A stretch of 54,009 nucleotides of DNA. Source: Parcubacteria group bacterium (GTDB lineage: Bacteria; Patescibacteriota; Patescibacteriia; Patescibacteriales; GWC2-42-12). Location of the stretch: contig JACPHD010000034.1 in the NCBI GenBank assembly GCA_016188785.1, forward strand, positions 1-54,009. The letters run 5' to 3'. The position numbers and the translations under genes are program-made. The notes beneath the pieces were generated by a model that was given only the letters and a program-made list of their open reading frames with translations, made no database searches and was not told where the DNA came from. Positions 1 through 54,009 of the stretch are shown piece by piece (the stretch's first letter is position 1; the number at the start of each line of letters is the position of its first letter).

Positions 1-93
1 GGAGATATTTGCTGAAAATGCATATTGCTGAATACACCATCAAAAGAATTACTAACAAATTAAGAAAAATAATCATAAGCCCGAGCGGACTAC

Positions 94-135
94 GCTCCAG
101 AATGACAAAAAGCGAGTTCTCGGACAGTCTGGAGC
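94..135. repeat. Partial dispersed palindrome
   Basis: The arms GCTCCAG and CTGGAGC enclose a segment containing TCGGACAGTCTG, which is the terminal motif of the 130-bp MITE at 42498-42627. It is probably a degraded or chimeric copy. No convincing gene is visible between base 1 and the tRNA; the ORF called here runs through this repeat and antisense to the tRNA. Confidence 0.4.
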
Positions 136-153
136 GAGGCGGCCAATCGTCTT

Positions 154-228
154 TGGTGGACCCAGGCAGAATCGAACTGCCATCATCGCATTGCAAATGC
201 GATATTCTAGCCTTTAAACTATGGGCCC
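154..228 (-). tRNA. tRNA-Ala (anticodon UGC)
   Basis: A full cloverleaf is seen on the minus strand. The acceptor is GGGCCCA paired with TGGGTCC, the anticodon loop TTTGCAA gives UGC, and CCA is encoded. The acceptor holds the G3:U70 wobble that AlaRS recognises, which settles identity independently of the anticodon. Its downstream side (240-299) carries the AT-rich spacer family that recurs beside other RNA genes in this window. Confidence 0.95.
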
Positions 229-239
229 CGAAAAACATT

Positions 240-299
240 TCAGATTTATGATTTTCGATTTAAGATTTCTGATTTATAAATTTTATCAAAAATCTAAAA
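240..299. repeat. AT-rich spacer repeat, family B
   Basis: Runs of ATTTTCGATTT/AAATCTAAAAT type sequence. The same family fills the spacers at 23217-23283, 23761-23802, 49008-49110, 49408-49478, 49561-49630 and 49709-49783, all of them next to tRNA, tmRNA or rRNA genes. Confidence 0.7.
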
Positions 300-557
300 T
301 TACTGCTCTACTTTATTATACTTTAAAATCGGCCACAAGACCCATTCTAAAAATCCGCCAATCATGTTAGTCATAATCAGCATGCCAATAAAAATAGCCA
401 ATAAGCCTAATAATTTATAACCCAGTCTGGAACCGCCTTCACCGCCAAGCTGGCGCTCAAAAAATTCAATCCGGCCAAAAGCGTTAAGCATAGCCTCTGA
501 TTTTATTACTATAAATGCGCCGATAACCAAAATAATTAAACCAATTAAAATATGCAT
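300..557 (-). CDS. Small membrane protein, unknown function
   Basis: An 85-residue protein that I do not recognise. Residues 1-20 (start MHILIGLIILVIG) and about 48-75 are strongly hydrophobic and separated by a polar, Gly-rich stretch containing ERQLGGEGGSR. That predicts two membrane spans with a short charged loop. No catalytic motif is seen. It lies alone between tRNA-Ala and an AT-rich repeat, on the same strand as the peptidoglycan hydrolase upstream. The clean start, stop and composition favour a real gene, but function is open. Confidence 0.6.
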   Translation of the reverse strand: MHILIGLIILVIGAFIVIKSEAMLNAFGRIEFFERQLGGEGGSRLGYKLLGLLAIFIGMLIMTNMIGGFLEWVLWPILKYNKVEQ

Positions 558-559
558 AA

Positions 560-700
560 ATAATTTCTAATTTTCAATTTCTAATTTCTAAACAATGATT
601 TAATATCTTAATTTTCAATGAAATTATTTTCAAATTGAAAATTAATTCATTGAAAATTGTTTGAAAATTGAAAATTGAAAATTGGAAATTATTATAATAA
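560..700. repeat. AT-rich spacer repeat, family A
   Basis: Tandem and inverted runs of TTGAAAATTGAAAATT and its complement fill the spacer and can fold into long A/T hairpins. Copies of the same family occur at 24198-24275, 30079-30188 and 45710-45808. The first three are near protein genes or ssrA-smpB; the last separates galT from the rRNA promoter. Confidence 0.7.
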
Positions 701-737
701 ATTTTTAATTACGGCTAATCCTGAATATTAAATAAAA

Positions 738-2039
738 CTACTTTAAATAATTAAGAGGATTATACTTTACGCCATTGATAATATATTCAAAATGCACATG
801 CGGGCCGGTTGAATGGCCGGTTGAACCCATGGCCGCGATAGTTTCGCTTTTTTCCACCGCCTCGCCTCTGCCAACATAAAATTTAGACAGATGGGCGTAG
901 CGCGATTTTCTGCCGCCGCCATGATCAATCACAACCTGGTTGCCATAACCCCGACCCCAGCCGGCTACCTCAACTACGCCAGCGTCAGTGGCATAAACCG
1001 GCGTGCCGGTGTGATTGGCAATATCAATCGCGTAATGGCGCCAGGAAAAATATTGGGTAATGCGGGCACCAACCGTGGGCCAGGCTAATTTATTGCTGGC
1101 CGTCGGCCTAGGACTTTGCGGCTTAAACAAATTTTTAATAATAGCCACCGCGGAAATATTATTAGACGGCTGGCTGGAAATTGGAGCGTAATAAGTTTTT
1201 TTACCGCCAGGAATAACTAATTTTTGCCCCGCCGACAGCATCTCGGCGCTGGCTAATTTGTTAGTTTCTAAAATAATGTTGGTGTCTATGCCATATTTAG
1301 AGGCAATAGCGGTCAAAGTATCGCCGCGCGCGACTTTATATGACACCCCGCTGGCCGGCAAAATCGCTAATTTATTACCCGGCCTGATTAAACTATAGGC
1401 ATTAAGGTCGTTTTCCCATAAGATAGTGTTGACGCTAATACCGAAATTAGCCGCGATTGTGCTAACCGTATCGCCGTCTTGCACTAAATAATCAATTATA
1501 CCCTCTCTGGGGCGCCGGGTTTTGCTGGTAGCGGCCAAATTCGGCTTTCTGATAGCATCACCGCCTTGCGCCTGCGCCAAATCTTCCGCATCAAAAGCGG
1601 CGTCGTCTTCCGGCGCTGTCATTCCGGCCGTAGGCTGGGGCTTGAAAGCGGTTAAATTATCCAAATAAGTTTGCTGCACTGGCGTAATCGCCGCCTGTTC
1701 GTCAAAATATTCCTCTATCAGCTGGTCGTTTTCGCCTAATTCATCTGATATTATTTCGGCTAAAAAAGTTTTTCCGGCAATTTCTTCCGGCGCCACGGCT
1801 TGGGTTTTTTGCGTTAAATTAAAAATAACAAAAAATACAGTTAAAACTACCACTGCCAGATGAACTAATTTCTGATTAACGAAAAAGGCGGCTGATTTAT
1901 TTTTAATTTTATCAACTAAGCCAAGCCGTTTTATGGCCGAAAGATAAAATAAATAAAGTCTGATGAAAATTTTATAAAAGACAAATTTTAAAATAGCTAA
2001 AATCGGCTTTAATATCAGATTAACAAAAAAAACGGCCAA
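738..2039 (-). CDS. LysM-domain M23 family peptidoglycan endopeptidase
   Basis: A 433-residue cell-wall hydrolase, expected to cut peptide cross-bridges outside the membrane. A basic N-terminus leads into one membrane span at about residues 58-80. After an acidic, disordered stretch come two LysM repeats, near 180-228 (signature QDGDTVSTIAANFGIS) and 233-280 (ARGDTLTAIASKYGID), which bind glycan. The C-terminal 100 residues are an M23 (LytM) domain with the metal-ligand motifs HYAID and HVH, so it is probably catalytically active rather than a regulator. The layout is that of an anchored cell-division or wall-remodelling hydrolase. The gene stands alone after the RNase J terminator. Confidence 0.9.
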   Translation of the reverse strand: MAVFFVNLILKPILAILKFVFYKIFIRLYLFYLSAIKRLGLVDKIKNKSAAFFVNQKLVHLAVVVLTVFFVIFNLTQKTQAVAPEEIAGKTFLAEIISDELGENDQLIEEYFDEQAAITPVQQTYLDNLTAFKPQPTAGMTAPEDDAAFDAEDLAQAQGGDAIRKPNLAATSKTRRPREGIIDYLVQDGDTVSTIAANFGISVNTILWENDLNAYSLIRPGNKLAILPASGVSYKVARGDTLTAIASKYGIDTNIILETNKLASAEMLSAGQKLVIPGGKKTYYAPISSQPSNNISAVAIIKNLFKPQSPRPTASNKLAWPTVGARITQYFSWRHYAIDIANHTGTPVYATDAGVVEVAGWGRGYGNQVVIDHGGGRKSRYAHLSKFYVGRGEAVEKSETIAAMGSTGHSTGPHVHFEYIINGVKYNPLNYLK

Positions 2040-2146
2040 TAATCTCTTGAAAAATATTAAAAAATTTATTAAAAATATCAGTAAATTTACCGATATTTTT
2101 TTAAAATTTCTGCTAATATAATTAGGCTTAAAATAAATTAAACATT

Positions 2147-2152
2147 ATTATA
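2147..2152 (-). promoter_or_regulatory. Probable -10 element for the LysM/M23 gene
   Basis: On the minus strand a perfect TATAAT lies about 108 nt before the hydrolase start. A TTGACT lies 20 nt upstream of it, longer than the usual 17, so the -35 assignment is doubtful. Confidence 0.35.
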
Positions 2153-2186
2153 CTATCATTTTAACCGGCTTAAGTCAATCTTTAAA

Positions 2187-2220
2187 ATATAAAAAAAGAA
2201 GCTGTTTAAATGCTTCTTTT
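2187..2220 (-). terminator. Intrinsic terminator after RNase J
   Basis: On the minus strand AAAAGAAGC pairs perfectly with GCTTCTTTT across a 9-nt loop and runs into a T tract, 25 nt past the stop codon of the RNase J gene. Confidence 0.8.
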
Positions 2221-2244
2221 TATCTTGGCAATTTGCGGGTTAAC

Positions 2245-3996
2245 TTACACCTTTATCACCACCGGCAAGACCATGGGCCGGCGCTTAGTCTGACTGAACA
2301 AAAATTGGCCCACATCATTCCTGATTTTATTTTTAACATAATCATCATCGGCCGGCGTGCGCGGGTTATGATCTTTAACGATTTTTTTAACTTTCATTCT
2401 AGTCTTTTGAATTAGCTCTTTATTTTCTTTCATATAGACGAAACCGCGCGAGATAATATCCGGGTTGCCGATGGTATCGCCGGTTTTAGCGTCAATCGTG
2501 GCGATCACCACAATCATGCCGTCTTCGGCCATAACCCGGCGATCGCGCAGGACGATATTGGAAACATCGCCCACGCCCAAGCCGTCAACCATAACATAAT
2601 CGGTTATAACTTTTTCTTTCGTCAGCTTGCCGGAAATCTCGCCATTAGCCGCTTTATGAAATTCAATAATCTGGCCATTGTCAGCCACGAAGATTTTATT
2701 TTTTTGAATACCAACTTGCTCGGCTAAATCAGCGTGCGCCTGCAGCATATAATGGTTAGCTTCAATCGGCATAAAATACTCGGGCTTTAAAAGGCGCATC
2801 ATTAGCTTTAAATCTTCCTGCTTGGCATGGCCGCCGGCATGCACGTCCATCATCTCGTAATGGATGACTCGGGCGCCTTGCCTGACCACCATATCTTTTA
2901 ACCCCTGAATCGTGCGCTCATTGCCTGGAATGACCGAGGAAGAAAATATAACCGTATCGCCCTTTTTTAAATTAATCGCGCGATGCTCGTTATTAACCAC
3001 GCGCATTAAAAAAGCATTGCTTTCGCCCTGCGCGCCCGTGCCGATAATAATAATTTTATTATCCGGCAAACGGCTTAATTCATGATCTTCCACTAAAATT
3101 TTCGGATTAAATTTAAGATAACCGATTTGGCGGGCAATCTCTACGTTATCATTCATGCTCCGGCCCTGCAGGCTGATGCGCCGGCCGAATTTTTCCGCCA
3201 AATCAAAAAGTTTTTGCACGCGGCTTAATTGCGAAGCGAAGGTGCCGATAATAATCCGGCCATCTAACTTCTCAAAAATTTTTCCCATTTCATCGCCGAT
3301 GGAAGATTCGGAAATCTGGTAGCCGGTATGCGTGGCATCGGTTGAGTCTGACATCAAAAGTAGAACCCCGGCGCCGCCGATTTGCGCGATCCGGTTTAAA
3401 TCCGCCGGCTTATCATTAACCGGCGAATAATCTATCTTAAAATCTCCGGAATGAATAACCGTGCCTAAGGGCGTATGGATAATAATGGCGAAGCAATCCG
3501 GAATGGAATGATTGACTCTTAAAATTTCCACGCGAAAATTTTTGCCTAATTGCAGTTTTGAATCTTCATTTATTTCCTGAATATTCAATTTAGGGCACTT
3601 ACTGAACTCTTCGGCTCTTTTTCTAACTAAGCCGGCGGTTAATTTGCCCATATACATATTCGGATTTGCGAGCCGGCCCATTAGATGAGGAATGCCGCCA
3701 ATATGGTCATAATGGCCATGGGTAATAATTACCCCCTTAATCCAGTCTTTTTTATTATCTAAATAATCAACATTAGGAATAATGTAGTCAATCCCCGGCA
3801 TATCTTCTTCCGGAAACTGCAAGCCCATGTCAACGATAATAATTTCTTGGTCATACTCAAACACGGTCATGTTGCGGCCGACTTCTTCAAGTCCGCCCAG
3901 AACGATGACCTTTAATTTATTTTCCGCCGGAATTAAGCCGGCCCTAGAAACAACCATGGGCTGTCTTCTAGGTCTTGATTTATATTTTGTAATCAT
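2245..3996 (-). CDS. rnj: Ribonuclease J
   Basis: RNase J is a cytoplasmic exo/endoribonuclease of the metallo-beta-lactamase/beta-CASP group that matures rRNA and turns over mRNA in bacteria lacking RNase E. The catalytic HGHYDHIGG motif is near residue 99 of the ORF, followed by the conserved HSIPD and HSGDFKID elements and the beta-CASP signature with HAGGHAKQED. The length of about 583 residues fits the family (about 555) with a short basic N-terminal tail. The longest ORF starts inside a dispersed repeat (TGTCATTGCGAG), so I prefer the next ATG at 3996. Another ATG follows about 13 codons later. Confidence 0.93.
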   Translation of the reverse strand: MITKYKSRPRRQPMVVSRAGLIPAENKLKVIVLGGLEEVGRNMTVFEYDQEIIIVDMGLQFPEEDMPGIDYIIPNVDYLDNKKDWIKGVIITHGHYDHIGGIPHLMGRLANPNMYMGKLTAGLVRKRAEEFSKCPKLNIQEINEDSKLQLGKNFRVEILRVNHSIPDCFAIIIHTPLGTVIHSGDFKIDYSPVNDKPADLNRIAQIGGAGVLLLMSDSTDATHTGYQISESSIGDEMGKIFEKLDGRIIIGTFASQLSRVQKLFDLAEKFGRRISLQGRSMNDNVEIARQIGYLKFNPKILVEDHELSRLPDNKIIIIGTGAQGESNAFLMRVVNNEHRAINLKKGDTVIFSSSVIPGNERTIQGLKDMVVRQGARVIHYEMMDVHAGGHAKQEDLKLMMRLLKPEYFMPIEANHYMLQAHADLAEQVGIQKNKIFVADNGQIIEFHKAANGEISGKLTKEKVITDYVMVDGLGVGDVSNIVLRDRRVMAEDGMIVVIATIDAKTGDTIGNPDIISRGFVYMKENKELIQKTRMKVKKIVKDHNPRTPADDDYVKNKIRNDVGQFLFSQTKRRPMVLPVVIKV

Positions 3997-4017
3997 ATGT
4001 TTGTCAGTTGTCATTGC

Positions 4018-4121
4018 GAGCCCCGACGCTTTGGTCGGGGCGAAGCAATCTCACGAACTATTAATTTAATGAGTCATTCGTTAAATTGATTGACTCTTTT
4101 GTTCGCTCGCGAGTGACAGAG
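4018..4121. repeat. GTCATTGCGAG...GAAGCAATCTC palindromic element
   Basis: GTCATTGCGAGC at the left end is the imperfect inverse of GCTCGCGAGTGAC at the right. Inside is a GC hairpin (CCCCGAC/GTCGGGG) and GAAGCAATCTC. Family members recur at 27832-27882 and twice in 35450-35574. The upstream RNase J ORF runs into this copy. Confidence 0.7.
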
Positions 4122-4176
4122 TTGTTTAATTTTTATTTAATTTAGTGCTGTAATTATACGCTTTTTTCGACACCAA

Positions 4177-4800
4177 TTATCCCTTTTGAATTTTCACAAA
4201 ATAGCAAAGCCAGTTTGTTTTTCGTTCATCATCCTCTGCGTGCGTAGTCATTTTTAGCACAGAAAAGCCGTTTTGCTCAAGTAAAATTTTGAACTCGTCT
4301 TGAGTATAGAACGAAAAATAACGACTTAACCCACCATATTTATTTTCGTCTATCATGCCTTCGTCCATTCCGCTTTTCTCTTTTACCGATATAAAACCGA
4401 CACCGCCGTTTTTTGTTATCCTTTTTGCTTCTTGTAAAACACCTGCAATATCTTTTTTAGGAATATGCAAAAAACTAGCGGCTGCCCAAAAACCATCAAA
4501 GGCGCCGTTGGGAAAATTTATTTTGCTGAAATCAATTTGCTGAAATTTTCCTTTTGGCGTTCTTTTGCTGGCCACTTTTAACATTCCTTCTGAAGCATCT
4601 ATGCCAGTGTAATCAAAATCATTTTCAACAAAAATGGCAGCGTCGCGGCCTGCTCCACAACCAAGGTCAATAACCTTTTTGCCATTGATAATGCTTTTGT
4701 AAAAATCAAACTCTTCAATCCAAAAATGAGCAAAATGGCCTGCGCTATATCTAGAGGCAATCTTATTATAGGTTTCTGTTGTTTTTTGTTTAATGTCCAT
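4177..4800 (-). CDS. Class I SAM-dependent methyltransferase
   Basis: A soluble protein of about 207 residues with a Rossmann methyltransferase fold. Motif I is VIDLGCGAGRDAA, the acidic end of strand 2 is FDYTGIDAS, and a post-motif region ends in PNGAFDGFWA. This matches the Methyltransf_11/25 type, which acts on small molecules or peptides; the substrate cannot be read from sequence. The start at 4800 (MDIKQKT) is chosen because AAGGA lies a few bases upstream, while the longer ORF start has no such site. It is a single gene between the RNase J upstream region and a degraded MITE. Confidence 0.82.
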   Translation of the reverse strand: MDIKQKTTETYNKIASRYSAGHFAHFWIEEFDFYKSIINGKKVIDLGCGAGRDAAIFVENDFDYTGIDASEGMLKVASKRTPKGKFQQIDFSKINFPNGAFDGFWAAASFLHIPKKDIAGVLQEAKRITKNGGVGFISVKEKSGMDEGMIDENKYGGLSRYFSFYTQDEFKILLEQNGFSVLKMTTHAEDDERKTNWLCYFVKIQKG

Positions 4801-4885
4801 ATTTTTCCTTGCCAGAAATAATTTTCTCAAAAATATTCTCGCCAAATTTTCTATGGATAATCACTATAAATTATTTCTGAACCCC

Positions 4886-4985
4886 CATTTTCGGCTGTCT
4901 AAAAAAGTACCGTCATTCCTGCGGCCTTTAGTCCTCGCGAAAGGGGGGAAGGAATCCAGAAAAAATATTTGGCTATCGAATTCTT
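4886..4985. mobile_element. Degraded copy of the 42.5-kb MITE
   Basis: Shares GTCATTCCTGCG and GGAATCCAGAAAAAATAT plus TTGGCTA with the reverse complement of the intact 130-bp element at 42498-42627. The terminal repeat is corrupted (TTTTCGGCTGTCT) and the inner palindrome differs (GCGGCC...CGCGAAAGGGGGG). Confidence 0.6.
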
Positions 4986-5066
4986 TTGATCTTACTTCTT
5001 CGTTCATATATTTATTTCAATAATTCATCAGCCGACACGCCGAGCGCGTCAGCTAATTTTTTTATG

Positions 5067-5150
5067 TGCTGAGAGGGAGAATCGAACTCCCACGATATTT
5101 CTATCGCTAGCTCCTGAAGCTAGTGCGTCTACCAGTTCCGCCATCTCAGC
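5067..5150 (-). tRNA. tRNA-Leu (anticodon CAG)
   Basis: A class II tRNA on the minus strand. Acceptor GCTGAGA pairs with TCTCAGC, discriminator A73, anticodon loop TTCAGGA, and a variable arm closed by GATA/TATC. CCA is not encoded, so it must be added after transcription. Confidence 0.93.
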
Positions 5151-5184
5151 ATCGTGTTTTGCGAAAAATTGTTAAATAATTTTG

Positions 5185-5219
5185 GTGCGGGGTAAATCCA
5201 CCAGTTCCGCCACTTCGGC
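5185..5219 (-). pseudogene. 5'-half remnant of a second tRNA-Leu
   Basis: Read on the minus strand this begins GCCGAAGTGGCGGAACTGGT, the typical acceptor and D-arm start of a leucine tRNA. It then breaks off into GGATTTACCCCGCACCA with no anticodon arm. It sits 35 nt upstream of the intact tRNA-Leu(CAG), probably the scar of a tandem pair. Confidence 0.6.
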
Positions 5220-5231
5220 AAAATTTATGCT

Positions 5232-5263
5232 TTTTAAACTGGTCAAATTCGACCAGTTTAAAA
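5232..5263. terminator. Palindrome after the solute-binding protein gene
   Basis: TTTTAAACTGGTC and GACCAGTTTAAAA form a perfect 13-bp stem with a 6-nt loop, 27 nt past the stop codon. There is no long T tract outside the stem, so termination is plausible but not certain. Confidence 0.4.
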
Positions 5264-5289
5264 AAATGATAAGTTATGAGTTATAAATT

Positions 5290-7218
5290 CTACCAAACAA
5301 TTTTTTTGCCAGTATTTATATACCATTGGCTGATATCGCCAAAACGATCGCTGGGCAAAATAATACTTTTAACATTAAAACCTTTAATTTTTTTAGCTTG
5401 AACATAAGTATAATTAGGGCTATAGAGAAATATGGCCGATTCATCTTCGGCAATGATTTCTTGAAATTTTTTGTATTTATCCCGGCGCACTTCTGGTTTA
5501 GAATTTAAACGGCCGTCTTCCAATAATTTATCAACTTCCTTATTGGCATAATCGGCGATATTTAAGCCGGCCAGCCCCGCCTGCGAAGAATGCCAAAAAG
5601 CATAAGGATCAGGATCAGCGCCGGTTATTTCTCCGTAAATTAAAGCCGTAAAATTTCTGGATTTAATAATATCGGTTTGAATCTGGTTGGCCGGCGCCAA
5701 ATTGATTTCAGTTTTTATGTTAAGATCATGCCAAAACTTAGCGATCAATTCAGCCGCCCGGCCATACTCCTGATTGTCCACCGTAGTCAGGGTGATGGTC
5801 AGATAATTATTATTATTTACGAGCCATTTGCCCGGCCCCATCTTTATTTTAGCTTCAGCTTGTTTTTTTACGGCTTCATCTTTGGCCTTTAAATCCGCTT
5901 TAGCCCGAGTAATATCTGCGGCGGTCAAATCCGCGATTTTCCAGCCGGCTTCGGCTAATAAACGGCTTGAGCTGGCCGCGTTATAATCATATTTCTTAAT
6001 CTCGTTATTGTAAGCAAAACTGTCGGGTAAGATCGGCCCATCAATAAGGCGGGCGTTTCCGGCCATAATTTCAGCCACCATTTTATTCTTATCAATAGCC
6101 AAAGCCAGGGCTTGGCGCACTTTTTTATCGGCCAGGGCCGGATTAGACTTAACATTAAAAAACACGGCTGAAATTTTTGGCAAATTAAGATTATAAAAAT
6201 TCAGAGAATCTTGCGCGACCACTTGGTTTTTGTCCGACTCGGGCAAATAACTGATGCCGTCAATTAAATTGTTATTTAAAGCCGAGATAGTTTCCGGTAA
6301 ATTGCCGAAAAGTTTAAAGCTGATAGTATTGATACGGGCTTTTTGCCCATAATAGTTTTCATTGCGGGCTAAAATATAAGTTCTAATATTGCCTGATTTA
6401 TCTTTTACCAATGACTTAAATTTATATCGGCCCGAACCGACCGGCTTTAAATTCAATTCAGCCAAACTGGCCGCGGCCGGTTCAATCTGCTGCCATAATT
6501 CTTGGGGCAAAATGCCAAAATTCAACAGGTCCAAAAAGGCCGCGTATGGTTCGGCTAAATTAAAAGCCATGGTTTTGTCGTCAACTTTAGTAATCTCCAC
6601 GCCGCTAAAAGCCTCTCGCCAAGTAGATTTATACTTGATATTTTTTATGGCCTCAAAAGTAAAAACCACATCATCAACGGTCACCGGACTGCCATTATGC
6701 CAAACCGCGTCTGATCTGACTTTTATTAGGTAAGTTCTGCCGTCCGGGCTTACTTCATACTTTTCCGCCAGGTCATTGACTAATTCAGCCCGGGCATTTC
6801 TTTTAAACAGCGACGAATAAACTAATTCGGCCAGATCGCTGTCAAGATCGCTAACGCTTGCATACAAAGGATTGATGTACTTTATGGAGCCGACCGCGCC
6901 TTCAGTATAGTCGCCGCCCGCGATCGGAATAACTCGCAAATGCGTTTTATAAAATCTGGCGGCTAAAAATATTGAGCTAAAGAGAATAATCGCTAAACAG
7001 ACGCCGACAGCTAGTCGCTCAGCCGGATTTAAATATTTTTTTACATACTTAAGCTGCTTAAAACTCGGCCACCTTGATTTAGCCAGAGAAAAAACTAATT
7101 TTTTATCCAACTCCAGCTGTGTTTGGCCGCGCCAAAAAATATTCTTTAACCAGGTAATTAAAAAACTAAAATTAATCCGGCTAAACCAACGGCTTATTTT
7201 ACCTTTTAATGAATTCAC
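5290..7218 (-). CDS. Family 5 extracellular solute-binding protein (peptide/nickel ABC type)
   Basis: A 642-residue SBP_bac_5 protein of the OppA/DppA fold, which captures oligopeptides or similar solutes outside the membrane. A cytoplasmic N-terminus of about 65 residues leads into one membrane span (about 70-92); no lipobox cysteine is placed for lipidation, so it is probably anchored by this helix. Family features follow: a YINPLYAS-type start of the mature domain, SPDGRTYLIKVR and DAVWHNGSPVTVDDVVFTF near residue 170. It is the last gene of the infC-rpmI-rplT-secG run. No permease or ATPase lies nearby, so any transporter partner is elsewhere, or the protein acts alone. Confidence 0.87.
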   Translation of the reverse strand: MNSLKGKISRWFSRINFSFLITWLKNIFWRGQTQLELDKKLVFSLAKSRWPSFKQLKYVKKYLNPAERLAVGVCLAIILFSSIFLAARFYKTHLRVIPIAGGDYTEGAVGSIKYINPLYASVSDLDSDLAELVYSSLFKRNARAELVNDLAEKYEVSPDGRTYLIKVRSDAVWHNGSPVTVDDVVFTFEAIKNIKYKSTWREAFSGVEITKVDDKTMAFNLAEPYAAFLDLLNFGILPQELWQQIEPAAASLAELNLKPVGSGRYKFKSLVKDKSGNIRTYILARNENYYGQKARINTISFKLFGNLPETISALNNNLIDGISYLPESDKNQVVAQDSLNFYNLNLPKISAVFFNVKSNPALADKKVRQALALAIDKNKMVAEIMAGNARLIDGPILPDSFAYNNEIKKYDYNAASSSRLLAEAGWKIADLTAADITRAKADLKAKDEAVKKQAEAKIKMGPGKWLVNNNNYLTITLTTVDNQEYGRAAELIAKFWHDLNIKTEINLAPANQIQTDIIKSRNFTALIYGEITGADPDPYAFWHSSQAGLAGLNIADYANKEVDKLLEDGRLNSKPEVRRDKYKKFQEIIAEDESAIFLYSPNYTYVQAKKIKGFNVKSIILPSDRFGDISQWYINTGKKIVW

Positions 7219-7255
7219 TTTTATAAATTAATTAAAAAACCTCCTGGAGTGATGT

Positions 7256-7477
7256 TTAGCGCTTATATAATAAAACAACGGCTAACGAGATCGAAAAGAA
7301 TAAAACGGCTAAAATAATAGTGGCGATAAATAATTTTTTTTCCAAGCCTCTTTTAGTGCGATAAATATTTCCGGCTCCGCCAAAAACTCCGGACAGCCCG
7401 ACACCGCGATTCTGCAATAGGATCGCCAGCATCAATAAAGCCGCGATAATAATTTGTATTATTTGTAAATTTTTCAT
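7256..7477 (-). CDS. secG: Preprotein translocase subunit SecG
   Basis: A 73-residue protein with two membrane spans (about 4-21 and 49-69) joined by the Gly-rich loop GVGLSGVFGGAGNIYRTKRG that marks SecG. It assists SecYE in protein export. The start overlaps the rplT stop as ATGA, so the two are translationally coupled. Confidence 0.92.
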   Translation of the reverse strand: MKNLQIIQIIIAALLMLAILLQNRGVGLSGVFGGAGNIYRTKRGLEKKLFIATIILAVLFFSISLAVVLLYKR

Positions 7478-7827
7478 GAAATCTTCCGAATCTGCTGTAA
7501 AATTTTAACTAAAGCAGTTTTATGATTAACCGCCAAATCGGCTAAAATTTTCCGGTCTAACTCAATCTGATTGATTTTAAAAAGATGGATTAATTTTGAA
7601 TAAGACAAACCCTGCTCTTGGGCAAAAGCGCTGATTTTTATCTGCCATAAGGCCCGATTATCCCGCTTTTTTAAACGGCGATCAATATAAGCGCGAACTC
7701 CGGCCTTAACTACGGCCGTACTGGCCGCGCGCATTAAATTTTTTCTGCCCCATTTATAGCCCTTGGCTTTTTTAAGTAAGTTTCTTCTTTTTTTAAGATG
7801 AATTTTCGCCCGCTTAACTCTTGGCAT
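7474..7827 (-). CDS. rplT: 50S ribosomal protein L20
   Basis: 117 residues, the standard length. It has the basic N-terminal tail (MPRVKRAK) and the conserved RRNLLKKAKGYKWGRKNL and YIDRRLKKRDNR segments that bind 23S rRNA during assembly. It lies in the classical infC-rpmI-rplT order; here secG follows with a 4-nt overlap. No obvious L20 autoregulatory leader was traced. Confidence 0.97.
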   Translation of the reverse strand: MPRVKRAKIHLKKRRNLLKKAKGYKWGRKNLMRAASTAVVKAGVRAYIDRRLKKRDNRALWQIKISAFAQEQGLSYSKLIHLFKINQIELDRKILADLAVNHKTALVKILQQIRKIS

Positions 7828-7830
7828 AAC

Positions 7831-7931
7831 TTTAATAAATTACAAATTCCAAATCACAAACAAATTCTAATGTTCTAAATTACAAAAAAATAAAATAAAT
7901 TAAAAAAGTTTGTAATTTGTTATTTGTAATT
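7831..7931. repeat. AT-rich spacer repeat, family C
   Basis: TACAAATT/AATTTGTA-type runs fill the rpmI-rplT gap. Related ACGAATTTACAAAT-type spacers occur at 24770-24866, 31470-31570, 34670-34808 and 44690-44735, always between protein genes. Confidence 0.6.
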
Positions 7932-8132
7932 TTACTTATTATACGGCATTAGTTGTTTAATCACTCTGGCCTCGGTCTGGGAAATACTGATATCGCGGCG
8001 CTTATTTCTGGTAATTTTGCCTGATTCGCGCGAATTAAAATGATCCTGGCCGGCTTTTCTTTTTAAAATTTTTTCGTTTTTAGTTACCTTAAAACGTTTA
8101 GCTGTGGCTTTATGGGTCTTAATCTTGGACAT
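7932..8132 (-). CDS. rpmI: 50S ribosomal protein L35
   Basis: 66 residues from the ATG at 8132 (MSKIKTHKATAKRFKVT), the expected length and start for L35; the six extra codons of the long ORF are dropped. It keeps the basic KATAKRF and RNKRRD motifs. Second gene of the infC operon. Confidence 0.95.
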   Translation of the reverse strand: MSKIKTHKATAKRFKVTKNEKILKRKAGQDHFNSRESGKITRNKRRDISISQTEARVIKQLMPYNK

Positions 8133-8186
8133 ACGGCGCGCTTTAAACAAAAAACAGGCTAAATACCTGGTTTTTAGTATTCTTGA

Positions 8187-8744
8187 TTATTGCTTATTTA
8201 TCAATAATATATTAAACCTTCCTCCTTGTTTTGTCAAGCCCTGCTCTATTTCCATATTTAAACCGGGCGTGGCTTTTAACTTTTGGTAAAATTTTTTCAT
8301 AATCTCTTCGGCTTTTTCCGGGTGCTGCCGTTCCCGCCCTTTTAAGATTAAATCCAGCTTTAGCTTATCGCCCCGAGCCAAAAATTTTTTGGCCTGCTCA
8401 AAGCGGAAATCAAAATCATGCTGACTGATTCTAACTGACAATCTAATGCCTTTTACTTCCACCTTTTTCTGTTTAACTTTTTGCTTTTGCGCTTCTTTCT
8501 CTTTTTTATACTTAAATTGCCCGTAGTCAATTATTTTAACCACCGGCGGCTGTATTTTAGGATTAACTTCAACTATATCCAAGCCAACTTCTTCGGCCCG
8601 GGCTAGGGCCTGGCTGATTGGCATTTCACCTAGGCTAACGCCGTTTTCATCAATTAAAAAAACTACCGGCACGCGGATCTGCTGGTTAACGCGAAATCTT
8701 TTTTCCTCAAAATCCGGCTTGGGCCGGCGATAAACTCGACGCAT
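8187..8744 (-). CDS. infC: Translation initiation factor IF-3
   Basis: A 185-residue IF-3, which binds the 30S subunit near the 16S 790 loop and checks the initiator codon-anticodon pair. The N-domain has RVNQQIRVPVVFLIDENG and IDYGQFKYKKEKE; the C-domain has KGIRLSVRISQHDFDFR and GRERQHPE. The start codon is an ordinary ATG rather than the rare AUU used for autoregulation in Escherichia coli. The 790 loop it contacts is interrupted by an intron in this genome's 16S gene, and the initiator tRNA is atypical. Confidence 0.96.
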   Translation of the reverse strand: MRRVYRRPKPDFEEKRFRVNQQIRVPVVFLIDENGVSLGEMPISQALARAEEVGLDIVEVNPKIQPPVVKIIDYGQFKYKKEKEAQKQKVKQKKVEVKGIRLSVRISQHDFDFRFEQAKKFLARGDKLKLDLILKGRERQHPEKAEEIMKKFYQKLKATPGLNMEIEQGLTKQGGRFNILLINKQ

Positions 8745-8762
8745 AATTTTAATACTGTCATT

Positions 8763-9245
8763 TTAGCCTAAAAATTTAAGTTTGGCAAACGGCCGCCTTT
8801 TTATTTTAGCGGAAAAATTTCGTAATGCCTGGCGCTGAACTTCTCCCAGATGCACTGGCGCTCGTTTAGACCTAATAAAGGCCTCGGCCTGTTCTGGAGT
8901 TTTGCCTTTTTTCACTAAATAAGCCGCCATCAGAGTAGGCGCGCGGCCATGCCCTTCTTTACAATGCACATAAACTTTTTTACCCATGGAAACAATCTTT
9001 TCCAGTACCAATACGCCAAACTCCAGCTGATCAGGCGCGGGCGGGGTAAAATCCGGCACCGGCAGCCAAACATAAAAATCAACCCCGAACGGCGCATCTA
9101 GACGTTCTTTTTCCAAAGAAATATCCGCAGTTATGCCTTTTTTCTTCAATCTTTCGTCAAAGTGCGTTTGGCAGCATTGGTTAGTGCCGATATAGATACC
9201 ATCGGTAATATAATCAAAATCCAATATACTTTGCGGATGTGTCAT
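8763..9245 (-). CDS. Dual-specificity protein phosphatase
   Basis: A 160-residue cysteine phosphatase. The P-loop is VHCKEGHGRAPT (HCX5R, with the nucleophilic Cys near residue 113) and a general-acid loop candidate is PVPDFTPP. It could remove phosphate from Tyr/Ser/Thr residues or from small phosphorylated substrates. The ATG overlaps the transketolase stop (ATGA), so it is translated with the pentose phosphate genes; a role in sugar-phosphate control is possible but unproven. Confidence 0.85.
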   Translation of the reverse strand: MTHPQSILDFDYITDGIYIGTNQCCQTHFDERLKKKGITADISLEKERLDAPFGVDFYVWLPVPDFTPPAPDQLEFGVLVLEKIVSMGKKVYVHCKEGHGRAPTLMAAYLVKKGKTPEQAEAFIRSKRAPVHLGEVQRQALRNFSAKIKRRPFAKLKFLG

Positions 9246-11089
9246 ATTAAAATTTCTTTTACTTTTTTTATTATATAATCTTTAGAAATTTCTTCATAAG
9301 CCAAAAGCTCGGCTGACTGGCCGCTTTTAGGAATTTTCCGCACAGCCAAAGAATAGATTTCAGCTCTTTTATCCGCCAAGGCGCTCTTAACCGCTTCGCC
9401 CAAGCCGCCTTGGGCAAAATGATCTTCAACCGTAATTATGGCTTTAGTTTCAGCCGCCGCTTTTAATAAGGTTGTCTCATCCACCGGCTTAATGCTGTAA
9501 AGATCAATCACTCTAATTAAGATATTTTCTTTTTTTAGCTCTTCATAAGCTCCGAGCGCCTCATACAGAGTAATGCCGGCGGCTATAACCGCGATTTTAT
9601 CTTGAGAACTGCTTTTTAAAATCTTGCTCTGGCCGATGGGGAATGCTTCGTTTTCCTGATAAATTATGGCCGTATCTTTTCTGGTAGTTCTTAAATAAAC
9701 ATTGCCTTGATAGCTGGCCGCTTCCTGCACCAGCTTTTCGCAAGCAAGCGCATCCGCCGGATAAAGAACGGCCGCGCCAATCAACGTGCGAAACATGGCT
9801 AGATCTTCTAAACCCATTTGCGAAGCGCCGTCTTCGCCGATAGAAACTCCGGCGTGCGAGCCGACAAATTTTATATTGCCTTGAGAATACTGGCTCATCC
9901 TGATTTGATCAAAGGCTCTGGTCCAGAAAGCGGCAAAAGTTGACACAAAAGGAATTTTTCCCCGCCGGGAAAACCCTAAAGCCGCGCCAACCATATTCTG
10001 CTCGGCAATATACATTTCAAAAAATCTCTCCGGGTATTTTTCTTTAAAAAGTTCCGCGTAGGTTGAGTTAGAGACTTCCGCGTCCAGTACTACCATATTA
10101 GGAAATTTGGGAAAAATTTTCACTAGCGCTTGGCCGTAGGCTTTTCTGGTTGATTGCGGTTTTATTTTATCTTCTCTAGCCGTTTTAAATTTTAAATTTA
10201 GCTTAACGGTTTTTAGGACGGCTACCGGTTGGGCCGGTTGGGCTCTGATTGATTTATTGATCTGGCCAAGGCCGCTTAAGGCTTTTTTAAAATCTTCCCC
10301 GGCCAGGGCTTTGCCATGCCAGCCATTTTTATTTTCTAAAAATTTTATGCCTTGGCCTTTAACGGTTTTGGCGATTATCATTACCGGGCCTTTTTTAGTT
10401 TTCAGCGCCAGGCGGTAAGCCTTAATAATTTCCGGTAAATTATGCCCGTTTTTTATTAAAATGGTTTTCCAGCCAAAAGCCGCTAGTTGCTTTTTATAAT
10501 TTAATAAATTATGCCCGTTCATGGTTTCTCCTCTTTGCCCCAGCCGATTTACGTCAATAATGCCCACTAAATTATTAAGCTTATAGTGAGCGGCCAGCTG
10601 AATTGCTTCCCATTGCGAGCCTTCGGACATTTCTGAATCACCCAAAAGAACAAAAGTGGTATAAGGAAGTTTGTCTAGATATTTACCGTTAAGCGCCAGA
10701 CCAACGCCCACGGCCAGCCCTTGTCCTAAAGAACCGGTAGCGGCTTCGGCATAAGGAAAATTTAAGGTGGGGTGGCCTTCTAATCTTGAACCAAACTTGC
10801 GCAAGCTTAAAAGTTCGGTTTGGCTTATTTTACCGGCCGCCGCGTATAATGAATATAAAAGCGGCGCAGCCTGGCCTTTAGAAAAAATTAACCGGTCATT
10901 ATTAAAGTACTCCGGCTTAGCTAAATTAAATTTAAAAAAACCGCCGAAAAAAAGAACCGTCATAAGCTCAACCGCTGAAAGAGATGAGGTTAAATGTCCC
11001 GAACCGGCCTCGGTGGTAGCCAATAAAATATAATAACGGATAAGTTTAGCTAAATTTTGCAATTTTAAAATACGATTATTCATATTCAT
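9242..11089 (-). CDS. tkt: Transketolase
   Basis: A single-chain transketolase of about 615 residues that moves two-carbon units between ketose and aldose phosphates using thiamine diphosphate. The N-half has GSLGQGLAVGVGLAL and the ThDP motif GDSEMSEGSQWEA; the C-half has the pyrimidine-binding region with AEQNMVGAALG and GASQMGLEDLAMFR. Many CPR genomes split this enzyme into two ORFs; here it is one. The longest ORF adds 43 residues read through a palindromic insertion, so I place the start at 11089 (MNMNNRILK), where family similarity begins. Confidence 0.93.
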   Translation of the reverse strand: MNMNNRILKLQNLAKLIRYYILLATTEAGSGHLTSSLSAVELMTVLFFGGFFKFNLAKPEYFNNDRLIFSKGQAAPLLYSLYAAAGKISQTELLSLRKFGSRLEGHPTLNFPYAEAATGSLGQGLAVGVGLALNGKYLDKLPYTTFVLLGDSEMSEGSQWEAIQLAAHYKLNNLVGIIDVNRLGQRGETMNGHNLLNYKKQLAAFGWKTILIKNGHNLPEIIKAYRLALKTKKGPVMIIAKTVKGQGIKFLENKNGWHGKALAGEDFKKALSGLGQINKSIRAQPAQPVAVLKTVKLNLKFKTAREDKIKPQSTRKAYGQALVKIFPKFPNMVVLDAEVSNSTYAELFKEKYPERFFEMYIAEQNMVGAALGFSRRGKIPFVSTFAAFWTRAFDQIRMSQYSQGNIKFVGSHAGVSIGEDGASQMGLEDLAMFRTLIGAAVLYPADALACEKLVQEAASYQGNVYLRTTRKDTAIIYQENEAFPIGQSKILKSSSQDKIAVIAAGITLYEALGAYEELKKENILIRVIDLYSIKPVDETTLLKAAAETKAIITVEDHFAQGGLGEAVKSALADKRAEIYSLAVRKIPKSGQSAELLAYEEISKDYIIKKVKEILI

Positions 11090-11098
11090 AATAGTTTC

Positions 11099-11199
11099 AG
11101 TTTGGGCTAAGTTTATTAAATTTTCGAACGAGGACTGTTTGAGGCCGCCACAGGCGGGCGAGTTCCGCAGGAGAAAATTTAATAAACTTAGCCCAAACT
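11099..11199. repeat. Site-specific-arm palindromic element, copy 1
   Basis: Two perfect 27-bp inverted arms (11099-11125 and 11173-11199) enclose a 47-bp core containing GCGAGG-like CGAGGACTGTTTGAG, a short palindrome and CGAGTTCCGCAG. Copy 2 at 52099-52203 has the same core ends but different arms. It lies between rpe and tkt and creates a false N-terminal extension of tkt. Confidence 0.85.
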
Positions 11200-11226
11200 T
11201 TGCGACCACAACTAGCACAATTTATA

Positions 11227-11862
11227 TTATTCATTGATTGCGTCCTTTAAATTTTTAAAAGTTGCTGCCAGATCGCCAGACTGAAAAAGATAACTGCCAA
11301 TTACCAGACTGTCGGCTCCGGCTTTAATTATTTGTTTGGCATTAGAAAGCTTTATGCCGCCGTCAACAGCGATATTAATTTTCTTAGAAGTTTTTTTCAG
11401 GTCTTTGATTTTTTTAAGAACAATTTTATTAAAGGCCTGACCCTGAAAACCCGGCCTGACGCCGAGCAATAGGACTGAATCTAAATATTTCATATAGGGC
11501 TTAACCTTTTTTACCGGGGTTTCCGGATTTAAAGCCAGGCCTTTGGCAAAAGCATATTGTTTTAGTTTCTTTAAAATTTTTAAAGGATTTTTTACCGCCT
11601 CTAAATGAAAAAACAGCCTTTTTATATTTAACTCTTGACAGGTCTTTAAATACTTGGCCGGTTTTTTAACCATTAGGTGAATTTCCAAATTAACCGGAAT
11701 TTTAATTTTTTTTAAATCAGCTAAAGCGATTGAATTATTTTTGACAAACTGTCCGTCCATTATGTCAACTTGCACTAAATCAGTTACAGAGGCAAGTTTT
11801 TTTATTTTAATTTTAAAATCCGTTAAATTATCAGTTAAAATGGCCGGAACAATTTTTTTCAT
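11227..11862 (-). CDS. rpe: Ribulose-phosphate 3-epimerase
   Basis: A 211-residue TIM-barrel enzyme that interconverts ribulose 5-phosphate and xylulose 5-phosphate. Family motifs are present in order: VDIMDGQFV near residue 33, the metal and substrate loop EIHLMVKKP, VRPGFQGQAF (usually NPGFGGQ) and VDGGIKLSNA with the phosphate-binding GADSLVIGSYLF. Its ATG overlaps the rpiB stop (ATGA). Confidence 0.94.
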   Translation of the reverse strand: MKKIVPAILTDNLTDFKIKIKKLASVTDLVQVDIMDGQFVKNNSIALADLKKIKIPVNLEIHLMVKKPAKYLKTCQELNIKRLFFHLEAVKNPLKILKKLKQYAFAKGLALNPETPVKKVKPYMKYLDSVLLLGVRPGFQGQAFNKIVLKKIKDLKKTSKKINIAVDGGIKLSNAKQIIKAGADSLVIGSYLFQSGDLAATFKNLKDAINE

Positions 11863-12350
11863 AAACCTGCTTGTTCAATTTTTTTAATTTTATCTATTCG
11901 GCCGGCGTAATGGCTGTGGCCGCTGAATTTTACCGCTAAAAATTCTTTAACAATTTTTTGCGCCGCGGCTTTTTTTAAGTAATCAGCGGCCAAACATAAG
12001 ATATTGATATCATTTTTTTCTCTTAAATTTTTAACTTGTCGGGTATTAAAAGCCGTGGCCGCTCTGATTTTTTTAACTTTATTGGCGGCCAGGGCCATAC
12101 CCTCCCCGGAACCGCAAACTAAAATACCCAAATTTGCCTTAGACGCCACTTTTTTAGCGACTTTAAAGGCAAAATCAGGATAATCGTCTTTTGGCTCAAA
12201 AACCAAATTGCCCAAATCTTCATATTTATAGCCTGATTTACGCAAATAATTTTTTAACTCTTCTTTTAACTTAAAACCTCGGTGGTCGGCTCCTAAAAGA
12301 ATAATCACCCTGTTAGAAGTTTGCTCCCCGTTAGAAATTTGATTTGCCAT
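11859..12350 (-). CDS. rpiB: Ribose 5-phosphate isomerase B
   Basis: RpiB/LacAB family enzyme converting ribose 5-phosphate to ribulose 5-phosphate. GADHRGF near the N-terminus, the catalytic-loop region VCGSGEGMALAANK and RAATAFN are conserved. The first 14 residues (MANQISNGEQTSNR) are not typical and are encoded by an inverted-repeat element. A GTG at 12308, immediately before IILLGADHRG, may be the ancestral start. The gene is coupled to rpe. Confidence 0.93.
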   Translation of the reverse strand: MANQISNGEQTSNRVIILLGADHRGFKLKEELKNYLRKSGYKYEDLGNLVFEPKDDYPDFAFKVAKKVASKANLGILVCGSGEGMALAANKVKKIRAATAFNTRQVKNLREKNDINILCLAADYLKKAAAQKIVKEFLAVKFSGHSHYAGRIDKIKKIEQAGL

Positions 12351-12467
12351 AGTATTCTTTTATTATGAGCTCCGCTTTAATTTGACTAATTTCTAACGGG
12401 GTGCATAATAATTTATAATAAAATATTAATTTTCTCTTTCCCGCTAAAATCGTAACTTCTAACAGGG
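12308..12467. repeat. Nested CCCCGTTAGA-type inverted repeats at the rpiB start
   Basis: Order A-B-B'-A': ACCCTGTTAGAAGTT (12308-12322) pairs with AACTTCTAACAGGGTT near 12452-12467, and CCCCGTTAGAAATT pairs with AATTTCTAACGGGG near 12389-12402. The family also occurs in merA (16441-16490) and at 35320-35372. Confidence 0.7.
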
Positions 12468-12468
12468 T

Positions 12469-14844
12469 TCATATTTTATGCTTATTTATAATCTCATGGC
12501 CGCCGAATTGCCCGCGCAAAGCCGATAAAATTTTTCCGGTATAACTTGGTTTTTTTAAGGATTGCTTTCTAAACTTTAAAGCCTCGGCAATAATTTTAAC
12601 CTTGAGTTTCATTTCTTTAGCCGTGGTTACGGTCCATTCGCCTTCACCGGTCTGGCCGACCGAACCGGATATTTTTTTTAAATCATGGCCATAAATTTCC
12701 AAAGCGTTTTTCAGCCAGCCGACCAGGCGCGACTCAATGACGCTGCCATGATTATACACATCAGCCACTCGCGCGAGATCAATCTTGTATTTTGATTTTT
12801 TCAAAATGGTAAAACCTTCGGCCAGGGCCTGCATCATGCCATATTCAATGCCATTATGGACCATTTTTACAAAATGCCCGGCGCCGGCTCCGGGGAAAAA
12901 CTGATAACTGGCTGGGGCGGCCAGATCATAAAAAAGCGGCTCTAATTTTTCAAATATTTTTAACTCTCCGCCAATCATCAGACAGGCTCCGGTGCTGGCG
13001 CCTTGGGGCCCGCCGGATACGCCAACATCAATAAAGTAAATGCCTAATTTTTTTAGTTTTTTAAATCTGGCTATTGAATCTTTATAGAATGAATTTCCGC
13101 CGTCAATTATGATGTCGCCCGGCATTAGCAGCCGCGCCAGGCCGTCTTTGCCAAATATCACCTGATCCACCGGTTGGCCGGCCGGGACCATCAGCCAAAT
13201 CAGGCGCGGAGCGGAAAGTTTTTTCACCAGTTCTTCAGAAGAATAAGCGCCGATAATTCCGTCTTTTTCCAGTTTTTTCGTGGTCAGGGAAAAATGATCC
13301 AGGCCGATAACGCGCCAGCCATTGGTTAAAAGCCGCGTCGCCAGGTTGGCGCCCATTTTTCCTAAACCGACCAAACCGATTTCTCGGGTATTAGCCTGGG
13401 TTTTTTTGTCCTTATTATCCGGCGCTACTAGTGTGAAAGATGGACCAGGAGTGGCGCCAGGTTCATATTCGGCCAAAGGAACTAAGTTGCCTTGCCAGCC
13501 CTTAACCACTGGATCAATAAATTTCCATAAATTTTTAACTTCCTCGGGCGAGACGAAAAACGTTTGCTTGCCGGCCATGGCCGCGTAAAGAATTTTCCCG
13601 TATTCTTCAACATACTGCGCCTTGGTTTGCTTTTCGTATAAAAAGAAGGAAAAGGCTCTTTCTTCAATGGCATTCTCAAAACCGGGTTTTTTCGCCCAGA
13701 AATTAATGATGATTTCATTATTCGGCTCAAGGCGAAAAACTATTTTATTCGGCTCATGCGGTCCGATTTCGCACAAATGGCAGACTAGGGGATGCTTAAG
13801 GGTAAGCACGATTTCTTTGCGCGCTTCAGCCAGGCGCTTGCCTGCTTCCATAAATAGCGGCACGCCTTGCCACCGCTGATGCGCTAGCTCGGTTTTAAGC
13901 GCAAAATATGTTTCCGTATTGGAATCAAGACTAACTCCTTTAATTTGCTTATAGCCGCGATACTGCGCGCGATAAGTATTATGGCGGATTGTTTCTTTTG
14001 TCCAGGGCAAAAGAGTTTCTAAAATTATTGCCCGATTTTGCCGGGTAGAACCGGCTGCTTCATTCTTGGCGTATTCCATGGTAAGGGCGGCCAGCATCAT
14101 CAAGAGATGATTTTGCCCGACATCGCGCAAGGCGCCGACAGTATCGTAAAAACTGCCGCGTTCGGCCACGCCGATGGCTTCATGCAGGCGAAGGTCAATC
14201 CGTTCAATCGTGGTATTATCCCAGGTATTTTCAAAAAGATTGTTGGAAAATCTAAAACTTTCTATGCCCTGCACGATCTCTTTAAATAAATAATGGTCAA
14301 TGCGGTAAATCTGCTCCTCGGTAAAATATAAAGCCAAAAGCGACTGAAGTTCTTGCGCGCTTTTTAAATCTCGGCCAAACGGCTTTTCAATCAGCAGCCG
14401 GCTCCAGCCAAGCTTTCCGCCGCAGGCCAGATTTAATTTAACCGCGGCCAGATTCTTTAGAATTGCCTCATAGCTAGACGGCGGGGCGGCCAGATAAAAA
14501 AGTTTATTAGCGCACAGGCCCCATGATGATTCAATCTCGTTTATTTTTTTAAACAGCTGTTTAAAGTCGTTTTGCTTGGTAAAAGTTCCGGCCTGGTAGG
14601 AAAAATTTTCAAAAAAGCGTAAAAAATCATTCTCAATTATTTCTGAATCGCTGTGCTTCAACAGCGCCTGGCGCGCTAATTTTTTAAATTCTTCACGGGA
14701 AAGATTGTCGCGCGAAAAACCGATTACTGCCAGGCGAGCCGGCAAACGGCCTTGGCGGAAAAGATGCCATAACGAAGGAATAATTTTTTTCGCCGCCAGA
14801 TTTCCGGTCGCGCCAAAAATAACAAAAATTGATGGATTATTCAT
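12469..14844 (-). CDS. zwf-gnd: Fused glucose-6-phosphate dehydrogenase / 6-phosphogluconate dehydrogenase
   Basis: A 791-residue two-enzyme chain for both NADP(H)-producing steps of the oxidative pentose phosphate pathway. Residues about 1-470 are G6PDH: the Rossmann start FVIFGATGNLAAKK, the active-site RIDHYLFKE and RDVGQNHLLMM. After a short linker (about 480-500), the last 300 residues are a short-type decarboxylating 6PGDH with GLVGLGKMGANLA, IDGGNSFYKDS, GVSGGPQGASTG and HFVKMVHNGIEYG. The start at 14844 (MNNPSIF) is chosen over an upstream in-frame ATG because the Rossmann strand begins there. The intermediate lactonase gene is not in the window. Confidence 0.93.
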   Translation of the reverse strand: MNNPSIFVIFGATGNLAAKKIIPSLWHLFRQGRLPARLAVIGFSRDNLSREEFKKLARQALLKHSDSEIIENDFLRFFENFSYQAGTFTKQNDFKQLFKKINEIESSWGLCANKLFYLAAPPSSYEAILKNLAAVKLNLACGGKLGWSRLLIEKPFGRDLKSAQELQSLLALYFTEEQIYRIDHYLFKEIVQGIESFRFSNNLFENTWDNTTIERIDLRLHEAIGVAERGSFYDTVGALRDVGQNHLLMMLAALTMEYAKNEAAGSTRQNRAIILETLLPWTKETIRHNTYRAQYRGYKQIKGVSLDSNTETYFALKTELAHQRWQGVPLFMEAGKRLAEARKEIVLTLKHPLVCHLCEIGPHEPNKIVFRLEPNNEIIINFWAKKPGFENAIEERAFSFFLYEKQTKAQYVEEYGKILYAAMAGKQTFFVSPEEVKNLWKFIDPVVKGWQGNLVPLAEYEPGATPGPSFTLVAPDNKDKKTQANTREIGLVGLGKMGANLATRLLTNGWRVIGLDHFSLTTKKLEKDGIIGAYSSEELVKKLSAPRLIWLMVPAGQPVDQVIFGKDGLARLLMPGDIIIDGGNSFYKDSIARFKKLKKLGIYFIDVGVSGGPQGASTGACLMIGGELKIFEKLEPLFYDLAAPASYQFFPGAGAGHFVKMVHNGIEYGMMQALAEGFTILKKSKYKIDLARVADVYNHGSVIESRLVGWLKNALEIYGHDLKKISGSVGQTGEGEWTVTTAKEMKLKVKIIAEALKFRKQSLKKPSYTGKILSALRGQFGGHEIINKHKI

Positions 14845-14933
14845 AAACGATGTCCCGTTAATATTTAACCCTTGCCCGAGTAGCTTAGTTAAATGATTAC
14901 ACAACTACTTAAAAGATACCTTGACTTAAATTC

Positions 14934-14948
14934 TTTGTCAACGACAAA
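14934..14948. promoter_or_regulatory. Candidate ArsR operator
   Basis: TTTGTC and GACAAA form a perfect 6-bp dyad with a 3-bp centre, 16 bp upstream of the proposed -35 of the regulator-merA operon. This is a reasonable site for autoregulation, but no match to a known operator is claimed. Confidence 0.4.
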
Positions 14949-14964
14949 AGTTAAATTTTAATTC

Positions 14965-14993
14965 TTGCGTAATATTTTAATCTTTGTTATCAT
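14965..14993 (+). promoter_or_regulatory. Promoter of the arsR-merA operon
   Basis: TTGCGT, a 17-bp spacer and TATCAT. The predicted +1 at about 15000 is only 3-4 nt before the ATG, so the mRNA would be almost leaderless. Confidence 0.55.
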
Positions 14994-15003
14994 TTGAATA
15001 TAT

Positions 15004-15318
15004 ATGCAAACGAAAGATATTCAGAGAATTAAAAAGGAGATGAAAGATAGAAAAGCAATTCTCCAATGTGCCGCTGAATTCAATATGGTAGGCGACCTGA
15101 CACGGCTTAAGATTTGCTATCTTTTGTGTCGGCACAAAGAATTATCGGTAAGCGAGATTACGGAAATTATCGGGGTTTCTATTTCGGCTGTTTCTCATAC
15201 GCTCAAAAAGTTGCAAAAAGCGGGTATGGTTGAAAATCGCCGTGAATTCCGAACGGTCTATTACAAACTTAAACAAACGCCCCTCGCTAATATGCTAAAG
15301 GAGCGTCTTACAACCTAA
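15004..15318 (+). CDS. ArsR-family transcriptional regulator
   Basis: A 104-residue winged-helix repressor. GDLTRLKICYLL opens the DNA-binding domain and the recognition helix is near ISAVSHTLKKL, followed by the wing NRREFRTVYY. It directly precedes merA with a 4-nt gap, so mercury or a related thiophilic metal is the likely signal. The classical ELCVCDL metal box is not present; cysteines near residues 22, 35 and 39 are alternative ligands. A dyad and promoter lie just upstream. Confidence 0.87.
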   Translation: MQTKDIQRIKKEMKDRKAILQCAAEFNMVGDLTRLKICYLLCRHKELSVSEITEIIGVSISAVSHTLKKLQKAGMVENRREFRTVYYKLKQTPLANMLKERLTT

Positions 15319-15322
15319 CTTT

Positions 15323-16801
15323 ATGCAAAAATTTGACCTTATCATTATCGGCGGCGGAGCAGGCGCGTTTGCGGCCGCCATCCGCGCCAACGAACTGAAA
15401 GCAAAAACTGCGCTCGTGAACACTGGGCTTCCGCTTGGCGGCACTTGCGTCAATGTTGGTTGCGTGCCGTCAAAGACGCTTTTGTATGCTGGCGAAATTT
15501 TGCACCACGTCAAACATCACGGCGTTCCCGGCATTGAGCTTGAAGTGAAAAATTTTGATTTTCAAAAAGTCGTTCAAGACGAACTTTTGCTGGTGGAAAA
15601 ATTGCGCCAAGAAAAATACGAGAAAGTGCTAAAAAATTTAGAATATGTAACAGCCATTGAAGGGAAGGCAAAATTTGTTTCTCAAAACGAGGTAGAGGTG
15701 GACCAGGAAAGATTAAACGTAGAAAAGTTTATTATCGCCACCGGCTCTACCGCCAATGTGCCACCGATTGAGGGTATCCACGAAGTTGGATTTGTTACGC
15801 ATATTGAGGCGTTGCGCCTTGAACATCAGCCGAAAGAATTGGTTGTCATCGGCGCTGGCCCGCTTGGCTTAGAGTTTGCCCAAATGTTTTCGCGCTTCGG
15901 TACGAAGGTAACCATTTTAGAGCGTGGCGATTCAATTTTTCCGCACTCTGAAAAAACGCTCACCGATCGGCTCGCCGAAATTTTGTTAAAAGAAGGCATT
16001 ACTATCAAGACCAATATTGAAGTGAAAAGCGCCCGCCTTCGCCAAGGCTTCGGCGGGCAAGCGCGCAAGGTTATCACATACAAACAAGCGGACTTGTCCG
16101 CCGAAACTTCAGTGGAGGCGGACGAAATACTTTTGGCGGCAGGCAAAACACCCAATACGCAAGGATTGGGACTTGATTTGGCCGGTGTTGAAATAGATAA
16201 GCGGCAAGCGGTTATCGTTAATCAGTATTTTCAAACTTTCAACAAAAATATTTTTGCGGTCGGCGATGTTACCAACGCTCCCGTACGGCTGGAAACAACC
16301 GCCGGACGCGAGGGCACGCTGGCTGCTGAAAATGCGCTCAAAAGCACGCAATTATTTATTGATTACAATGTTGTGCCTTACGCTATCTTTACCGACCCAC
16401 AGCTCGCTGGTGTCGGTTTTATCGAAGACGAGCAGATGAACCCCGTTAGAGGCCGCGAGGGCTCGCAGCGACCCTTTGCCTCTAACGGGGTGAAGCAACT
16501 GGGCGTTTGCGCCTGCCGCACGGTTTCGTTTGCCGATGTGCCTAAAGCGATTATTATGCGCCGCACCGAAGGGCTTATCAAGATGGCGATTCATCCGCAA
16601 ACAGGCCAAATTCTTGGCGTGCATATTCTCGCGCCGAACGCGAGCGAGCTGATCGCCGAAGCGATGATGCTGGTCAAGAACAAAAACACGATTGATGATG
16701 TGGTTAATTCTCTGCCCATGTTTCCTACGCTGTCCGAGGCGATAAAAATCGTTGCGCTTTCATTTACCAAAGACATTAGTAAATTAAGCTGTTGTATATG
16801 A
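15323..16801 (+). CDS. merA: Mercuric reductase (pyridine nucleotide-disulfide oxidoreductase)
   Basis: A 492-residue flavoprotein expected to reduce Hg(II) to Hg(0) with NADPH. It shows the FAD motif IIIGGGAGAFAAA, redox pair GGTCVNVGCVPSK, NADPH motif VIGAGPLGLEFAQ, second FAD motif NIFAVGDVTN and the C-terminal vicinal cysteines of LSCCI that distinguish MerA from dihydrolipoamide dehydrogenases. The N-terminal HMA domain is absent. Two palindromic elements interrupt the coding frame without breaking it: one adds RLRQGFGGQA near residue 240, the other NPVRGREGSQRPFASNG near 374. Both fall in surface regions between conserved blocks, so activity may persist. Confidence 0.87.
   Translation: MQKFDLIIIGGGAGAFAAAIRANELKAKTALVNTGLPLGGTCVNVGCVPSKTLLYAGEILHHVKHHGVPGIELEVKNFDFQKVVQDELLLVEKLRQEKYEKVLKNLEYVTAIEGKAKFVSQNEVEVDQERLNVEKFIIATGSTANVPPIEGIHEVGFVTHIEALRLEHQPKELVVIGAGPLGLEFAQMFSRFGTKVTILERGDSIFPHSEKTLTDRLAEILLKEGITIKTNIEVKSARLRQGFGGQARKVITYKQADLSAETSVEADEILLAAGKTPNTQGLGLDLAGVEIDKRQAVIVNQYFQTFNKNIFAVGDVTNAPVRLETTAGREGTLAAENALKSTQLFIDYNVVPYAIFTDPQLAGVGFIEDEQMNPVRGREGSQRPFASNGVKQLGVCACRTVSFADVPKAIIMRRTEGLIKMAIHPQTGQILGVHILAPNASELIAEAMMLVKNKNTIDDVVNSLPMFPTLSEAIKIVALSFTKDISKLSCCI
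16031..16058. repeat. In-frame palindrome inside merA (RLRQGFGGQA type)
   Basis: GCCCGCC and GGCGGGC flank TTCGCCAAGGCTTC. The element reads in frame as part of ARLRQGFGGQAR and splits a stretch that normally joins two strands of the NADPH domain. Confidence 0.8.
16441..16490. repeat. In-frame palindrome inside merA (CCCCGTTAGAGG type)
   Basis: Perfect 12-bp arms CCCCGTTAGAGG and CCTCTAACGGGG enclose a 26-bp centre. It is translated as PVRGREGSQRPFASNG, just before the dimerisation domain. Confidence 0.85.
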
Positions 16802-17190
16802 ATACCACACAAACATTCGGTAAAAAATTACTCACAAGATTAGCGCCGGTTCTGGGCGCTGGAGCTATCGGCGTTTGCCCGCTTTGCTGGATTGGCTCTG
16901 CTTCACTCCTTACTTATTTTGGATTAGGCGCTTTAATACCAGTGTGGCGGTGGATTGCATTCTGGTTTATCGCTCTTGGCGCAGTAGGTTTTATTTTTGA
17001 TTGCCGAGCACACAAAAATCCCAAACCGCTTATACTTCTTATCATTGGCGCAGTTCTTCTTTATGTGGGACGTTATGTGTTTTTGAGCACTTGGGGCGCG
17101 TGGCAGATTTGGGGGACTGGGGCGATTCTTATTATTGCCGCCATTATCTATAATAAAAAACTTTTTAAAAAACAGAATTTAAAATTTTGA
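16798..17190 (+). CDS. MerC/MerT-like mercury transport membrane protein
   Basis: A 130-residue protein with about four membrane spans. The first span holds the paired-cysteine motif VCPLCWIG, the Hg(II)-binding signature of MerC-type carriers that pass ions to MerA. The start at 16798 overlaps the merA stop as ATGA; the track's two extra codons are dropped. Its position after merA supports a mercury-uptake-for-reduction role. It could be MerC or MerT; the second, cytoplasmic Cys pair is not clear. Confidence 0.72.
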   Translation: MNTTQTFGKKLLTRLAPVLGAGAIGVCPLCWIGSASLLTYFGLGALIPVWRWIAFWFIALGAVGFIFDCRAHKNPKPLILLIIGAVLLYVGRYVFLSTWGAWQIWGTGAILIIAAIIYNKKLFKKQNLKF

Positions 17191-17228
17191 CCTTTTGCTA
17201 AAAATTTTATACAATATACATAATTTTT

Positions 17229-17510
17229 ATGCAATTTAAACTAACAGTAATTGTAATATTTTTTATAGTCCTTACCGTTGGTTTTTTTGCAGGAAGTAAT
17301 TTTTTCGCAATAACGTTGCCCAGCCGCCCGGCGGTGAGACTATAAAAAAAAACGACAATCACAAACGGCGTAAAACACAACGTGCCGCTTGGCCAAATTT
17401 TAAGCGGCGGACCGCCGAAAGACGGCATCCCGTCCATTGATCGGTATCACCGGAATTATTTTTATGTTGTTCGGTTATATTATACATATCTCAATATAAG
17501 ATTAAAATAA
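17229..17510 (+). pseudogene. Remnant of a DUF3179-type protein joined to a membrane-helix tail
   Basis: An ATG frame gives a signal/anchor helix (MQFKLTVIVIFFIVLTVGFF), meets a TAA, and continues in the same frame with VPLGQILSGGPPKDGIPSID, which I recognise as the N-terminal segment of DUF3179 proteins. The similarity then stops abruptly. A different frame encodes ITGIIFMLFGYII, probably the end of an unrelated membrane protein. This is therefore a decayed junction, not one gene. The DUF assignment rests on memory of the motif. Confidence 0.55.
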
Positions 17511-17527
17511 ACATAAAATTCTCCACT

Positions 17528-18394
17528 ATGACAAAACCAAAAAATCTGGCCGCAAAAATATTTCTTGACGGCGGCGATCCGAATGAAACGAGAAAAATTA
17601 TCAAACTCCTCGGATTTCTTGACGGGCAGACAACCAATCCGACGTTGATCGCAAAAAATCCCGACGCGCAAAAACGGCTAAAAGCAGGAGAAAAATTTAC
17701 CAGTAAAGAAATTTATGATTTTTACCGCCACGTCGTGAAAAACATATCAGCTCTTGTGCCTGACGGCTCGGTGTCGGTTGAAGTGTACGCGGATAAAAAC
17801 ACAGCCGCGGCTGAAATGTTCATGCAGGGAAAAGAAATATTTTCGTGGATTCCGAACGCGCATATTAAATATCCGATAACCGCAGCCGGGCTGCTAGCGG
17901 CCAAACGTTCTATAAAAGCCGGCCTACGGGTTAATCTGACACTTTGCTTTACTCAGGAGCAAGCCGCGGCCGTATACGCGGCAACCCGTGGCGCGAAAAA
18001 AGGCGATGTCTTCGTGTCCCCCTTTATCGGGCGGCTTGACGACAGAGGAGAGAATGGAATGGAACTTATTAAGAATATTATAAAGATGTATAAAGCCGGT
18101 GATGGGCACTCGGAAATTCTGACTGCAAGCGTTCGGAGCATGGAGCATTTTCTCTACGCGATACAACTTGGCTCCGATATTATTACCGCTCCCTACAAAA
18201 TACTAAAACAATGGGGAGAAAAAGGCTTGCCTTTGCCAGAAGATGATTTTACTTATAAAGTTCAAGGCTTAAAAAATATTCCGTATAAACAAATTGATCT
18301 TTCTCAAGACTGGAAAAAATATAATCTTGCCCACGAACTTACCGAGACGGGCCTTAACCATTTTGCCGCTGACTGGAAGGCGCTTATTAAATAA
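17528..18394 (+). CDS. tal: Transaldolase
   Basis: A 288-residue class I aldolase that transfers dihydroxyacetone units from sedoheptulose 7-phosphate. Visible blocks are DGQTTNPTLIAKNP, the Schiff-base lysine region HIKYPITAAG, VNLTLCFTQEQA, SPFIGRLDDRG and ILTASVRS. It supplies the pentose phosphate step missing from the minus-strand operon, although it lies 3 kb away on the other strand in the accessory island. Confidence 0.92.
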   Translation: MTKPKNLAAKIFLDGGDPNETRKIIKLLGFLDGQTTNPTLIAKNPDAQKRLKAGEKFTSKEIYDFYRHVVKNISALVPDGSVSVEVYADKNTAAAEMFMQGKEIFSWIPNAHIKYPITAAGLLAAKRSIKAGLRVNLTLCFTQEQAAAVYAATRGAKKGDVFVSPFIGRLDDRGENGMELIKNIIKMYKAGDGHSEILTASVRSMEHFLYAIQLGSDIITAPYKILKQWGEKGLPLPEDDFTYKVQGLKNIPYKQIDLSQDWKKYNLAHELTETGLNHFAADWKALIK

Positions 18395-18452
18395 GACAAC
18401 TGCCGCGGATTGAAATTAACTTGGTCCCATTATGGAATAATCGCAGAAAAAT

Positions 18453-19403
<951 letters not shown>

Positions 19404-19445
19404 GGATAGCGCTAAAGGCATTGATTAGATTAGGTATTTAAGGAC

Positions 19446-19474
19446 TTGACAACGGCTGGCGCCGGCGCTATACT
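19446..19474 (+). promoter_or_regulatory. Strong sigma-70-type promoter with overlapping operator
   Basis: TTGACA, 17-bp spacer, TATACT: near consensus. The dyad ACTATT-A-AATAGT overlaps the -10 and +1, a good place for the ArsR product of the first gene to bind. Confidence 0.8.
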
Positions 19475-19507
19475 ATTAAATAGTTGTATAATTACTTAAA
19501 TACTTCA

Positions 19508-19819
19508 ATGTTAACTAAACAGCAAATAACTAAAATTAAATCAGAATTAAACGGCGATACGGCCGGCTTTACTTTAGTCTTTAAGGCCCTGGGAGATATT
19601 AGCCGCTTTAATGTCTTTAAGCTGCTAATGAAGCATCATGATATCTGCGTTACTGATGTGGCTAACGTCTTTGATATTACCGTCTCGGCCGCTTCCCAGC
19701 AGTTAAGAGTGCTGGAACGGCTGGGGCTGATTCTTAAAATCAGAATGGGGCAAATGGTCTGCTACGAAATTAACCTCGGCAATCTTGCCGTAAAACAATT
19801 AGTAAAACTTATTACTTAA
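19508..19819 (+). CDS. ArsR-family transcriptional regulator, thiol operon
   Basis: A 103-residue winged-helix protein from the ATG at 19508. GDISRFNVFKLL leads the HTH and the recognition helix is TVSAASQQLRVLERLGL, followed by a wing ending in VCYEI. DICVTDVA occupies the place of the ELCVCDL metal box but keeps only one cysteine. It is the first gene of a tight operon with glutaredoxin, reductases and Cys-rich proteins, so it probably senses metal or thiol stress. It is distinct in sequence from the regulator before merA. Confidence 0.87.
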   Translation: MLTKQQITKIKSELNGDTAGFTLVFKALGDISRFNVFKLLMKHHDICVTDVANVFDITVSAASQQLRVLERLGLILKIRMGQMVCYEINLGNLAVKQLVKLIT

Positions 19820-19830
19820 CCATAAATATT

Positions 19831-20067
19831 ATGCCTAAAATTATTATCTACACTACCCCGACCTGCGTCTATTGCAAAATGGCTAAAGCTTTTTTTAAGG
19901 AATATAATATCGCTTATGAAGAGCGGGATGTGGCGGCCGATGCCACGGCGCGCGATGAAATGATTAAAAAATCAAATCAAATGGGCGTGCCAGTCATTGA
20001 TATTGAGGGCCAGATTATCACCGGCTTTGACAAAAACCGTCTGGCCGATCTTTTATCTGTAAAATAA
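19831..20067 (+). CDS. Glutaredoxin (NrdH/Grx type)
   Basis: 78 residues with a thioredoxin-fold start, the redox motif TPTCVYCKMAK at about residues 10-20, the cis-proline loop GVPVIDIEG and an end typical of Grx. It lies 11 nt after the ArsR gene and upstream of a thioredoxin reductase, which could be its electron donor as for NrdH-type proteins. No glutathione genes are seen. Confidence 0.9.
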   Translation: MPKIIIYTTPTCVYCKMAKAFFKEYNIAYEERDVAADATARDEMIKKSNQMGVPVIDIEGQIITGFDKNRLADLLSVK

Positions 20068-20087
20068 TTTATTTAAAAAATAAATAT

Positions 20088-20681
20088 ATGAGCCAAAAAG
20101 AAAAAATCAATCTTAAAATCATTGTCGGCAGCACCCGGCAGAACAGATTCAGCGAACAGCCGGCCCGTTGGCTTTACGAGGAAGCGAAAAAACTGCCTGA
20201 TGCCGAAGTTGAGCTCTTGGATTTACGCGATTATGCTCTGCCGTTTTTTAACGAACCAATCTCCCCGGCCATGGGCCAGGGCGATTATACGGACGAAACT
20301 GTGGCGCGTTGGGCCAAAAAGATCGCCGCAGCGGACGCATATATTGCCGTAACTCCGGAGTATAACCATGGCTATTCGGCAGTTCTTAAAAACGCTTTTG
20401 ACCACCTCTATCATGAATGGAATAATAAACCGATCGGCTTCTTAAGCTACGGCAGCGTGGGCGGAGCGCGTTCGGTTGAACAACTGCGCCAAATCGCCAT
20501 TGAACTGCAAATGGCGCCAATCAGGAATGCCATTTACATTGCCAATTTCTGGTCGCTGCTTGATACTAATGGCCAGGCAAAGCCAGGCTCTTTTACTTCG
20601 CTCGCGGAAAACGCGGAGAAATTATTTAGTCAGCTTAATTGGTGGGCCAAGGCGCTAAAAACGGCGCGCGAAAAAAAATAA
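20088..20681 (+). CDS. NADPH-dependent FMN reductase
   Basis: A 197-residue flavodoxin-fold protein. The FMN phosphate loop is GSTRQNRFS near residue 13 and the flavin-binding PEYNHGYSAVLKNA is near 90; SYGSVGGARS is the third loop. Members reduce FMN, quinones, azo dyes or metals (ArsH- and ChrR-like enzymes belong here). In this operon reduction of a toxic oxidised or metal substrate is a sensible inference. Confidence 0.88.
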   Translation: MSQKEKINLKIIVGSTRQNRFSEQPARWLYEEAKKLPDAEVELLDLRDYALPFFNEPISPAMGQGDYTDETVARWAKKIAAADAYIAVTPEYNHGYSAVLKNAFDHLYHEWNNKPIGFLSYGSVGGARSVEQLRQIAIELQMAPIRNAIYIANFWSLLDTNGQAKPGSFTSLAENAEKLFSQLNWWAKALKTAREKK

Positions 20682-20682
20682 T

Positions 20683-21645
20683 ATGCCATACGATCTTATT
20701 ATTATCGGCTCGGGCGCGGCTGGCCTGGGTGCGGCTATTTACAGCGGCCGCTACCGCCTGCGCACTTTAATAATCGGGCAGGACTTCGGCGGCGAAGCGG
20801 CTAAAGCCGGCGCAATTGAAAATTATCCGGGCTTTAAATCAATTGACGGCTATGAACTTATGAATTTAATGAAACAGCAAGCCGCCAGTCTAAAAATTGA
20901 ATTGCTGGAGGCCGAAGTTACTAAGATTGTGCGGCAAGAACATTGTTTTATGGTCGCGGCCGGCAAAAAAATTTATCAAGCCATAACTATTATCTTGGCC
21001 GTGGGCGCCAAACATCGCCGTCTTAACTTGCCGAACGAAAAAGAACTTACCGGTAAAGGCGTGCATTATTGCGTTACCTGCGACGGCCCGGTCTACACCG
21101 GCAAAACCATCGCCATGGTCGGCGGTGGCGATACGGCCGTAAAAGGAGCGGTGATGGCCGCAGACTACGCGAAAAAAATATTCCTGATTGTGCGCGAAAA
21201 AAAACTTAGGGCCGAGCCGGTTAATCTGGAACGTCTAAAAAAATTAGGCAATAAACTAGAAATTATCCAGGAAACCGAAATAAAGGAAATTGTCGGCCGG
21301 GACAAATTGGAAAAAATTATTTTGTCGCGGCCATACCAAGAATCTGCCGAGCTTAAAATTGACGGACTTTTCGTGGAAATCGGTTCCATACCTAATGTCG
21401 GTTTGGCCAAAGCGCTGGGCGCAATCCTTGATGAGCAAGGTTATATAAAAGTAGATAATCTCATGCGGACTAATCTTGATGGTGTTTTTGCCGCCGGCGA
21501 CGCGGTTAATCATTTTGGGCCATTCAAACAGGCTATTACCTCGGCGGCGATGGGAGCGGTAGCGGCTACTTCGGCTTATAATGATTTTAAACTCCATGGC
21601 GAGCTTTGCCGCTGGCACGCACGGCCGGCCAAATTAAAAAATTAA
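20683..21645 (+). CDS. trxB: Thioredoxin reductase-like flavoprotein
   Basis: A 320-residue low-molecular-weight thioredoxin reductase. FAD motif IIIGSGAAGLGAAIYSGRY, redox pair YCVTCDGP near residue 128, NADPH motif VGGGDTAVKGA (usually GGGDSA) and the FAD-binding FAAGDAVNHF are in order. The ATG follows the FMN reductase stop by one base. It probably passes electrons from NADPH to the glutaredoxin-like protein or to the CcdA relay. Confidence 0.92.
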   Translation: MPYDLIIIGSGAAGLGAAIYSGRYRLRTLIIGQDFGGEAAKAGAIENYPGFKSIDGYELMNLMKQQAASLKIELLEAEVTKIVRQEHCFMVAAGKKIYQAITIILAVGAKHRRLNLPNEKELTGKGVHYCVTCDGPVYTGKTIAMVGGGDTAVKGAVMAADYAKKIFLIVREKKLRAEPVNLERLKKLGNKLEIIQETEIKEIVGRDKLEKIILSRPYQESAELKIDGLFVEIGSIPNVGLAKALGAILDEQGYIKVDNLMRTNLDGVFAAGDAVNHFGPFKQAITSAAMGAVAATSAYNDFKLHGELCRWHARPAKLKN

Positions 21646-21707
21646 GCCAGGCAATTAGGTCGAATTGCCCTAAATAAAAAATTATAACTAAATAACTAAA
21701 TAAAAAT

Positions 21708-21863
21708 ATGACACACGGAACACATTGCCACTGTCTAATGTGCACAGTAGGCAAAAAAATGGGCATGATTTCTAAAGAACATGACCAAGAACACAAAAAT
21801 AATGAAGAGAAAAAAACCGACCAGACTGAAGGCGGCGGCTCTTGCGGTTGCGGTTGCAATTAA
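21708..21863 (+). CDS. Cys/His-rich small protein, metallothionein-like
   Basis: A 51-residue ORF too short for the track. Six cysteines and five histidines lie in two clusters: THCHCLMC at the N-terminus and a GGGSCGCGCN tail, with a charged, His-bearing linker (KEHDQEH) between. The clusters resemble soft-metal ligands, so binding of Cu, Zn, Cd or Hg is likely. It is not a known metallothionein that I can name. It sits between trxB and another Cys-rich ORF, in the same direction, 62 nt after trxB. Confidence 0.7.
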   Translation: MTHGTHCHCLMCTVGKKMGMISKEHDQEHKNNEEKKTDQTEGGGSCGCGCN

Positions 21864-21871
21864 CCTTATAT

Positions 21872-21931
21872 GGAGTTGCCGCCGAATTTAACCCGCCTGA
21901 ACGGAACGGGCCGGTATTTGGCGGCAACTCC
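21872..21931. repeat. Hairpin between the two Cys-rich genes
   Basis: GGAGTTGCCGCC and GGCGGCAACTCC form a perfect 12-bp stem; the inside holds CCCGCCTGAACGGAACGGG, which resembles the element in nusA (CCCGCCTGAAGCGTTCGGG). There is no T tract. It may protect or separate parts of the operon mRNA. Confidence 0.6.
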
Positions 21932-21941
21932 GGGATAATTT

Positions 21942-22079
21942 ATGGTAAAAATTATTTACCAATGTCAGGAGTGCGGCTTAAAATATCAAGAAAAAGAAAT
22001 CGCGGAAAAATGCTATAACTGGTGTAAAAAATACCAGAGTTGTAACCTTGATATTATTAAACATGCAATAAAAAAATAA
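21942..22079 (+). CDS. Small four/five-cysteine zinc-ribbon-like protein
   Basis: A 45-residue ORF: YQCQECGLKY gives a CxxC knuckle, followed by AEKCYNWCKKYQSCNLDI with three further cysteines. The pattern CxxC-x14-C-x3-C-x5-C suggests a compact metal site. It is 7 nt upstream of ccdA. I have a general memory of similar short proteins (ECGLxYxEKExAEKC...SCNLEI) in CPR genomes, but no assigned function. Confidence 0.65.
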   Translation: MVKIIYQCQECGLKYQEKEIAEKCYNWCKKYQSCNLDIIKHAIKK

Positions 22080-22086
22080 AATAACT

Positions 22087-22842
22087 ATGGAATTTTCCCT
22101 TATCATTCCCGCGTTTATAGCCGGCCTGCTCACGTTTTTAGCGCCCTGCACTTTGCCTTTAGTGCCGGGTTATTTAGGATTTATCAGCGGCGTTTCTTTA
22201 AATGATTTAAAAGATCCGGATAAAGTAAAATTGGCGCGACAAAAAATTTTTTTAAACGGCCTCTTGTACGTCATGGGCTTTAGTCTAGTTTTTATAATCT
22301 TAGGCAGCCTGTTCGGCCTAGGTGGCGGCGCGTTGATTAAATACCGGCTTTGGCTTTCCCGGCTGGGCGGCCTGTTCATAATATTTTTTGGCCTGTTTAT
22401 GCTGGGAATTTTAAAACTGCCATTTTTAAATACTGAAAAACATTTAAGCCGCATCAAATTTTTAAAACCTGGCAATCCGGCCAGCTCGTTGCTTTTCGGC
22501 GCCACTTTCGCCTTTGGCTGGACGCCCTGCGTCGGACCTATTCTCGGCTCAATTCTCTTGCTGGCCGCCGCTCGGGCCACTATCGGCCAGGGCGCTTTTC
22601 TTTTAGCCGTCTTCTCTCTCGGGCTGGCCACGCCTTTCTTACTTATCGCGGCCAGTATCGGCTCGGCTTCGGCTTATCTGGCGAAATTAAACAAATATCT
22701 TAATCTCGTATCAATTGTCGGCGGCGTATTTTTAATCTTTCTCGGCGTCTTACTCTTAACGAATAACTTAAACATCTGGACCTCCTATTTTTATCGCGCT
22801 TTTAGCTTTATCAACTATAATAAATTGCTGGATTATTTATAA
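22087..22842 (+). CDS. ccdA: CcdA/DsbD-type transmembrane thiol-disulfide carrier
   Basis: A 251-residue protein with six to seven membrane spans. The two redox cysteines are in LAPCTLPLVPGYLGF (residue 21) and GWTPCVGPILG (about 149), the paired motif of the DsbD central domain. It moves reducing power from cytoplasmic thioredoxin-like proteins across the membrane. No cytochrome c genes are near, so the partners are probably the redox proteins of this operon. The gene converges with and overlaps the decayed hydrolase on the other strand. Confidence 0.9.
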   Translation: MEFSLIIPAFIAGLLTFLAPCTLPLVPGYLGFISGVSLNDLKDPDKVKLARQKIFLNGLLYVMGFSLVFIILGSLFGLGGGALIKYRLWLSRLGGLFIIFFGLFMLGILKLPFLNTEKHLSRIKFLKPGNPASSLLFGATFAFGWTPCVGPILGSILLLAAARATIGQGAFLLAVFSLGLATPFLLIAASIGSASAYLAKLNKYLNLVSIVGGVFLIFLGVLLLTNNLNIWTSYFYRAFSFINYNKLLDYL

Positions 22843-23118
22843 TCCGGCTCTTTTTTTCGTAACGCTTCCAGATCGTCCAGCGCGGTATCCACTAAAGAAG
22901 TATATTGCTCTGGATGAAGATAAAGCTGGTTGTTCCCAACCGCGAAGCCAAAAAACCGGCACTTCTGTTTTCAATTTTTCCGGCTTAACGTCAACAACAT
23001 CCATCGTACCACCCTCGTATAAATCAATTTTATCCGGATGTTTTAATTGAAGTTTAATCTTTTCTCTTGTAGACTCTGACGTTTCTGGCGCCAGAGATTT
23101 TTCAGTGTTGTTTGGCAT
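22833..23118 (-). pseudogene. Alpha/beta-hydrolase-like gene with internal deletion
   Basis: The track ORF (93 residues) starts with a plausible hydrolase N-terminus (VDVKPEKLKTEVPVFWLRGW) and then turns into low-quality sequence. From that point a second frame reads LHPEQYTSLVDTALDDLEAL, like the C-terminal end of the same type of enzyme, and stops at 22833. Nucleophile and histidine regions are missing. The arrangement of two gene ends joined out of frame parallels the GH13 remnant at 19.1 kb. Family assignment is tentative. Confidence 0.5.
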
Positions 23119-23136
23119 ACTCGAATAATTTTATTC

Positions 23137-23211
23137 TGGAGCGGGTAACGGGAATCGAACCCGTATATTCAGATTGGCAACCTGACGTACTAACCATTGT
23201 ACTATACCCGC
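23137..23211 (-). tRNA. tRNA-Gly (anticodon GCC)
   Basis: Acceptor GCGGGTA pairs with TACCCGC, anticodon loop TTGCCAA, discriminator U73 as usual for glycine, CCA encoded. Confidence 0.95.
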
Positions 23212-23216
23212 GTAGT

Positions 23217-23283
23217 AATTTAAGATTTTAGATTTTCGATTTAAAATTTAAATCTTAAATCACAAATCTCAAATCAGAAATAT
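23217..23283. repeat. AT-rich spacer repeat, family B, between two tRNA genes
   Basis: AGATTTTCGATTTAAAATTTAAATC-like inverted runs fill the gap between tRNA-Gly and tRNA-Leu. Confidence 0.65.
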
Positions 23284-23289
23284 CTTCGG

Positions 23290-23373
23290 TGCCCAGGGCG
23301 GGAATCGAACCCGCACAGAGTTGCCTCCGAGAGATTTTAAGTCTCTTGTGTATACCAGTTTCACCACCTGGGC
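23290..23373 (-). tRNA. tRNA-Leu (anticodon UAA)
   Basis: Class II tRNA: acceptor GCCCAGG/CCTGGGC, anticodon loop CTTAAAA, long variable arm, A73. The genomic tail is CCG, so CCA is completed after transcription. Confidence 0.94.
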
Positions 23374-23383
23374 CAAAAAACAT

Positions 23384-23761
23384 TTACAATTTTTGATTTT
23401 CAATTTTAAATTTATTATTTCTTGACGTCTTTTTAGAGGAAACCATAATCGCTACAATCTCGTTTGCTTCTTTTAATAACGATTCGACTAACTCTTTTTT
23501 TATCAAATTACATTCAATTATAATTTTCAGCCAAAAACCACTTTCATCCGCTTCTTCTTCAACTACTGATAGCTTAGAAATAAAATCTAACATTGACCTG
23601 CTTCGGCAAACGGCTCGATAGTTTGAGGCGACAGAAGTGCCGCATCTAAGCAACTGATTCTTAACGATTCTGCCAAGTTCGGTGTTGGGTAAGACATTGG
23701 CTAACTTTATCACTCTCAAAGCAAAACTTTTTATCCTCTGCTTTAATTCCTCCTTGGTCAT
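23384..23761 (-). CDS. Four-helix-bundle protein (23S IVS / S23 family)
   Basis: A 125-residue protein of the family first seen inside 23S rRNA intervening sequences and common as stand-alone genes in CPR. Hallmarks are IVKNQLLRCGTSVASNYRA and KLSVVEEEADESGFWLKII. Its function is unknown; some members are near RNA genes, and this one lies between tRNA-Leu and ssrA. The last residues (NKFKIENQKL) are read from the neighbouring AT-rich repeat, so the C-terminus has been extended or replaced by spacer DNA. Confidence 0.88.
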   Translation of the reverse strand: MTKEELKQRIKSFALRVIKLANVLPNTELGRIVKNQLLRCGTSVASNYRAVCRSRSMLDFISKLSVVEEEADESGFWLKIIIECNLIKKELVESLLKEANEIVAIMVSSKKTSRNNKFKIENQKL

Positions 23762-23805
23762 ATAAAAATCTTAAATCGAAAATCTTAAATTTTAAATATC
23801 CCCGG

Positions 23806-24191
23806 TGGAGATGAGGGGAATTGAACCCCTGTCTAATAAATTTCTTAAAGCCGGTCTACAGATTAGAACGGTTTGTTTATTCATTAACACCGTAAAAACC
23901 GGACAAAATCGGCGTTAACTAGCTTTAATTTTTTAAAACAACCGGCTAAAGCAACCGATTATTCTAGCCTAAAATATGACACCCGTAGCCGGCGCTTAGG
24001 CGGCGCTCGGGCGGATGGTTGCGGCGATTAAGCGGCAACAGTCGCCAAAGCCGGCATTCTCCAAGAGAAGGTCGCTTGGCTGAATAAGTTTTTGACGCTT
24101 ATTTATTTTCAAGCGCGGTTTAAAGTGGCGCCCTTGATGAGCACTTCTGCAGGCTGTTAAGAAAATTTTATTATCGATGCCTAACATCCCC
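23806..24191 (-). ncRNA. ssrA: Transfer-messenger RNA (tmRNA)
   Basis: About 386 nt. The ends form a tRNA-Ala-like acceptor: GGGGATG pairs with CATCTCC and includes the G3:U70 wobble; the T-arm reads GGTTCAATTCCCC-like sequence. The reading frame starting GTC at about nt 96 encodes VKNLFSQATFSWRMPALATVAA followed by TAA, with a hydrophobic AA end expected of a degradation tag and a resume position like that of E. coli (nt 90). A second frame ending RPSAA is also open, so the tag is not certain. smpB follows downstream, as often seen. Confidence 0.92.
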
Positions 24192-24197
24192 ATAATA

Positions 24198-24275
24198 AAA
24201 ATTTCCAATAACCAATTTCCAATTTCCAAACAATTTTCAATTCCTCAATTCCTCAATTTTCAAACTGATTATTGT
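24198..24275. repeat. AT-rich spacer repeat, family A
   Basis: TTTCCAATTTCCAA/TTTTCAATTCCTCAATT runs lie between ssrA and smpB. Confidence 0.5.
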
Positions 24276-24289
24276 ATCTTGATTATTGG

Positions 24290-24760
24290 TTATTTAAAAC
24301 TCTGTTTTGTTAAAGTTCTAAGGCTTCTGTCCAGCTCGCGCTGCTTAATCACTTCCCGTTTATCATGCTTTTTTCGGCCTTTGCCCACGCCGAATTCCAG
24401 CTTTATAAAACTATGTTTAGTATATATTTTAACCGGCACTAGTGTCAAGCCTTGTTCATCCTTTTTCCCCAATAAATAGGCGATTTCTTTCTTAGTTAAA
24501 AGCAGTTTGCGCGACCGGGTCGGGTCATAATCCGGCCGTTCGCCCGCGAACTTATACAGAGGAATATGGGCGTTAATTAAATAGGCTTCCGACAAGTTTT
24601 TATTTCTTGTTTTTTTAAAACTAACATAACTGCCTTTTAAGCTTACGTGGCCGGTTTTAATGGATTTAACTTCATGGCCTAATAAGACCAGACCGGCTTC
24701 ATAAGTTTCCTGGATGTCATAATCAAACTTAGCTCGTTTATTAAATGCCAGTACGGACAT
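24290..24760 (-). CDS. smpB: SsrA-binding protein SmpB
   Basis: 156 residues, OB fold. NKRAKFDYDIQETYEAGLVL, GHEVKSIKTGHVSLKGSYV and the basic C-terminal tail with GRKKHDKRE are conserved. It delivers Ala-tmRNA to stalled ribosomes. The gene lies upstream of ssrA on the same strand. Confidence 0.96.
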   Translation of the reverse strand: MSVLAFNKRAKFDYDIQETYEAGLVLLGHEVKSIKTGHVSLKGSYVSFKKTRNKNLSEAYLINAHIPLYKFAGERPDYDPTRSRKLLLTKKEIAYLLGKKDEQGLTLVPVKIYTKHSFIKLEFGVGKGRKKHDKREVIKQRELDRSLRTLTKQSFK

Positions 24761-24769
24761 ATATTACTT

Positions 24770-24866
24770 TATACAAGTTACAAATCTTACGCAAATTTAC
24801 GAATTATAAATTAATTAAATTTGCATTTGCATTTATTTGTAAATTCGTAACTAATTTGTAATTCGT
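24770..24866. repeat. AT-rich spacer repeat, family C
   Basis: ACAAATTTACGAATTA and its inverse AATTCGTAACTAATTTGTAATTCG fill the tig-smpB gap and can pair with each other. Confidence 0.6.
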
Positions 24867-24867
24867 A

Positions 24868-26151
24868 TTACTTTATATTCCACTCTCTTAATTTTTCCAT
24901 AACTTTTTTACCGGTTAAATTATTTTCCACATAATCATGATACGCCTGCCCTTTAATCCTCTCTAGCACAGTCTCGTTGCCTTTATGTTGTTTTAAAATA
25001 TCGTCAATCGCCTGATGAACTTCTTCGTGGCTAACGGAAATTTTCTCTAAATTAGCCACTTCTCTAATAATTAAAGACACTTTAACTCTCTTAACCGCGT
25101 CCGGCATTAGTTCCAGCATAATCTGCTCGCGCGTTTTTTTAAGATGTGTTAAATAGTCATTAAAATTAGCGCCCTGATTTTTAACATTGTATTCCAGCTC
25201 GCTCATCATAACCTCGGCTTCATGTTTTATCAGCGCTTCCGGAATATCGCCGAACTTTGCCGCGCTGATAATTTTATCTAGCATAGCCGCTTGGCTGGCC
25301 TGCGCTTCGGTTTGTTGTTTTTCCGCGAGCAAACTTTTTTTAATGTTGTTTCTTAATTCCTCGCTGGATTTCAGACCAAAACTTTTAACAAACTCTTCAT
25401 TAACTTCCGGCAGAACGCGATTATAGATCTCTTTGATCTCCACCTTAAACTCGGCCATCTTGCCGGCTAAATTTTTATCATGATAATCGGCCGGATAAGG
25501 CAGGTTGAATTCCCGCGTCTCATTTTTTTTCGCGCCGATTATTTTTTTATCAAAACCGGGAATAACATAATTTTTACCAATAATCAAACCGGCGCCTTTG
25601 CCCTGGCCGCCTTCTAGCGGCACCTTATCTAGAAAGATCTGAATATCCGTAATCACTCTATTCCCGTCTTTAACCGCTGAATCAGATATAGTTTCGTTGG
25701 CGCGCATTTCGCGCAATTCTAAAATCAGCTTTTCCGCTTCTTCATCTTTAACTTCAGGCTTATGCTCTTTTATTTTTAAATCTTTATAATTTCCCAGCTT
25801 AACTTCAGGCAAAAGCGTAATTATTATTTTGTATTCCAGCGGGTTGTCAGGCGCTAATTTAGTAATATTAACCTGCGGCTGGCCCACAATTTGGCCGGTT
25901 ATATTTTCTTTAATCGCTTTATCTAAAGTTTTATCAATGGCCATGCGCGCGCCGGCTTCTAAAATCGTCATTTCGCCGATAGTATTTTTTAATATTTCAT
26001 AAGGCGCTTTGCCCGGGCGAAAACCGGTAATATTAACTTCCAAAGAAACTTTTTCCGCGCCGCGCAAAATATACGGCCTGAATTCTTCAGCCGTAAGTTC
26101 CACGGTTAATTCAATCTGCGATTTGCCTAAATCTTTTTTGGTTATGGTCAT
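24868..26151 (-). CDS. tig: Trigger factor
   Basis: A 427-residue ribosome-bound chaperone and prolyl isomerase. The ribosome-docking loop is TGFRPGKAP near residue 42, the FKBP-like domain spans about 150-240 (VIPGFDKKIIGAKK), and the helical C-domain follows to the end. Length and domain order are standard. Upstream are a promoter and a small RNA on the opposite strand. Confidence 0.95.
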   Translation of the reverse strand: MTITKKDLGKSQIELTVELTAEEFRPYILRGAEKVSLEVNITGFRPGKAPYEILKNTIGEMTILEAGARMAIDKTLDKAIKENITGQIVGQPQVNITKLAPDNPLEYKIIITLLPEVKLGNYKDLKIKEHKPEVKDEEAEKLILELREMRANETISDSAVKDGNRVITDIQIFLDKVPLEGGQGKGAGLIIGKNYVIPGFDKKIIGAKKNETREFNLPYPADYHDKNLAGKMAEFKVEIKEIYNRVLPEVNEEFVKSFGLKSSEELRNNIKKSLLAEKQQTEAQASQAAMLDKIISAAKFGDIPEALIKHEAEVMMSELEYNVKNQGANFNDYLTHLKKTREQIMLELMPDAVKRVKVSLIIREVANLEKISVSHEEVHQAIDDILKQHKGNETVLERIKGQAYHDYVENNLTGKKVMEKLREWNIK

Positions 26152-26207
26152 AAAATCGTCTATTTTTACCTTAAATTAGCTATTTTTTAATTTTTTAAAT
26201 TTTCAAC

Positions 26208-26235
26208 TTGACATTAGGAGTAAATATGCTATATT
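26208..26235 (+). promoter_or_regulatory. Strong promoter of a small RNA
   Basis: TTGACA, 16-bp spacer, TATATT preceded by TGC (extended -10). No ORF follows before an intrinsic terminator 50 nt downstream of the predicted +1. Confidence 0.75.
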
Positions 26236-26241
26236 GATGAT

Positions 26242-26321
26242 AAGGTATCAGGCTGTGGAAACCTCATCAAAGGTGAACCATTGAAAACATCTTCTTCTTC
26301 GGGAGAGGGTGTTTTTGTTTT
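26242..26321 (+). ncRNA. Unidentified small RNA of about 80 nt
   Basis: Begins after a near-consensus promoter and ends in a terminator: AAACATCTTCT pairs with AGAGGGTGTTT over 11 bp and is followed by TTGTTTT. The 5' part has a small stem (ACCT/AGGT). The largest ORF is trivial and no known riboswitch or SRP motif was recognised. The next plus-strand feature is the unusual tRNA at 26358, so the RNA may be independent or a leader that is terminated before that tRNA. Confidence 0.6.
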
Positions 26322-26357
26322 CAATTTTCTTATGTTATTATAAATTTGCGGCGGACC

Positions 26358-26442
26358 GGAGGGTAAAGCGCCTCGGAGGCGCCACAGCCTGATAATCTGT
26401 TGGTTCGCTTTTGCGAATGAGGTTCGACTCCTCTGCTCTCCG
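26358..26442 (+). tRNA. Aberrant class II tRNA, 8/4 (allo-tRNA-like), apparent anticodon GAU
   Basis: Fold by hand: GGAGGGTA pairs with TGCTCTCC (8 bp), and the T-stem GAGG/CCTC (4 bp) abuts it with loop TTCGACT, making the 12-bp 8/4 branch described for allo-tRNAs rather than the usual 7/5. The D-stem GCGCCT/AGGCGC is 6 bp with a 3-nt loop, and the variable arm TTCGC/GCGAA is long. G73 followed by CC is serine-like. The anticodon loop centre reads GAT. A normal tRNA-Ile(GAU) exists at 49328. Alternatives are a decayed tRNA-Ser or a tRNA-Sec relative; no UCA anticodon is visible. Confidence 0.6.
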
Positions 26443-26534
26443 CCGCGCTAAAGGCCATCTCAACTAAGAGGTGGTTTTTAGTTGCTTTGCAATTTGCCTA
26501 AATCTTTTTTGGCGATGGTCATAATTTTTAATTT

Positions 26535-26566
26535 GTCATTGCGGGCTTGACCCGCAATCCAGGGGG
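26535..26566. repeat. Flanking palindrome, left copy
   Basis: CATTGCGGGCTTGACCCGCAATCCAGG on the plus strand is the inverse of the copy at 27524-27556. The two bracket the hypothetical gene 26581-27450. Confidence 0.75.
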
Positions 26567-26580
26567 TAAGCCGTACAACA

Positions 26581-27450
26581 TCAATTCTTTTTTAAAAATC
26601 CTGCTCTCTCTATCTGCGCCGCCTCTTGTCGCGACTCTTGAAATTCTTTTCTTTGGGATAATTCTTTAAACCAATCACTTTGATAAAAATCATTTAAAAT
26701 ATTTTTAGCATTGGAAATATACTCAACTATTTCTGGATTATCTTTATGCTCTGGGTAATAGTCAAACTCGGGAACCGCTCCTTGATATTTTTCAGCTTCA
26801 GGAATAGAAGAGATAATATCAGCCTCTATTAAATCTTCATGAATTCTCCCTGTTCTTAAACATTTTTCAAAATCAATAATTGCTTGATCTGGATACCCAA
26901 AAATAATTCCTTCAAATAAAATTTCAAGATCAACCGCTTTTGGAATTTTTCCTGTTTTTTGTGCTTCTTTTAAGGAGCTATCAAACTCTTTGCGCCATCT
27001 TATCAATCCGTCCTTTCCTAATTTACTATCATATTGAGGAACGCCGGGTATTCTGGTAATTTTTGACTTTCTTTCAACTCCTTTAAAATTTACAACTGTG
27101 ATGCCTGATATTATAGAATCTCCTTCCAATTTTTTTGGACAAATTATTTCGAGGCCAAAGTTTTCAAGTTGTGAATTTGCGTGCTCTAATTTTTCCATTT
27201 TTTCTTTATCTAATTTAATCCAAGGCATATCGGCATAACCTTTCATGCCGGACATTAACAAAATTATATTAGATTCAGCTAAGCGACAGCCAAGCTCTGG
27301 CCCTAAAATTTCATAAAATTTTGCAGCTAATTTTGTTGTTTCAATTCCTGATAACGGTTCCAGTTTTAACCTTTCATATTCTTCTGCGGCTTTTTTCGAA
27401 ATATCTATTAATTCATAATCAGATTGTGAATAGAATTTTTCTTCTTCCAT
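26581..27450 (-). CDS. Hypothetical protein, 289 residues
   Basis: I do not recognise this protein. It is soluble, acidic and mostly helical by composition, with no signal peptide or membrane span. Segments that look structured are TKLAAKFYEILGPELGCRLAE, ITVVNFKGVERKSKITRIPG and GIIFGYPDQAIIDFEKCL; no catalytic motif stands out. Repeats in opposite orientation lie on both sides. It is slightly more AT-rich in third positions than neighbours such as hppA, which suggests accessory DNA. The single clean ORF supports a real gene. Confidence 0.65.
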   Translation of the reverse strand: MEEEKFYSQSDYELIDISKKAAEEYERLKLEPLSGIETTKLAAKFYEILGPELGCRLAESNIILLMSGMKGYADMPWIKLDKEKMEKLEHANSQLENFGLEIICPKKLEGDSIISGITVVNFKGVERKSKITRIPGVPQYDSKLGKDGLIRWRKEFDSSLKEAQKTGKIPKAVDLEILFEGIIFGYPDQAIIDFEKCLRTGRIHEDLIEADIISSIPEAEKYQGAVPEFDYYPEHKDNPEIVEYISNAKNILNDFYQSDWFKELSQRKEFQESRQEAAQIERAGFLKKN

Positions 27451-27523
27451 ATTTTAGTTACAATAAAGATAAAAATTTATTTCACTTAACTATCATTATA
27501 TAACACATTCCTACTGCTCCCTC

Positions 27524-27556
27524 CTGGATTGCGGGTCAAGCCCGCAATGACAAAAA
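27524..27556. repeat. Flanking palindrome, right copy
   Basis: CCTGGATTGCGGGTCAAGCCCGCAATGACA; opposite orientation to the copy at 26535-26566. Confidence 0.75.
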
Positions 27557-27599
27557 GTAAACAGCCGTCTTTTCTTAAAAAATTCTATAATCTTTCAAA

Positions 27600-27720
27600 A
27601 TCACCCGGGGTTTGGGGTGCCGAACTAAGCGCCATTGCTTACAGCACGAAGCTAAATCAATGTGATAGCACATTGAGGCACCCCAAAACTTTTTGCTTAC
27701 TTTTTGCTTACAAAAAGTAA
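27600..27720. repeat. Structured dispersed-type repeat
   Basis: TTTGGGGTGCC and GGCACCCCAAA form an outer stem around an 60-nt centre with an inner hairpin (CAATGTG/CACATTG). A tail follows with CTTTTTGCTTAC repeated and AAAAAGTAAG. No coding potential. Looks like a mobile or folded RNA-forming repeat rather than a gene. Confidence 0.5.
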
Positions 27721-27973
27721 GGCCCGCGGCAGCGAAAAACTGTCGTAATTAACAAACAAGAATAAAAAATTACTTAATATTTATCTTGCAAAAACAATTA
27801 GTAAATATTGTATCTATTTCTAATATTCTTATTCGTGAGATTGCTTCGCTCTATCCGGTCGCTCGCAATGACAGACCAAATCTGATTTCTCGCAATGACA
27901 AATAATTTTTATACAAGCAACCCCACTATCAGCCCTTCGGCTCGCTACGCTCGCTCAGGGCAGGCAATCAACG
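27721..27973. other. Intergenic repeat field before hppA
   Basis: The 520-nt gap between the hypothetical gene and hppA has no credible gene. Besides the repeats above it holds a GAGATTGCTTCG...CGCAATGACA unit at 27836-27872 and CCCTTCGGCTCGCTACGCTCGCTCAGGGC at 27932-27960, both known-looking dispersed palindromes that recur in this window. Confidence 0.6.
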
Positions 27974-30001
27974 TTAAATTAACAGTCCAACTATTAACAA
28001 AGCAACTATATTAAGAATTTTGATCATCGGATTTATCGCCGGGCCGGCCGTATCTTTATAAGGATCACCGACCGTGTCGCCGGTGACGGCCGCTTTATGC
28101 GCCTCCGAACCTTTGCCGCCAAAATTACCATCTTCAATATATTTTTTAGCATTATCCCAGGCGCCGCCGCCCGAAGTCATGGCAATGGCCATAAAAATTC
28201 CGGTAATAATTGAACCCACTAATAAGCCGCCTAACGCTTCCACGCCTAAAATAAACCCCACTAAAATCGGCGCCGCCACTGGAATCAACGCTGGCACAAC
28301 CATCTCGCCGATGGCCGCTTTAGTCACTATGTCCACAGTCCGACCGTAATCAGGTTTTTCCGCGCCGGACATAATACCGGGCTTGGCTTTAAACTGCGCG
28401 CGTACTTCTTCCACTACCGCGCCGGCCGCCCGGCCCACGGCCTGCATGGCCAAAGCGCCGAAATAATAGGGCAATAAGCCGCCCAAAAATAAACCGGCTA
28501 AAACTTTCGGGTCATTGATTAAAAATTGATAAGTCTCCGGCAGGCTATGAGTATAATCAGCGAACAGCACCAAAGCGGCTAAAGCGGCCGAGCCGATGGC
28601 ATAGCCTTTGGTTACGGCTTTAGTCGTATTGCCCACCGCGTCTAGCGGGTCGGTTACGGCGCGCGCCTCTGGCCCCATTTCCGCCATTTCAGCGATACCG
28701 CCGGCATTATCCGTAATCGGGCCGTAAGAATCAATAGTGACGATGATACCGGCCATGGATAACATGGCCATGACCGCGATAGCTACGCCATAAAGTCCGG
28801 CCAAACTGTAAGCGCTTAAAATAGCCGCCACAATTACGAGCATGGGCCAAACCGTGGCTTTCATGGAAACGGCCAGACCGGCAATAATGTTAGTGCCATG
28901 CCCGGTTCGCGACGCTTCGGCGATTGATTTTACCGGCGCGTAATTTTTAGCCGTGTAATATTCAGTAATTACCACCATGGCCGCGGTAACGGCCAGGCCA
29001 ATGAGCGAGGCTAAATATAAATTCATCACGCTGTAAGTCCCGTTGTCGGCCATCAGCCAATTGGTTATGGGATAAAAGGCCAGGCCGGCTAAAACTCCGG
29101 CCACGATTAAACCCTTATATAAAGCACCCATGATATTTACCCCGTCAGCAACTTTAGTAGCTGACTCGGGGTTTTGGCTCTTGCCTAATTTTATAAAAAA
29201 ACTGCCGATGATGGAAGTAATAATGGAAACCGCGCCGATAACTAAAGGATAAAGCACGGCATTATCAAAACCGGCGAAAAGCAGTGAGCCCAGAATCATG
29301 GTAGCAATGCAAGTCACTACATAAGTTTCAAATAAATCAGCGGCCATGCCGGCGCAGTCGCCCACATTATCGCCCACATTATCCGCGATCACGGCTGGAT
29401 TGCGCGGATCATCTTCCGGAATGCCGGCTTCAACTTTACCCACTAAATCAGCGCCCACGTCCGCGGCTTTAGTAAAGATGCCGCCGCCCAAACGGGCAAA
29501 AATGGAAATTAAAGAGCCGCCAAAACCCAGACCGATTAAAGCATGGATATTACCAGTCGCGAAATAAAAACCGGCCGTGCCCAATAGAGCCAGACCGACC
29601 ACTAACATACCAGTAACATTGCCCCCTTGAACCGCCACGGCCAAAGCTTTGGCCAAGCCATTTTTAGCCGCTTCAGCCGTTCTAACGTTGGCGCGCACGG
29701 AAATATTCATGCCAATATAACCGGTTAAAGCCGAAAGAAAAGCGCCTAATAAAAAGGCTAAAGCCATGGTCCAGCCTAATTTAGGGATAAAACCGATAAG
29801 CAAAAAAATAACCGTGGCCGCCATCGCGATGGTCTTATACTGACGGTTTAAATAAGCTTTAGCGCCTTCCTGAATGGCTTTGGCAATAAACTGCATTTTT
29901 TCATTGCCGGCCGGCCGGCGCAAGACCAGCTTAATTAAAATGGCGCCATAAACGATAGCGAGCAGAGGACTGCCGAGGATGAAAAGAGTTGTTGGGGTCA
30001 T
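27974..30001 (-). CDS. hppA: Proton-translocating membrane pyrophosphatase
   Basis: A 675-residue ion pump with about 16 membrane spans that couples pyrophosphate hydrolysis to H+ export. The substrate motif [11 protein letters not shown] and the acidic clusters [19 protein letters not shown] and [15 protein letters not shown] are intact. Lysine in [15 protein letters not shown] (alanine in K+-dependent enzymes) marks the K+-independent, H+-pumping class. It is a single gene flanked by repeats. In a small genome this may be a main source of proton-motive force. Confidence 0.95.
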
Positions 30002-30078
30002 ACTTTTTAATTTAGTTATTATTTTTACCCGGCTTTAGCCGGTGTTATTTTATTTTAGCTAAATACAAACGATAAATT

Positions 30079-30188
30079 TTCAAATCCCAATTTTCAATTT
30101 TCAAACAATTTTCAATGTTATAATTTTCAATTGAAAATTTAATAATTGGTCATTCATTGAAAATTGGTCATTGAAAATTGAAAATTAT
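30079..30188. repeat. AT-rich spacer repeat, family A
   Basis: CAATTTTCAATTTTCAAACAATTTTCAATG and its inverse CATTGAAAATTGGTCATTGAAAATTG form a long imperfect palindrome between nusA and hppA. Confidence 0.65.
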
Positions 30189-30192
30189 ATTA

Positions 30193-31458
30193 TTATGCTT
30201 TCTTTTCTTCCTGTTTTTCAACTTCAGTTTCTAATTTAGTTTCTTCTTCAACTTTTTTCACTTCCGCCTTTTCGCCCACAATATCTAACTTATAGCCGGT
30301 AAGTTTGGCGGCCAGCCGGACATTTTGCCCTTCGCGGCCGATCGCTAAAGACAGCTGATCTTCAGTCACTTTAACTATCGCCTTTTTCTCTTCCCGGTTA
30401 ACTTCCGCGGTTAAAATTTTAGCCGGCGCTAAAGATTGGCCGATAAATTTAACTATATCTTCATCATATTCAATAATATCAATTTTCTCCCCGCCTAATT
30501 CGCTGATAATAGTCTGGATTCTGGAACCGCGCTGGCCCACGCAAGAGCCGATTGGATCAACATTTTCGCTAGCGGTAAAAACCGCCACTTTAGAGCGGCT
30601 GCCGGCTTCACGCGCCACGGCTTTTATCTCAACCAGCCCGTTGGAAATTTCCGGAATTTCCAAATAAAACACTTTTTTTAAAATTTCATCTGAGGTGCGG
30701 GATAAAATAATTTCCGGCCCCTTGGCCGTAATGGCGACTTGCTTAACGTAGACTTTAAGCCGATCGCCGGTGCGGTATTTTTCATTCATAATTTGCTCCT
30801 CGGCCGGCAAAATGCCCACCGCCTTATCTAAATCCACTAAAACAATCCGGCCTTCGCGCCGCTGAACTACTCCAGCCACGACTTCATGTTCTTTATTTTT
30901 AAATTCGCTAAAAATCATTTCGCGCTCGGCCTCTCTTAATTTTTGAATAATTACCTGCTTGGCGGTTTGCGCGGCCATGCGGCCGTAATCAGCCGGAATT
31001 TCTAATTTAGTTTTTATGATCTCGCCGACTTTAGCCGTTTTTTTTATTAATTTGGCGTCTTTAAGCTGCAGTTCGGTTCTGGGGTTGAATTTTCTAACTT
31101 CTTCTTCAGACGCTTCTTGGCCAGCCTCAGTTTCAGCCGCCGCAGTCTCTGCTTTTTTCTCTGTATTTTTTTCTTTTTTATCTCCGCTGCTTTCAACTTT
31201 TAACTTCCCGCCCGCCTGAAGCGTTCGGGTGGGTTCACTTTCAACTTCCTCCGGCAGGTCTTCCACTACGGTTTTAACGTCATAAACTTTAGATTGGCCG
31301 GTTTCCGGATCAAATTCCACTTTAATATTTTGATTTTTTTCGCCAAAATCCTTGCGATAAGCCGCGGCCAAAGCCGACTCAATCGTCTCAACGACGGCTT
31401 CATAACTTAAATTTTTTTCTTCGCAAATTTGTTTCATGGCATTAGTTATGTCTGACAT
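30193..31458 (-). CDS. nusA: Transcription termination/antitermination factor NusA
   Basis: 421 residues with the NusA order: N-terminal RNAP-binding domain, S1 domain (about 160-235; GVVQRREGRIVLVDLDKAVG) and two KH domains (VDPIGSCVGQRGSRIQTI and LSLAIGREGQNVRLAA). An insertion of about 55 residues, acidic and low in complexity, interrupts the N-terminal domain. Part of it (PTRTLQAGGK) is encoded by a GC palindrome at 31211-31233. The C-terminal 30 residues are also Glu/Lys-rich. Confidence 0.94.
   Translation of the reverse strand: MSDITNAMKQICEEKNLSYEAVVETIESALAAAYRKDFGEKNQNIKVEFDPETGQSKVYDVKTVVEDLPEEVESEPTRTLQAGGKLKVESSGDKKEKNTEKKAETAAAETEAGQEASEEEVRKFNPRTELQLKDAKLIKKTAKVGEIIKTKLEIPADYGRMAAQTAKQVIIQKLREAEREMIFSEFKNKEHEVVAGVVQRREGRIVLVDLDKAVGILPAEEQIMNEKYRTGDRLKVYVKQVAITAKGPEIILSRTSDEILKKVFYLEIPEISNGLVEIKAVAREAGSRSKVAVFTASENVDPIGSCVGQRGSRIQTIISELGGEKIDIIEYDEDIVKFIGQSLAPAKILTAEVNREEKKAIVKVTEDQLSLAIGREGQNVRLAAKLTGYKLDIVGEKAEVKKVEEETKLETEVEKQEEKKA
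31211..31233. repeat. In-frame palindrome inside nusA
   Basis: CCCGCCTGAA and TTCGGGTGGG pair over 10 bp (two wobbles) around GCG. Translated as part of PTRTLQAGGK. Related to the centre of the hairpin at 21872-21931. Confidence 0.7.
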
Positions 31459-31469
31459 ATGTTTATAAG

Positions 31470-31570
31470 ATTAATACAAATTACAAATCCAATACAAATT
31501 TACAAATAATACTTATTATATTTGCATTTTAATTCATTCGTAAATTCGTAACTGATTCGTAATTCGTATA
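31470..31570. repeat. AT-rich spacer repeat, family C
   Basis: ATACAAATTACAAATCC... and TAAATTCGTAACTGATTCGTAATTCG; inverted runs upstream of nusA. Confidence 0.6.
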
Positions 31571-31576
31571 TTAATT

Positions 31577-31614
31577 AAAGAAAAAGGCTAGTTTGAATTT
31601 AATCAACTAGCCTT
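31577..31614 (-). terminator. Terminator of the DUF4143 ATPase gene
   Basis: On the minus strand AAGGCTAGTT pairs with AACTAGCCTT (10 bp, perfect), followed by TTTCTTTAATT; 35 nt past the ATPase stop. Confidence 0.8.
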
Positions 31615-31648
31615 AGTGTCTATACACTAACATACATCCAAACCGATG

Positions 31649-33034
31649 TCAATTTTTAAATAACCAAACCGGTATAACAGAATACGTCGGGTTTATTTCA
31701 AACATATTTTTGGCAGCCACTAAAAAACGAGTATTATTTTTACCGGCGACTTTGGAAATAAAACGTAAGTCCCGAGAGGTGAAATTTTTTCCGTATTTTA
31801 CTTCAAAATACTGATAATGCGCTTTATCCAGCAAATCATCAGCGCCTAAAAAATTAAACTCATTTCTTCTAATCCTTTTAAAAGAAACATACTGATAGGC
31901 ATTTTTTAAAACCAGCATAAAATAATTTTCAGCCAGATGCCCGAGATATTGGCTTTTTAATTCAAGGTTAGAAAAATCATGAAAGACTGATAAAAAATTA
32001 GCGCTGCTTAAATATACCTTTTTTGACAATCTTCTGGATTTCCTGAATGATTTGCTAAAATTATATATAAAATAAACCAAAAAACTATTTTCCAAATATT
32101 CAAAATAAGCCTTGATGGTTTTTTTATCCAAACCGATTTCCCGGGCAAGATTGTCTATTTCTATGATAGAACCAACTTCATTCACCAGCACCTGAAAGAG
32201 AAATTTAAGCTCTTGAACTTTTTCCACGCCGAATATTCTTGGTATATCATATTCTATGGTTTTTTTATACACCGACTCTGATAAATATTTCATGACAATA
32301 TTCATGTCAGATTCATTGGCTATTTCAGGAAATTGGCCGTATAATAAATATTTTTCAAAGTATTTTACCATCGTCGCTCCAGACTGGTTCACAAAATTTT
32401 TTGCTGAATTCATGTCTTTAATTTCTTTTTGCCCCAAAGCAAGGCCAACTTTTTTATAATTGTTTAATAGTACCGAATCAACGTTGGTAAGCTCCAGATA
32501 CTCGGTAAAACTTAACACCGGCAGATAAAATTCAAAAATCCGGCCAGCCAAGCTTTCGGTAGTTTTTCTTTTTAAAAAAAGCGAGGAAGAGCCGCTGACG
32601 ATAAATTTTATATTCGGCTCAGTGTCATAATAGCGCTTAATAATATGCTGCCATTTTTCACTGTACTGTATCTCATCAAGAAAAATAAAATTCATTTTAT
32701 CCGTATCGGCTATTTCTTTTAAATAACTATTAAGATAATCAGCCAGAGTAAGTTTTTTAGTAAGCAAGGCTTCATCAAAACTCAATAACAAAATCTGTTT
32801 GGCATTCACGCCGGTTGAAATAAGGTGTTCAATAAGTTGTTTTAAGATGATGGTTTTACCAACCCGGCGCAAACCAACAATGGAAAGTACTTGCTTTTTA
32901 GGAAGATAAGGCAATAGCTCATAAAAAAGCTTTCTCTTAAAATTAATGTTTTTAATATCATTAAAAACAGGAGATTCCTGTCCCCAATGCTTATTTTGCC
33001 TATAAATTTCTTCAATTATAGTAGTTTTTTCCAT
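31649..33034 (-). CDS. AAA_14/DUF4143 ATPase
   Basis: A 461-residue P-loop ATPase. Walker A GLRRVGKT near residue 54, Walker B FIFLDEIQ near 117, sensor-type SGSSSLFLKRK, then a winged-helix region (IDNLAREIGLDKKTIKAYFEYLE) and a C-terminal DUF4143 domain with a nuclease-like FLGADDLLDKA...FEVKYGK. The family is very common in CPR and archaea and is suspected in mobile-element or defence roles; its substrate is unknown. It has its own terminator. A second, divergent member is at 40491-41651. Confidence 0.88.
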   Translation of the reverse strand: MEKTTIIEEIYRQNKHWGQESPVFNDIKNINFKRKLFYELLPYLPKKQVLSIVGLRRVGKTIILKQLIEHLISTGVNAKQILLLSFDEALLTKKLTLADYLNSYLKEIADTDKMNFIFLDEIQYSEKWQHIIKRYYDTEPNIKFIVSGSSSLFLKRKTTESLAGRIFEFYLPVLSFTEYLELTNVDSVLLNNYKKVGLALGQKEIKDMNSAKNFVNQSGATMVKYFEKYLLYGQFPEIANESDMNIVMKYLSESVYKKTIEYDIPRIFGVEKVQELKFLFQVLVNEVGSIIEIDNLAREIGLDKKTIKAYFEYLENSFLVYFIYNFSKSFRKSRRLSKKVYLSSANFLSVFHDFSNLELKSQYLGHLAENYFMLVLKNAYQYVSFKRIRRNEFNFLGADDLLDKAHYQYFEVKYGKNFTSRDLRFISKVAGKNNTRFLVAAKNMFEINPTYSVIPVWLFKN

Positions 33035-33127
33035 ATTTTTACATTTATGAGTATTATATTACTTATAAATGTAGCAATTATATGGGGAGTTGTCAAGATG
33101 AAAACATGAGGGATTATTAGCGCGTTG

Positions 33128-33277
33128 TTATTCTTCCGCCTGCACATCATAAGCCGGTTCAAGAAGAATTTTTTCTCCCTTATCATTTCCCCGCAAAATA
33201 TAAATTGAGACTGCTCCGTAGCCCCTATTTTCTTCTCCTGACTTTAATTTAATTTCATTTAAAAATAAAGCGAGCAT
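33128..33277 (-). CDS. Small hypothetical ORF or gene end
   Basis: 49 residues from ATG, reading LALFLNEIKLKSGEE...YGAVSIYILRGND and ending AYDVQAEE. The amphipathic pattern looks protein-like, perhaps the C-terminal end of a larger lost gene. It follows the RelE remnant on the same strand. Unrecognised. Confidence 0.3.
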   Translation of the reverse strand: MLALFLNEIKLKSGEENRGYGAVSIYILRGNDKGEKILLEPAYDVQAEE

Positions 33278-33283
33278 CTCATT

Positions 33284-33451
33284 TTATCTTTCAGTCAATG
33301 CCACCTTTCGCAAAATGTAGCTGTCATCTTCTAGATGAAAAGTAAAACGATATGAATAGGTTATTCTGCCTTCCCAAATATCCCGGGGATCATTCATTTT
33401 CTTGACCTTCAGCGAAGGGTGACTGAAATTAGCTAAAAATACACTAATCAA
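33284..33451 (-). pseudogene. RelE/ParE-type toxin remnant
   Basis: About 55 codons encode LANFSHPSLKVKKM, DIWEGRITYSYRFTF and YILRKVAL, the C-terminal half of RelE-like ribonuclease toxins. The frame is closed just upstream by TGA. In another frame slightly further upstream FFSPHFM resembles the family's N-terminus, so an internal deletion is likely. No antitoxin gene is adjacent. Confidence 0.6.
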
Positions 33452-33500
33452 TATTCATGAAATGGGGAGAGAAAAATAACCAACAGGCTAAACTTCAGTT

Positions 33501-33659
33501 TTAGCCGACAAAAAGACCGTCCGAGAAAAACCGGACGGTCTGCTTTATTTTTCCGGCCAACTGCCGGCAAGCGGCTTTAAGGTCCTGGCCAAAACCATAG
33601 TGCTCGGTTGCGTCAATTTTTGCCAAATTAGCGCCTAAAGATTTTAGAATTTTGTTTGT
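33501..33659 (-). pseudogene. Unidentified gene fragment
   Basis: A 52-codon open stretch with protein-like sequence (ILKSLGANLAKIDATEHYGF, QDLKAACRQLAGKI) but no start codon and a stop immediately upstream. The distal part runs into a terminator hairpin. Probably the C-terminus of a lost gene; family not recognised. Confidence 0.3.
33507..33550. terminator. Bidirectional intrinsic terminator
   Basis: AGACCGTCCG and CGGACGGTCT form a perfect 10-bp stem with an 8-nt loop; A and T tracts lie on both sides. Confidence 0.75.
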
Positions 33660-33661
33660 TC

Positions 33662-33885
33662 ATATTTGATTTATTATATTTTATTTTTCAGTCAAAGCCA
33701 CCCTTATTCCGTTCTCTCGGCTCTAACCCCGAAATCAAGGACAAAACGCTTTCAATCAATTGGGGCGAACTCTGGGATTTTACGGCGAAAACAAAAGCGG
33801 ATTTTGCCCTGCGCCCGCCTGCCGGACGGGCAGGGAGCGCGGCGTACTCGCCGCGCGGAGCAGTCATTTCCGACAAAGTTAGTTT
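33662..33885. other. Spacer with GC palindromes next to tRNA-Arg
   Basis: Holds CCTGCCGGACGGGCAGG and GCGCGGCGTACTCGCCGCGC palindromes and a second copy of the sequence at the RelE stop codon (TCAGTCAAAGCCACCCTT versus TCAGTCAATGCCACCTTT). The 126-residue ORF here runs through the tRNA and these repeats and is not credible as a gene. Confidence 0.5.
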
Positions 33886-33960
33886 TGGTGCTCCCGGGGG
33901 GAATCGAACCCTCATCGCGGCCTTAGAAGGGCCTTGTTCTATCCATTGAACTACGGGAGC
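33886..33960 (-). tRNA. tRNA-Arg (anticodon UCU)
   Basis: Acceptor GCTCCCG/CGGGAGC, anticodon loop CTTCTAA, A73, encoded CCA. The anticodon stem has an A27-G43 mismatch and the T-stem one A-C mismatch, so it is a little weak but otherwise complete. Confidence 0.92.
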
Positions 33961-34258
33961 CTGTATTGAGCTTGTTAAAATGCCTAAAATAAAATTGCCA
34001 AACTTGGACAATAAATCAATCTTAATAATAAAAAAGCAATTTGTCAAAATCATTAACGTATAGTGCAAATCAGTCGAATAAATATAGAAATTTTAAATAT
34101 CATTCGTTTTATTCGCATTCATTCTCATGTATTCGTATTTTCATTTTACGACACCTTGCAATTTTTTACAATTTATGTTAATCTTTTTACATAATTAATA
34201 ATCGCCCCTACTCGGTTAAAGCCTTGTCGCCTTTATCTTGGTTGGGGTCAAAGCCAGC

Positions 34259-34666
34259 ATGTTAGACAAAAAAGCCAAACAAAAAATCATTAACAAGTTT
34301 AAAATCCATGAAACCGATACTGGGTCATCTCAAGTGCAAATCGCTATTTTAACCGAAGAAATCAAGCAATTAACCGAACACTTAAAAAGGCATAAACATG
34401 ACCATTCTTCCCGGCGCGGCTTATTAAAAAAAGTCAGCGAACGCCGCCGCTTATTAAAGTATCTGCAAAAAGAAGATAAAACCGCCTTTGATGAACTGGC
34501 TAAAGCCTTAAAATTAAGGATTGCCAAAAAAATGATTGAAGATGAAGAGGCTAGGCAAAAAATTGAAAATGAAATTTTAGCTAAACAAGAACTAAAAGCC
34601 GAAGCGGCCGAAGAAGCGGAAAATGAACGGGCCGAAGACCGTAAAAATAAAGAAGACGAAGAGTAA
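34259..34666 (+). CDS. rpsO: 30S ribosomal protein S15 with charged C-terminal extension
   Basis: 135 residues from the ATG at 34259. The first 89 are S15: KIHETDTGSSQVQIAILTEE, LKRHKHDHSSRRGLLKKVSERRRLL and the DELAKALKLR end. About 45 extra residues, rich in Glu, Ala and Lys, follow. S15 binds the 16S central domain and is often autoregulated; the leader has repeated GGTTAAAGCC/GGGTCAAAGCC pieces that might fold, but no known operator was identified. Upstream TTTACA and TACATA-like elements could be the promoter. Confidence 0.93.
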   Translation: MLDKKAKQKIINKFKIHETDTGSSQVQIAILTEEIKQLTEHLKRHKHDHSSRRGLLKKVSERRRLLKYLQKEDKTAFDELAKALKLRIAKKMIEDEEARQKIENEILAKQELKAEAAEEAENERAEDRKNKEDEE

Positions 34667-34669
34667 TAA

Positions 34670-34808
34670 GTATACAAATTACAAATCGGTTACGAATTTA
34701 CAAATAAATATAATCTGAATACCCCAAATAATTTGTAAATTTGTAATTGATTCGTAATTCGTATTCCTTTTATTCGTAAATTCGTAAAAAATTCGTAATT
34801 CGTATACA
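34670..34808. repeat. AT-rich spacer repeat, family C
   Basis: Three to four units of AATTTGTAAATTCGTAATT-like sequence with inverted partners between rpsO and the NYN gene. Confidence 0.65.
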
Positions 34809-34812
34809 TTAT

Positions 34813-35310
34813 ATGATAAAACACAAAGATCAGCGAGTGGGCGTCTTAGTGGACGTTTCTAATATGTATCACAGCGCTAAAAATCTTTTTAAAAAAAGAG
34901 TTAATTTCAAAGAAATCTTAAAAGAAGCCGTTTCCGGCAGAAAACTAATCCGCGCCACCGCCTATGTTATAAAAACCGAAAATGAAGAAGGCAGTGCTTT
35001 TTTTGAAGCTTTAAGCCAGCAGGGCTTTGAAGTTAAAATGAAGGATTTGCAAATTTTCGCCGGCGGCGCCAAAAAAGCCGACTGGGATGTGGGTATTTCG
35101 GTTGACGCCATCAAGCTGGCGGAGAAGTTAGACGTGGTAGTTTTAGTTACCGGCGACGGCGACTATGTGCCTTTAGTAAATTATCTGCAGAATACCAAAG
35201 GCTGTTTAGTTGAAGCCATGGCTTTCCGTCAAACCGCTTCCAGTAAACTGATTGAAGAAGTTGACGACTTTATCAATTTAAGCGAAGATAAAAAATATTT
35301 ATTAAAATAA
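34813..35310 (+). CDS. NYN-domain (LabA/DUF88-like) ribonuclease
   Basis: A 165-residue PIN-like protein. Acidic active-site positions are in VLVDVSNMYH, KADWDVGISVDAI and VLVTGDGDYVPLV, in the order expected of NYN nucleases. It probably cleaves RNA using Mg2+. The basic loop KNLFKKRVNFKE may bind substrate. Its location between rpsO and pnp suggests a role in RNA turnover or processing. Confidence 0.9.
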   Translation: MIKHKDQRVGVLVDVSNMYHSAKNLFKKRVNFKEILKEAVSGRKLIRATAYVIKTENEEGSAFFEALSQQGFEVKMKDLQIFAGGAKKADWDVGISVDAIKLAEKLDVVVLVTGDGDYVPLVNYLQNTKGCLVEAMAFRQTASSKLIEEVDDFINLSEDKKYLLK

Positions 35311-35315
35311 CTAAT

Positions 35316-35574
35316 TCACCCCTGTTAAATAAATTTGCTTCGCAAATTTACGCGGAGCGTATTTAACGGGGTTAACCGCTTGGCCGGCAGATATTTAGCA
35401 CTGTGAGCCTAACTCATAGTCTACAATTTACCGGCCAAGCAGAAGATTTTGTCATTGCGAGGAGTCCCCCACCAAAATTTGGTGGGGGACGACCGAAGCA
35501 ATCTCCGGTTAATATCCGAGTATGTGAGATTGCTTCGCTCCCCCGCAGATGCGGGGTCGCTCGCAATGACAAGT
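35316..35574. repeat. Nested palindrome cluster before pnp
   Basis: Four units in a row: ACCCCTGTTAAATA...TATTTAACGGGGT; GCTTGGCCGG...CCGGCCAAGC; and two inverted TCATTGCGAG/GAAGCAATCTC units, one holding TCCCCCACC...GGTGGGGGA and the other CCCCGCAGATGCGGGG. The same inner hairpins occur inside other hosts at 52141-52166 and in the 16S gene. Confidence 0.8.
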
Positions 35575-35582
35575 AAAAAAGT

Positions 35583-37862
35583 ATGAACAATGAACAAGTA
35601 TTTTCTGCCGACTGGCTTGGCCGCACTCTCACTATTAAAACCGGCAAATTGGCCCGCCAGGCCGACGCGGCCGTAACCGTACAATACGGCGATACCTCGG
35701 TTTTAGCTACCGTGGTTGAAGCCAAAGTTGAACGAGAAGGCATTGATTTTTTCCCGCTGATGGTTGAATTTGAAGAAAAACTCTACGCCGCCGGCATAAT
35801 TAAAGGTTCGCGCTGGATTAAGCGCGAAGGCCGTCCGTCCGACGAAGCGGTTTTAACCGGACGCATGATTGATCGCTCTATCCGGCCGCTGTTTCAAGCC
35901 GGCTCTAAAAAAGACGTACAAGTAATTATTACTGTTTTATCGGCTGACATGCAGAATGATTATGACATCATTTCTTTAATCGCGGCTTCGGCCGTTCTGT
36001 CCATCGCCGGCTTAAACTGGCGCGGGCCGATTTCCGGCGTCCGGGTGGGCCGAGTTGAAGGCAAATATGTTTTTAATCCGACTTACGCGGAAAGGGAATT
36101 AAGCGACCTGGATTTAATCGTGGTTGGCACGGACAAAAAAACCATTATGATTGAAGCCGCTAGTAAGGAGATTAAAGAAGCTGACATGCTGGAGGCCATT
36201 AAGCAAGGGCAAAATCAACTGCAAGGCGCGCTAAAACTGATTAAACGGGTTGTAGACGGCGTTAAATTGGCTGAAAAAAAACCAGTAAAAAAATTAGTTG
36301 ATCAGGTCGAGCTTACAGCCGAGGCGGAAAAAGCCAAAGTTTTTGCCCTGGCCAAGGATTGGCTTAATAAAAACATCTCGGAAATATTATTTGATAAAAC
36401 CTACTATACTAAGGGCGAACGTAAAGCCGCGGTTGACGCCATTAAAGACAGCTTAAAGCAATATTTATTTGATCAAAGCATTGGTAAAGATCTGCGGCAA
36501 CAAGCCGTGAGCCAGTTAGTTGATGAAGCGGTTGATGCCGAAGTTACACGAGCGATTTTGCGTGATAAAAAAAGAGTTGACGGCCGCCAGCTGGATGAAA
36601 TCAGGCCGCTCCTGGCTGAAGCCGGCATTTTGCCGCGTATCCACGGCTCGGGTCTGTTTAATCGCGGCGAAACCCAGGTGCTGTCCATCGTAACTTTGGG
36701 CGCGCCCGGGCTGGAGCAATCTTTAGAAGGACTGGAAGGTGTTGGCACTAAACGTTATATGCATCATTATAATTTCCCGCCCTTTTCCGTGGGCGAGGCC
36801 AAACCGTTAAGAGGCGCGGGCCGGCGCGAAATCGGCCATGGCGCTTTAGCGGAAAAGGCCCTGGCGCCGGTATTGCCGACTAAAGAAGAATTTCCCTACA
36901 CTATCCGCGTAGTTTCGGAAACTTTAGGCTCTAACGGCTCCTCTTCCATGGCCGCTACCTGCGGTTCCAGTTTAGCTTTAATGGACGCGGGCGCGCCCAT
37001 TAAAAAAGCCGTAGCCGGTATTGCCATGGGACTGGCTTCTAATGAAGACTTGAGCCGCTGGGAAGTTTTAACCGACCTGCAGGACTTAGAAGACGGCCAG
37101 GGCGGCATGGATTTTAAAATAACCGGTACGGCCGATGGCATTACGGCCATTCAATTAGACACTAAAACCGACGGACTGACTGATGAAATAATTGCTAAAA
37201 CTTTAACTCAAGGCCAAAAGGCCAGACTGGAAATTTTACAAGTCATGAATAAAGCCATAGACAAGCCCAGACCGGATCTGTCGCCTTACGCCCCACGCAT
37301 CACCAGCTTTCATATTGAACCGGACCGCATCCGCGAAGTTATCGGCACCGGCGGCAAAGTCATTAACGAAATTATCGCCGCCACCGGCGTTAGTATTGAC
37401 ATTGACGATGACGGCCTGGTCATGGTCTGCGGCACGGACGCGGCCAAATGCGAAGAAGCGGTTAACTGGATAAAAAATATTGTGCGCGACTTTGAGCCCG
37501 GCGAAATTTTTACCGGTAAAGTCGTACGCCTAATGGACTTCGGCGTTTTTGTGCAATTAACGCCAAATAAAGACGGCATGGCGCATGTTTCGGAACTGGC
37601 GCCGTACCGCATTGGCCGGCCCAGCGACTTTATAAACATCGGCGACGAAGTTACGGTAAAAATTATTGAAATAGACGACCAAGGCCGAGTCAATTTAACC
37701 CTAAAAGACCTGCCGGAAAATGAGCATCTTTGGAAAGACGGCAAAGGCAAACAAGAGGCCAGCGGCCTGCCCGGCGGACGTCCGTCTTTCGGCCACAACG
37801 GCCGAGATCACGGCGATCGCGGCAACCACCGGCCTGAACGGCGCGGCGGATTTAGGAGATAG
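35583..37862 (+). CDS. pnp: Polyribonucleotide nucleotidyltransferase (PNPase)
   Basis: A 759-residue 3'-5' phosphorolytic exoribonuclease. Two RNase PH domains flank a helical linker; the active second domain has FNRGETQ, GSNGSSSMAATCGSSLALMDAG and DLQDLEDGQGGMDFK. A KH domain (IREVIGTGGKVINEI) and an S1 domain (GKVVRLMDFGVFVQL) follow, then a short Gly/Arg-rich tail that may add RNA contact. It ends with a strong terminator 100 nt downstream. Confidence 0.96.
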   Translation: MNNEQVFSADWLGRTLTIKTGKLARQADAAVTVQYGDTSVLATVVEAKVEREGIDFFPLMVEFEEKLYAAGIIKGSRWIKREGRPSDEAVLTGRMIDRSIRPLFQAGSKKDVQVIITVLSADMQNDYDIISLIAASAVLSIAGLNWRGPISGVRVGRVEGKYVFNPTYAERELSDLDLIVVGTDKKTIMIEAASKEIKEADMLEAIKQGQNQLQGALKLIKRVVDGVKLAEKKPVKKLVDQVELTAEAEKAKVFALAKDWLNKNISEILFDKTYYTKGERKAAVDAIKDSLKQYLFDQSIGKDLRQQAVSQLVDEAVDAEVTRAILRDKKRVDGRQLDEIRPLLAEAGILPRIHGSGLFNRGETQVLSIVTLGAPGLEQSLEGLEGVGTKRYMHHYNFPPFSVGEAKPLRGAGRREIGHGALAEKALAPVLPTKEEFPYTIRVVSETLGSNGSSSMAATCGSSLALMDAGAPIKKAVAGIAMGLASNEDLSRWEVLTDLQDLEDGQGGMDFKITGTADGITAIQLDTKTDGLTDEIIAKTLTQGQKARLEILQVMNKAIDKPRPDLSPYAPRITSFHIEPDRIREVIGTGGKVINEIIAATGVSIDIDDDGLVMVCGTDAAKCEEAVNWIKNIVRDFEPGEIFTGKVVRLMDFGVFVQLTPNKDGMAHVSELAPYRIGRPSDFINIGDEVTVKIIEIDDQGRVNLTLKDLPENEHLWKDGKGKQEASGLPGGRPSFGHNGRDHGDRGNHRPERRGGFRR

Positions 37863-37965
37863 CTTCCCCCTTGTCAAAGGGGATTAGGGGGATTGTATTT
37901 GTCATTGCGACCTCCGAGCCGTAATCCATTTCCTTGATCTATCTTTTTGGTAATTACTTCATATC

Positions 37966-37996
37966 AAAACACCCCAGGAAAGGGGGTGTTTTTTTA
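37966..37996 (+). terminator. Terminator downstream of pnp
   Basis: AAAACACCCC and GGGGTGTTTT form a 10-bp stem with a T7 tract. Confidence 0.85.
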
Positions 37997-38012
37997 TCCA
38001 CATGTCAACTCA

Positions 38013-38039
38013 TTGACATTCAATAATTTGTGATATAAT
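38013..38039 (+). promoter_or_regulatory. Promoter of an unidentified structured RNA
   Basis: TTGACA, a short 15-bp spacer and TATAAT with a TGA extended -10. The next 190 nt carry no ORF but fold well. Confidence 0.65.
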
Positions 38040-38045
38040 AGAATT

Positions 38046-38232
38046 GAAACCTACTATATGTAGTTTTTATTAATTCGGCAAAGATATATAATTTTATAAA
38101 ACCGTCTTCTGACGGAAGCAAATTTCGGCTCGGTAGAACAATCGGATAGTTCAAGGATCTACTAAATCCTTAATCAGGGATCATGCCCCTGCCGGGCCTT
38201 ATTTGCTTCCGCCAATAGACGGTTTTGTTTAA
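38046..38232 (+). ncRNA. Unidentified structured non-coding RNA
   Basis: After a promoter, a coaxial set of stems can be drawn: P1 AAAACCGTCT (38098)/AGACGGTTTT (38217), P2 CGGAAGCAAAT (38113)/ATTTGCTTCCG (38201), and P3 GGCTCGG (38127)/CCGGGCC (38192). P3 encloses three hairpins: GAAC/GTTC, AAGGAT/ATCCTT and CAGGG/CCCTG. The P1 5' strand can alternatively close a local hairpin CCGTC-TTCT-GACGG, so two exclusive states exist. The 3' P1 strand is followed by TTTTGTTTAA. It does not match RNase P, SRP, 6S or tmRNA as I know them. The nearest gene downstream is convergent, so it is probably a free RNA. Confidence 0.7.
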
Positions 38233-38244
38233 TGTAATCGTATA

Positions 38245-38652
38245 TTATTTATTTAATTCTTGAATAATCTTGGTTTTAAATCTTTTGAAATAAAAAATAT
38301 ATTGTTTGATCGCAGTTTTATCTATATTTAACGCATCATTAGGAAAATACCTATATTTTCTTGAAGCTTTATATAAAGTTATATAATCATATCCCACGTC
38401 TTTTCCGACTTTTTGCATAACCGCGGAATTCATACCTATTCTTACAATACTACCTCCATTATCATATTTATCTTGATGTGCTTGCGGTGTCTCCCAGCTA
38501 CGTATTTCGAATAATGTTTTAGCGAACATCAGTGCAGAATAAAATAGTATTATTACTACCCAATCGTAATGTTTTTCTGTCTCAAGAATATTAAGTGCAA
38601 ATTCATAATTTTTTGATGCTAGTAAAAAGCATTTATTACCTTCGTATTCCAT
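38245..38652 (-). CDS. HEPN-like protein
   Basis: About 135 residues from the ATG at 38652; the longer ORF needs a TTG start inside the previous gene's stop. The helical pattern with KNYEFALNILE, WVVIILFYSALMFAKTLFE and LYKASRKYRYFP resembles HEPN domains, many of which are RNases or toxins of two-gene modules. The classic R-x4-6-H motif is not clear, so nuclease activity is uncertain. It follows a small gene on the same strand. Confidence 0.5.
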   Translation of the reverse strand: MEYEGNKCFLLASKNYEFALNILETEKHYDWVVIILFYSALMFAKTLFEIRSWETPQAHQDKYDNGGSIVRIGMNSAVMQKVGKDVGYDYITLYKASRKYRYFPNDALNIDKTAIKQYIFYFKRFKTKIIQELNK

Positions 38653-38689
38653 TTTATAATAAATTACTTTTCCAAATAAGAACGTTAAT

Positions 38690-38959
38690 CTACTGTACAA
38701 AGCATGATTCAGTATGGGTAAATAAATTTACTGATACATTGTATTTATTTTTAACCCTATCTTCAATTTCTACTATCTCCCTTTCTATTTTAGGGCTAAT
38801 TTTTTTTGTAACTACTAAAACCTCAAAAATATTTTCGTTTTTTTGTTCAACAAAAATTTTTTCTATTTCTTCGTATTCTCCTAATTTTCTATTTATATAT
38901 TCCAATATTTTTTTCTTATCAGAATCAGAAATATCTTTTTGTAATGTCTTTTTGATCAT
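38690..38959 (-). CDS. Small partner protein upstream of the HEPN-like gene
   Basis: 89 residues. N-terminal amphipathic helices, then a beta-alpha stretch FEVLVVTKKISPKIEREIVE and NVSVNLFTHTE. The pattern recalls the second half of MNT-type nucleotidyltransferase partners of HEPN proteins, but the catalytic GSxxxxD motif is absent. A two-gene HEPN module with a degenerate partner is one reading. Function not known. Confidence 0.45.
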   Translation of the reverse strand: MIKKTLQKDISDSDKKKILEYINRKLGEYEEIEKIFVEQKNENIFEVLVVTKKISPKIEREIVEIEDRVKNKYNVSVNLFTHTESCFVQ

Positions 38960-39186
38960 ATTTTTACTATCTCCCGCTAATAAGCGGTTTTGCTTTGAGC
39001 TTATTACTTTAGCACTATCTTTTTGATGATGTCAAGGTATAAGGACAACAAAAAAGCCAACCCTAAAAAGATTGTCTTTAATACAAAAAATAGAAATTTA
39101 TAAATTTTTGAGTAAGCATGGGGATACGAAGTTATTAACAGATATAATTATTATACCATCTTTAATAAAAACAAAAAAGCTATATT

Positions 39187-39646
39187 CTATAATAAACCCA
39201 GTATCTTATTCAAACAAATCGGTCTGGCATAAAAAGCCCGGCTTTTACTGCCGTGGCCGGCGCCCTTTGTTCTTGACTGAATATATATTCCCATCTCACT
39301 TTTAAGAGAAGCAAAGCCATTATTGTTGAGCGAATCACTAATCAATTCGTAATCGCTTTTCAGCTGTTTTAGCATTTCATGTTTATCAAGATCAAAATCG
39401 TCTACTCGGCATAATTTAGTTTCGACGCCCAAGGAGGTAAAAAACTCTTTCTGGAATAAACCAAATTTGAAATTCCGGATATTCTTCTTTGCTGTAAAAA
39501 TCTAAATATTTATCATCCTCCCAAACCAATTCTGTCAAATTTTCACAATCATCACTATATCCTCTGCACATCACCAAAAAAGTATTCTTAAATGGATTAA
39601 ATCTTAAAATTATTTTTGCTAAAAATGAACTTATGGTAATTTCCAT
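39187..39646 (-). pseudogene. Frameshifted MutH/Sau3AI-like nuclease fragment
   Basis: Two track ORFs overlap at 39416-39432. In the shared T-rich stretch a one-base shift joins WFIPERVF to EFFTSLGVETKLCRVDDFD, giving one protein of about 150 residues. Its C-terminus, MGIYIQSRTKGAGHGSKSRAFYAR split here for brevity as YIQSRTKG and SRAFYAR, resembles the end of MutH/Sau3AI endonucleases (YLQIRPKA...FYLKKNF). The N-terminal catalytic part is not fully visible, so the gene was probably truncated as well. Family call is moderate. Confidence 0.45.
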
Positions 39647-39665
39647 AATTTTTTATTTTAAAATT

Positions 39666-40406
39666 TTATATTTTTATATCAAAATTATTTTCCAAACTTA
39701 CTATTTCAAATGTTTTTGTGTGCCATTCGGACAACCTGTCATAATCCATAAATCGCACCCGTTGTTTTATCGGCACAAATGCGTTAAGTGCAAGCTTCCC
39801 GATATATTCCTGTTTTCTTACTTTATCCGCGACAATAAAAAAATTAGCGCTATAGTCCTGCAACTCAACAAACTTCACTAACGAGTCTTGAATGTTTGTT
39901 GAATACTCAACCTCAAAAAATACGCTTGGCATTTTTCTGGCGTTGAACCAAGACACATCAACGGTTTTTGCTTTCCGTATGATATGGTCGTAACCAAATT
40001 GGTAAAAATCTATCCGAGAACTTATCTCGCCAAGAGCTTTGCCTAAAAATTTTTTATTTTTGTCCTGACTAGGTACAAATGTCTCGTATTTTTTGAGATT
40101 GCCGATTTCTACCAGCAGTCCCTGATAATAACTGTGATTAAAAATTTCTTGCTCTGATTTTGAAATTATGCTTGTTGGAAAAATCTCTGGTGGCAGTTTA
40201 TCTTTGTACGAAAGCAATGCCCAAAGTCCTGGCTTTATTTTAAAGAAGAACCTATCGTCTTGAACTATGCGGCGAATACTCGCAAAAGGCGTTTTTGTTT
40301 TCCATTCTACACCGGAAATTTTCAAAACTTTCTGATTTAAATCACCAAGCGTTGCAAACCCGCCATTTTGTTCCATCGTTTTTATTACTGCTTCGTGTTG
40401 TTTCAT
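39666..40406 (-). CDS. HTH-nuclease protein, restriction-endonuclease-like
   Basis: 246 residues. The first 70 are a HARE-type winged helix (GGFATLGDLNQKVL, TPFASIRRIVQDD, I-KPGLWALL). The C-terminal half has a PD-(D/E)xK-like arrangement: VDVSWFNARKMPSVFFEVEYSTN with the acidic residues at the expected spacing (D...E-V-E). Such proteins occur as restriction or defence effectors. It is the gene upstream of the frameshifted MutH-like fragment; no methyltransferase is adjacent. Confidence 0.6.
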   Translation of the reverse strand: MKQHEAVIKTMEQNGGFATLGDLNQKVLKISGVEWKTKTPFASIRRIVQDDRFFFKIKPGLWALLSYKDKLPPEIFPTSIISKSEQEIFNHSYYQGLLVEIGNLKKYETFVPSQDKNKKFLGKALGEISSRIDFYQFGYDHIIRKAKTVDVSWFNARKMPSVFFEVEYSTNIQDSLVKFVELQDYSANFFIVADKVRKQEYIGKLALNAFVPIKQRVRFMDYDRLSEWHTKTFEIVSLENNFDIKI

Positions 40407-40490
40407 ATAGGTTATTTTACCATTTTTTATCTATAAAGCAATTAAGATAAATAATTAAAATCACCCTGATTTCGGCTGGACTACTAAGCA

Positions 40491-41651
40491 TTATTCTATA
40501 AACAACGGATCACTGGAATCAATCAGCTGAACTTTTACTTTGTACTGGTTTTCAAACGCCCGCTTATTGATCTTTTGCTTTTTCCATTTAATCTCATAAG
40601 CGGAAATCTTTTCGCCTTCTTTTATAATTAAATCTACCTCGCTTTTGGCCCGCGAACGCCAGAAATATAAATTTTTCTTTTGACCGTAAAGCAGATTATG
40701 CTTCATGAATTCGGCCACTACCCAATTTTCCCAAAGCTGGCCGATGTCGCTTCTTAAAGGGTTTAAAGAAAACTCGTTTAAAATCGCGTTGCGGACGCCG
40801 GTATCGTAAAAATAAATTTTATGATTTTTGGAAATTTCTTTCCGGGGGTTGGTGCTAAAAGCCGGCAAACGAAAAATCACGAAAGTTTGTTCAAGCAGAT
40901 CAAGGTATTTATCGACCGTCGCCTTGCTCATGCTAAGTCCATTTGCCAGTTCATTAACCGAAACTTCCGCGCCGGCCTGATGCGCCAGCGTCATCAGCAG
41001 TTTTTTTATAAGATCCGGAGTTTTAATCAACCCGAGCTGAAGCACATCTTTTAATAAATAATCGGAGACTAAATTCAAAAGATATTGCTGCCGGTCGCCC
41101 GACACCGCCGTTTCCGGATAGTTGCCAAAGACTAAAGATTCAAGCAGTAGCGAATTTATCTGGTTAGAAAAATTATTAATTAAAATCTTTTTATCATAAT
41201 TATCCGAATACCATGGCTGTCCGGCAATTATCTCTTTAAATAAAAACGGCGATAAAAATAATTTCTCGTTCCGTCCGGTTAAACTTTCCGCCGATTGGTT
41301 GATCAGATCAAGGCTGGAAGAACCGAGCAGAATTATTTTCTGGCTGATCGGCGCGTCATACCAGCCCTTGACGATTTGACCGGTATTTTTCAATCTTTGC
41401 GCTTCGTCAATAATTAAATATTTAGGCTGATTTAGCGTTTTCATGGCCTGTGCCGGCGCCAGCGAAGCCAAGGCCAAAAATCTATTCTTATCTACCTCAA
41501 TATCCAGATTTAAAAATACCGTCTTTTTATTATCTAAAAAATGCTTAATCAGAGTCGTTTTACCGACTTGCCGCGCGCCTAAAACTATTAAAACCTTTTG
41601 ATTATTAACTATTTTGGCTAAAATTGCTTCTGCCTGTCTTTTGATATACAT
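40491..41651 (-). CDS. AAA_14/DUF4143 ATPase
   Basis: A 386-residue relative of the 31.6-kb ATPase. Walker A LGARQVGKTT near residue 25, Walker B YLIIDEAQRL, sensor LLGSSSLDLI, an HTH (VNELANGLSMSKATVDKYL) and the DUF4143 end with WRSRAKSEVDLIIKEG...YEIKW, a PD-(D/E)xK-like E-D-ExK pattern. The start is ATG in MYIKRQAE. Upstream lies a TTGATATAC/GTATATCAA inverted repeat overlapping the start. Confidence 0.88.
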   Translation of the reverse strand: MYIKRQAEAILAKIVNNQKVLIVLGARQVGKTTLIKHFLDNKKTVFLNLDIEVDKNRFLALASLAPAQAMKTLNQPKYLIIDEAQRLKNTGQIVKGWYDAPISQKIILLGSSSLDLINQSAESLTGRNEKLFLSPFLFKEIIAGQPWYSDNYDKKILINNFSNQINSLLLESLVFGNYPETAVSGDRQQYLLNLVSDYLLKDVLQLGLIKTPDLIKKLLMTLAHQAGAEVSVNELANGLSMSKATVDKYLDLLEQTFVIFRLPAFSTNPRKEISKNHKIYFYDTGVRNAILNEFSLNPLRSDIGQLWENWVVAEFMKHNLLYGQKKNLYFWRSRAKSEVDLIIKEGEKISAYEIKWKKQKINKRAFENQYKVKVQLIDSSDPLFIE

Positions 41652-41713
41652 AAATTTATATTACATTTTATATATCTTAGTATATCAAATGATATGTCTT
41701 TTGTCAATATACA

Positions 41714-41749
41714 ATCGTATATTCTTTAATACGATATTTATGCTATAAT
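41714..41749 (+). promoter_or_regulatory. Promoter with overlapping dyad before the glycosyltransferase cassette
   Basis: TATAAT at 41744-41749 with TGC extended -10. The dyad ATCGTAT/ATACGAT (41714-41735) covers the -35 region. The predicted +1 is the A of ATGCTAAAATCC, a copy of the galT start. Confidence 0.6.
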
Positions 41750-41753
41750 GAAC

Positions 41754-41799
41754 TCATGCTAAAATCCGAAATTATACGACCATGGCCGAGTCAATCTAA
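41754..41799 (+). repeat. Chimeric fragment: galT 5' end joined to a pnp S1-domain piece
   Basis: ACTCATGCTAAAATCCGAAATTA (41754 on) equals the galT start at 44736-44757 over about 22 nt. It continues into CGACCATGGCCGAGTCAAT..TAAC, which matches pnp 37676-37699 with two mismatches. It encodes a short peptide of 27 residues if translated. Confidence 0.8.
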
Positions 41800-41801
41800 C
41801 T

Positions 41802-42491
41802 ATGAAAAAACTTTCCATAATTATACCGGTTTACAATGAGCATGAAACAATATTAAATCTCTTGGAAACGGTTAAGGCCGTAAATCTTATTAACAATCTG
41901 GAAAAAGAAATAATTATTGTTGACGATTATTCTACTGATGGCACCAGATCTCTTTTAAAAAATATTGAAAGCGAACATAAAATTTTTTATCATTATAAAA
42001 ATCAAGGCAAGGGAGCATCTGTAAAAACCGCCCTAAAAAAAGTCTCCGGTGATATAATTATTATCCAGGACGCCGACCTTGAATATAATCCTCATGAATA
42101 TAACGACTTATTAAAACCGATATTAGCCGGAGAGGCGGCCGTTGTTTACGGTTCCAGATTTCTTAAAAAACATCAGCCGCGCTACCGCTTATTTTATCAG
42201 GGCAATCTATTTTTATCTTGGTTCTTAAGTTTATTGTATGGTCAGAAAATAACTGATATTGAAACCTGTTATAAAATGATTAAACGAGAGGCGCTAGACG
42301 GCATTGTTTTAAAATCTAACCGTTTTAATTTTGAGCCGGAAATAACCGCTAAACTTTTGCGTCTCGGCCATAAAATATTAGAACTGCCAATAAGCTATCA
42401 GAGTCGCAGCTTTAGTCAGGGAAAAAAAATAAAATGGCATGACGGAATACAGGCAATTATCAGCATTATTAAATATCGTTTTTTCGATTAA
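41802..42491 (+). CDS. Family 2 glycosyltransferase (DPM1-like)
   Basis: 229 residues, GT-A fold. The nucleotide-sugar site is IIIPVYNEHE and VDDYSTDGT, the DxD metal motif is IIQDADLEYNP, and VYGSRFL plus ETCYKMIKRE follow. It resembles polyprenyl-phosphate sugar synthases, which load lipid carriers on the inner face of the membrane. The GT39-like membrane protein two genes downstream could use the product. Confidence 0.88.
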   Translation: MKKLSIIIPVYNEHETILNLLETVKAVNLINNLEKEIIIVDDYSTDGTRSLLKNIESEHKIFYHYKNQGKGASVKTALKKVSGDIIIIQDADLEYNPHEYNDLLKPILAGEAAVVYGSRFLKKHQPRYRLFYQGNLFLSWFLSLLYGQKITDIETCYKMIKREALDGIVLKSNRFNFEPEITAKLLRLGHKILELPISYQSRSFSQGKKIKWHDGIQAIISIIKYRFFD

Positions 42492-42497
42492 TACTAT

Positions 42498-42627
42498 CAG
42501 ACTGTCCGAAAACTCGGAAATTCGTCATTCCCCTGAAAAGGGGAATCCAGAAAGAATTTAATCTTAGCCAAATATTTTTTCTGGATTCCTGCCTGCGCAG
42601 GAATGACGATACTTTTCGGACAGTCTG
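42498..42627. mobile_element. 130-bp MITE
   Basis: Perfect 15-bp terminal inverted repeats CAGACTGTCCGAAAA/TTTTCGGACAGTCTG flanked by a TAT direct repeat on each side. Subterminal GTCATTCC...GGAATCCAG units are themselves inverted. No coding capacity. A degraded relative lies at 4886-4985. It sits between two genes of the glycosyltransferase cassette. Confidence 0.85.
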
Positions 42628-42643
42628 TATCTCTCAAACAATT

Positions 42644-43294
42644 ATGTTTTTAAAACTGCTCTTTACCGACCTGCCGGAATTATTTTATACGATTAATCTA
42701 ACGCCGGGCATTTTGCTTAAGGTAATAAAATTCGGTCCCTTAACTCTATCTTTGACCTCAGGCATATTTTTAATATTTATCAGCCTGATATTTTTTTTAA
42801 TTTTTTATCTTAAAAAATTAGACGAAAAAAAATGCCAAACAATTTTACTTGGCTTAATTATTATGGCTTGGCTGCCGCTCTATATAAATTTTACTTATAA
42901 TAATCTTTATGATTTATCGGAAAATTTTAAAACATTAAAATTTAGCGATTCATCGAAGCGCGTCTTAAGATTATGCAATATGGACAGCCGGCAGAATGCC
43001 GGCGGCGTTTATTGTCATCTATTTTCTTTTTTTACTTTTATAAAAAACAACCTGCCGGCCGGAAACGAGGTTCAGCTTTTAACCTCGCCCGGGTTAGATG
43101 CTTATTTTAATTATTACTTATATCCGAATTATAAAATTGTTAAAAAAGCAGATTACGTTTTATTTTATTATCCGGGCGGCTATATTTATAAAAATAACAT
43201 TTTATATAAAAAACAAGATGGTAAAGATTTAATTATCGGCGAGTATAAAATGTTATTCATCAAAAATAATGCCGAATTTATTTTAAAAAAATAA
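42644..43294 (+). CDS. Membrane protein of unknown function in the glycosyltransferase cassette
   Basis: 216 residues. Two clear membrane spans (about 27-56 and 66-84) are followed by a soluble domain of about 130 residues, probably outside the cell, with NMDSRQNAGGVYCHLFSF and LTSPGLDAYFNYYLYPNYKI. The latter resembles the periplasmic part found after GT39-type enzymes, so it may be a partner of the next gene, 4 nt away. No catalytic residues are recognised. Confidence 0.7.
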   Translation: MFLKLLFTDLPELFYTINLTPGILLKVIKFGPLTLSLTSGIFLIFISLIFFLIFYLKKLDEKKCQTILLGLIIMAWLPLYINFTYNNLYDLSENFKTLKFSDSSKRVLRLCNMDSRQNAGGVYCHLFSFFTFIKNNLPAGNEVQLLTSPGLDAYFNYYLYPNYKIVKKADYVLFYYPGGYIYKNNILYKKQDGKDLIIGEYKMLFIKNNAEFILKK

Positions 43295-43298
43295 TAAC

Positions 43299-44651
43299 AT
43301 GGTAGTTTTAAAACTAACACTATTTTTTCTTTCCATATTTATACCCGGCTGGCTCGCGGAAAAACTTTGGCTTAAAAGCCGGGAATCTTTTTTATGCAAA
43401 CTGGCTTTGTCTTGGGGCATAGGCACAATTTTAATAACGCTTGAACTTTTTCTTTGGTTTTTTATTTTACGATTTAAATTTAACTTTTTTATATTCTATT
43501 TAATTTTAATAGCGCAAATCACTTTTTTATTTTATTTAATAATTAAAAATAAACTTAATTTTAAATTAAACCCGTTAAAATTAAGTTTGCCAAAAATTAA
43601 CCTCGGCCAGGCCATTGTTTTTATTCTCATTTTAATTCAAATAGCCTTTTTACTTCTTAACACCTTAATGCGTCCGCCAATCACTTACGATAATTTAGCC
43701 ATGTGGCAGTATAAGCCTAAGGTTTTGTTTTATGAAAATCAAATAAATTTTGACGAGCAAAAATATGCCTATCTGGGCGGCGGCGGACATATCAATTACC
43801 CTTGGCAAACGCCGCTTTTATCTTATTGGCTGTACGCTAATCTCGGCGAATTTAATGACCTGGCCGGCAATTTAATCAATCTGGTTTATTATCTGGCTAT
43901 TTTAATAATAATTTATTATTTTTTAAGAAACTATTTATCCAGCCTAATCAGCCTGATTTTTGTCTGGCTTTTTTCCACTCTGCCTCTGCCGTTTTATCAC
44001 GCTTACAACGGTTACGCCGATTTGATCTTAAGCTACTATCTTTTGCTGGCCTTTACATTTTTATTTTATTGGCTGGAAACGCGAGAAAAAAAGCAACTGC
44101 TGGCCTCCGGCGTATTTTTCGGCTGCGCTTTATTCGTTAAAAATGACGCTTTGATTTTCGCTATCGCCGGGTTGACGGTTATTTTAATAAAATCTTTAAT
44201 CATAGACAAAAAAATTACAACCGCCCTGAAAGCTGGCGGTTTTTATTCGCTGGCGATTATTTTGCCGCTCTGGCCCTGGCTATTTTTTAAAGCGAAGTAT
44301 CATCTGTCTTTTTCCAATGTTGGCCCCGGACTCGGTTATCATGCCGGCGTCTGGACAAATATCTACCAAGCCTTATTTTTAAATAACAGTTTTAATATTT
44401 GGTGGTTCGCGGTTATAGTAAGTTTGCTGGCGAACGTAATAAAAATTAAAAAACAAAATAGCCTGCTATTAGGTTGGTTGTTTTTAATTTTTTGCTTTCT
44501 CGGCCTAGCCGCGCTTTATCTGTTGACGGAAGAATACCGCTTTGCCATTGATAACACGGCGCTATCAAGAAACCTTTTGGCCTTAATTCCTGTTTCAGTA
44601 GTTTTGACGGCCGTATCTTTCGCGTCTAAGGCCGGACAGCCCGCTGAATGA
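43299..44651 (+). CDS. GT39/ArnT-like polytopic glycosyltransferase
   Basis: A 450-residue protein with about ten membrane spans. The first large outside loop has RPPITYDNLAMWQYKPK with the acidic residue expected of PMT-like lipid-linked sugar transferases, and a later HINYPWQTPLLSYW. It would move sugar from a polyprenyl carrier to an acceptor outside the membrane. It is translationally close to the gene before it, and the DPM1-like enzyme upstream could make its donor. Confidence 0.75.
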   Translation: MVVLKLTLFFLSIFIPGWLAEKLWLKSRESFLCKLALSWGIGTILITLELFLWFFILRFKFNFFIFYLILIAQITFLFYLIIKNKLNFKLNPLKLSLPKINLGQAIVFILILIQIAFLLLNTLMRPPITYDNLAMWQYKPKVLFYENQINFDEQKYAYLGGGGHINYPWQTPLLSYWLYANLGEFNDLAGNLINLVYYLAILIIIYYFLRNYLSSLISLIFVWLFSTLPLPFYHAYNGYADLILSYYLLLAFTFLFYWLETREKKQLLASGVFFGCALFVKNDALIFAIAGLTVILIKSLIIDKKITTALKAGGFYSLAIILPLWPWLFFKAKYHLSFSNVGPGLGYHAGVWTNIYQALFLNNSFNIWWFAVIVSLLANVIKIKKQNSLLLGWLFLIFCFLGLAALYLLTEEYRFAIDNTALSRNLLALIPVSVVLTAVSFASKAGQPAE

Positions 44652-44689
44652 CAACTAAATCTGGCTTTGTTATAATAAAAGTATCCTCG

Positions 44690-44735
44690 CATTTCATTTG
44701 TAAATTTGTAACAGATTTGTAATTCTTATACAATA
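44690..44735. repeat. AT-rich spacer repeat, family C
   Basis: CATTTGTAAATTTGTAACAGATTTGTAATTC directly upstream of galT. Confidence 0.55.
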
Positions 44736-44738
44736 CTC

Positions 44739-45656
44739 ATGCTAAAATCCGAAATTAGAAAAGACTATTTATTAAATAAATATGTCATCATTACGCCCGG
44801 GCGCGCCAAACGGCCGCGCGACATCAAGGAGCAGACGATTATCTCCCGCGTCACCAGCTGTCCGTTTTGCCAGGAAAAATTAAACCCTAAAAATATTTTA
44901 GACCGGCTGGACGCGCCTGAAAGCGAAATTTTAAGCATAAAAAACATTTTTCCGGCCGTCAGCTTAGACAATAAAAAAGCCTACGGCAGCCAGGAAGTGA
45001 TTATTGAAACTACTGATCATAAAAAAGAATTGCACAATATGTCCGAAGCGCAAATTGAGCAACTGCTCCGCATGTATGCTAAACGCACCCAGGCCATAAA
45101 TAAAATAAAAAACCTAGATTATATTTTATGCTTTAAAAACCAGGGTTCAAAAGCCGGAGCTTCCATCGTGCACGCCCATTCGCAAATTTTCGCCACTGAT
45201 ATTATGCCGCCGGAAATAAAACAAGAACTGGAACTGGCGCGACAATATAAACTAAAACATCAAGCCTGCGCCTATTGTGATATTATTAAGCGTGAAATAA
45301 AATCTCCGCGCAAAATTTACGCGGACAAATTCGTAGCCGCTTTCGCGCCTTACGCCAGCCAATATCATTACGAAGCCTGGATTTTCACTAAACGGCATTT
45401 AGATAATATCACTAAATTAAATGACCATGAATTTAAAGCTTTTGCCAAAACGTTGAAAAAAATTTTATTAAAACTAAGCCAGCTTAACCTGTCTTTTAAC
45501 TACTTTCTGCATCAAGCCGTTTCCGACCGCGACCAGCACTTTTATTTAAAAATTCAGCCGCGCGACAGCATCTGGGCCGGCGTGGAATTAGGCTCCGGTT
45601 TGGTTATCAATTCGATCCCGCCGGAAGAAGCGGCCGAATTCTATAAAACACGATAA
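44739..45656 (+). CDS. galT: Galactose-1-phosphate uridylyltransferase
   Basis: A 305-residue HIT-superfamily enzyme of the Leloir pathway. Catalytic HAHSQIFA near residue 145 carries the nucleophilic histidine; zinc ligands are in SCPFCQEKL near 45 and CAYCDIIKRE; the second domain has YHYEAWIFTKRH. In CPR the enzyme may act on other NDP-sugars, supplying donors to the cassette upstream. Its first 22 nt are duplicated before the GT2 gene. Confidence 0.9.
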   Translation: MLKSEIRKDYLLNKYVIITPGRAKRPRDIKEQTIISRVTSCPFCQEKLNPKNILDRLDAPESEILSIKNIFPAVSLDNKKAYGSQEVIIETTDHKKELHNMSEAQIEQLLRMYAKRTQAINKIKNLDYILCFKNQGSKAGASIVHAHSQIFATDIMPPEIKQELELARQYKLKHQACAYCDIIKREIKSPRKIYADKFVAAFAPYASQYHYEAWIFTKRHLDNITKLNDHEFKAFAKTLKKILLKLSQLNLSFNYFLHQAVSDRDQHFYLKIQPRDSIWAGVELGSGLVINSIPPEEAAEFYKTR

Positions 45657-45709
45657 AAATTTATTTACATGTATTTATAAAATTCTCAACTAGTTATTTT
45701 GATATCATA

Positions 45710-45808
45710 AATTTTCAATTATCAATTACCAATTTTCAATGAATTTTCAATGCCATAATTTTCAATTGAAAATTAAATAATTTAATCATTCATTGAAAAT
45801 TGAAAATT
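45710..45808. repeat. AT-rich spacer repeat, family A
   Basis: ATTTTCAATTATCAATTACCAATTTTCAATG followed by CATTGAAAATTGAAAATTCG; forms a long A/T palindrome between galT and the rRNA promoter. Confidence 0.65.
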
Positions 45809-45905
45809 CGTAAATTGAGAAGTAACAAATCTAAGTTATAATACCGCTAATTTAAGCTAAAAAATTATAAATATTAAAAATAGTCTTAAAATTAACCTTT
45901 TGTTC

Positions 45906-45934
45906 TTGACATTTGTTAAAATTTTCTTTAATAT
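45906..45934 (+). promoter_or_regulatory. 16S rRNA promoter
   Basis: TTGACA, 17-bp spacer, TAATAT. It is the best promoter in the 720-nt stretch between galT and the 16S gene, leaving a leader of about 440 nt. Confidence 0.65.
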
Positions 45935-46009
45935 TATGTATACAAGTAAATTTATTCGTAAATTACGAAATCTATTGAATAAATAACCAGCACAACTTGA
46001 AAACACATG

Positions 46010-46065
46010 AAGAAAAAAACAGTGATAGTTGCTCTGGCAAATATCTCTGTTTTTTTCTTTCTTAA
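46010..46065 (+). terminator. Attenuator-like hairpin in the rRNA leader
   Basis: AAGAAAAAAACAG and CTGTTTTTTTCTT pair perfectly over 13 bp with a 25-nt loop that includes TTGCTCT. It resembles a terminator early in the leader, so antitermination or attenuation of rRNA transcription is possible. Confidence 0.55.
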
Positions 46066-46132
46066 AGATTGAAAACGCAACTTAACAATTTACGCTTTGT
46101 AAAATATACGCAGCAGCTTTTTACAAAGCATG

Positions 46133-46153
46133 TTTAGTGCTAACAGGCGCTAA
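46133..46153 (+). other. 16S processing stem, 5' strand
   Basis: TTTAGTGCTAACAGGCGCTAA pairs along 21 nt (one G-U) with 49119-49139 beyond the 16S 3' end: the expected RNase III substrate for excising 16S precursor. Confidence 0.85.
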
Positions 46154-46270
46154 TTCAAAATTAGAAGAATTAATTTCTTCAAATACACCCAGTGAAATTC
46201 GCTTTGCGACTATTTCACGGGGTAAATTTTTGCGTGTTTTTTAAAATACGTAACATGGAGCTACCATGGA

Positions 46271-46352
46271 AAAAACTTATTGAGAGTTTGACCCCGCCTC
46301 GGCGGGGTGAACGCTGACTCAACTTCGTTGAGAGCGTTCCTAACTTTCGCTA
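46271..46352 (+). repeat. Copy of the 16S 5' end with a replaced hairpin
   Basis: AAACTTATTGAGAGTTTGA at 46273-46291 and TGAACGCTG at 46308 repeat the first 40 nt of 16S. Between them the native TCCTGGCTCAGGA is replaced by CCCCGCCTCGGCGGGG. GAACGCT and AGCGTTC then close a second stem with CTCAAC/GTTGAG, and CCTA/TAGG a third. Confidence 0.85.
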
Positions 46353-46385
46353 GGATTCAAGTAAACCTAGTAAAATAAACTTATT

Positions 46386-46425
<40 letters not shown>

Positions 46426-46672
46426 TCTAAGGCATGCAAGTCGAACGCGCCTCCGCTCTTCACTGCGTGAAGAGCTTCGGACGCGCAAGCGCCCTATCAT
46501 AAAATAGGGAGCTTGCTCACCGTAGCTCATGCGTAGCGATGAGCGGAGGTGAGTGGCAAACGGGTGCGTAACACATTGGTAACTTACCCCGAAGTCATGA
46601 ATAAGCTTGCGAAAGCGGGTCTAATACATGATGGAAGCGAGGGGACTAAAGTCATTCTCGCTTAAAGCCTCG

Positions 46673-46688
46673 CCCCGCATCTGCGGGG
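46673..46688. repeat. Palindrome inserted in a 16S variable helix (5' domain)
   Basis: CCCCGCATCTGCGGGG caps the helix near E. coli positions 180-220; it is the reverse complement of the hairpin at 35541-35556. Confidence 0.75.
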
Positions 46689-47245
46689 CGGGGCGCTTCG
46701 GGAAAGGCCTATGGCCTATCAGCTAGTTGGCGAGGTAAAAGCTCACCAAGGCAACGACGGGTAGCGGGTGTGAGAGCATGGCCCGCCTCACTGGGACTGA
46801 GACACTGCCCAGACTCCTACGGGAGGCTGCAGTCAAGAATATTCCCCAATGGCCGAAAGGCTGAGGGAGCGACGCCGCGTGTATGAGGAAGCCCTTCGGG
46901 GTGTAAAATACTTTTAACCGGGACGAATCAATGACGGTACCGGTTGAATAAGGGGCTGCTAAACTCGTGCCAGCAGCAGCGGTAATACGAGTGCCCCAAG
47001 CGTTATCCGGATTTATTGGGCGTAAAGCGTACGTAGGCGGTTTATCGCATCTCCTGTTAAATCCCGAGGCTCAACCTCGGGGCCGCGGGAGAGATGGCTA
47101 AACTAGAGACCGGGAGAGGCAAGTGGAATTGCTGGTGTAGGGGTTAAATCCGTTAATATCAGCAAGAACACCTAATGTGAAGACAGCTTGCTAGAACGGT
47201 TCTGACGCTAAGGTACGAAAGCGTGGGGAGCGAATGGGATTAGAT

Positions 47246-48305
47246 AATCCATGCCCGCTCATAAAATATAGGTAAAAGGTGTCTCTTTTGACGGCGACGT
47301 CAAGATGAAAATTCAGCTATATCGGGGAAACTCCTGACAAAATGAGGTTTTACTGGCCTCGCCAGGACAATCCCGAGGGAAGTTCCATGGCCCGAAAAGC
47401 CATGATGAACCCCGTAGAGACTATGAAGTTGGTTTCGAGATAGAAGGCGCATTAATTAAAATATATGAATCATTATGTGCCTTTGTCGGATCGCGCCAAG
47501 GAAATTATTCTTGGCTCGCTTTTAGGGGATGGATCATTAAAGATCCATGATAAATACAAGAATGCCAGATTTTCTTTCAGGCATTCCGAGGCGCAAAAAG
47601 ATTATTTCTTCTGGAAAGTAAAAAATCTGAAAGAAATATCTTCAAAAAATTGCGTTTTTTGGCAGGAAAACAACGGCGGATTCAGTTCTAATAAAAAAAT
47701 CAGGTATCAAAGCTTGGCCTTGCCGTCGCTTACTGAAATTTATCAACTTACCCATAAGAAAAAAAAATTGCGTATCAGCCGGAGATGGCTGAACAAAATG
47801 ACAGCTCTGTCATTGGCTATTTGGTGGTTTGATGACGGTTCGCTGATTGCCAACGGCCGCAAAGGAGTATTTTGCACAGATGGTTTTGACGAAAAAAGCG
47901 TTAAAACTCTAGCGCAATACTTCTTGGTCGTTTGGAAAATCAAGACTAAAGTCGCGCCAATTACCAGAAAAAGGCGGGGGGAGCAGAAAAAATATTGGCG
48001 GCTCTGGCTGTATTCAACGGAAGAGCTGAAAAAATTTCTGCGGCTGATATTGCCGCAGACGCCGACGGCAAGCGCTTTGTCGAAAGTCGCGCTTCTCTAC
48101 AATGATCAACAACTTCAACAACGCTGGATATCTGAAATAGTTCAGTTAAGCCGTTTTTCTCTATCTGCCATTATGGCAGAATATGAGAAAAAACGCGCTA
48201 AATGGAGCCGTTACAGATAAAGATCTAGTCCGGACTTCATGGTAACATGAAGAATGGGACAGAAATGTTCCCATCAATTGCTAAAAGCAATTTGCAACAA
48301 ATTCA
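47246..48305 (+). mobile_element. Group I intron with homing endonuclease in 16S rRNA
   Basis: A 1,060-nt insertion at about E. coli position 793/794, in the 790 loop (GGATTAGAT|ACCCCAG). P1 pairs exon AGAT with intron TGTCT including a U-G at the splice site; the adjacent GGT can form P10 with exon ACC. Core elements resembling P/Q (ATCGGGGAAACTCC, ACAATCCCGAG), R (GTAGAGACTA) and S (AAGATCTAGTCC) are visible. The endonuclease ORF lies between R and S, i.e. in the P8 region. The predicted last intron base is A, where nearly all group I introns have G. Confidence 0.85.
47465..48220 (+). CDS. LAGLIDADG homing endonuclease
   Basis: A 251-residue monomeric enzyme with two LAGLIDADG helices: EIILGSLLGDGSL near residue 14 and SLAIWWFDDGSL near 116; the acidic Asp residues are at the catalytic positions. 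It should cut intronless 16S alleles and spread the intron. The stop codon overlaps the S core element of the intron (TAAAGATCTAGTCC), so coding and ribozyme sequences are interlocked. The start ATG follows AATTAAAATAT without a clear ribosome site. Confidence 0.95.
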   Translation: MNHYVPLSDRAKEIILGSLLGDGSLKIHDKYKNARFSFRHSEAQKDYFFWKVKNLKEISSKNCVFWQENNGGFSSNKKIRYQSLALPSLTEIYQLTHKKKKLRISRRWLNKMTALSLAIWWFDDGSLIANGRKGVFCTDGFDEKSVKTLAQYFLVVWKIKTKVAPITRKRRGEQKKYWRLWLYSTEELKKFLRLILPQTPTASALSKVALLYNDQQLQQRWISEIVQLSRFSLSAIMAEYEKKRAKWSRYR

Positions 48306-48441
48306 ACCCCAGTAGTCCACGCCGTAAACGATGGATGCTGAGCATTGGAAGTATCGACCCTTCCAGTGCTGTCTACCTAAGTTAACACCTTAAGCATCCC
48401 GCCTGGGGAGTACGAGCGCAAGCTTAAAACTCAAAGGAATA

Positions 48442-48485
<44 letters not shown>

Positions 48486-48567
48486 AGTAAGCGAGGAACC
48501 TCACCAAGGTTTGACATCCGGCTGCAGACCCCTGGAAACAGGGGAGCCTTCGAGGGTGCCGGACAGA

Positions 48568-48604
<37 letters not shown>

Positions 48605-48890
48605 ACCGTTAATTCGGGAAACGAGCGCAACCCCTATCCTATGTTTCATGTGTCATAGGAAACTGCCCGCTTTAAGTGGGAGGAAGGTGGGGATGACGTC
48701 AAATCAGCATGGTTCTTACACCTTGGGCGACACACGTGCTACAATGGGAAGCACAAAGGGACGCCAAAGCGTAAGCTGGAGCAAATCCTTTAAAACTTCT
48801 CTCAGTTCGGATTGAGGTCTGCAACTCGACCTCATGAAGCTGGAATCGCTAGTAAACGTGGATCAGCCACGCCACGGTAATGCCCGAAGG

Positions 48891-48906
48891 CCCCGCATTT
48901 GCGGGG
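48891..48906. repeat. Palindrome in 16S helix 44
   Basis: CCCCGCATTTGCGGGG near the tip of helix 44 (E. coli about 1450), same family as 46673-46688 and 35541-35556. Confidence 0.7.
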
Positions 48907-49007
48907 ACGAAGGTAGGATCGATGATAGGGACGAAGTCGTAACAAGGCATCCGTAGCGGAAGCTGTGGATGGATCACCTCCTTTCTAGGGAGAAAAAAGA
49001 ATTTTCG

Positions 49008-49110
49008 ATTGCAGATTTTCGATTTACGATTTCTGCGCGGAAATTCATAGTCGAAATTTTAGAGGCGAATTTGATTTTAAATCTAAAATCTAAAATCTAA
49101 AATCTAAAAT
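49008..49110. repeat. AT-rich spacer repeat, family B
   Basis: GATTTTCGATTTACGATTTC followed by tandem AAATCTAAAATCTAAAATC, just inside the 16S processing stem. Confidence 0.65.
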
Positions 49111-49118
49111 TACCAGAG

Positions 49119-49139
49119 TTAGCGCCTGTTAGTACTAAA
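49119..49139 (+). other. 16S processing stem, 3' strand
   Basis: TTAGCGCCTGTTAGTACTAAA; partner of 46133-46153. Confidence 0.85.
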
Positions 49140-49277
49140 TATAGTTAAAAGTTATAAAGTCCATAAAGTCAAAATTCAATGACTTTAAAGACTTTAGATT
49201 TTCAGACTTTTGACTCAAACAAATAGTTTATGGGCCTATTTGTCCCCCCTTCGCTAAAGCTACGGAGGATAAATTAT

Positions 49278-49322
49278 AAAAAGACTGGTCCTAAATTATT
49301 TGGCAACAGTCTTTTTATTTTT
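49278..49322 (+). terminator. Terminator between 16S and tRNA-Ile
   Basis: AAAAAGACTG pairs perfectly with CAGTCTTTTT, followed by ATTTTTT, and ends only 6-8 nt before tRNA-Ile. The 16S transcript probably ends here. Confidence 0.8.
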
Positions 49323-49327
49323 TACAA

Positions 49328-49401
<74 letters not shown>

Positions 49402-49407
49402 CCGAGT

Positions 49408-49478
49408 AAATTTTCGATTTATAATTTTCGATTTTAGATTTAAAATCTTCAATCGAAAATCTTAAATCTTAAATTTCT
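49408..49478. repeat. AT-rich spacer repeat, family B
   Basis: TTTTCGATTTATAATTTTCG and inverse between tRNA-Ile and tRNA-fMet. Confidence 0.65.
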
Positions 49479-49482
49479 ACAT

Positions 49483-49558
49483 CGCGGGGTAGAGCAGTTG
49501 GCAGCTCGCCAGGCCCATAACCTGGAGGCCGTGGGTTCGAATCCCACCCCCGCAACCA
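49483..49558 (+). tRNA. Initiator tRNA-fMet (CAU)
   Basis: C1 faces A72 (no pair) and A11 pairs with U24, the two marks of bacterial initiators; CCA is encoded. The anticodon stem is CCAGG/CCTGG, so the usual three G-C pairs are reduced to two plus A29-U41, and position 33 is C instead of the near-universal U (loop CCCATAA). Confidence 0.93.
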
Positions 49559-49560
49559 AG

Positions 49561-49630
49561 ATATTTGCGATTTATAATTTTCGATTTTAGATTTAATTCG
49601 CAAATCGAAAATCTGAAATCTGAAATTACC
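49561..49630. repeat. AT-rich spacer repeat, family B
   Basis: Same unit as the previous spacer, between tRNA-fMet and tRNA-Phe. Confidence 0.65.
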
Positions 49631-49632
49631 AC

Positions 49633-49707
49633 GCCTCGGTAGCTCAGTGGTAGAGCAAACGACTGAAAATCGTTGTGTCGTCAGTTCGATTCTGACCCGG
49701 GGCACCA
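49633..49707 (+). tRNA. tRNA-Phe (anticodon GAA)
   Basis: Acceptor GCCTCGG/CCGGGGC with one G-U, anticodon loop CTGAAAA, A73 and encoded CCA. Confidence 0.95.
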
Positions 49708-49708
49708 A

Positions 49709-49783
49709 GTTATTCTCGATTTTTGATTTGCGATTTTTAATTTTGTTATAAATCGCAAATCAAAAATCTTAAATCTGAAATAC
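49709..49783. repeat. AT-rich spacer repeat, family B
   Basis: Same unit again, between tRNA-Phe and tRNA-Pro. Confidence 0.65.
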
Positions 49784-49786
49784 CTT

Positions 49787-49860
49787 CGGGCTGTAGTATA
49801 ACGGTAGTACGTCTGCTTTGGGAGCAGATAGCCTGGGTTCAATTCCCAGCAGCCCGACCA
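49787..49860 (+). tRNA. tRNA-Pro (anticodon UGG)
   Basis: C1-G72 start typical of proline, acceptor CGGGCTG/CAGCCCG, anticodon loop TTTGGGA, A73 and encoded CCA. Confidence 0.95.
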
Positions 49861-49865
49861 AGTTA

Positions 49866-50391
49866 GACATTGAGGGTTTTCGGAAGAAGATACGCGCTCG
49901 CTTCGCTCGCGCGCTGGGGGGATTTTATTCTGATTTCCCGCCACAATCCGCCATTCGCCCGACCAATCCCAGCCGACTTTTTTGTCCAGCAGGCGGCGGT
50001 TCGTTCCAATTTTTTCCGCCAATGATTTTATTTCGTAAAAATCATTGGACAAAGCCAGTTTTTTAGCGTGGTGAGCGGTATTTATCCAATTCCGCAAAGG
50101 TTCAATCCAATTGTTTCCCCGCCTGCCTACGCCTATCCAGCTTTTGTTGAGATTAGACAAATTTTTATCGCTGACATTCTTATTCGCGTTATTCCACGGT
50201 AACGGCATTGGCGGGCAAGCCTTTCGCCCAAAATCACCCTGAGCCTGTCGAAGAGTTGTTTTTGTTTGTACTAATTCGTTCTTTTTAGCTAAATAAATAT
50301 CTTTCTCAACCGTGCCGTCTAAATAGCCGTTGACCAGTTTATCAAGTTTCGCTTCCGCTTGTTTTAACTTCTCTTCTAAAGACCGCGTCTT
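49866..50391 (-). pseudogene. C-terminal remnant of a serine site-specific recombinase
   Basis: An open minus-strand stretch encodes the coiled-coil (SLEEKLKQAEAKLDKLVNGY) and the tail of large serine recombinases (NWIEPLRNWINTAHHAKKLA, KSLAEKIGTNRRLLDKKVG). The catalytic N-terminal domain is missing, with a stop immediately upstream. Palindromes have been inserted in the coding sequence: CCTGAGCCTGTCGAAG near 50240, GGCGGGCAAGCCTTTCGCCC near 50212 and GCGCTCGCTTCGCTCGCGCGC near 49894. It abuts the 3' end of tRNA-Pro, a common integration site. No other gene is seen in 49861-50474. Confidence 0.7.
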
Positions 50392-50474
50392 TTATTTAAG
50401 TATAATCTATAAGCGTTTTTGAATCAATCCACATTTAGCTTGCCAAAATATTTAAAAATTTTTATACTAACCGC

Positions 50475-50972
50475 ATGCAACTGCCAATTAGAAAGCCGGG
50501 AAAATACACTCATCTAAAACCGGATCAGCATCTGACCCAGGCGAAATTTAATGAGCTTAAAAATAAGCTAGACCAGCTTAAATTTAACCGGCCGCGCGCG
50601 GCCGAAGAAGTTAAGCGGCTGGCCGAAATGGGAGATTTTTCGGAAAACGCGGCTTATCAAATCGCTAAAGGCCGCTTAAGAGGCCTGAACCAAAAAATTT
50701 TAGAAATAGCAGATCAGCTAAAACGTGCGGTTATCATTAAGCCGGTTAAAAATAGCCGGCTAGTTCAGTTAGGCAGTAGTGTAACCGTTATAACGGCTGG
50801 CCGAGAAAAAACTTACTTAATTTTGGGATCAGCAGAAACCGACCCTAAACGCGGCATTATTTCCAGCCACTCGCCCATCGGCTCGGCCCTAATCGGCAAA
50901 AAAATTAACGACCAGATAAAAATCAAGCTGGCCGACCAAGAAGTTGAATATAAAATTGTTAGAATAGAGTAG
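50475..50972 (+). CDS. greA: Transcription elongation factor GreA/GreB family
   Basis: 165 residues. The N-terminal coiled coil carries the acidic tip EMGDFSENAAY, matching GreA's catalytic D-x2-E loop that stimulates RNAP transcript cleavage. The C-terminal FKBP-like domain has YLILGSAETDPKRGIISSHSP and IGKKINDQI. It rescues backtracked RNA polymerase. The start is followed by an atypical 20-residue lead (PIRKPGKYTHLKPDQ), so the exact start is a little uncertain. Confidence 0.92.
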   Translation: MQLPIRKPGKYTHLKPDQHLTQAKFNELKNKLDQLKFNRPRAAEEVKRLAEMGDFSENAAYQIAKGRLRGLNQKILEIADQLKRAVIIKPVKNSRLVQLGSSVTVITAGREKTYLILGSAETDPKRGIISSHSPIGSALIGKKINDQIKIKLADQEVEYKIVRIE

Positions 50973-51028
50973 GGTTAATATAAATAAATGTTAACCCATA
51001 GCAGTTCTTTAAAAACCAGGGGTGCTTT

Positions 51029-51289
51029 GTGATTTTTGATCTGTGGAGCGCGGTAGGTATTTTTACGTCAGATTTCTTGTTTTGGTATTTGACAACGATT
51101 TATGTAAAACGTTGCAACGGAAATCTGATCATCCAGGTTATGATAGTAGCCGGAGCCATTAACGCCAGTGATTTTATGTCAAAATATTTGGCTCCCCGAT
51201 TTTTCAGCAATATCATAGTGGCCATTTTAGCCGCGGCCGCTGGTTCTGGTGTTGCTATGCTGTGGGACAAATGGAGGAAAAATAAATAA
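51029..51289 (+). CDS. Small membrane protein, unknown function
   Basis: 86 residues from a GTG start with AGGGGT just upstream. Three hydrophobic stretches (about 7-25, 34-50, 60-78) suggest two or three membrane spans, ending in a basic tail (DKWRKNK). It resembles small two-to-three-span proteins common in CPR that contain SDFxxxxYT...; function unknown. It has its own terminator. Confidence 0.65.
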   Translation: MIFDLWSAVGIFTSDFLFWYLTTIYVKRCNGNLIIQVMIVAGAINASDFMSKYLAPRFFSNIIVAILAAAAGSGVAMLWDKWRKNK

Positions 51290-51301
51290 AAAATGAACTT
51301 C

Positions 51302-51340
51302 AAGCCGCCAACTCGCGAGTCAGGCGGCTTTTCTCTTTTT
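51302..51340 (+). terminator. Terminator of the small membrane protein gene
   Basis: AAGCCGCC and GGCGGCTT form an 8-bp stem followed by TTCTCTTTTT. Confidence 0.85.
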
Positions 51341-51350
51341 AAAATGCTCT

Positions 51351-51388
51351 TAATAAAAATAGCCCCCACCACATTGTGGTAGGGGGCT
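51351..51388 (-). terminator. Terminator of the 51.4-kb hypothetical gene
   Basis: On the minus strand AGCCCCCTACCAC and GTGGTGGGGGCT pair and run into ATTTTTATT. A second perfect stem, CCGAGATTATC/GATAATCTCGG, precedes it at 51396-51421. Confidence 0.75.
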
Positions 51389-51436
51389 GGGTGGCCGAGA
51401 TTATCCGGAGATAATCTCGGAAAATTAGTAAAAATC

Positions 51437-51934
51437 CTACCAATTGCGCTTTTCATGACGCAAGGCAGCGATGCGAAGCTCCAGGCTGTCGCGCGGACGA
51501 ATAAATCGTGCGCCGTTACTAAAGGCGTAGTCAAGCCAACAAAAGCGGATTGTCCATTCTCCTCCGCGCCAGATTAAGCAAGCCACAACGCGGCTATGGC
51601 TACCGGTGATTAAAATAGTACGCGGCATAATATAATAATTATCGCGCGAATCAACCGGAAAAATTTTTTTCCATTCCTCTTCCCGCTTCTCCTTTAACTT
51701 TAATAACGCGGCGGCCAGTCCAAGACTGCCATAAGCTTTACATGCTCCCGCTCGCCTGAGCATAAAGTCACCGTCTATATACTCGTCGGATTGAATCGGG
51801 CAAAAAGAAAAATCCAGGTTAAAAAAACTAATTTCGCCTTCCGGGTCGTCGCTCTCTACCTCCCAACCCTCGGGAATGAGATCTGAATCAATGGCGCGAA
51901 CTGGCGTAATTATACTTCGCAGTTCCAGCTTCAT
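51437..51934 (-). CDS. Hypothetical protein, 165 residues
   Basis: Soluble protein without a recognised family. It has a beta-rich, acidic N-terminus (EGWEVESDDPEGEIS), a helix with LGLAAALLKLKEKREEEWKK and RTILITGSHSRVVACLIWRGG. A strong ribosome-binding site (GGGGGA) precedes the ATG, supporting real expression. It has its own terminators. The general look is of a small cytosolic CPR protein; function not inferred. Confidence 0.7.
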   Translation of the reverse strand: MKLELRSIITPVRAIDSDLIPEGWEVESDDPEGEISFFNLDFSFCPIQSDEYIDGDFMLRRAGACKAYGSLGLAAALLKLKEKREEEWKKIFPVDSRDNYYIMPRTILITGSHSRVVACLIWRGGEWTIRFCWLDYAFSNGARFIRPRDSLELRIAALRHEKRNW

Positions 51935-52098
51935 AATAATTTCCCCCTTTTTAAATTGAAAGGTTCGCTATAGGCGCCAGAATCGGCGTTATTAAAAACT
52001 TTACAACTGGACAAAAAAATAGTAAAATTAAAATATAAAAATATACGAAAATATTAAAAAATGTTATAAATGTATTAATTATTGTTTATGCTAATTGA

Positions 52099-52203
52099 CT
52101 TAGTAAATAATGGCAAATTTTCGTGCGAGGACTGTTTGAGCCCCCCACCAAAATTTGGTGGGGGGCGAGTTCCGCAGTAGAAAATTTGCCATTATTTACT
52201 AAG
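52099..52203. repeat. Site-specific-arm palindromic element, copy 2
   Basis: Perfect 24-bp arms (52099-52122 and 52180-52203) around a core with GCGAGGACTGTTTGAG, a nested CCCCCCACC...GGTGGGGGG hairpin and CGAGTTCCGCAG. Core ends match copy 1 at 11099-11199; the outer arms do not. Confidence 0.85.
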
Positions 52204-52230
52204 CCGTAGATGTTTTATAACCATAAATAC

Positions 52231-52878
52231 ATGAAAAAAATATCTGACGCTTTAAAAGAAATTATTAGCAACAACCAATTTTTAGCCTACGGCCTGTCTA
52301 ATAAACTCTTAAACTTAACCCAACTGGCCAAATATCTAAAACCATTAATTGAAACGCGGACTAAAAAAAATTTAAAAAGCGCCAGCGCGCTTTTAATGAT
52401 GTTGTCCCGACTGCAAAAAGAGTATGGCAAAAAAATTAAAGCGATTAATAAATTCAAAATTAATAATATTACTGCCTATTCCGGCTTATCTATCTATACT
52501 TACTCAAAAAATTATTCTTTTTTAGCCCAGTTAAGCAAGCTCTACGCCGCGCTTGAGCATTATAACAGCTATATAACCCTGGGCCAGGGCACGGACGAAA
52601 TCACGCTAATCATTAACGAGGCCGGCTCTAATGAACTAAAAAAATATATTAAAGACCAACCTAAACATTTTAGTAAAAATATTTCGGCTTTAAGCGTTAA
52701 ATTTTCTGAAAAATATCATCATGAATCAGGCTTGCTTTATTATTTAATCCAGGAAGTGGCCTTGCAAGGCATAAATATAAAAGAAATCGCCTCAACTTAC
52801 ACCGAGATTATTTTTTATGTTGATGAAAAAGATTTTAAATTGCTTTTTGACACTGTTTACAACCGTTTTGCCGGTTAA
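52231..52878 (+). CDS. ACT-domain protein
   Basis: About 215 residues from the ATG at 52231 (MKKISDALKEII). The N-terminal 75 residues are helical, possibly HTH-like (FLAYGLSNKLLNLTQLAKYL). Two ACT-type beta-alpha-beta units follow, the second with ESGLLYYLIQEVALQGINI and EIIFYVDEKDFKLLFD as in aspartate kinase regulatory domains. No kinase domain is present. It may bind an amino acid and act as a regulator. It is convergent with the Phd-nuclease gene and overlaps it by 4 nt. Confidence 0.75.
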   Translation: MKKISDALKEIISNNQFLAYGLSNKLLNLTQLAKYLKPLIETRTKKNLKSASALLMMLSRLQKEYGKKIKAINKFKINNITAYSGLSIYTYSKNYSFLAQLSKLYAALEHYNSYITLGQGTDEITLIINEAGSNELKKYIKDQPKHFSKNISALSVKFSEKYHHESGLLYYLIQEVALQGINIKEIASTYTEIIFYVDEKDFKLLFDTVYNRFAG

Positions 52879-53594
52879 AATTTTGGAATCAGCTTGGCGC
52901 TGGGACGGCCGGCTTTTTTCCAGGCTGAAAAAGTATTAAATTTAGAGTAGTCAATGGTCATAATTTTTTCCTGTTCCACATTATTTTTATACTGGCGGGA
53001 ATAGAAAATTATAAATTCTGGTTTTTTTGACCAGGACAAAGCCGCGGCCAAGGCGAATAAGTCGGCGATAACTCTATCCGCGTTCTCTTCATAATCGGCA
53101 AAAGCGCCAACCTCAAAAATCAGGCGCACATTGCCCCGGCCGTCATTCACGATAATATCAGCTTCAATATAACGTTTGCTGTCTTCGCCGCCGACTTTTA
53201 CATATCGCCCGAACTCAATCAGCTGCAGCTGGTATTTATACTTTTCAATAAGATTGACGAATAATCGCGCTTTAATTAAACCTTCTTCTTTATATCTTGA
53301 ATTTTGACCATTGCCGGATAAATAGACCACCCTTGATTCATCGCGGATAATAAAAACTTTGGGTAAAATTTCGTTTCTTTGCGCCGCGTAGCTGTCATAA
53401 TTTTTATCAGCCAGAGTATAGCCATTATTTTTACTCGCTGACAGCGCTTCAAATTTTTCCGCCGAAACTATCACTACTGTCGGCTTGCCCCGTTCGGTTA
53501 AAGTGTAATAAATATTAAATTTTCGCACTTCTTCAGCAATGCTAAAAATTTTTTTTCTGGCCTCGGTAATCGGCAAAACATTTTTTATTGTCAT
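52875..53594 (-). CDS. Phd/YefM antitoxin domain fused to a PD-(D/E)xK-like domain
   Basis: 239 residues. The first 50 match Phd/YefM antitoxin DNA-binding domains (LPITEARKKIFSIAEEVR, TERGKPTVVIVSAEKFE). The rest resembles the HsdR N-terminal-type nuclease fold: RYIEADIIVNDGRGN then LIFEVGAFADYEEN. The ExK motif reads E-V-G, so the catalytic lysine is missing or shifted. It may be an autoregulated protein with a degenerate or modified nuclease. A long inverted repeat lies just upstream of its start. Confidence 0.7.
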   Translation of the reverse strand: MTIKNVLPITEARKKIFSIAEEVRKFNIYYTLTERGKPTVVIVSAEKFEALSASKNNGYTLADKNYDSYAAQRNEILPKVFIIRDESRVVYLSGNGQNSRYKEEGLIKARLFVNLIEKYKYQLQLIEFGRYVKVGGEDSKRYIEADIIVNDGRGNVRLIFEVGAFADYEENADRVIADLFALAAALSWSKKPEFIIFYSRQYKNNVEQEKIMTIDYSKFNTFSAWKKAGRPSAKLIPKF

Positions 53595-53608
53595 GTTTTT
53601 GCGAGTGT

Positions 53609-53704
53609 AGCACTAACTTGATTCTGACTGCTTCCATCAGATGGATTTGCTCTAAATAAGATTTAAAAATAGTAGTATTTAGTGGACAGAATCAAGTTAG
53701 TGCT
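53609..53704. repeat. 18-bp inverted repeat upstream of the Phd-nuclease gene
   Basis: AGCACTAACTTGATTCTG and CAGAATCAAGTTAGTGCT are perfect inverses separated by 60 nt that include a small CCATC/GATGG hairpin. It could be an operator for the Phd domain or a palindromic insertion. Confidence 0.75.
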
Positions 53705-53748
53705 GCATGAGTTAATAATTATATGTACATTATACCGTACATATAATT

Positions 53749-54009
53749 TTAGAGCAACCCCTCGCATTTAAGGCTTAAAAACGAGTTTTCCGACACGATT
53801 ACATGATCAATTATTTCAATGCCTAATATTTTACCGGCTTCCAAGAGCCGCTTAGTCACCGCCAAGTCGTCATCCGAGGGTTTAATATCGCCGGACGGAT
53901 GATTATGAGCGATAAGAATTTGCGCCGCGGTCTGGTAGATGGCCGGCTCAAAAACTTCGCGCGGATGCACTAAATTGGCATTAAGAGTTCCGACTGAAAT
54001 AACCTCCCG
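53749..54009 (-). CDS. radC: RadC/JAB-domain protein (partial, continues past the window)
   Basis: The C-terminal 86 residues of a MPN/JAB metalloprotease-fold protein of the RadC family. The signature HNHPSGDIKPSDDD and the end IDHVIVSENSFLSLKCEGLL are clear. The frame is open to the window edge, with REVISVGTLNANLVHPREVF upstream, so the track start at a GTG is artificial. RadC-like proteins are linked to DNA repair or mobile elements without a proven reaction. Confidence 0.9.
   Translation of the reverse strand, partial: REVISVGTLNANLVHPREVFEPAIYQTAAQILIAHNHPSGDIKPSDDDLAVTKRLLEAGKILGIEIIDHVIVSENSFLSLKCEGLL

Follow-up and report, generated by a model that had tools for sequence, protein, structure and literature searches.

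The 8/4 allo-tRNAs described by Mukai et al. (2017; reviewed in PMC7609411) combine an 8-bp acceptor stem, a 4-bp T-stem, a long variable arm and serine identity elements with anticodons other than those of serine, GCG being among the common ones. A link to transposons or toxin-antitoxin systems has been speculated for allo-tRNAs of the UAU type, and in our literature search the review was the one paper that joined allo-tRNAs and toxin-antitoxin systems (PMC7609411). It also reports that the stem-disrupted UAU allo-tRNAs of the Edaphobacter type are inactive in E. coli, which counts against a toxin reading. Systems in which RNA controls a toxic effector are known from elsewhere. In CreTA, a type VIII toxin-antitoxin system, the small RNA CreT sequesters tRNA-Arg(UCU) while CreA acts through Cascade (PMC12737573). 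In the type I system hok/Sok, the RNA antidote is made from the opposite strand of the effector gene and pairs with its transcript, which encodes a protein toxin. A 5'-3' fold-back holds that transcript inert until it is processed.

Here we describe a locus with affinities to each of these systems, found in a 54,009-nucleotide stretch of DNA from a Parcubacteria group bacterium, hereafter the window. Its tRNA half belongs to the known 8/4 allo-tRNAs, with which it shares all the traits listed above; what is new is the gene pair that this tRNA forms with an antisense RNA, RNA1. The allo-tRNA review does not include Patescibacteria in its list of host groups, nor does it mention an antisense partner, a leader lock or a gene pair with two promoters and two terminators (PMC7609411). 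As in CreTA, both components would be RNA, including the antidote, and translation would be the target; unlike in CreTA, a tRNA takes the part of the effector, and direct pairing with its RNA partner is predicted. The leader lock described below is comparable to the hok fold-back, and RNA1, like Sok, would pair with the effector transcript; the differences are that a tRNA would replace the protein toxin as effector and that the RNA1 gene is a neighbour of the effector gene. The tRNA also recalls bacterial tRNA-Sec in its 8-bp acceptor, 6-bp D-stem, long variable arm and G73, and differs from it in the 4-bp T-stem and the anticodon. In the open-access literature we found no tRNA described as having a co-evolving antisense RNA dedicated to it, nor any paper on antisense RNA directed at tRNAs, absence of precedent not being proof.

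The tRNA belongs to a conserved 8/4 family

The features of the gene pair are collected in Table 1. A sequence-only reading of the window had proposed 8/4 geometry, a 6-bp D-stem, a long variable arm, G73 and a GAU anticodon for the tRNA, all of which were borne out by ARAGORN, folding and alignment. ARAGORN reports positions 26358-26444 as tRNA-Ile(gat). The isolated body folds at -37.1 kcal/mol (minimum free energy; z -2.2) and the anticodon loop reads CUGAUAA, an Ile anticodon loop of the form YUGAUAN.

Table 1. Coordinates of the tRNA/RNA1 gene pair and its signals in the window
Feature	Position	Strand	Remarks
RNA1 -35 TTGACA	26208-26213	+	16-bp spacer to -10
RNA1 promoter	26208-26235	+	extended -10 TGCTATATT; hexamer TATATT at 26230-26235
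RNA1, small antisense RNA	26242-26317	+	about 75 nt; ends deduced from promoter and terminator positions
RNA1 block 1, TATCAGGCTGTGG	26246-26258	+	exact reverse complement of tRNA 26382-26394
RNA1 block 2	26260-26280	+	complementary to variable arm and T-stem 5' strand
Block 2 part AACCTCAT	26260-26267	+	complementary to tRNA 26417-26424
Block 2 part GAACCA	26275-26280	+	complementary to tRNA 26401-26406
RNA1 intrinsic terminator AAAACATCTTCTTC / GGGAGAGGGTGTTTTT	26284-26317	+	-17.9 kcal/mol, then T run
tRNA gene extended -10 TGTTATTAT	26333-26341	+	without good -35
5' leader GCGGCGGA	26348-26355	+	complementary to 26439-26446
8/4 class II tRNA	26358-26442	+	ARAGORN, fold, alignment, covariance model
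Acceptor stem, 8 bp	26358-26365/26434-26441	+
D-stem, 6 bp	26368-26373/26377-26382	+
Anticodon stem	26384-26388/26396-26400	+
Anticodon GAU	26391-26393	+
Variable arm	26404-26408/26413-26417	+
T-stem, 4 bp	26419-26422/26430-26433	+
Discriminator G73	26442	+
3' partner of leader, TCCGCCGC	26439-26446	+	3' acceptor strand, G73 and trailer
tRNA transcript intrinsic terminator	26448-26481	+	-14.0 kcal/mol, then TTTTT

BLAST searches of relatives recovered near-complete homologues in other genera. In an 11-sequence alignment, 95% of the structure cells are paired and 19 of 28 pairs have changed on both sides, against about 44-60% paired cells for control structures slid along the alignment. Extending the alignment to 18 homologues leaves 95.6% of the pair cells intact, with covariation in 22 of 27 pairs. 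The 8/4 partition is itself preserved: where a fifth T-stem pair would fall, all 11 sequences have T facing T or C, acceptor pair 8 covaries (AU in ten, GC in one), and the helices that define 8/4 allo-tRNAs are 99-100% paired. To this geometry the molecule adds the long variable arm, G73 and non-Ser anticodon typical of allo-tRNAs. Fold and 18-sequence conservation rule out an ordinary class I tRNA-Ile(GAU) with a 7/5 branch. The sequence-only reading had named poorly conserved stems in relatives as the mark of a decayed tRNA; strong covariation was found in their place, which excludes a pseudogene. Judged from these substitution patterns, the tRNA family is under selection.

Applied to 111 genomes of the order, a covariance model found 18 loci scoring at least 65 bits in 12 of these genomes, a result well beyond chance; the next match, at 41 bits, falls among ordinary tRNAs. 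Samples of the class and the phylum (381 and 380 genomes) yielded members in eight more genomes of the class and in two genomes outside it, and a pattern scan of named genomes, whose match titles include Candidatus Magasanikbacteria, Uhrbacteria, Parcubacteria and Patescibacteria, gave three further members. In all, 30 distinct members of the module were collected in Patescibacteria. The weak model matches L105 and L108-L113, all below 50 bits, represent ordinary tRNAs or chance and have no antisense beside them. The anticodons of the members are GAU, GCG (two members), GAC (one) and an apparent AAC (one). The D-loop GG and the TTCGA T-loop are conserved across the family, as are U33 and A37, which together with a codon-reading loop are retained in 30/30 members.

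G73 is present in 28 of the 30 members, the two GCG members having A73. The tRNA carries a serine identity set consisting of G1-C72, G2-C71, A3-U70, the long variable arm and G73. Among the native tRNA-Ser genes, three of four acceptors start with GGAGAG and all four have G73, like the allo-tRNA family, which supports both the allo-tRNA assignment and the serine-like identity proposed earlier. Known identity elements make charging by SerRS likely; A73 renders serine less certain in the two GCG members. Isoleucine codons AUU and AUC make up 7.4% of the codons in five open reading frames of the window. The normal tRNA-Ile(GAU) that had been noted at 49328 was confirmed by ARAGORN and Rfam, and since the genome holds it together with four tRNA-Ser genes, the allo-tRNA fills no decoding gap. 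As to the suggestion that the tRNA inserts serine at Ile codons, its premise of a Ser-like identity stands; as a constitutive role, such insertion is probably to be discounted given RNA1 and the leader.

The best Rfam model for 26358-26442 is tRNA-Sec, at 38.9 bits (gathering score 47), and the region is not listed for the generic Rfam tRNA model at that model's cut-off. One GCG member even passes the tRNA-Sec gathering score, which might point to divergent selenocysteine tRNAs. Against this stand the absence of a UCA anticodon from every member and of selA from all 21 member genomes searched, in a search that detected the E. coli control. A tRNA-Sec identity is rejected on these grounds, its probability being vanishingly small.

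A co-evolving antisense RNA gene accompanies every member of the tRNA family

What the sequence-only reading missed is the dedicated, co-evolving antisense RNA gene beside every member of the tRNA family, and this gene is decisive for function. An inverted-repeat search traced block 1 of RNA1 to the 5' strand of the anticodon stem plus the loop. A short transcription unit has block 1 at its 5' end, followed by block 2, a hairpin. An equivalent of RNA1 is present in 30/30 members. Rfam assigns it no family at gathering score; sub-threshold matches to PyrR and L10 leaders look like chance. The order of the complementary segments in RNA1 is 1'-2b'-2a', so that binding of both blocks at once would need a crossed, pseudoknot-like complex.

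The two genes have distinct transcription signals. RNA1 promoters average 5.7 of six matches to TTGACA over 27 members and lie a few nucleotides ahead of the antisense block; those of the tRNA are of the extended -10 type and average 3.0 of six. From this closer match to consensus, RNA1 is probably the more abundant transcript. RNA1 precedes the tRNA in 27/30 members, with its terminator just ahead of the tRNA gene. It lies downstream, with its own promoter, in the remaining three (L008, L009 and L107), implying that RNA1 can act in trans. An inserted repeat separates the two units in L014, with complementarity kept.

With tRNA positions numbered from the wobble base as 34, positions 26-39 are paired with RNA1 in 28-30 of the 30 members by way of compensatory changes, and positions 27, 28, 29, 31 and 39 each occur as AU, UA, GC and CG. 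RNA1 has been rewritten to match each of the anticodons GAU, GCG, GAC and AAC. Over 27 members, block 1 has a mean cognate energy of -25.1 kcal/mol as opposed to -11.0 when partners are permuted, and block 2 of -27.6 as opposed to -16.9 kcal/mol, with 0/20,000 permutations as low in either case; the window pair has a block 2 energy of -28.2 kcal/mol. Of 27 RNA1s, 25 find their best target in the cognate tRNA; for the other two, near-identical rivals exist. About 70 other tRNAs from the loci analysed served as a control: no exact antisense stretch within 300 bases of them exceeded 10 nt, most being 5-8 nt. When the RNA1 of the window was set against 39 distinct tRNA sequences from its genome, the allo-tRNA scored -25.4 kcal/mol and the next -16.5; the 38 other sequences fit far worse, which rules out a native tRNA as the target. 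Judged by predicted pairing and co-evolution, the module consists of two adjacent RNA genes with specifically pairing products.

A leader predicted to lock the tRNA precursor

The sequence-only reading had pointed to a competing pairing between GCGGCGGA and TCCGCCGC. This pairing proved to be real, conserved and dominant in the predicted full precursor. The tRNA transcript is predicted to start about at the leader, 7-9 bases of which pair with a stretch that runs from the 3' acceptor strand through the discriminator into the trailer; the leader base opposite N73 changes along with it, also when N73 is A. The pairing is kept in 23/27 members (at most three of 300 shuffles were as good). Significant leader pairing is missing from L008, L009, L106 and L107, three of which are the members with RNA1 downstream. 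In folds computed without modifications or proteins, leader pairing displaces the acceptor stem of the precursor in 19/27 members, the stem having a probability below 0.5; in the mature form that probability is at least 0.95 in all but one. By prediction, then, the leader locks the precursor by pairing with the tRNA's own 3' end, and the tRNA would be held off both by RNA1 and by its own leader.

Distribution and genomic context

The distribution of the module is patchy and non-syntenic, and sometimes multicopy: up to three diverged tRNA/RNA1 pairs occur per genome, with several different pairs in G025, G076 and G012. No neighbouring protein shared across members was found, and searches of plasmids, phages and IMG/VR returned no match and hence no plasmid or phage carrier.

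In the window, a 37-bp direct repeat (92%) of the start of the trigger-factor gene flanks the module at 26117-26153 and 26488-26524, in the manner of a target duplication. Inverted repeats of about 55 nt flank L002, L003 and L004, parts of them being found again at other places in the same genomes, and the L004 copy has a DDE transposase close by. No common element boundary could be established from the flanking repeats of these four copies. Further downstream in the window come a dispersed repeat, TTGTCATTGCGGGCTTGACCCGCAATCC (26532-26560), which accounts for most of the 45 genomic matches reported for the query, and the gene for a 289-aa protein that adjoins the module and has no Pfam match (26581-27450).

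One genome, G299, has its module next to a HEPN/nucleotidyltransferase pair, a known toxin-antitoxin arrangement. The same genome holds a second unit (L152; G299:C25:13973-14182, minus strand) made of a canonical 7/5 tRNA-Val(GAC) and, next to it, a transcription unit with GCACATGTGTCAA, which is exactly antisense to the anticodon arm over 13 nt. This second unit was not found in the sister genome G312, which has the first module. The case suggests that canonical 7/5 tRNAs can also be the effector.

Possible function of the module

The two genes resemble a poison and its antidote, both made of RNA, or else a dedicated off-switch for a tRNA. We give roughly even chances to its being an RNA-only, toxin-antitoxin-like module in which a mis-decoding tRNA is silenced by its own antisense RNA. 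One could envision the following scheme. Gene 2 would yield an 8/4 class II tRNA that unites the serine identity set with an Ile anticodon loop and, if matured and charged by SerRS, would place serine at AUU and AUC codons. Gene 1, from its stronger promoter, would yield the short antisense RNA1, whose 5' end would pair with, and cover, the anticodon loop and pair with the 5' strand of the anticodon stem, and whose hairpin would disrupt the variable arm and T-stem by pairing with them, giving a complex incapable of decoding, charging or folding as a tRNA. The leader, paired with the 3' end of the tRNA, would keep the precursor inert until trimming. Loss of the module, or a shut-off of transcription followed by decay of RNA1, would then release the mis-decoding tRNA, in the manner of a toxin-antitoxin or addiction unit. 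Expression, charging, toxicity, neutralisation and unequal stability of the two RNAs are elements of this scheme that we infer. Co-evolving and multiple pairs, patchy non-syntenic spread and the lack of a partner protein are as expected of an addiction or defence module, although mobility and co-evolution by themselves do not prove a toxin. A little short of even, in our estimate, is the chance that we are dealing with a family of addiction modules spreading through Patescibacteria as small cassettes, with a mis-charged or mis-decoding tRNA as the poison and an anticodon-arm antisense RNA as the antidote.

Other readings have to be weighed against the poison-antidote scheme. Conservation of functional tRNA features (D-loop GG, TTCGA T-loop, U33, A37), and the activity of other 8/4 allo-tRNAs in E. 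coli translation (PMC7609411), would suit a deliberate low-level missense suppressor that inserts serine at Ile codons under stress, with RNA1 as the rheostat. We regard such regulated mistranslation as unlikely, since the anticodons vary between members and the patchy, multicopy, non-syntenic spread better fits a selfish or addiction element than a host circuit. Retention of U33, A37 and the codon-reading loop in every member, along with the lack of a partner protein gene, speaks in turn against a non-translational role, be it as a tRNA-shaped regulatory RNA, an aminoacyl donor or an anticodon-nuclease decoy whose activity RNA1 would set. That role, which draws support from the absence of a decoding gap and from the predicted lock on the precursor, seems to us quite unlikely.

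Alternatively, RNA1 might not be a separate RNA but act in cis, as a leader that senses the level of the tRNA and attenuates its transcription accordingly, in a T-box-like feedback. The position of the RNA1 terminator just ahead of the tRNA in 27/30 members invites this idea, and pairing with an anticodon is what T-boxes do. Yet the tRNA has its own extended -10 past that terminator in nearly all members, RNA1 is downstream in three and displaced in L014, and the pairing spans about 14 bp plus the variable arm rather than one codon. RNA1 is therefore not a leader in cis of the gene it would control, and we consider attenuation improbable. An inverted partial copy of the tRNA could in principle create complementarity by itself. 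Such a copy would present the order 2b'-2a'-1', which differs from that found in RNA1, and cloverleaf and pairing both covary; the cognate specificity was equalled by no permutation. Covariation, specificity, compensatory changes and block order together refute decay, chance and simple inverted duplication, to which we attach only a minute probability.

If the toxin reading is right, the module could also be classified within the RNA-RNA (type VIII) toxin-antitoxin systems. If the inferred function is true, it would add a new class of effector to toxin-antitoxin biology, give allo-tRNAs a concrete role, a question open since their description, and offer a way for a genome to carry a code-breaking tRNA safely. 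Even if the tRNA is no toxin, the pair would represent a natural RNA device that switches off one chosen tRNA. The system is directly testable in E. coli.

Other observations

At L106 (L151; G733:C15), an RNA1-like unit with promoter, GGTTATCAAGCGCG and terminator lies about 100-200 bases past the allo-tRNA; no matching tRNA was found nearby, and the unit is possibly an orphan antisense RNA. The module at this locus is antisense within a long open frame with phage-integrase SAM-like domains, as is that of L068 (G012:C23) within a frame for a repetitive protein with intein-like segments; both frames are unbroken. In the window, the tRNA-Ser(act) called by ARAGORN at 38127-38199 is without Rfam support and probably false. 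The SSU rRNA match at 46380-48984 spans 2605 bases, compared with 1533 positions in the model, and so contains an insertion of about 1 kb, probably introns.

Follow-up and report, generated by a model that had tools for sequence, protein, structure and literature searches.

The window, the whole 54,009-nucleotide stretch of DNA analysed here, carries at 35316-35574, between a NYN-domain gene and pnp, palindromes nested within palindromes, and the locus raises the question of whether the small inner hairpins are units that pass from one palindrome to another. An earlier note on this DNA had answered that they are, proposing that hairpins themselves are the mobile unit and that they prefer the loops of other hairpins. 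The window is contig 5 of a draft genome (G000; 1.007 Mb, 45 contigs, 95% complete), and the survey is based on genome-wide pattern searches and selected stretches of sequence. The organism is probably a Patescibacterium, to judge from the small size of the genome, a 16S intron with a LAGLIDADG endonuclease, and the other records that contain module B (see below), several of which are Parcubacteria. The genomes compared comprise (i) G001 and G003, two genomes of the same genus used for orthologous sites, and (ii) 61 relatives screened for the element P1 described below, all comparisons being made on draft genomes that are probably metagenome assemblies. Names of genes at coding sites come from sequence recognition, a family search standing behind NYN, pnp and LAGLIDADG only.

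The interval comprises three palindromes, the third of which contains the two modules that are followed throughout this work:

35319-35371, unstranded: P1, a T-shaped element with an outer stem CCCC(T)GTTAAAT/ATTTAACGGGG around two abutting hairpins, AAATTTGCTTCGCAAATTT and ACGCGGAGCGT
35378-35440, plus strand: nyn-pnp hairpin, a long predicted hairpin that has an altered counterpart at the equivalent position of G001 and G003
35450-35571, unstranded: REP1, a REPIN-like composite palindrome in which TGTCATTGCGAG/CTCGCAATGACA form the outer stem and GAAGCAATCTC/GAGATTGCTTC the central stem, with two side hairpins
35466-35488, plus strand: module B side hairpin CCCCCACCAAAATTTGGTGGGGG, left side of this REP1
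35541-35556, minus strand: module A side hairpin CCCCGCAGATGCGGGG, which is CCCCGCATCTGCGGGG on the minus strand, right side of this REP1

The earlier note had described two inverted units with different inserts, and these are the halves of REP1: TGTCATTGCGAG-...-GAAGCAATCTC starts at 35450, its inverted partner ends at 35571, and both inserts are exact. P1 and the hairpin at 35378-35440 fall in the same interval and are both separate from the two units. The latter hairpin is probably a pnp leader structure and not one of the repeats; it is retained in the orthologous nyn-pnp gap of G001 and G003, displays changes in both arms across the three genomes, has no Rfam match, and is a candidate regulatory leader of pnp. 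P1 and REP1 are both absent from the orthologous gap of G001 and G003, and are therefore either insertions in the lineage of the window or elements lost in G001 and G003.

The REP1 of the interval has an outer stem of 12 bp and a predicted four-way fold. In REP1 generally, ATTGC pairs with GCAAT ahead of a bulge, and the tips extend up to tens of nucleotides. The arm sequence TCATTGCGAG occurs in 69 copies genome-wide (0 for the reversed control), mainly as inverted pairs with a spacer between them, and at least 14 complete REP1 dimers could be parsed. The outer and central stems are constant and the side hairpins vary between copies. Four paralogs (the window copy at 35450 and those at L002, L004 and L006) share 79-92% spacer identity and differ in nearly all of their tips, the spacers like that of the window being combined with module A and CGACCGAAGAGAG at L002, with CGACTGAAAGGAG and GAGCGCTAGCGAC at L004, and with CGACCGAAGGGAG and GAATGAAGCGAAGCGGAATGAC at L006. 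The copies at L005 and L024:7881 have 77% identical spacers and 100% identical right tips, with left tips that differ. The REP1 tips listed in relatives include many further hairpins, such as CCCCGTACTCGGGG and TCCGCCAGCAGGCGGA. Two related features of the window complete this group:

4011-4053, plus strand: single REP1 arm with a different inner hairpin, CCCCGACGCTTTGGTCGGGG
42522-42609, unstranded: REP2-type CGTC-tagged palindrome pair, TCGTCATTCCCC...GGAATCCAG / CTGGATTCC...GGAATGACGA, forming an inverted repeat

On a larger scale, complete REP2 or REP3 pairs are nested in the outer arms of REP1 together with AT-rich filler (L002:5530-5789, L010:4370-4591), and the same insertion of element within element is observed at L013, L017, L019 and L020.

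In many REP1 tips the loop, GTACTC or GTAATC for example, stays the same and the stem changes in a complementary fashion. These compensatory changes would be explained by template switching inside one palindrome, the quasi-palindrome event that the available text of PMC3820800 presents as a documented mutation type. Extended to all the tips, this leads to a reading in which tips evolve in place, through template switching in a single imperfect palindrome, with similar GC-rich tips arising repeatedly or being kept by selection. We regard it as improbable as a general account, on the grounds of what the modules do elsewhere in the genome.

Module A (CCCCGCATCTGCGGGG, 16 nt) is present genome-wide in 10 exact copies and about 10 copies of the variant CCCCGCATTTGCGGGG, module B (CCCCCACCAAAATTTGGTGGGGG, 23 nt) in six exact copies in the genome of the window, and a third hairpin, module C (TCCGCCAGCTGGCGGA, 16 nt), in about 28 copies genome-wide including close variants, so that the modules span 16-23 nt. 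Chance recurrence is ruled out, both inserts of the interval giving 0 matches in 100 dinucleotide-preserving shuffles. Module B is found exactly at 8 further loci among about 85,000 species genomes, several of them in Parcubacteria and some distant, and the distribution of module C among relatives is patchy, from 0 to 26 copies. The hosts of the three modules include REP1, REP2 (TCATTCC...GGAATCCAG), a repeat named here element 2, terminator-like hairpins, two 16S rRNA helices and protein genes, with module C inside the coding sequences of rmlB, rpoC, uvrC and ligA and also in AT-rich repeats, and module A inside those of alaS and pth. Evolution in place cannot yield an identical 16-23 nt, loop included, in REPs, terminators, rRNA and genes, and is insufficient for A, B and C. 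As an observation apart, short AT-rich repeats such as AATTTTCAA and ATTCGTAA are arrayed into long inverted repeats between genes of the window at 559-693, 30075-30186, 34661-34807 and 49408-49627, and several module C copies elsewhere in the genome lie within arrays of this kind.

The first insert had been noted as recurring near 52141 in an unrelated element. The recurrence is exact, at 52142-52164; the description of the host needs correction, element 2 being a repeat family of its own in which the inner hairpin is variable:

52099-52203, unstranded: element 2, core GTGCGAGGACTGTTTGAG-[hairpin]-CGAGTTCCGCAGTAG inside long outer arms in inverted repeat, the hairpin being module B at 52142-52164; predicted fold
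11099-11199, unstranded: further copy of element 2, with different outer arms and inner hairpin GCCGCCACAGGCGGG

About 10 copies of element 2 were seen, with at least six different inner hairpins, A and B among them. In the two window copies and those at L006, L016, L035, L048, L051, L052 and L063 the core is constant, and the outer arms of 24-30 bp vary from copy to copy yet stay complementary, suggestive of selection on an RNA or DNA structure.

The possibility that the inner hairpins are inherited parts of their host families, spread solely by host transposition, has to be considered at this point, and within one repeat family module copies do spread along with their host. Module A has a single orientation in every REP1 arm examined, and several REP1 copies (L009/L011) share both the TCCGCCAGCAGGCGGA tip and the spacer, as this account would predict. 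Nevertheless, the same module occurs in unrelated hosts and different modules occur with the same spacer and outer stem, contradicting the notion of inner hairpins as fixed host parts only, which the earlier note had named as one of two cases that would overturn its proposal. Pure descent within host families is contradicted by the REP1 paralogs with the same spacer and different tips, and again by the 16S and terminator differences at orthologous sites described below; as a complete explanation it is scarcely credible.

The second insert had been traced to 16S rRNA, and two positions of this gene bear it out:

46673-46688, plus strand: 16S rRNA helix 10, with an exact module A in its loop, placed by cmscan alignment
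48891-48906, plus strand: 16S rRNA helix 44, with the module A variant CCCCGCATTTGCGGGG (one mismatch to A) at its tip

The 16S stretches of G001 are 93-99% identical to the window, and this gene offers the strongest orthologous comparison because the flanks are nearly identical. At helix 10, ATTTAT in G001 corresponds to CCTCGCCCCGCATCTGCGGGGCGGGG, a 26-nt hairpin, in the window. At the helix 44 tip, ACCCTGTAAAGGGT in G001 corresponds to CCCCGCATTTGCGGGG in the window between identical flanks, GAAGG and ACGAAGG. In all relatives the helix 44 tip is a hairpin that varies naturally, which speaks for evolution in place, so that the argument at this site depends on exact identity with a module found throughout the genome. 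Comparable changes are found outside rRNA: (i) in a terminator (L042 vs L111) the flanks AATAAA/TTTATT are kept, with AAATAGAAGCGGTTAAGGCCGTTTCTATTT in G001 and CCCCCCACCAAAATTTGGTGGGGGG in the genome of the window; (ii) beside a pilT-like gene (L057 vs L107) two tips are replaced by module A forms; (iii) rmlB and rpoC at module C, and alaS at module A, are shorter in both G001 and G003, and the frame is kept; and (iv) uvrC contains a longer AT-rich insert that includes module C. Hairpins in coding sequence where the relatives have none are a second outcome that evolution in place cannot yield. The G001 comparisons of L030:1446, L058:1543 and L057:4243 were left out, the alignment being too poor. 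A REPIN beside dnaB (L024 vs L115 and L125) was considered as a direct orthologous tip exchange and is not counted as proof, since its spacer in G000 is nearer to that of the paralog L005, and a separate insertion or conversion is possible. The old tip being replaced, the events at the orthologous loci look like exchange rather than clean insertion.

The 16S region displays further peculiarities. In relative G046 (L082), a long inserted hairpin, CCCCCGCCTAAATTTTCGAACTTCGAAAATTTTGGCGGGGG, occupies the helix 44 tip, apparently another independent replacement of an rRNA tip. At 48860-48885 the window lacks about 50 nt relative to G001 around the universally conserved GTAC(A/T)CACCGCCCGTC of the decoding region; as only one 16S gene was found, an assembly error seems likelier than a living cell without this stretch. 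A partial duplicate of the 16S start (ACTTATTGAGAGTTTGA...TGAACGCTG) lies just upstream of the gene at 46278-46330, with a 13-nt palindrome, TCCTGGCTCAGGA, replaced by CCCCGCCTCGGCGGGG, and no such partial copy is present in G001. In addition, an insertion of about 1.06 kb at 47247-48306, a probable intron, interrupts the 16S gene and comprises a LAGLIDADG endonuclease ORF at 47465-48220.

The preference for the loops of other hairpins, for which the earlier note had suggested a test of enrichment at loop centres, is borne out for part of the sites. Assigned by eye to tip or non-tip classes, most A sites, 6/6 B sites and about half of the C sites occupy the tip in a larger palindrome or a structured RNA. 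The clearest of the tests is that of module B: its flanking bases are complementary in 14/14 places in all genomes examined (null 0.29, p about 3e-8), the pairs including T-A and G-C besides C-G, and B therefore sits flush on a stem. By an automated anchored-stem score, which is stricter than the classes assigned by eye, the enclosing stem exceeds the 95th percentile of random positions at 18/56 A, B and C sites (p about 1e-10, a value that treats REP copies as separate although they are not independent); C sites outside REPs exceed it in 6/17 cases (p about 1e-4). A gapped-arm score reaches p<0.05 at 7/24, 3/6 and 2/29 sites, the last fraction, that of module C, representing little enrichment, and gives little signal also for the short-stem REP1 hosts. 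The idea of the earlier note is thus partly supported: tips are both exchanged and preferred, yet the preference is not exclusive, the modules being also found in genes and AT-rich repeats.

P1 shows best the rule of a fixed outer stem around inner hairpins that are mixed and matched. The element (CCCCGTTAAAT...ATTTAACGGGG) is present in 9/61 relatives, with 1 to 8 copies each (control, 0). Its outer stem of 11 bp is fixed, and 34/38 copies enclose exactly two inner hairpins with a few bases at most unpaired between or beside them. The stem classes of these hairpins form 18 combinations over the 38 copies and occur in both orders; for example, ACGC..GCGT is combined with CCCTTCGGG or with CCCAATC..GATTGGG, and TGCTTCGCA with CCGGC..GCCGG or with CCCCGC..GCGGGG.

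By comparison, then, the same stem and spacer carry different tips, the same tip occurs in different hosts, and orthologous tips are replaced. The best explanation of REP1, P1 and the modules, one to which we give an even chance of being correct, is a pool of tips exchanged by the host. According to this explanation, a pool of short, mostly GC-rich hairpins would circulate among the tips of REPs, element 2, P1, terminators and rRNA helices, and would more rarely land in AT-rich repeats or, with the frame preserved, in genes. Exchange would occur where host replication or repair acts on extruded hairpins, through (i) double template switching of the nascent strand between hairpin tips, or (ii) cleavage of a hairpin tip and capture of another hairpin fragment, and would need no enzyme that the hairpin encodes or that is reserved for it. 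The host elements, REP and P1, would be mobilised whole, in a process distinct from this one. That template switching also takes place between two palindromes is proposed here as an extension of the switching within one. As the old tip is usually gone, either route fits better than simple insertion. Template switching leads one to expect microhomology at each of the two joints. CC/GG is a plausible candidate in REP1 and helix 44, but in rmlB and the L042 terminator none is evident. Where modules lie in coding sequence or AT-rich repeats there is no obvious tip, and neither within-population polymorphism nor intermediates were seen among the draft genomes compared. The earlier conception of hairpins as the swapped unit is sustained by the shared modules, the differing tips on 77-92% identical spacers and the orthologous replacements; as a mobile unit they are described less well, the events resembling tip replacement and copies also spreading with the host.

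A wider version of the same idea, in which these bacteria share hairpin tips horizontally as a common currency, a host process swapping tips among all extruded hairpins whatever their function, so that rRNA, terminators and selfish repeats share one pool and P1 stems reassort two hairpins, is put forward tentatively, as something we would sooner doubt than accept.

On the other hand, each small hairpin could be a non-autonomous transposon, like the small dispersed repeats (SDRs) of cyanobacteria, moved in trans, for instance by a transposase recognising single-strand hairpins, with hairpin loops as favoured targets. Such elements would leave what is observed: identical copies at sites unrelated to one another, among them coding sequence that is shorter in relatives, the patchy 0 to 26 copies among relatives, and the exact 23-mer B in distant Parcubacteria. 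Some C sites are also flanked by imperfect direct repeats, e.g. CAATTTTCAA...CAATTTTCAA. Against these stand the loss of the old tip in most orthologous comparisons, which is replacement, and the finding that a consistent target duplication was not seen. Besides, G010 (98% complete, 26 copies of module C, TCCGCCAGCTGGCGGA) yields no Y1_Tnp or RVT_1 match, and the genome of the window has a single weak Y1_Tnp match, at G000:C15, within a 3.4-kb locus containing no REP1, REP2 or module. An IS200-like Y1 transposase or a reverse transcriptase as a necessary local factor is unsupported by these two genomes; a transposase from another family may be the agent. We consider the transposon account unlikely.

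An RNA route, in which the tips of hairpins in transcripts undergo recombination or copying and are then brought back into DNA by reverse transcription, would suit the several hosts that are transcribed (16S, terminators, coding genes) and the reverse-transcriptase match in the genome of the window (G000:C29), and such a route was reportedly suggested for the SDRs of cyanobacteria. Nevertheless, both G010 and G011 carry modules with no detected RVT_1, and the presence of RVT_1 does not track module copy number, leaving this route very doubtful.

Host-driven exchange among tips recalls several known systems. The SDRs of Nostoc, for which PMC4390886 cites Elhai et al. (2008, Genome Res 18:1484), are reportedly dispersed hairpins of 21-27 nt, found in minitransposons and tandem repeats and thought to be mobile. 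Modules A, B and C, likened to them by description, are also dispersed hairpins of about 20 nt nested in other repeats, and the orthologous differences from G001 and G003 speak for recent mobility, as replacement rather than pure insertion. SDR5 inserts precisely in the HIP1 palindrome (PMC4390886). The modules come from other organisms than the SDRs, measure 16-23 bp, and differ further in favouring hairpin tips, in displacing the tip already there, and in occurring also within 16S helices and, with the frame kept, within genes.

CGTC-tagged REPs display a TGTC/CGTC end followed by AT, a stem of 8-9 bp, a loop of 4-5 bp in a few types and a CCA tail, predominantly form head-to-head dimers, have no known dedicated transposase, and are reported to insert within palindromes in a few species (Di Nocera et al. 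2013, PMC3733652). REP1 has the expected end (TGTCATTGC) and the head-to-head dimers, but neither the stem and loop size nor the tail (CTCACG instead of CCA); REP2 has the end (TCGTCATTCC), fits the sizes better and has a fitting tail, CCAG. In contrast to these REPs, REP1 tips reach tens of bp and include modules common to unrelated elements. REPINs associated with RAYT (Y1_Tnp) transposases consist of two inverted REP units around a spacer, for which a long hairpin or clover is possible (PMC3116915). REP1 is likewise an inverted doublet foldable as one unit, whereas no Y1_Tnp gene flanked by the same REPs was found in the genome of the window (draft, 95% complete), and its side hairpins are exchangeable.

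The Rickettsia palindromic elements are palindromes of about 100-150 bp lying in frame in protein genes. The palindromes in rmlB, alaS, rpoC, uvrC and ligA share the in-frame position in conserved genes but not the length, the coding inserts being mostly hairpins of about 16 nt. RPE-4 and RPE-6 are listed as CGTC repeats (PMC3733652). Mitochondrial GC clusters (PMC4478555), sponge RHE (PMC2800124) and fungal double-hairpin elements are presented, in the available text of these sources, as short GC-rich hairpins in intergenic DNA and rRNA genes that are not removed; they are organellar, and the same text does not note tip exchange between different host palindromes for them.

A literature search by sequence string returned primer and oligonucleotide papers only, and nothing on such repeats in Patescibacteria; in the mostly open-access literature, no earlier report of tip exchange across hosts, orthologous rRNA replacement or a combinatorial P1 was found. 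Small nested mobile hairpins were already known in cyanobacteria and mitochondria; what is new is the exchange of tips across unrelated hosts, the orthologous replacements, rRNA included, and the combinatorial P1.

If this interpretation is right, the moving unit would be a hairpin of 16-23 bp, as small as the smallest mobile elements so far put forward or smaller still, and its target would be the tip of another hairpin. Such exchange would explain the loop diversification of palindromic repeats and provide a one-step replacement route for the tips of rRNA and terminators, and the movement of very small repeats would become testable through orthologous sites. Hairpin tips would also be unreliable characters for trees and for RNA family models in these bacteria.

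Follow-up and report, generated by a model that had tools for sequence, protein, structure and literature searches.

A copy of the 16S rRNA start in the rRNA leader of a Parcubacteria group bacterium and its recurrence among relatives

Why should the leader of a 16S rRNA gene carry a second copy of the start of that same gene? The question is raised by the contig presented here, a stretch of 54,009 nucleotides that was analysed as a whole and is called the window below. A first-pass annotation of the window had described a repeat of the beginning of 16S upstream of the true start, in which the natural hairpin was replaced by a stronger one and further hairpins followed. It offered three kinds of explanation, namely a leftover of duplication, a decoy that competes during folding of the 5' domain, or a processing or antitermination signal.

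The copied 16S start in the leader

The repeat is real. The Rfam model places the 16S start at 46380. The copy occupies 46273-46316, and the offset between the two copies is 104 nt. By E. coli numbering, which is used throughout, positions -2 to 16 and 30-38 are copied and positions 17-29 are replaced by the palindrome CCCCGCCTCGGCGGGG. When the leader was aligned locally to the genome's own -12..+45 the score was 28, and 0 of 500 first-order shuffles scored as high. The exchange of the natural hairpin for CCCCGCC/GGCGGGG is seen at 46292-46307, or 46291-46308 with the extended pair, and the additional hairpins 3' of the copy are predicted at 46309-46339 and about 46349-46371. The features of the locus, with pairing probabilities (P) where predicted, are as follows.

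46114-46157, + strand: leader strand of the leader-trailer processing stem (partner 49115-49154; duplex of -48.3 kcal/mol)
46253-46269, + strand: upstream module hairpin ACATGG-AGCTA-CCATGG, 5' of the A-tract, with a counterpart in G001 and G006
46273-46291, + strand: copy of the 16S 5' boundary, AAACTTATTGAGAGTTTGA, positions -2 to 16, 19/19 identical to 46377-46395
46282-46348, + strand: outer stem P1, GAGAGUU (46282-46288) with AACUUUC (46342-46348), closing a three-way junction in the MFE
46291-46308, + strand: palindrome ACCCCGCCTCGGCGGGGT, standing where the natural UCCUGGCUCAGGA hairpin would be (P 0.95-1.0)
46308-46316, + strand: TGAACGCTG, copy of 16S positions 30-38, 9/9 identical to the true 16S
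46309-46339, + strand: hairpin GAACGCU...AGCGUUC, which locks the copy's GAACGCU (P 0.83-1.0)
46349-46371, + strand: module hairpin GCTAGG...CCTAGT, directly 5' of the true boundary (P 0.8-0.9), with similar hairpins in many leaders of the order
46377-46393, + strand: h1'-type hairpin AAACUU(AUUGA)GAGUUU across the true 16S start (P about 0.5)
46380-48984, + strand: 16S rRNA gene with an intron (Rfam RF00177, 1171.8 bits)

The genome that holds the window comprises 1.0 Mb in 45 contigs, and the exact pattern of the window's palindrome has a single instance in it. Its small size, the intron in 16S and the type of leader point to Patescibacteria. The first-pass annotation had named absence from all relatives, together with presence only near an assembly breakpoint, as grounds for dismissing the repeat. 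Instead, the copy lies mid-contig, 7.6 kb from the nearer end of the 54-kb contig, and counterparts occur in other assemblies, so it is not a breakpoint artefact.

Several observations concern the surroundings of the copy. The 16S intron, of roughly 0.8-1.1 kb, holds a LAGLIDADG endonuclease ORF (47465-48220, + strand; PF03161, E 1.2e-34). Downstream of 16S lie tRNA-Ile, -Met, -Phe and -Pro, spaced by similar AT-rich dyads; the remaining 5 kb (48985-54009) contains no 23S, and the rRNA genes of this genome look unlinked. Early in the leader, at 46011-46060, is a dyad that resembles a terminator or attenuator, AAAAAAACAG...CTGTTTTTTT; many relatives have a comparable one.

Recurrence among relatives and the edges of the repeat

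The survey of relatives covered 143 distinct leaders (75 from the order, 68 from elsewhere in the class), and each octamer of a genome's own pre-16S was counted in its own leader. The octamer GAGAGTTT occurred in 11 of the 143 against 0.87 expected, forming a sharp single peak with a shoulder from -4 to +2. A small second peak stood at GATCCTGG (4 against 0.1 expected), and no other 16S octamer showed comparable enrichment in the 143 leaders. One of the 11, at -276 in G312, was taken as probably a chance match, and an apparent second 16S start in G047, which abuts a run of N and is likely a scaffolding effect, was set aside. Further carriers came from searches of 379 genomes of the phylum and 362 of the class, and from relatives of carriers. 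The check proposed in the first-pass annotation, to look for the mimic in the rRNA leaders of relatives, has returned matches in 18 families, yet none in G001, the congener with a 16S. The families belong to at least two classes, three of them (f145, f183 and f226) lying outside the class of the window. The leader mimic is confirmed as real and recurrent. Viral contigs gave 92 matches to the pattern, of which 0 adjoined a 16S; phage records gave no match, and we met no description of a leader copy of this kind in the literature that we searched.

Presence is patchy. Besides G001, copies are missing from G018 (same genus as G046) and from G239 and G218 (same genus as G160), and most leaders of the order are likewise without one. 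The element persists across genera in families f50 and f183, and f1 and f32 have hairpins that stay paired despite changes on both strands, which hints at a function in some lineages. Within f50, two genera (L314 of G249 and L247 of G177) have in common an 18-nt copy, GAGAGTTTGATCCTGGCT, with a palindrome in the loop and a conserved continuation. The leader of G324 (L317) holds two tandem units of an insert of about 80 nt, placed between its copy and the true start of 16S.

The edges of the repeat cluster. Among 19 copies measured, the left edge of identity lay at -2 to +2 in 11. The right edge lay at U14 in 14 and at 16 in the two copies of the window's type, this right-edge statistic being partly ascertained because the octamer searches force the edge to at least 14; many of the 19 also have one insert type in common, and some of these were retrieved with a pattern in which the edge is fixed. 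Copies match the 16S boundary of their own host; for example, the two copies in G298 share TTTTACTAAGAGTTT, and the two in G212 share CTTCAATGAGAGTTT. An empty site was found within a single genus, where G160 has a 54-nt insert and a 17-nt direct repeat (a second ATTTTATTTGAGAGTTT) that G239 and G218 are without, the flanks matching closely. Such a difference is expected from an insertion with target duplication. It is equally expected if recombination between the direct repeats had precisely removed the element, and hence the polarity of insertion is unproven by this comparison. The window and its congener G001 are too divergent at the locus to align cleanly and give an empty site for the window itself.

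The explanation that we favour, with roughly even confidence, is that the mimic is an old 16S start left behind by an insertion or duplication at the 16S 5' terminus. Such an event would make a direct repeat of roughly positions 1-16 (with 30-38), whose downstream copy would restore a complete 16S while the upstream copy would be stranded in the leader, inside an RNase III-type stem. A GC-rich palindrome and additional hairpins would have replaced or interrupted what once followed the stranded copy. Once transcribed, the copy would fold on itself, as the predicted three-way junction at 46282-46348, and this self-folding would prevent its strands that resemble 16S from disturbing the real 5' domain. 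The earlier suggestion of a leftover of duplication holds up in general, given the empty site in another genus and the copies that track their hosts; for the window's own copy we infer an origin of the kind seen in G160. The palindrome and the duplication are presumably causally linked, and the element is probably tolerated rather than needed.

When an integrative element enters a tRNA gene at its att site, the direct repeat of the target that results restores a complete gene. The likeness to the present case is this direct repeat that leaves a complete gene, and the difference is that the insert here is very small and gene-less (54 nt in G160) and sits at the 16S 5' end.

The inserts themselves are palindromic. 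In 7 of 12 copies no more than 5 nt separate the octamer from the start of a GC palindrome, where chance would give about 0.01 per copy. One insert type, CCCCGCCTCGGCGGGG after position 16, is common to the window and G043, and the same 16 nt of palindrome stand in both the leader copy and the 23S of G043. A second type consists of GAGAGUUU, two 6-bp hairpins with 3-nt loops and then GAUCC; it is present in the order, in the remainder of the class and, outside it, in a single genome that belongs to a different class, and G122 has a variant. All ten examples read lie 67-183 nt upstream of a 16S start, and the class search for this type set no requirement of 16S proximity. Nine distinct sequences of the second type show 100% pairing, and five of the pairs differ on both sides. 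We rejected this covariation as proof of function because independently inserted dispersed palindromes of differing sequence would give an equal pattern; palindromes of the same make exist elsewhere in these genomes, and the two-sided changes may therefore mean no more than that several members of one repeat family are being compared.

Palindromes of the types seen in the inserts also stand at other sites of these genomes, some within apparent coding stretches and one in a 23S. The exact pattern CCCCGCCNNGGCGGGG is found once in G000, as the window's copy, and three times in G043; double palindromes TCMGCCNNNGGCKGA number 19 in G046, 15 in G027, 11 in G212 and 1 in G000. Dispersed double palindromes (TCMGCCNNNGGCKGA twice; L276-L283), some with short flanking direct repeats, were noted in several genomes, and this repeat family may be mobile. 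REP-like elements and Rickettsia palindromic elements are similar in that GC palindromes of the same type recur at other genome sites, including apparent coding stretches. They differ in that the palindromes here come directly after 16S position 14 or 16, within the copied 16S start.

Predicted folding, processing and the helical switch

The stretch 46270-46360 folds with a z of -6.1 against shuffles, into a three-way junction in which the copy's GAGAGUU pairs with AACUUUC around the palindrome and the GAACGCU hairpin. When the leader was folded together with the 16S 5' domain as far as 46984, both the palindrome and GAACGCU stayed locked in local pairs (P about 0.97-1.0), and the antisense AACUUUC is divided between the copy (P 0.34) and the true 16S start (P 0.33). 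Deletion of the element in silico moved the P of h1' from 0.50 to 0.57. Leaders of carriers are only somewhat more structured than others (mean z -3.1 versus -2.2), and we rejected leader structure as such as the mark of carriers.

These folds bear directly on the decoy, by which the copy would compete with the true 5' domain for the partners of h3 or of the central pseudoknot. The copy does carry the h1 strand and, in the window, an h3-type strand, GAACGCUG. However, local pairing holds its GAACGCU at 0.97, the true start has an h3-type pairing of 0.46 with the element and 0.43 without it, and most other copies end or are interrupted before the pseudoknot strand. At equilibrium the decoy claim is unsupported, the pairing of the true 5' end being barely altered by the deletion, and we regard such a role as highly improbable.

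The leader-trailer stem (46114-46157 with 49115-49154) lies farther out than the copy, which places the copy inside an RNase III-type domain. As with the pre-16S leader-trailer helix described previously (PMC10250234), the window's strong stem encloses the element; the mimic differs in lying inside the stem and forming no part of it. The core of the stem, TTTAGTGCTAACAGGCGCTAA, recurs in leaders of the order. It would be logical to ask whether the copy is a duplicate processing site, which the 16S 5'-end nuclease would cut or bind first, as a preliminary cut in stepwise trimming. The copied block begins about at the mature 5' end and spans both sides of the probable end, it sits between the leader-trailer stem and the 16S start, and it keeps a hairpin 3' of its GAGAGUUU as pre-16S does (AUCCUG/CAGGAU, P 0.9). 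Most copies, however, begin at the presumed cut and not upstream of it, and the sporadic presence of the element, with most leaders of the order doing without it, speaks against an essential processing signal. We judge a duplicate processing site very unlikely, and for an antitermination signal we found no evidence.

A further possibility concerns the h1'/h1 switch at the 5' end of the E. coli 17S pre-rRNA, in which, at the precursor stage, residues 7-16 of 16S are base-paired to a strand of the leader (Dammel and Noller 1993; PMC3996153). Similar to this system, the window and most leaders of the order have an AAACUU/GAGUUU-type hairpin; in the known system the leader holds no additional 16S start. 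Stems of the h1' type of at least 6 bp occur in 76% of the 75 leaders of the order, against 39% when shuffled. The window's AAACUU/GAGUUU, with P about 0.5, concerns the true start and not the mimic. RbfA, a factor tied to the switch, is encoded in 106 of 111 genomes of the order and in every genome at least 90% complete; it is near-universal and therefore shows no link with carriage of the copy. Loss of RbfA as a correlate of carriage was rejected, as RbfA does not separate carriers.

In such a system the copy could act as a competitor, its second GAGAGUUU strand vying with the true start for the leader antisense. With the antisense on the copy (P1), the true start would be free for mature h1; with the antisense on the true start (h1'), the copy would pair with 16S GGCUC. 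Total pairing is nearly conserved between the two states, so the change from h1' to h1 would be cheap. The h1' model is established in E. coli (PMC3996153), and the window's AACUUUC is predicted to pair about equally with either partner. Constrained folds of G706, G668, G795, G607 and G767 (f183, another class), G116 and two Helicobacter put the states mostly 0.2-6 kcal/mol apart with strand exchange, and 8.2 in G767. Of the six f183 members with a leader read, five keep the order sense-antisense-sense. Against this, the antisense of the window is no stronger than in shuffled intervals (z -0.07), most hairpin-interrupted copies are without significant antisense, and the element is missing from the congener G001. 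We consider the competitor reading unlikely.

Antisense in the leader is above chance in G706, G668 and G249 and borderline in others, and, taken together, carriers have somewhat more of it than the remaining leaders (mean z -0.99 versus -0.41); beyond position -14 leader antisense to the 16S start shows no general enrichment. The f183 hairpin has a 5' strand that copies the 16S start and a 3' strand antisense to it, and adjoins the true start in 5 of 6 cases. Leaders of this family (L297 and L321-L324, from G706, G767, G668, G607 and G795) have one or two sense-antisense hairpins beside an extended h1' hairpin of up to 20 bp, and in several of them the alternative folds are nearly isoenergetic. 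Two Helicobacter leaders (L078, 7100-7290, and L079), found by a genome-wide pattern, have tandem copies, TTGGAGAGTTTG...CAAACTCCCCAA, 5' of 16S, a parallel sense-antisense array in another phylum. As modelled, the sense-antisense-sense order of f183 and the two Helicobacter could toggle the h1'/h1 switch. A helical-switch role is plausible on these folds in f183 and Helicobacter, with the window's antisense at shuffle level.

Scope and meaning of the stranded start

A broader account can be put forward tentatively, as a possibility that we hold to be rather improbable. It would have a tiny palindromic element, spread through the phylum, insert repeatedly at one fixed place, the 16S start (mostly at U14|G15), which is the most conserved part of a gene present as a single copy, with a duplication of ~12-17 nt regenerating 16S each time; in some lineages the stranded start would since have been recruited as a strand-exchange partner of the helical switch.

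Outside a handful of model bacteria, 16S leaders have seldom been examined. That a copy of the 16S start recurs in the pre-rRNA of many uncultured families bears on how the rRNA operon tolerates insertions at its most constrained end, and on how maturation defines 16S 5' ends. There is also a practical side, as primers and annotation keyed to AGAGTTTGA can match the leader of carrier genomes. Where matching antisense is present, the copy bears on the h1'/h1 switch as well, a matter that is testable by simple mutations.
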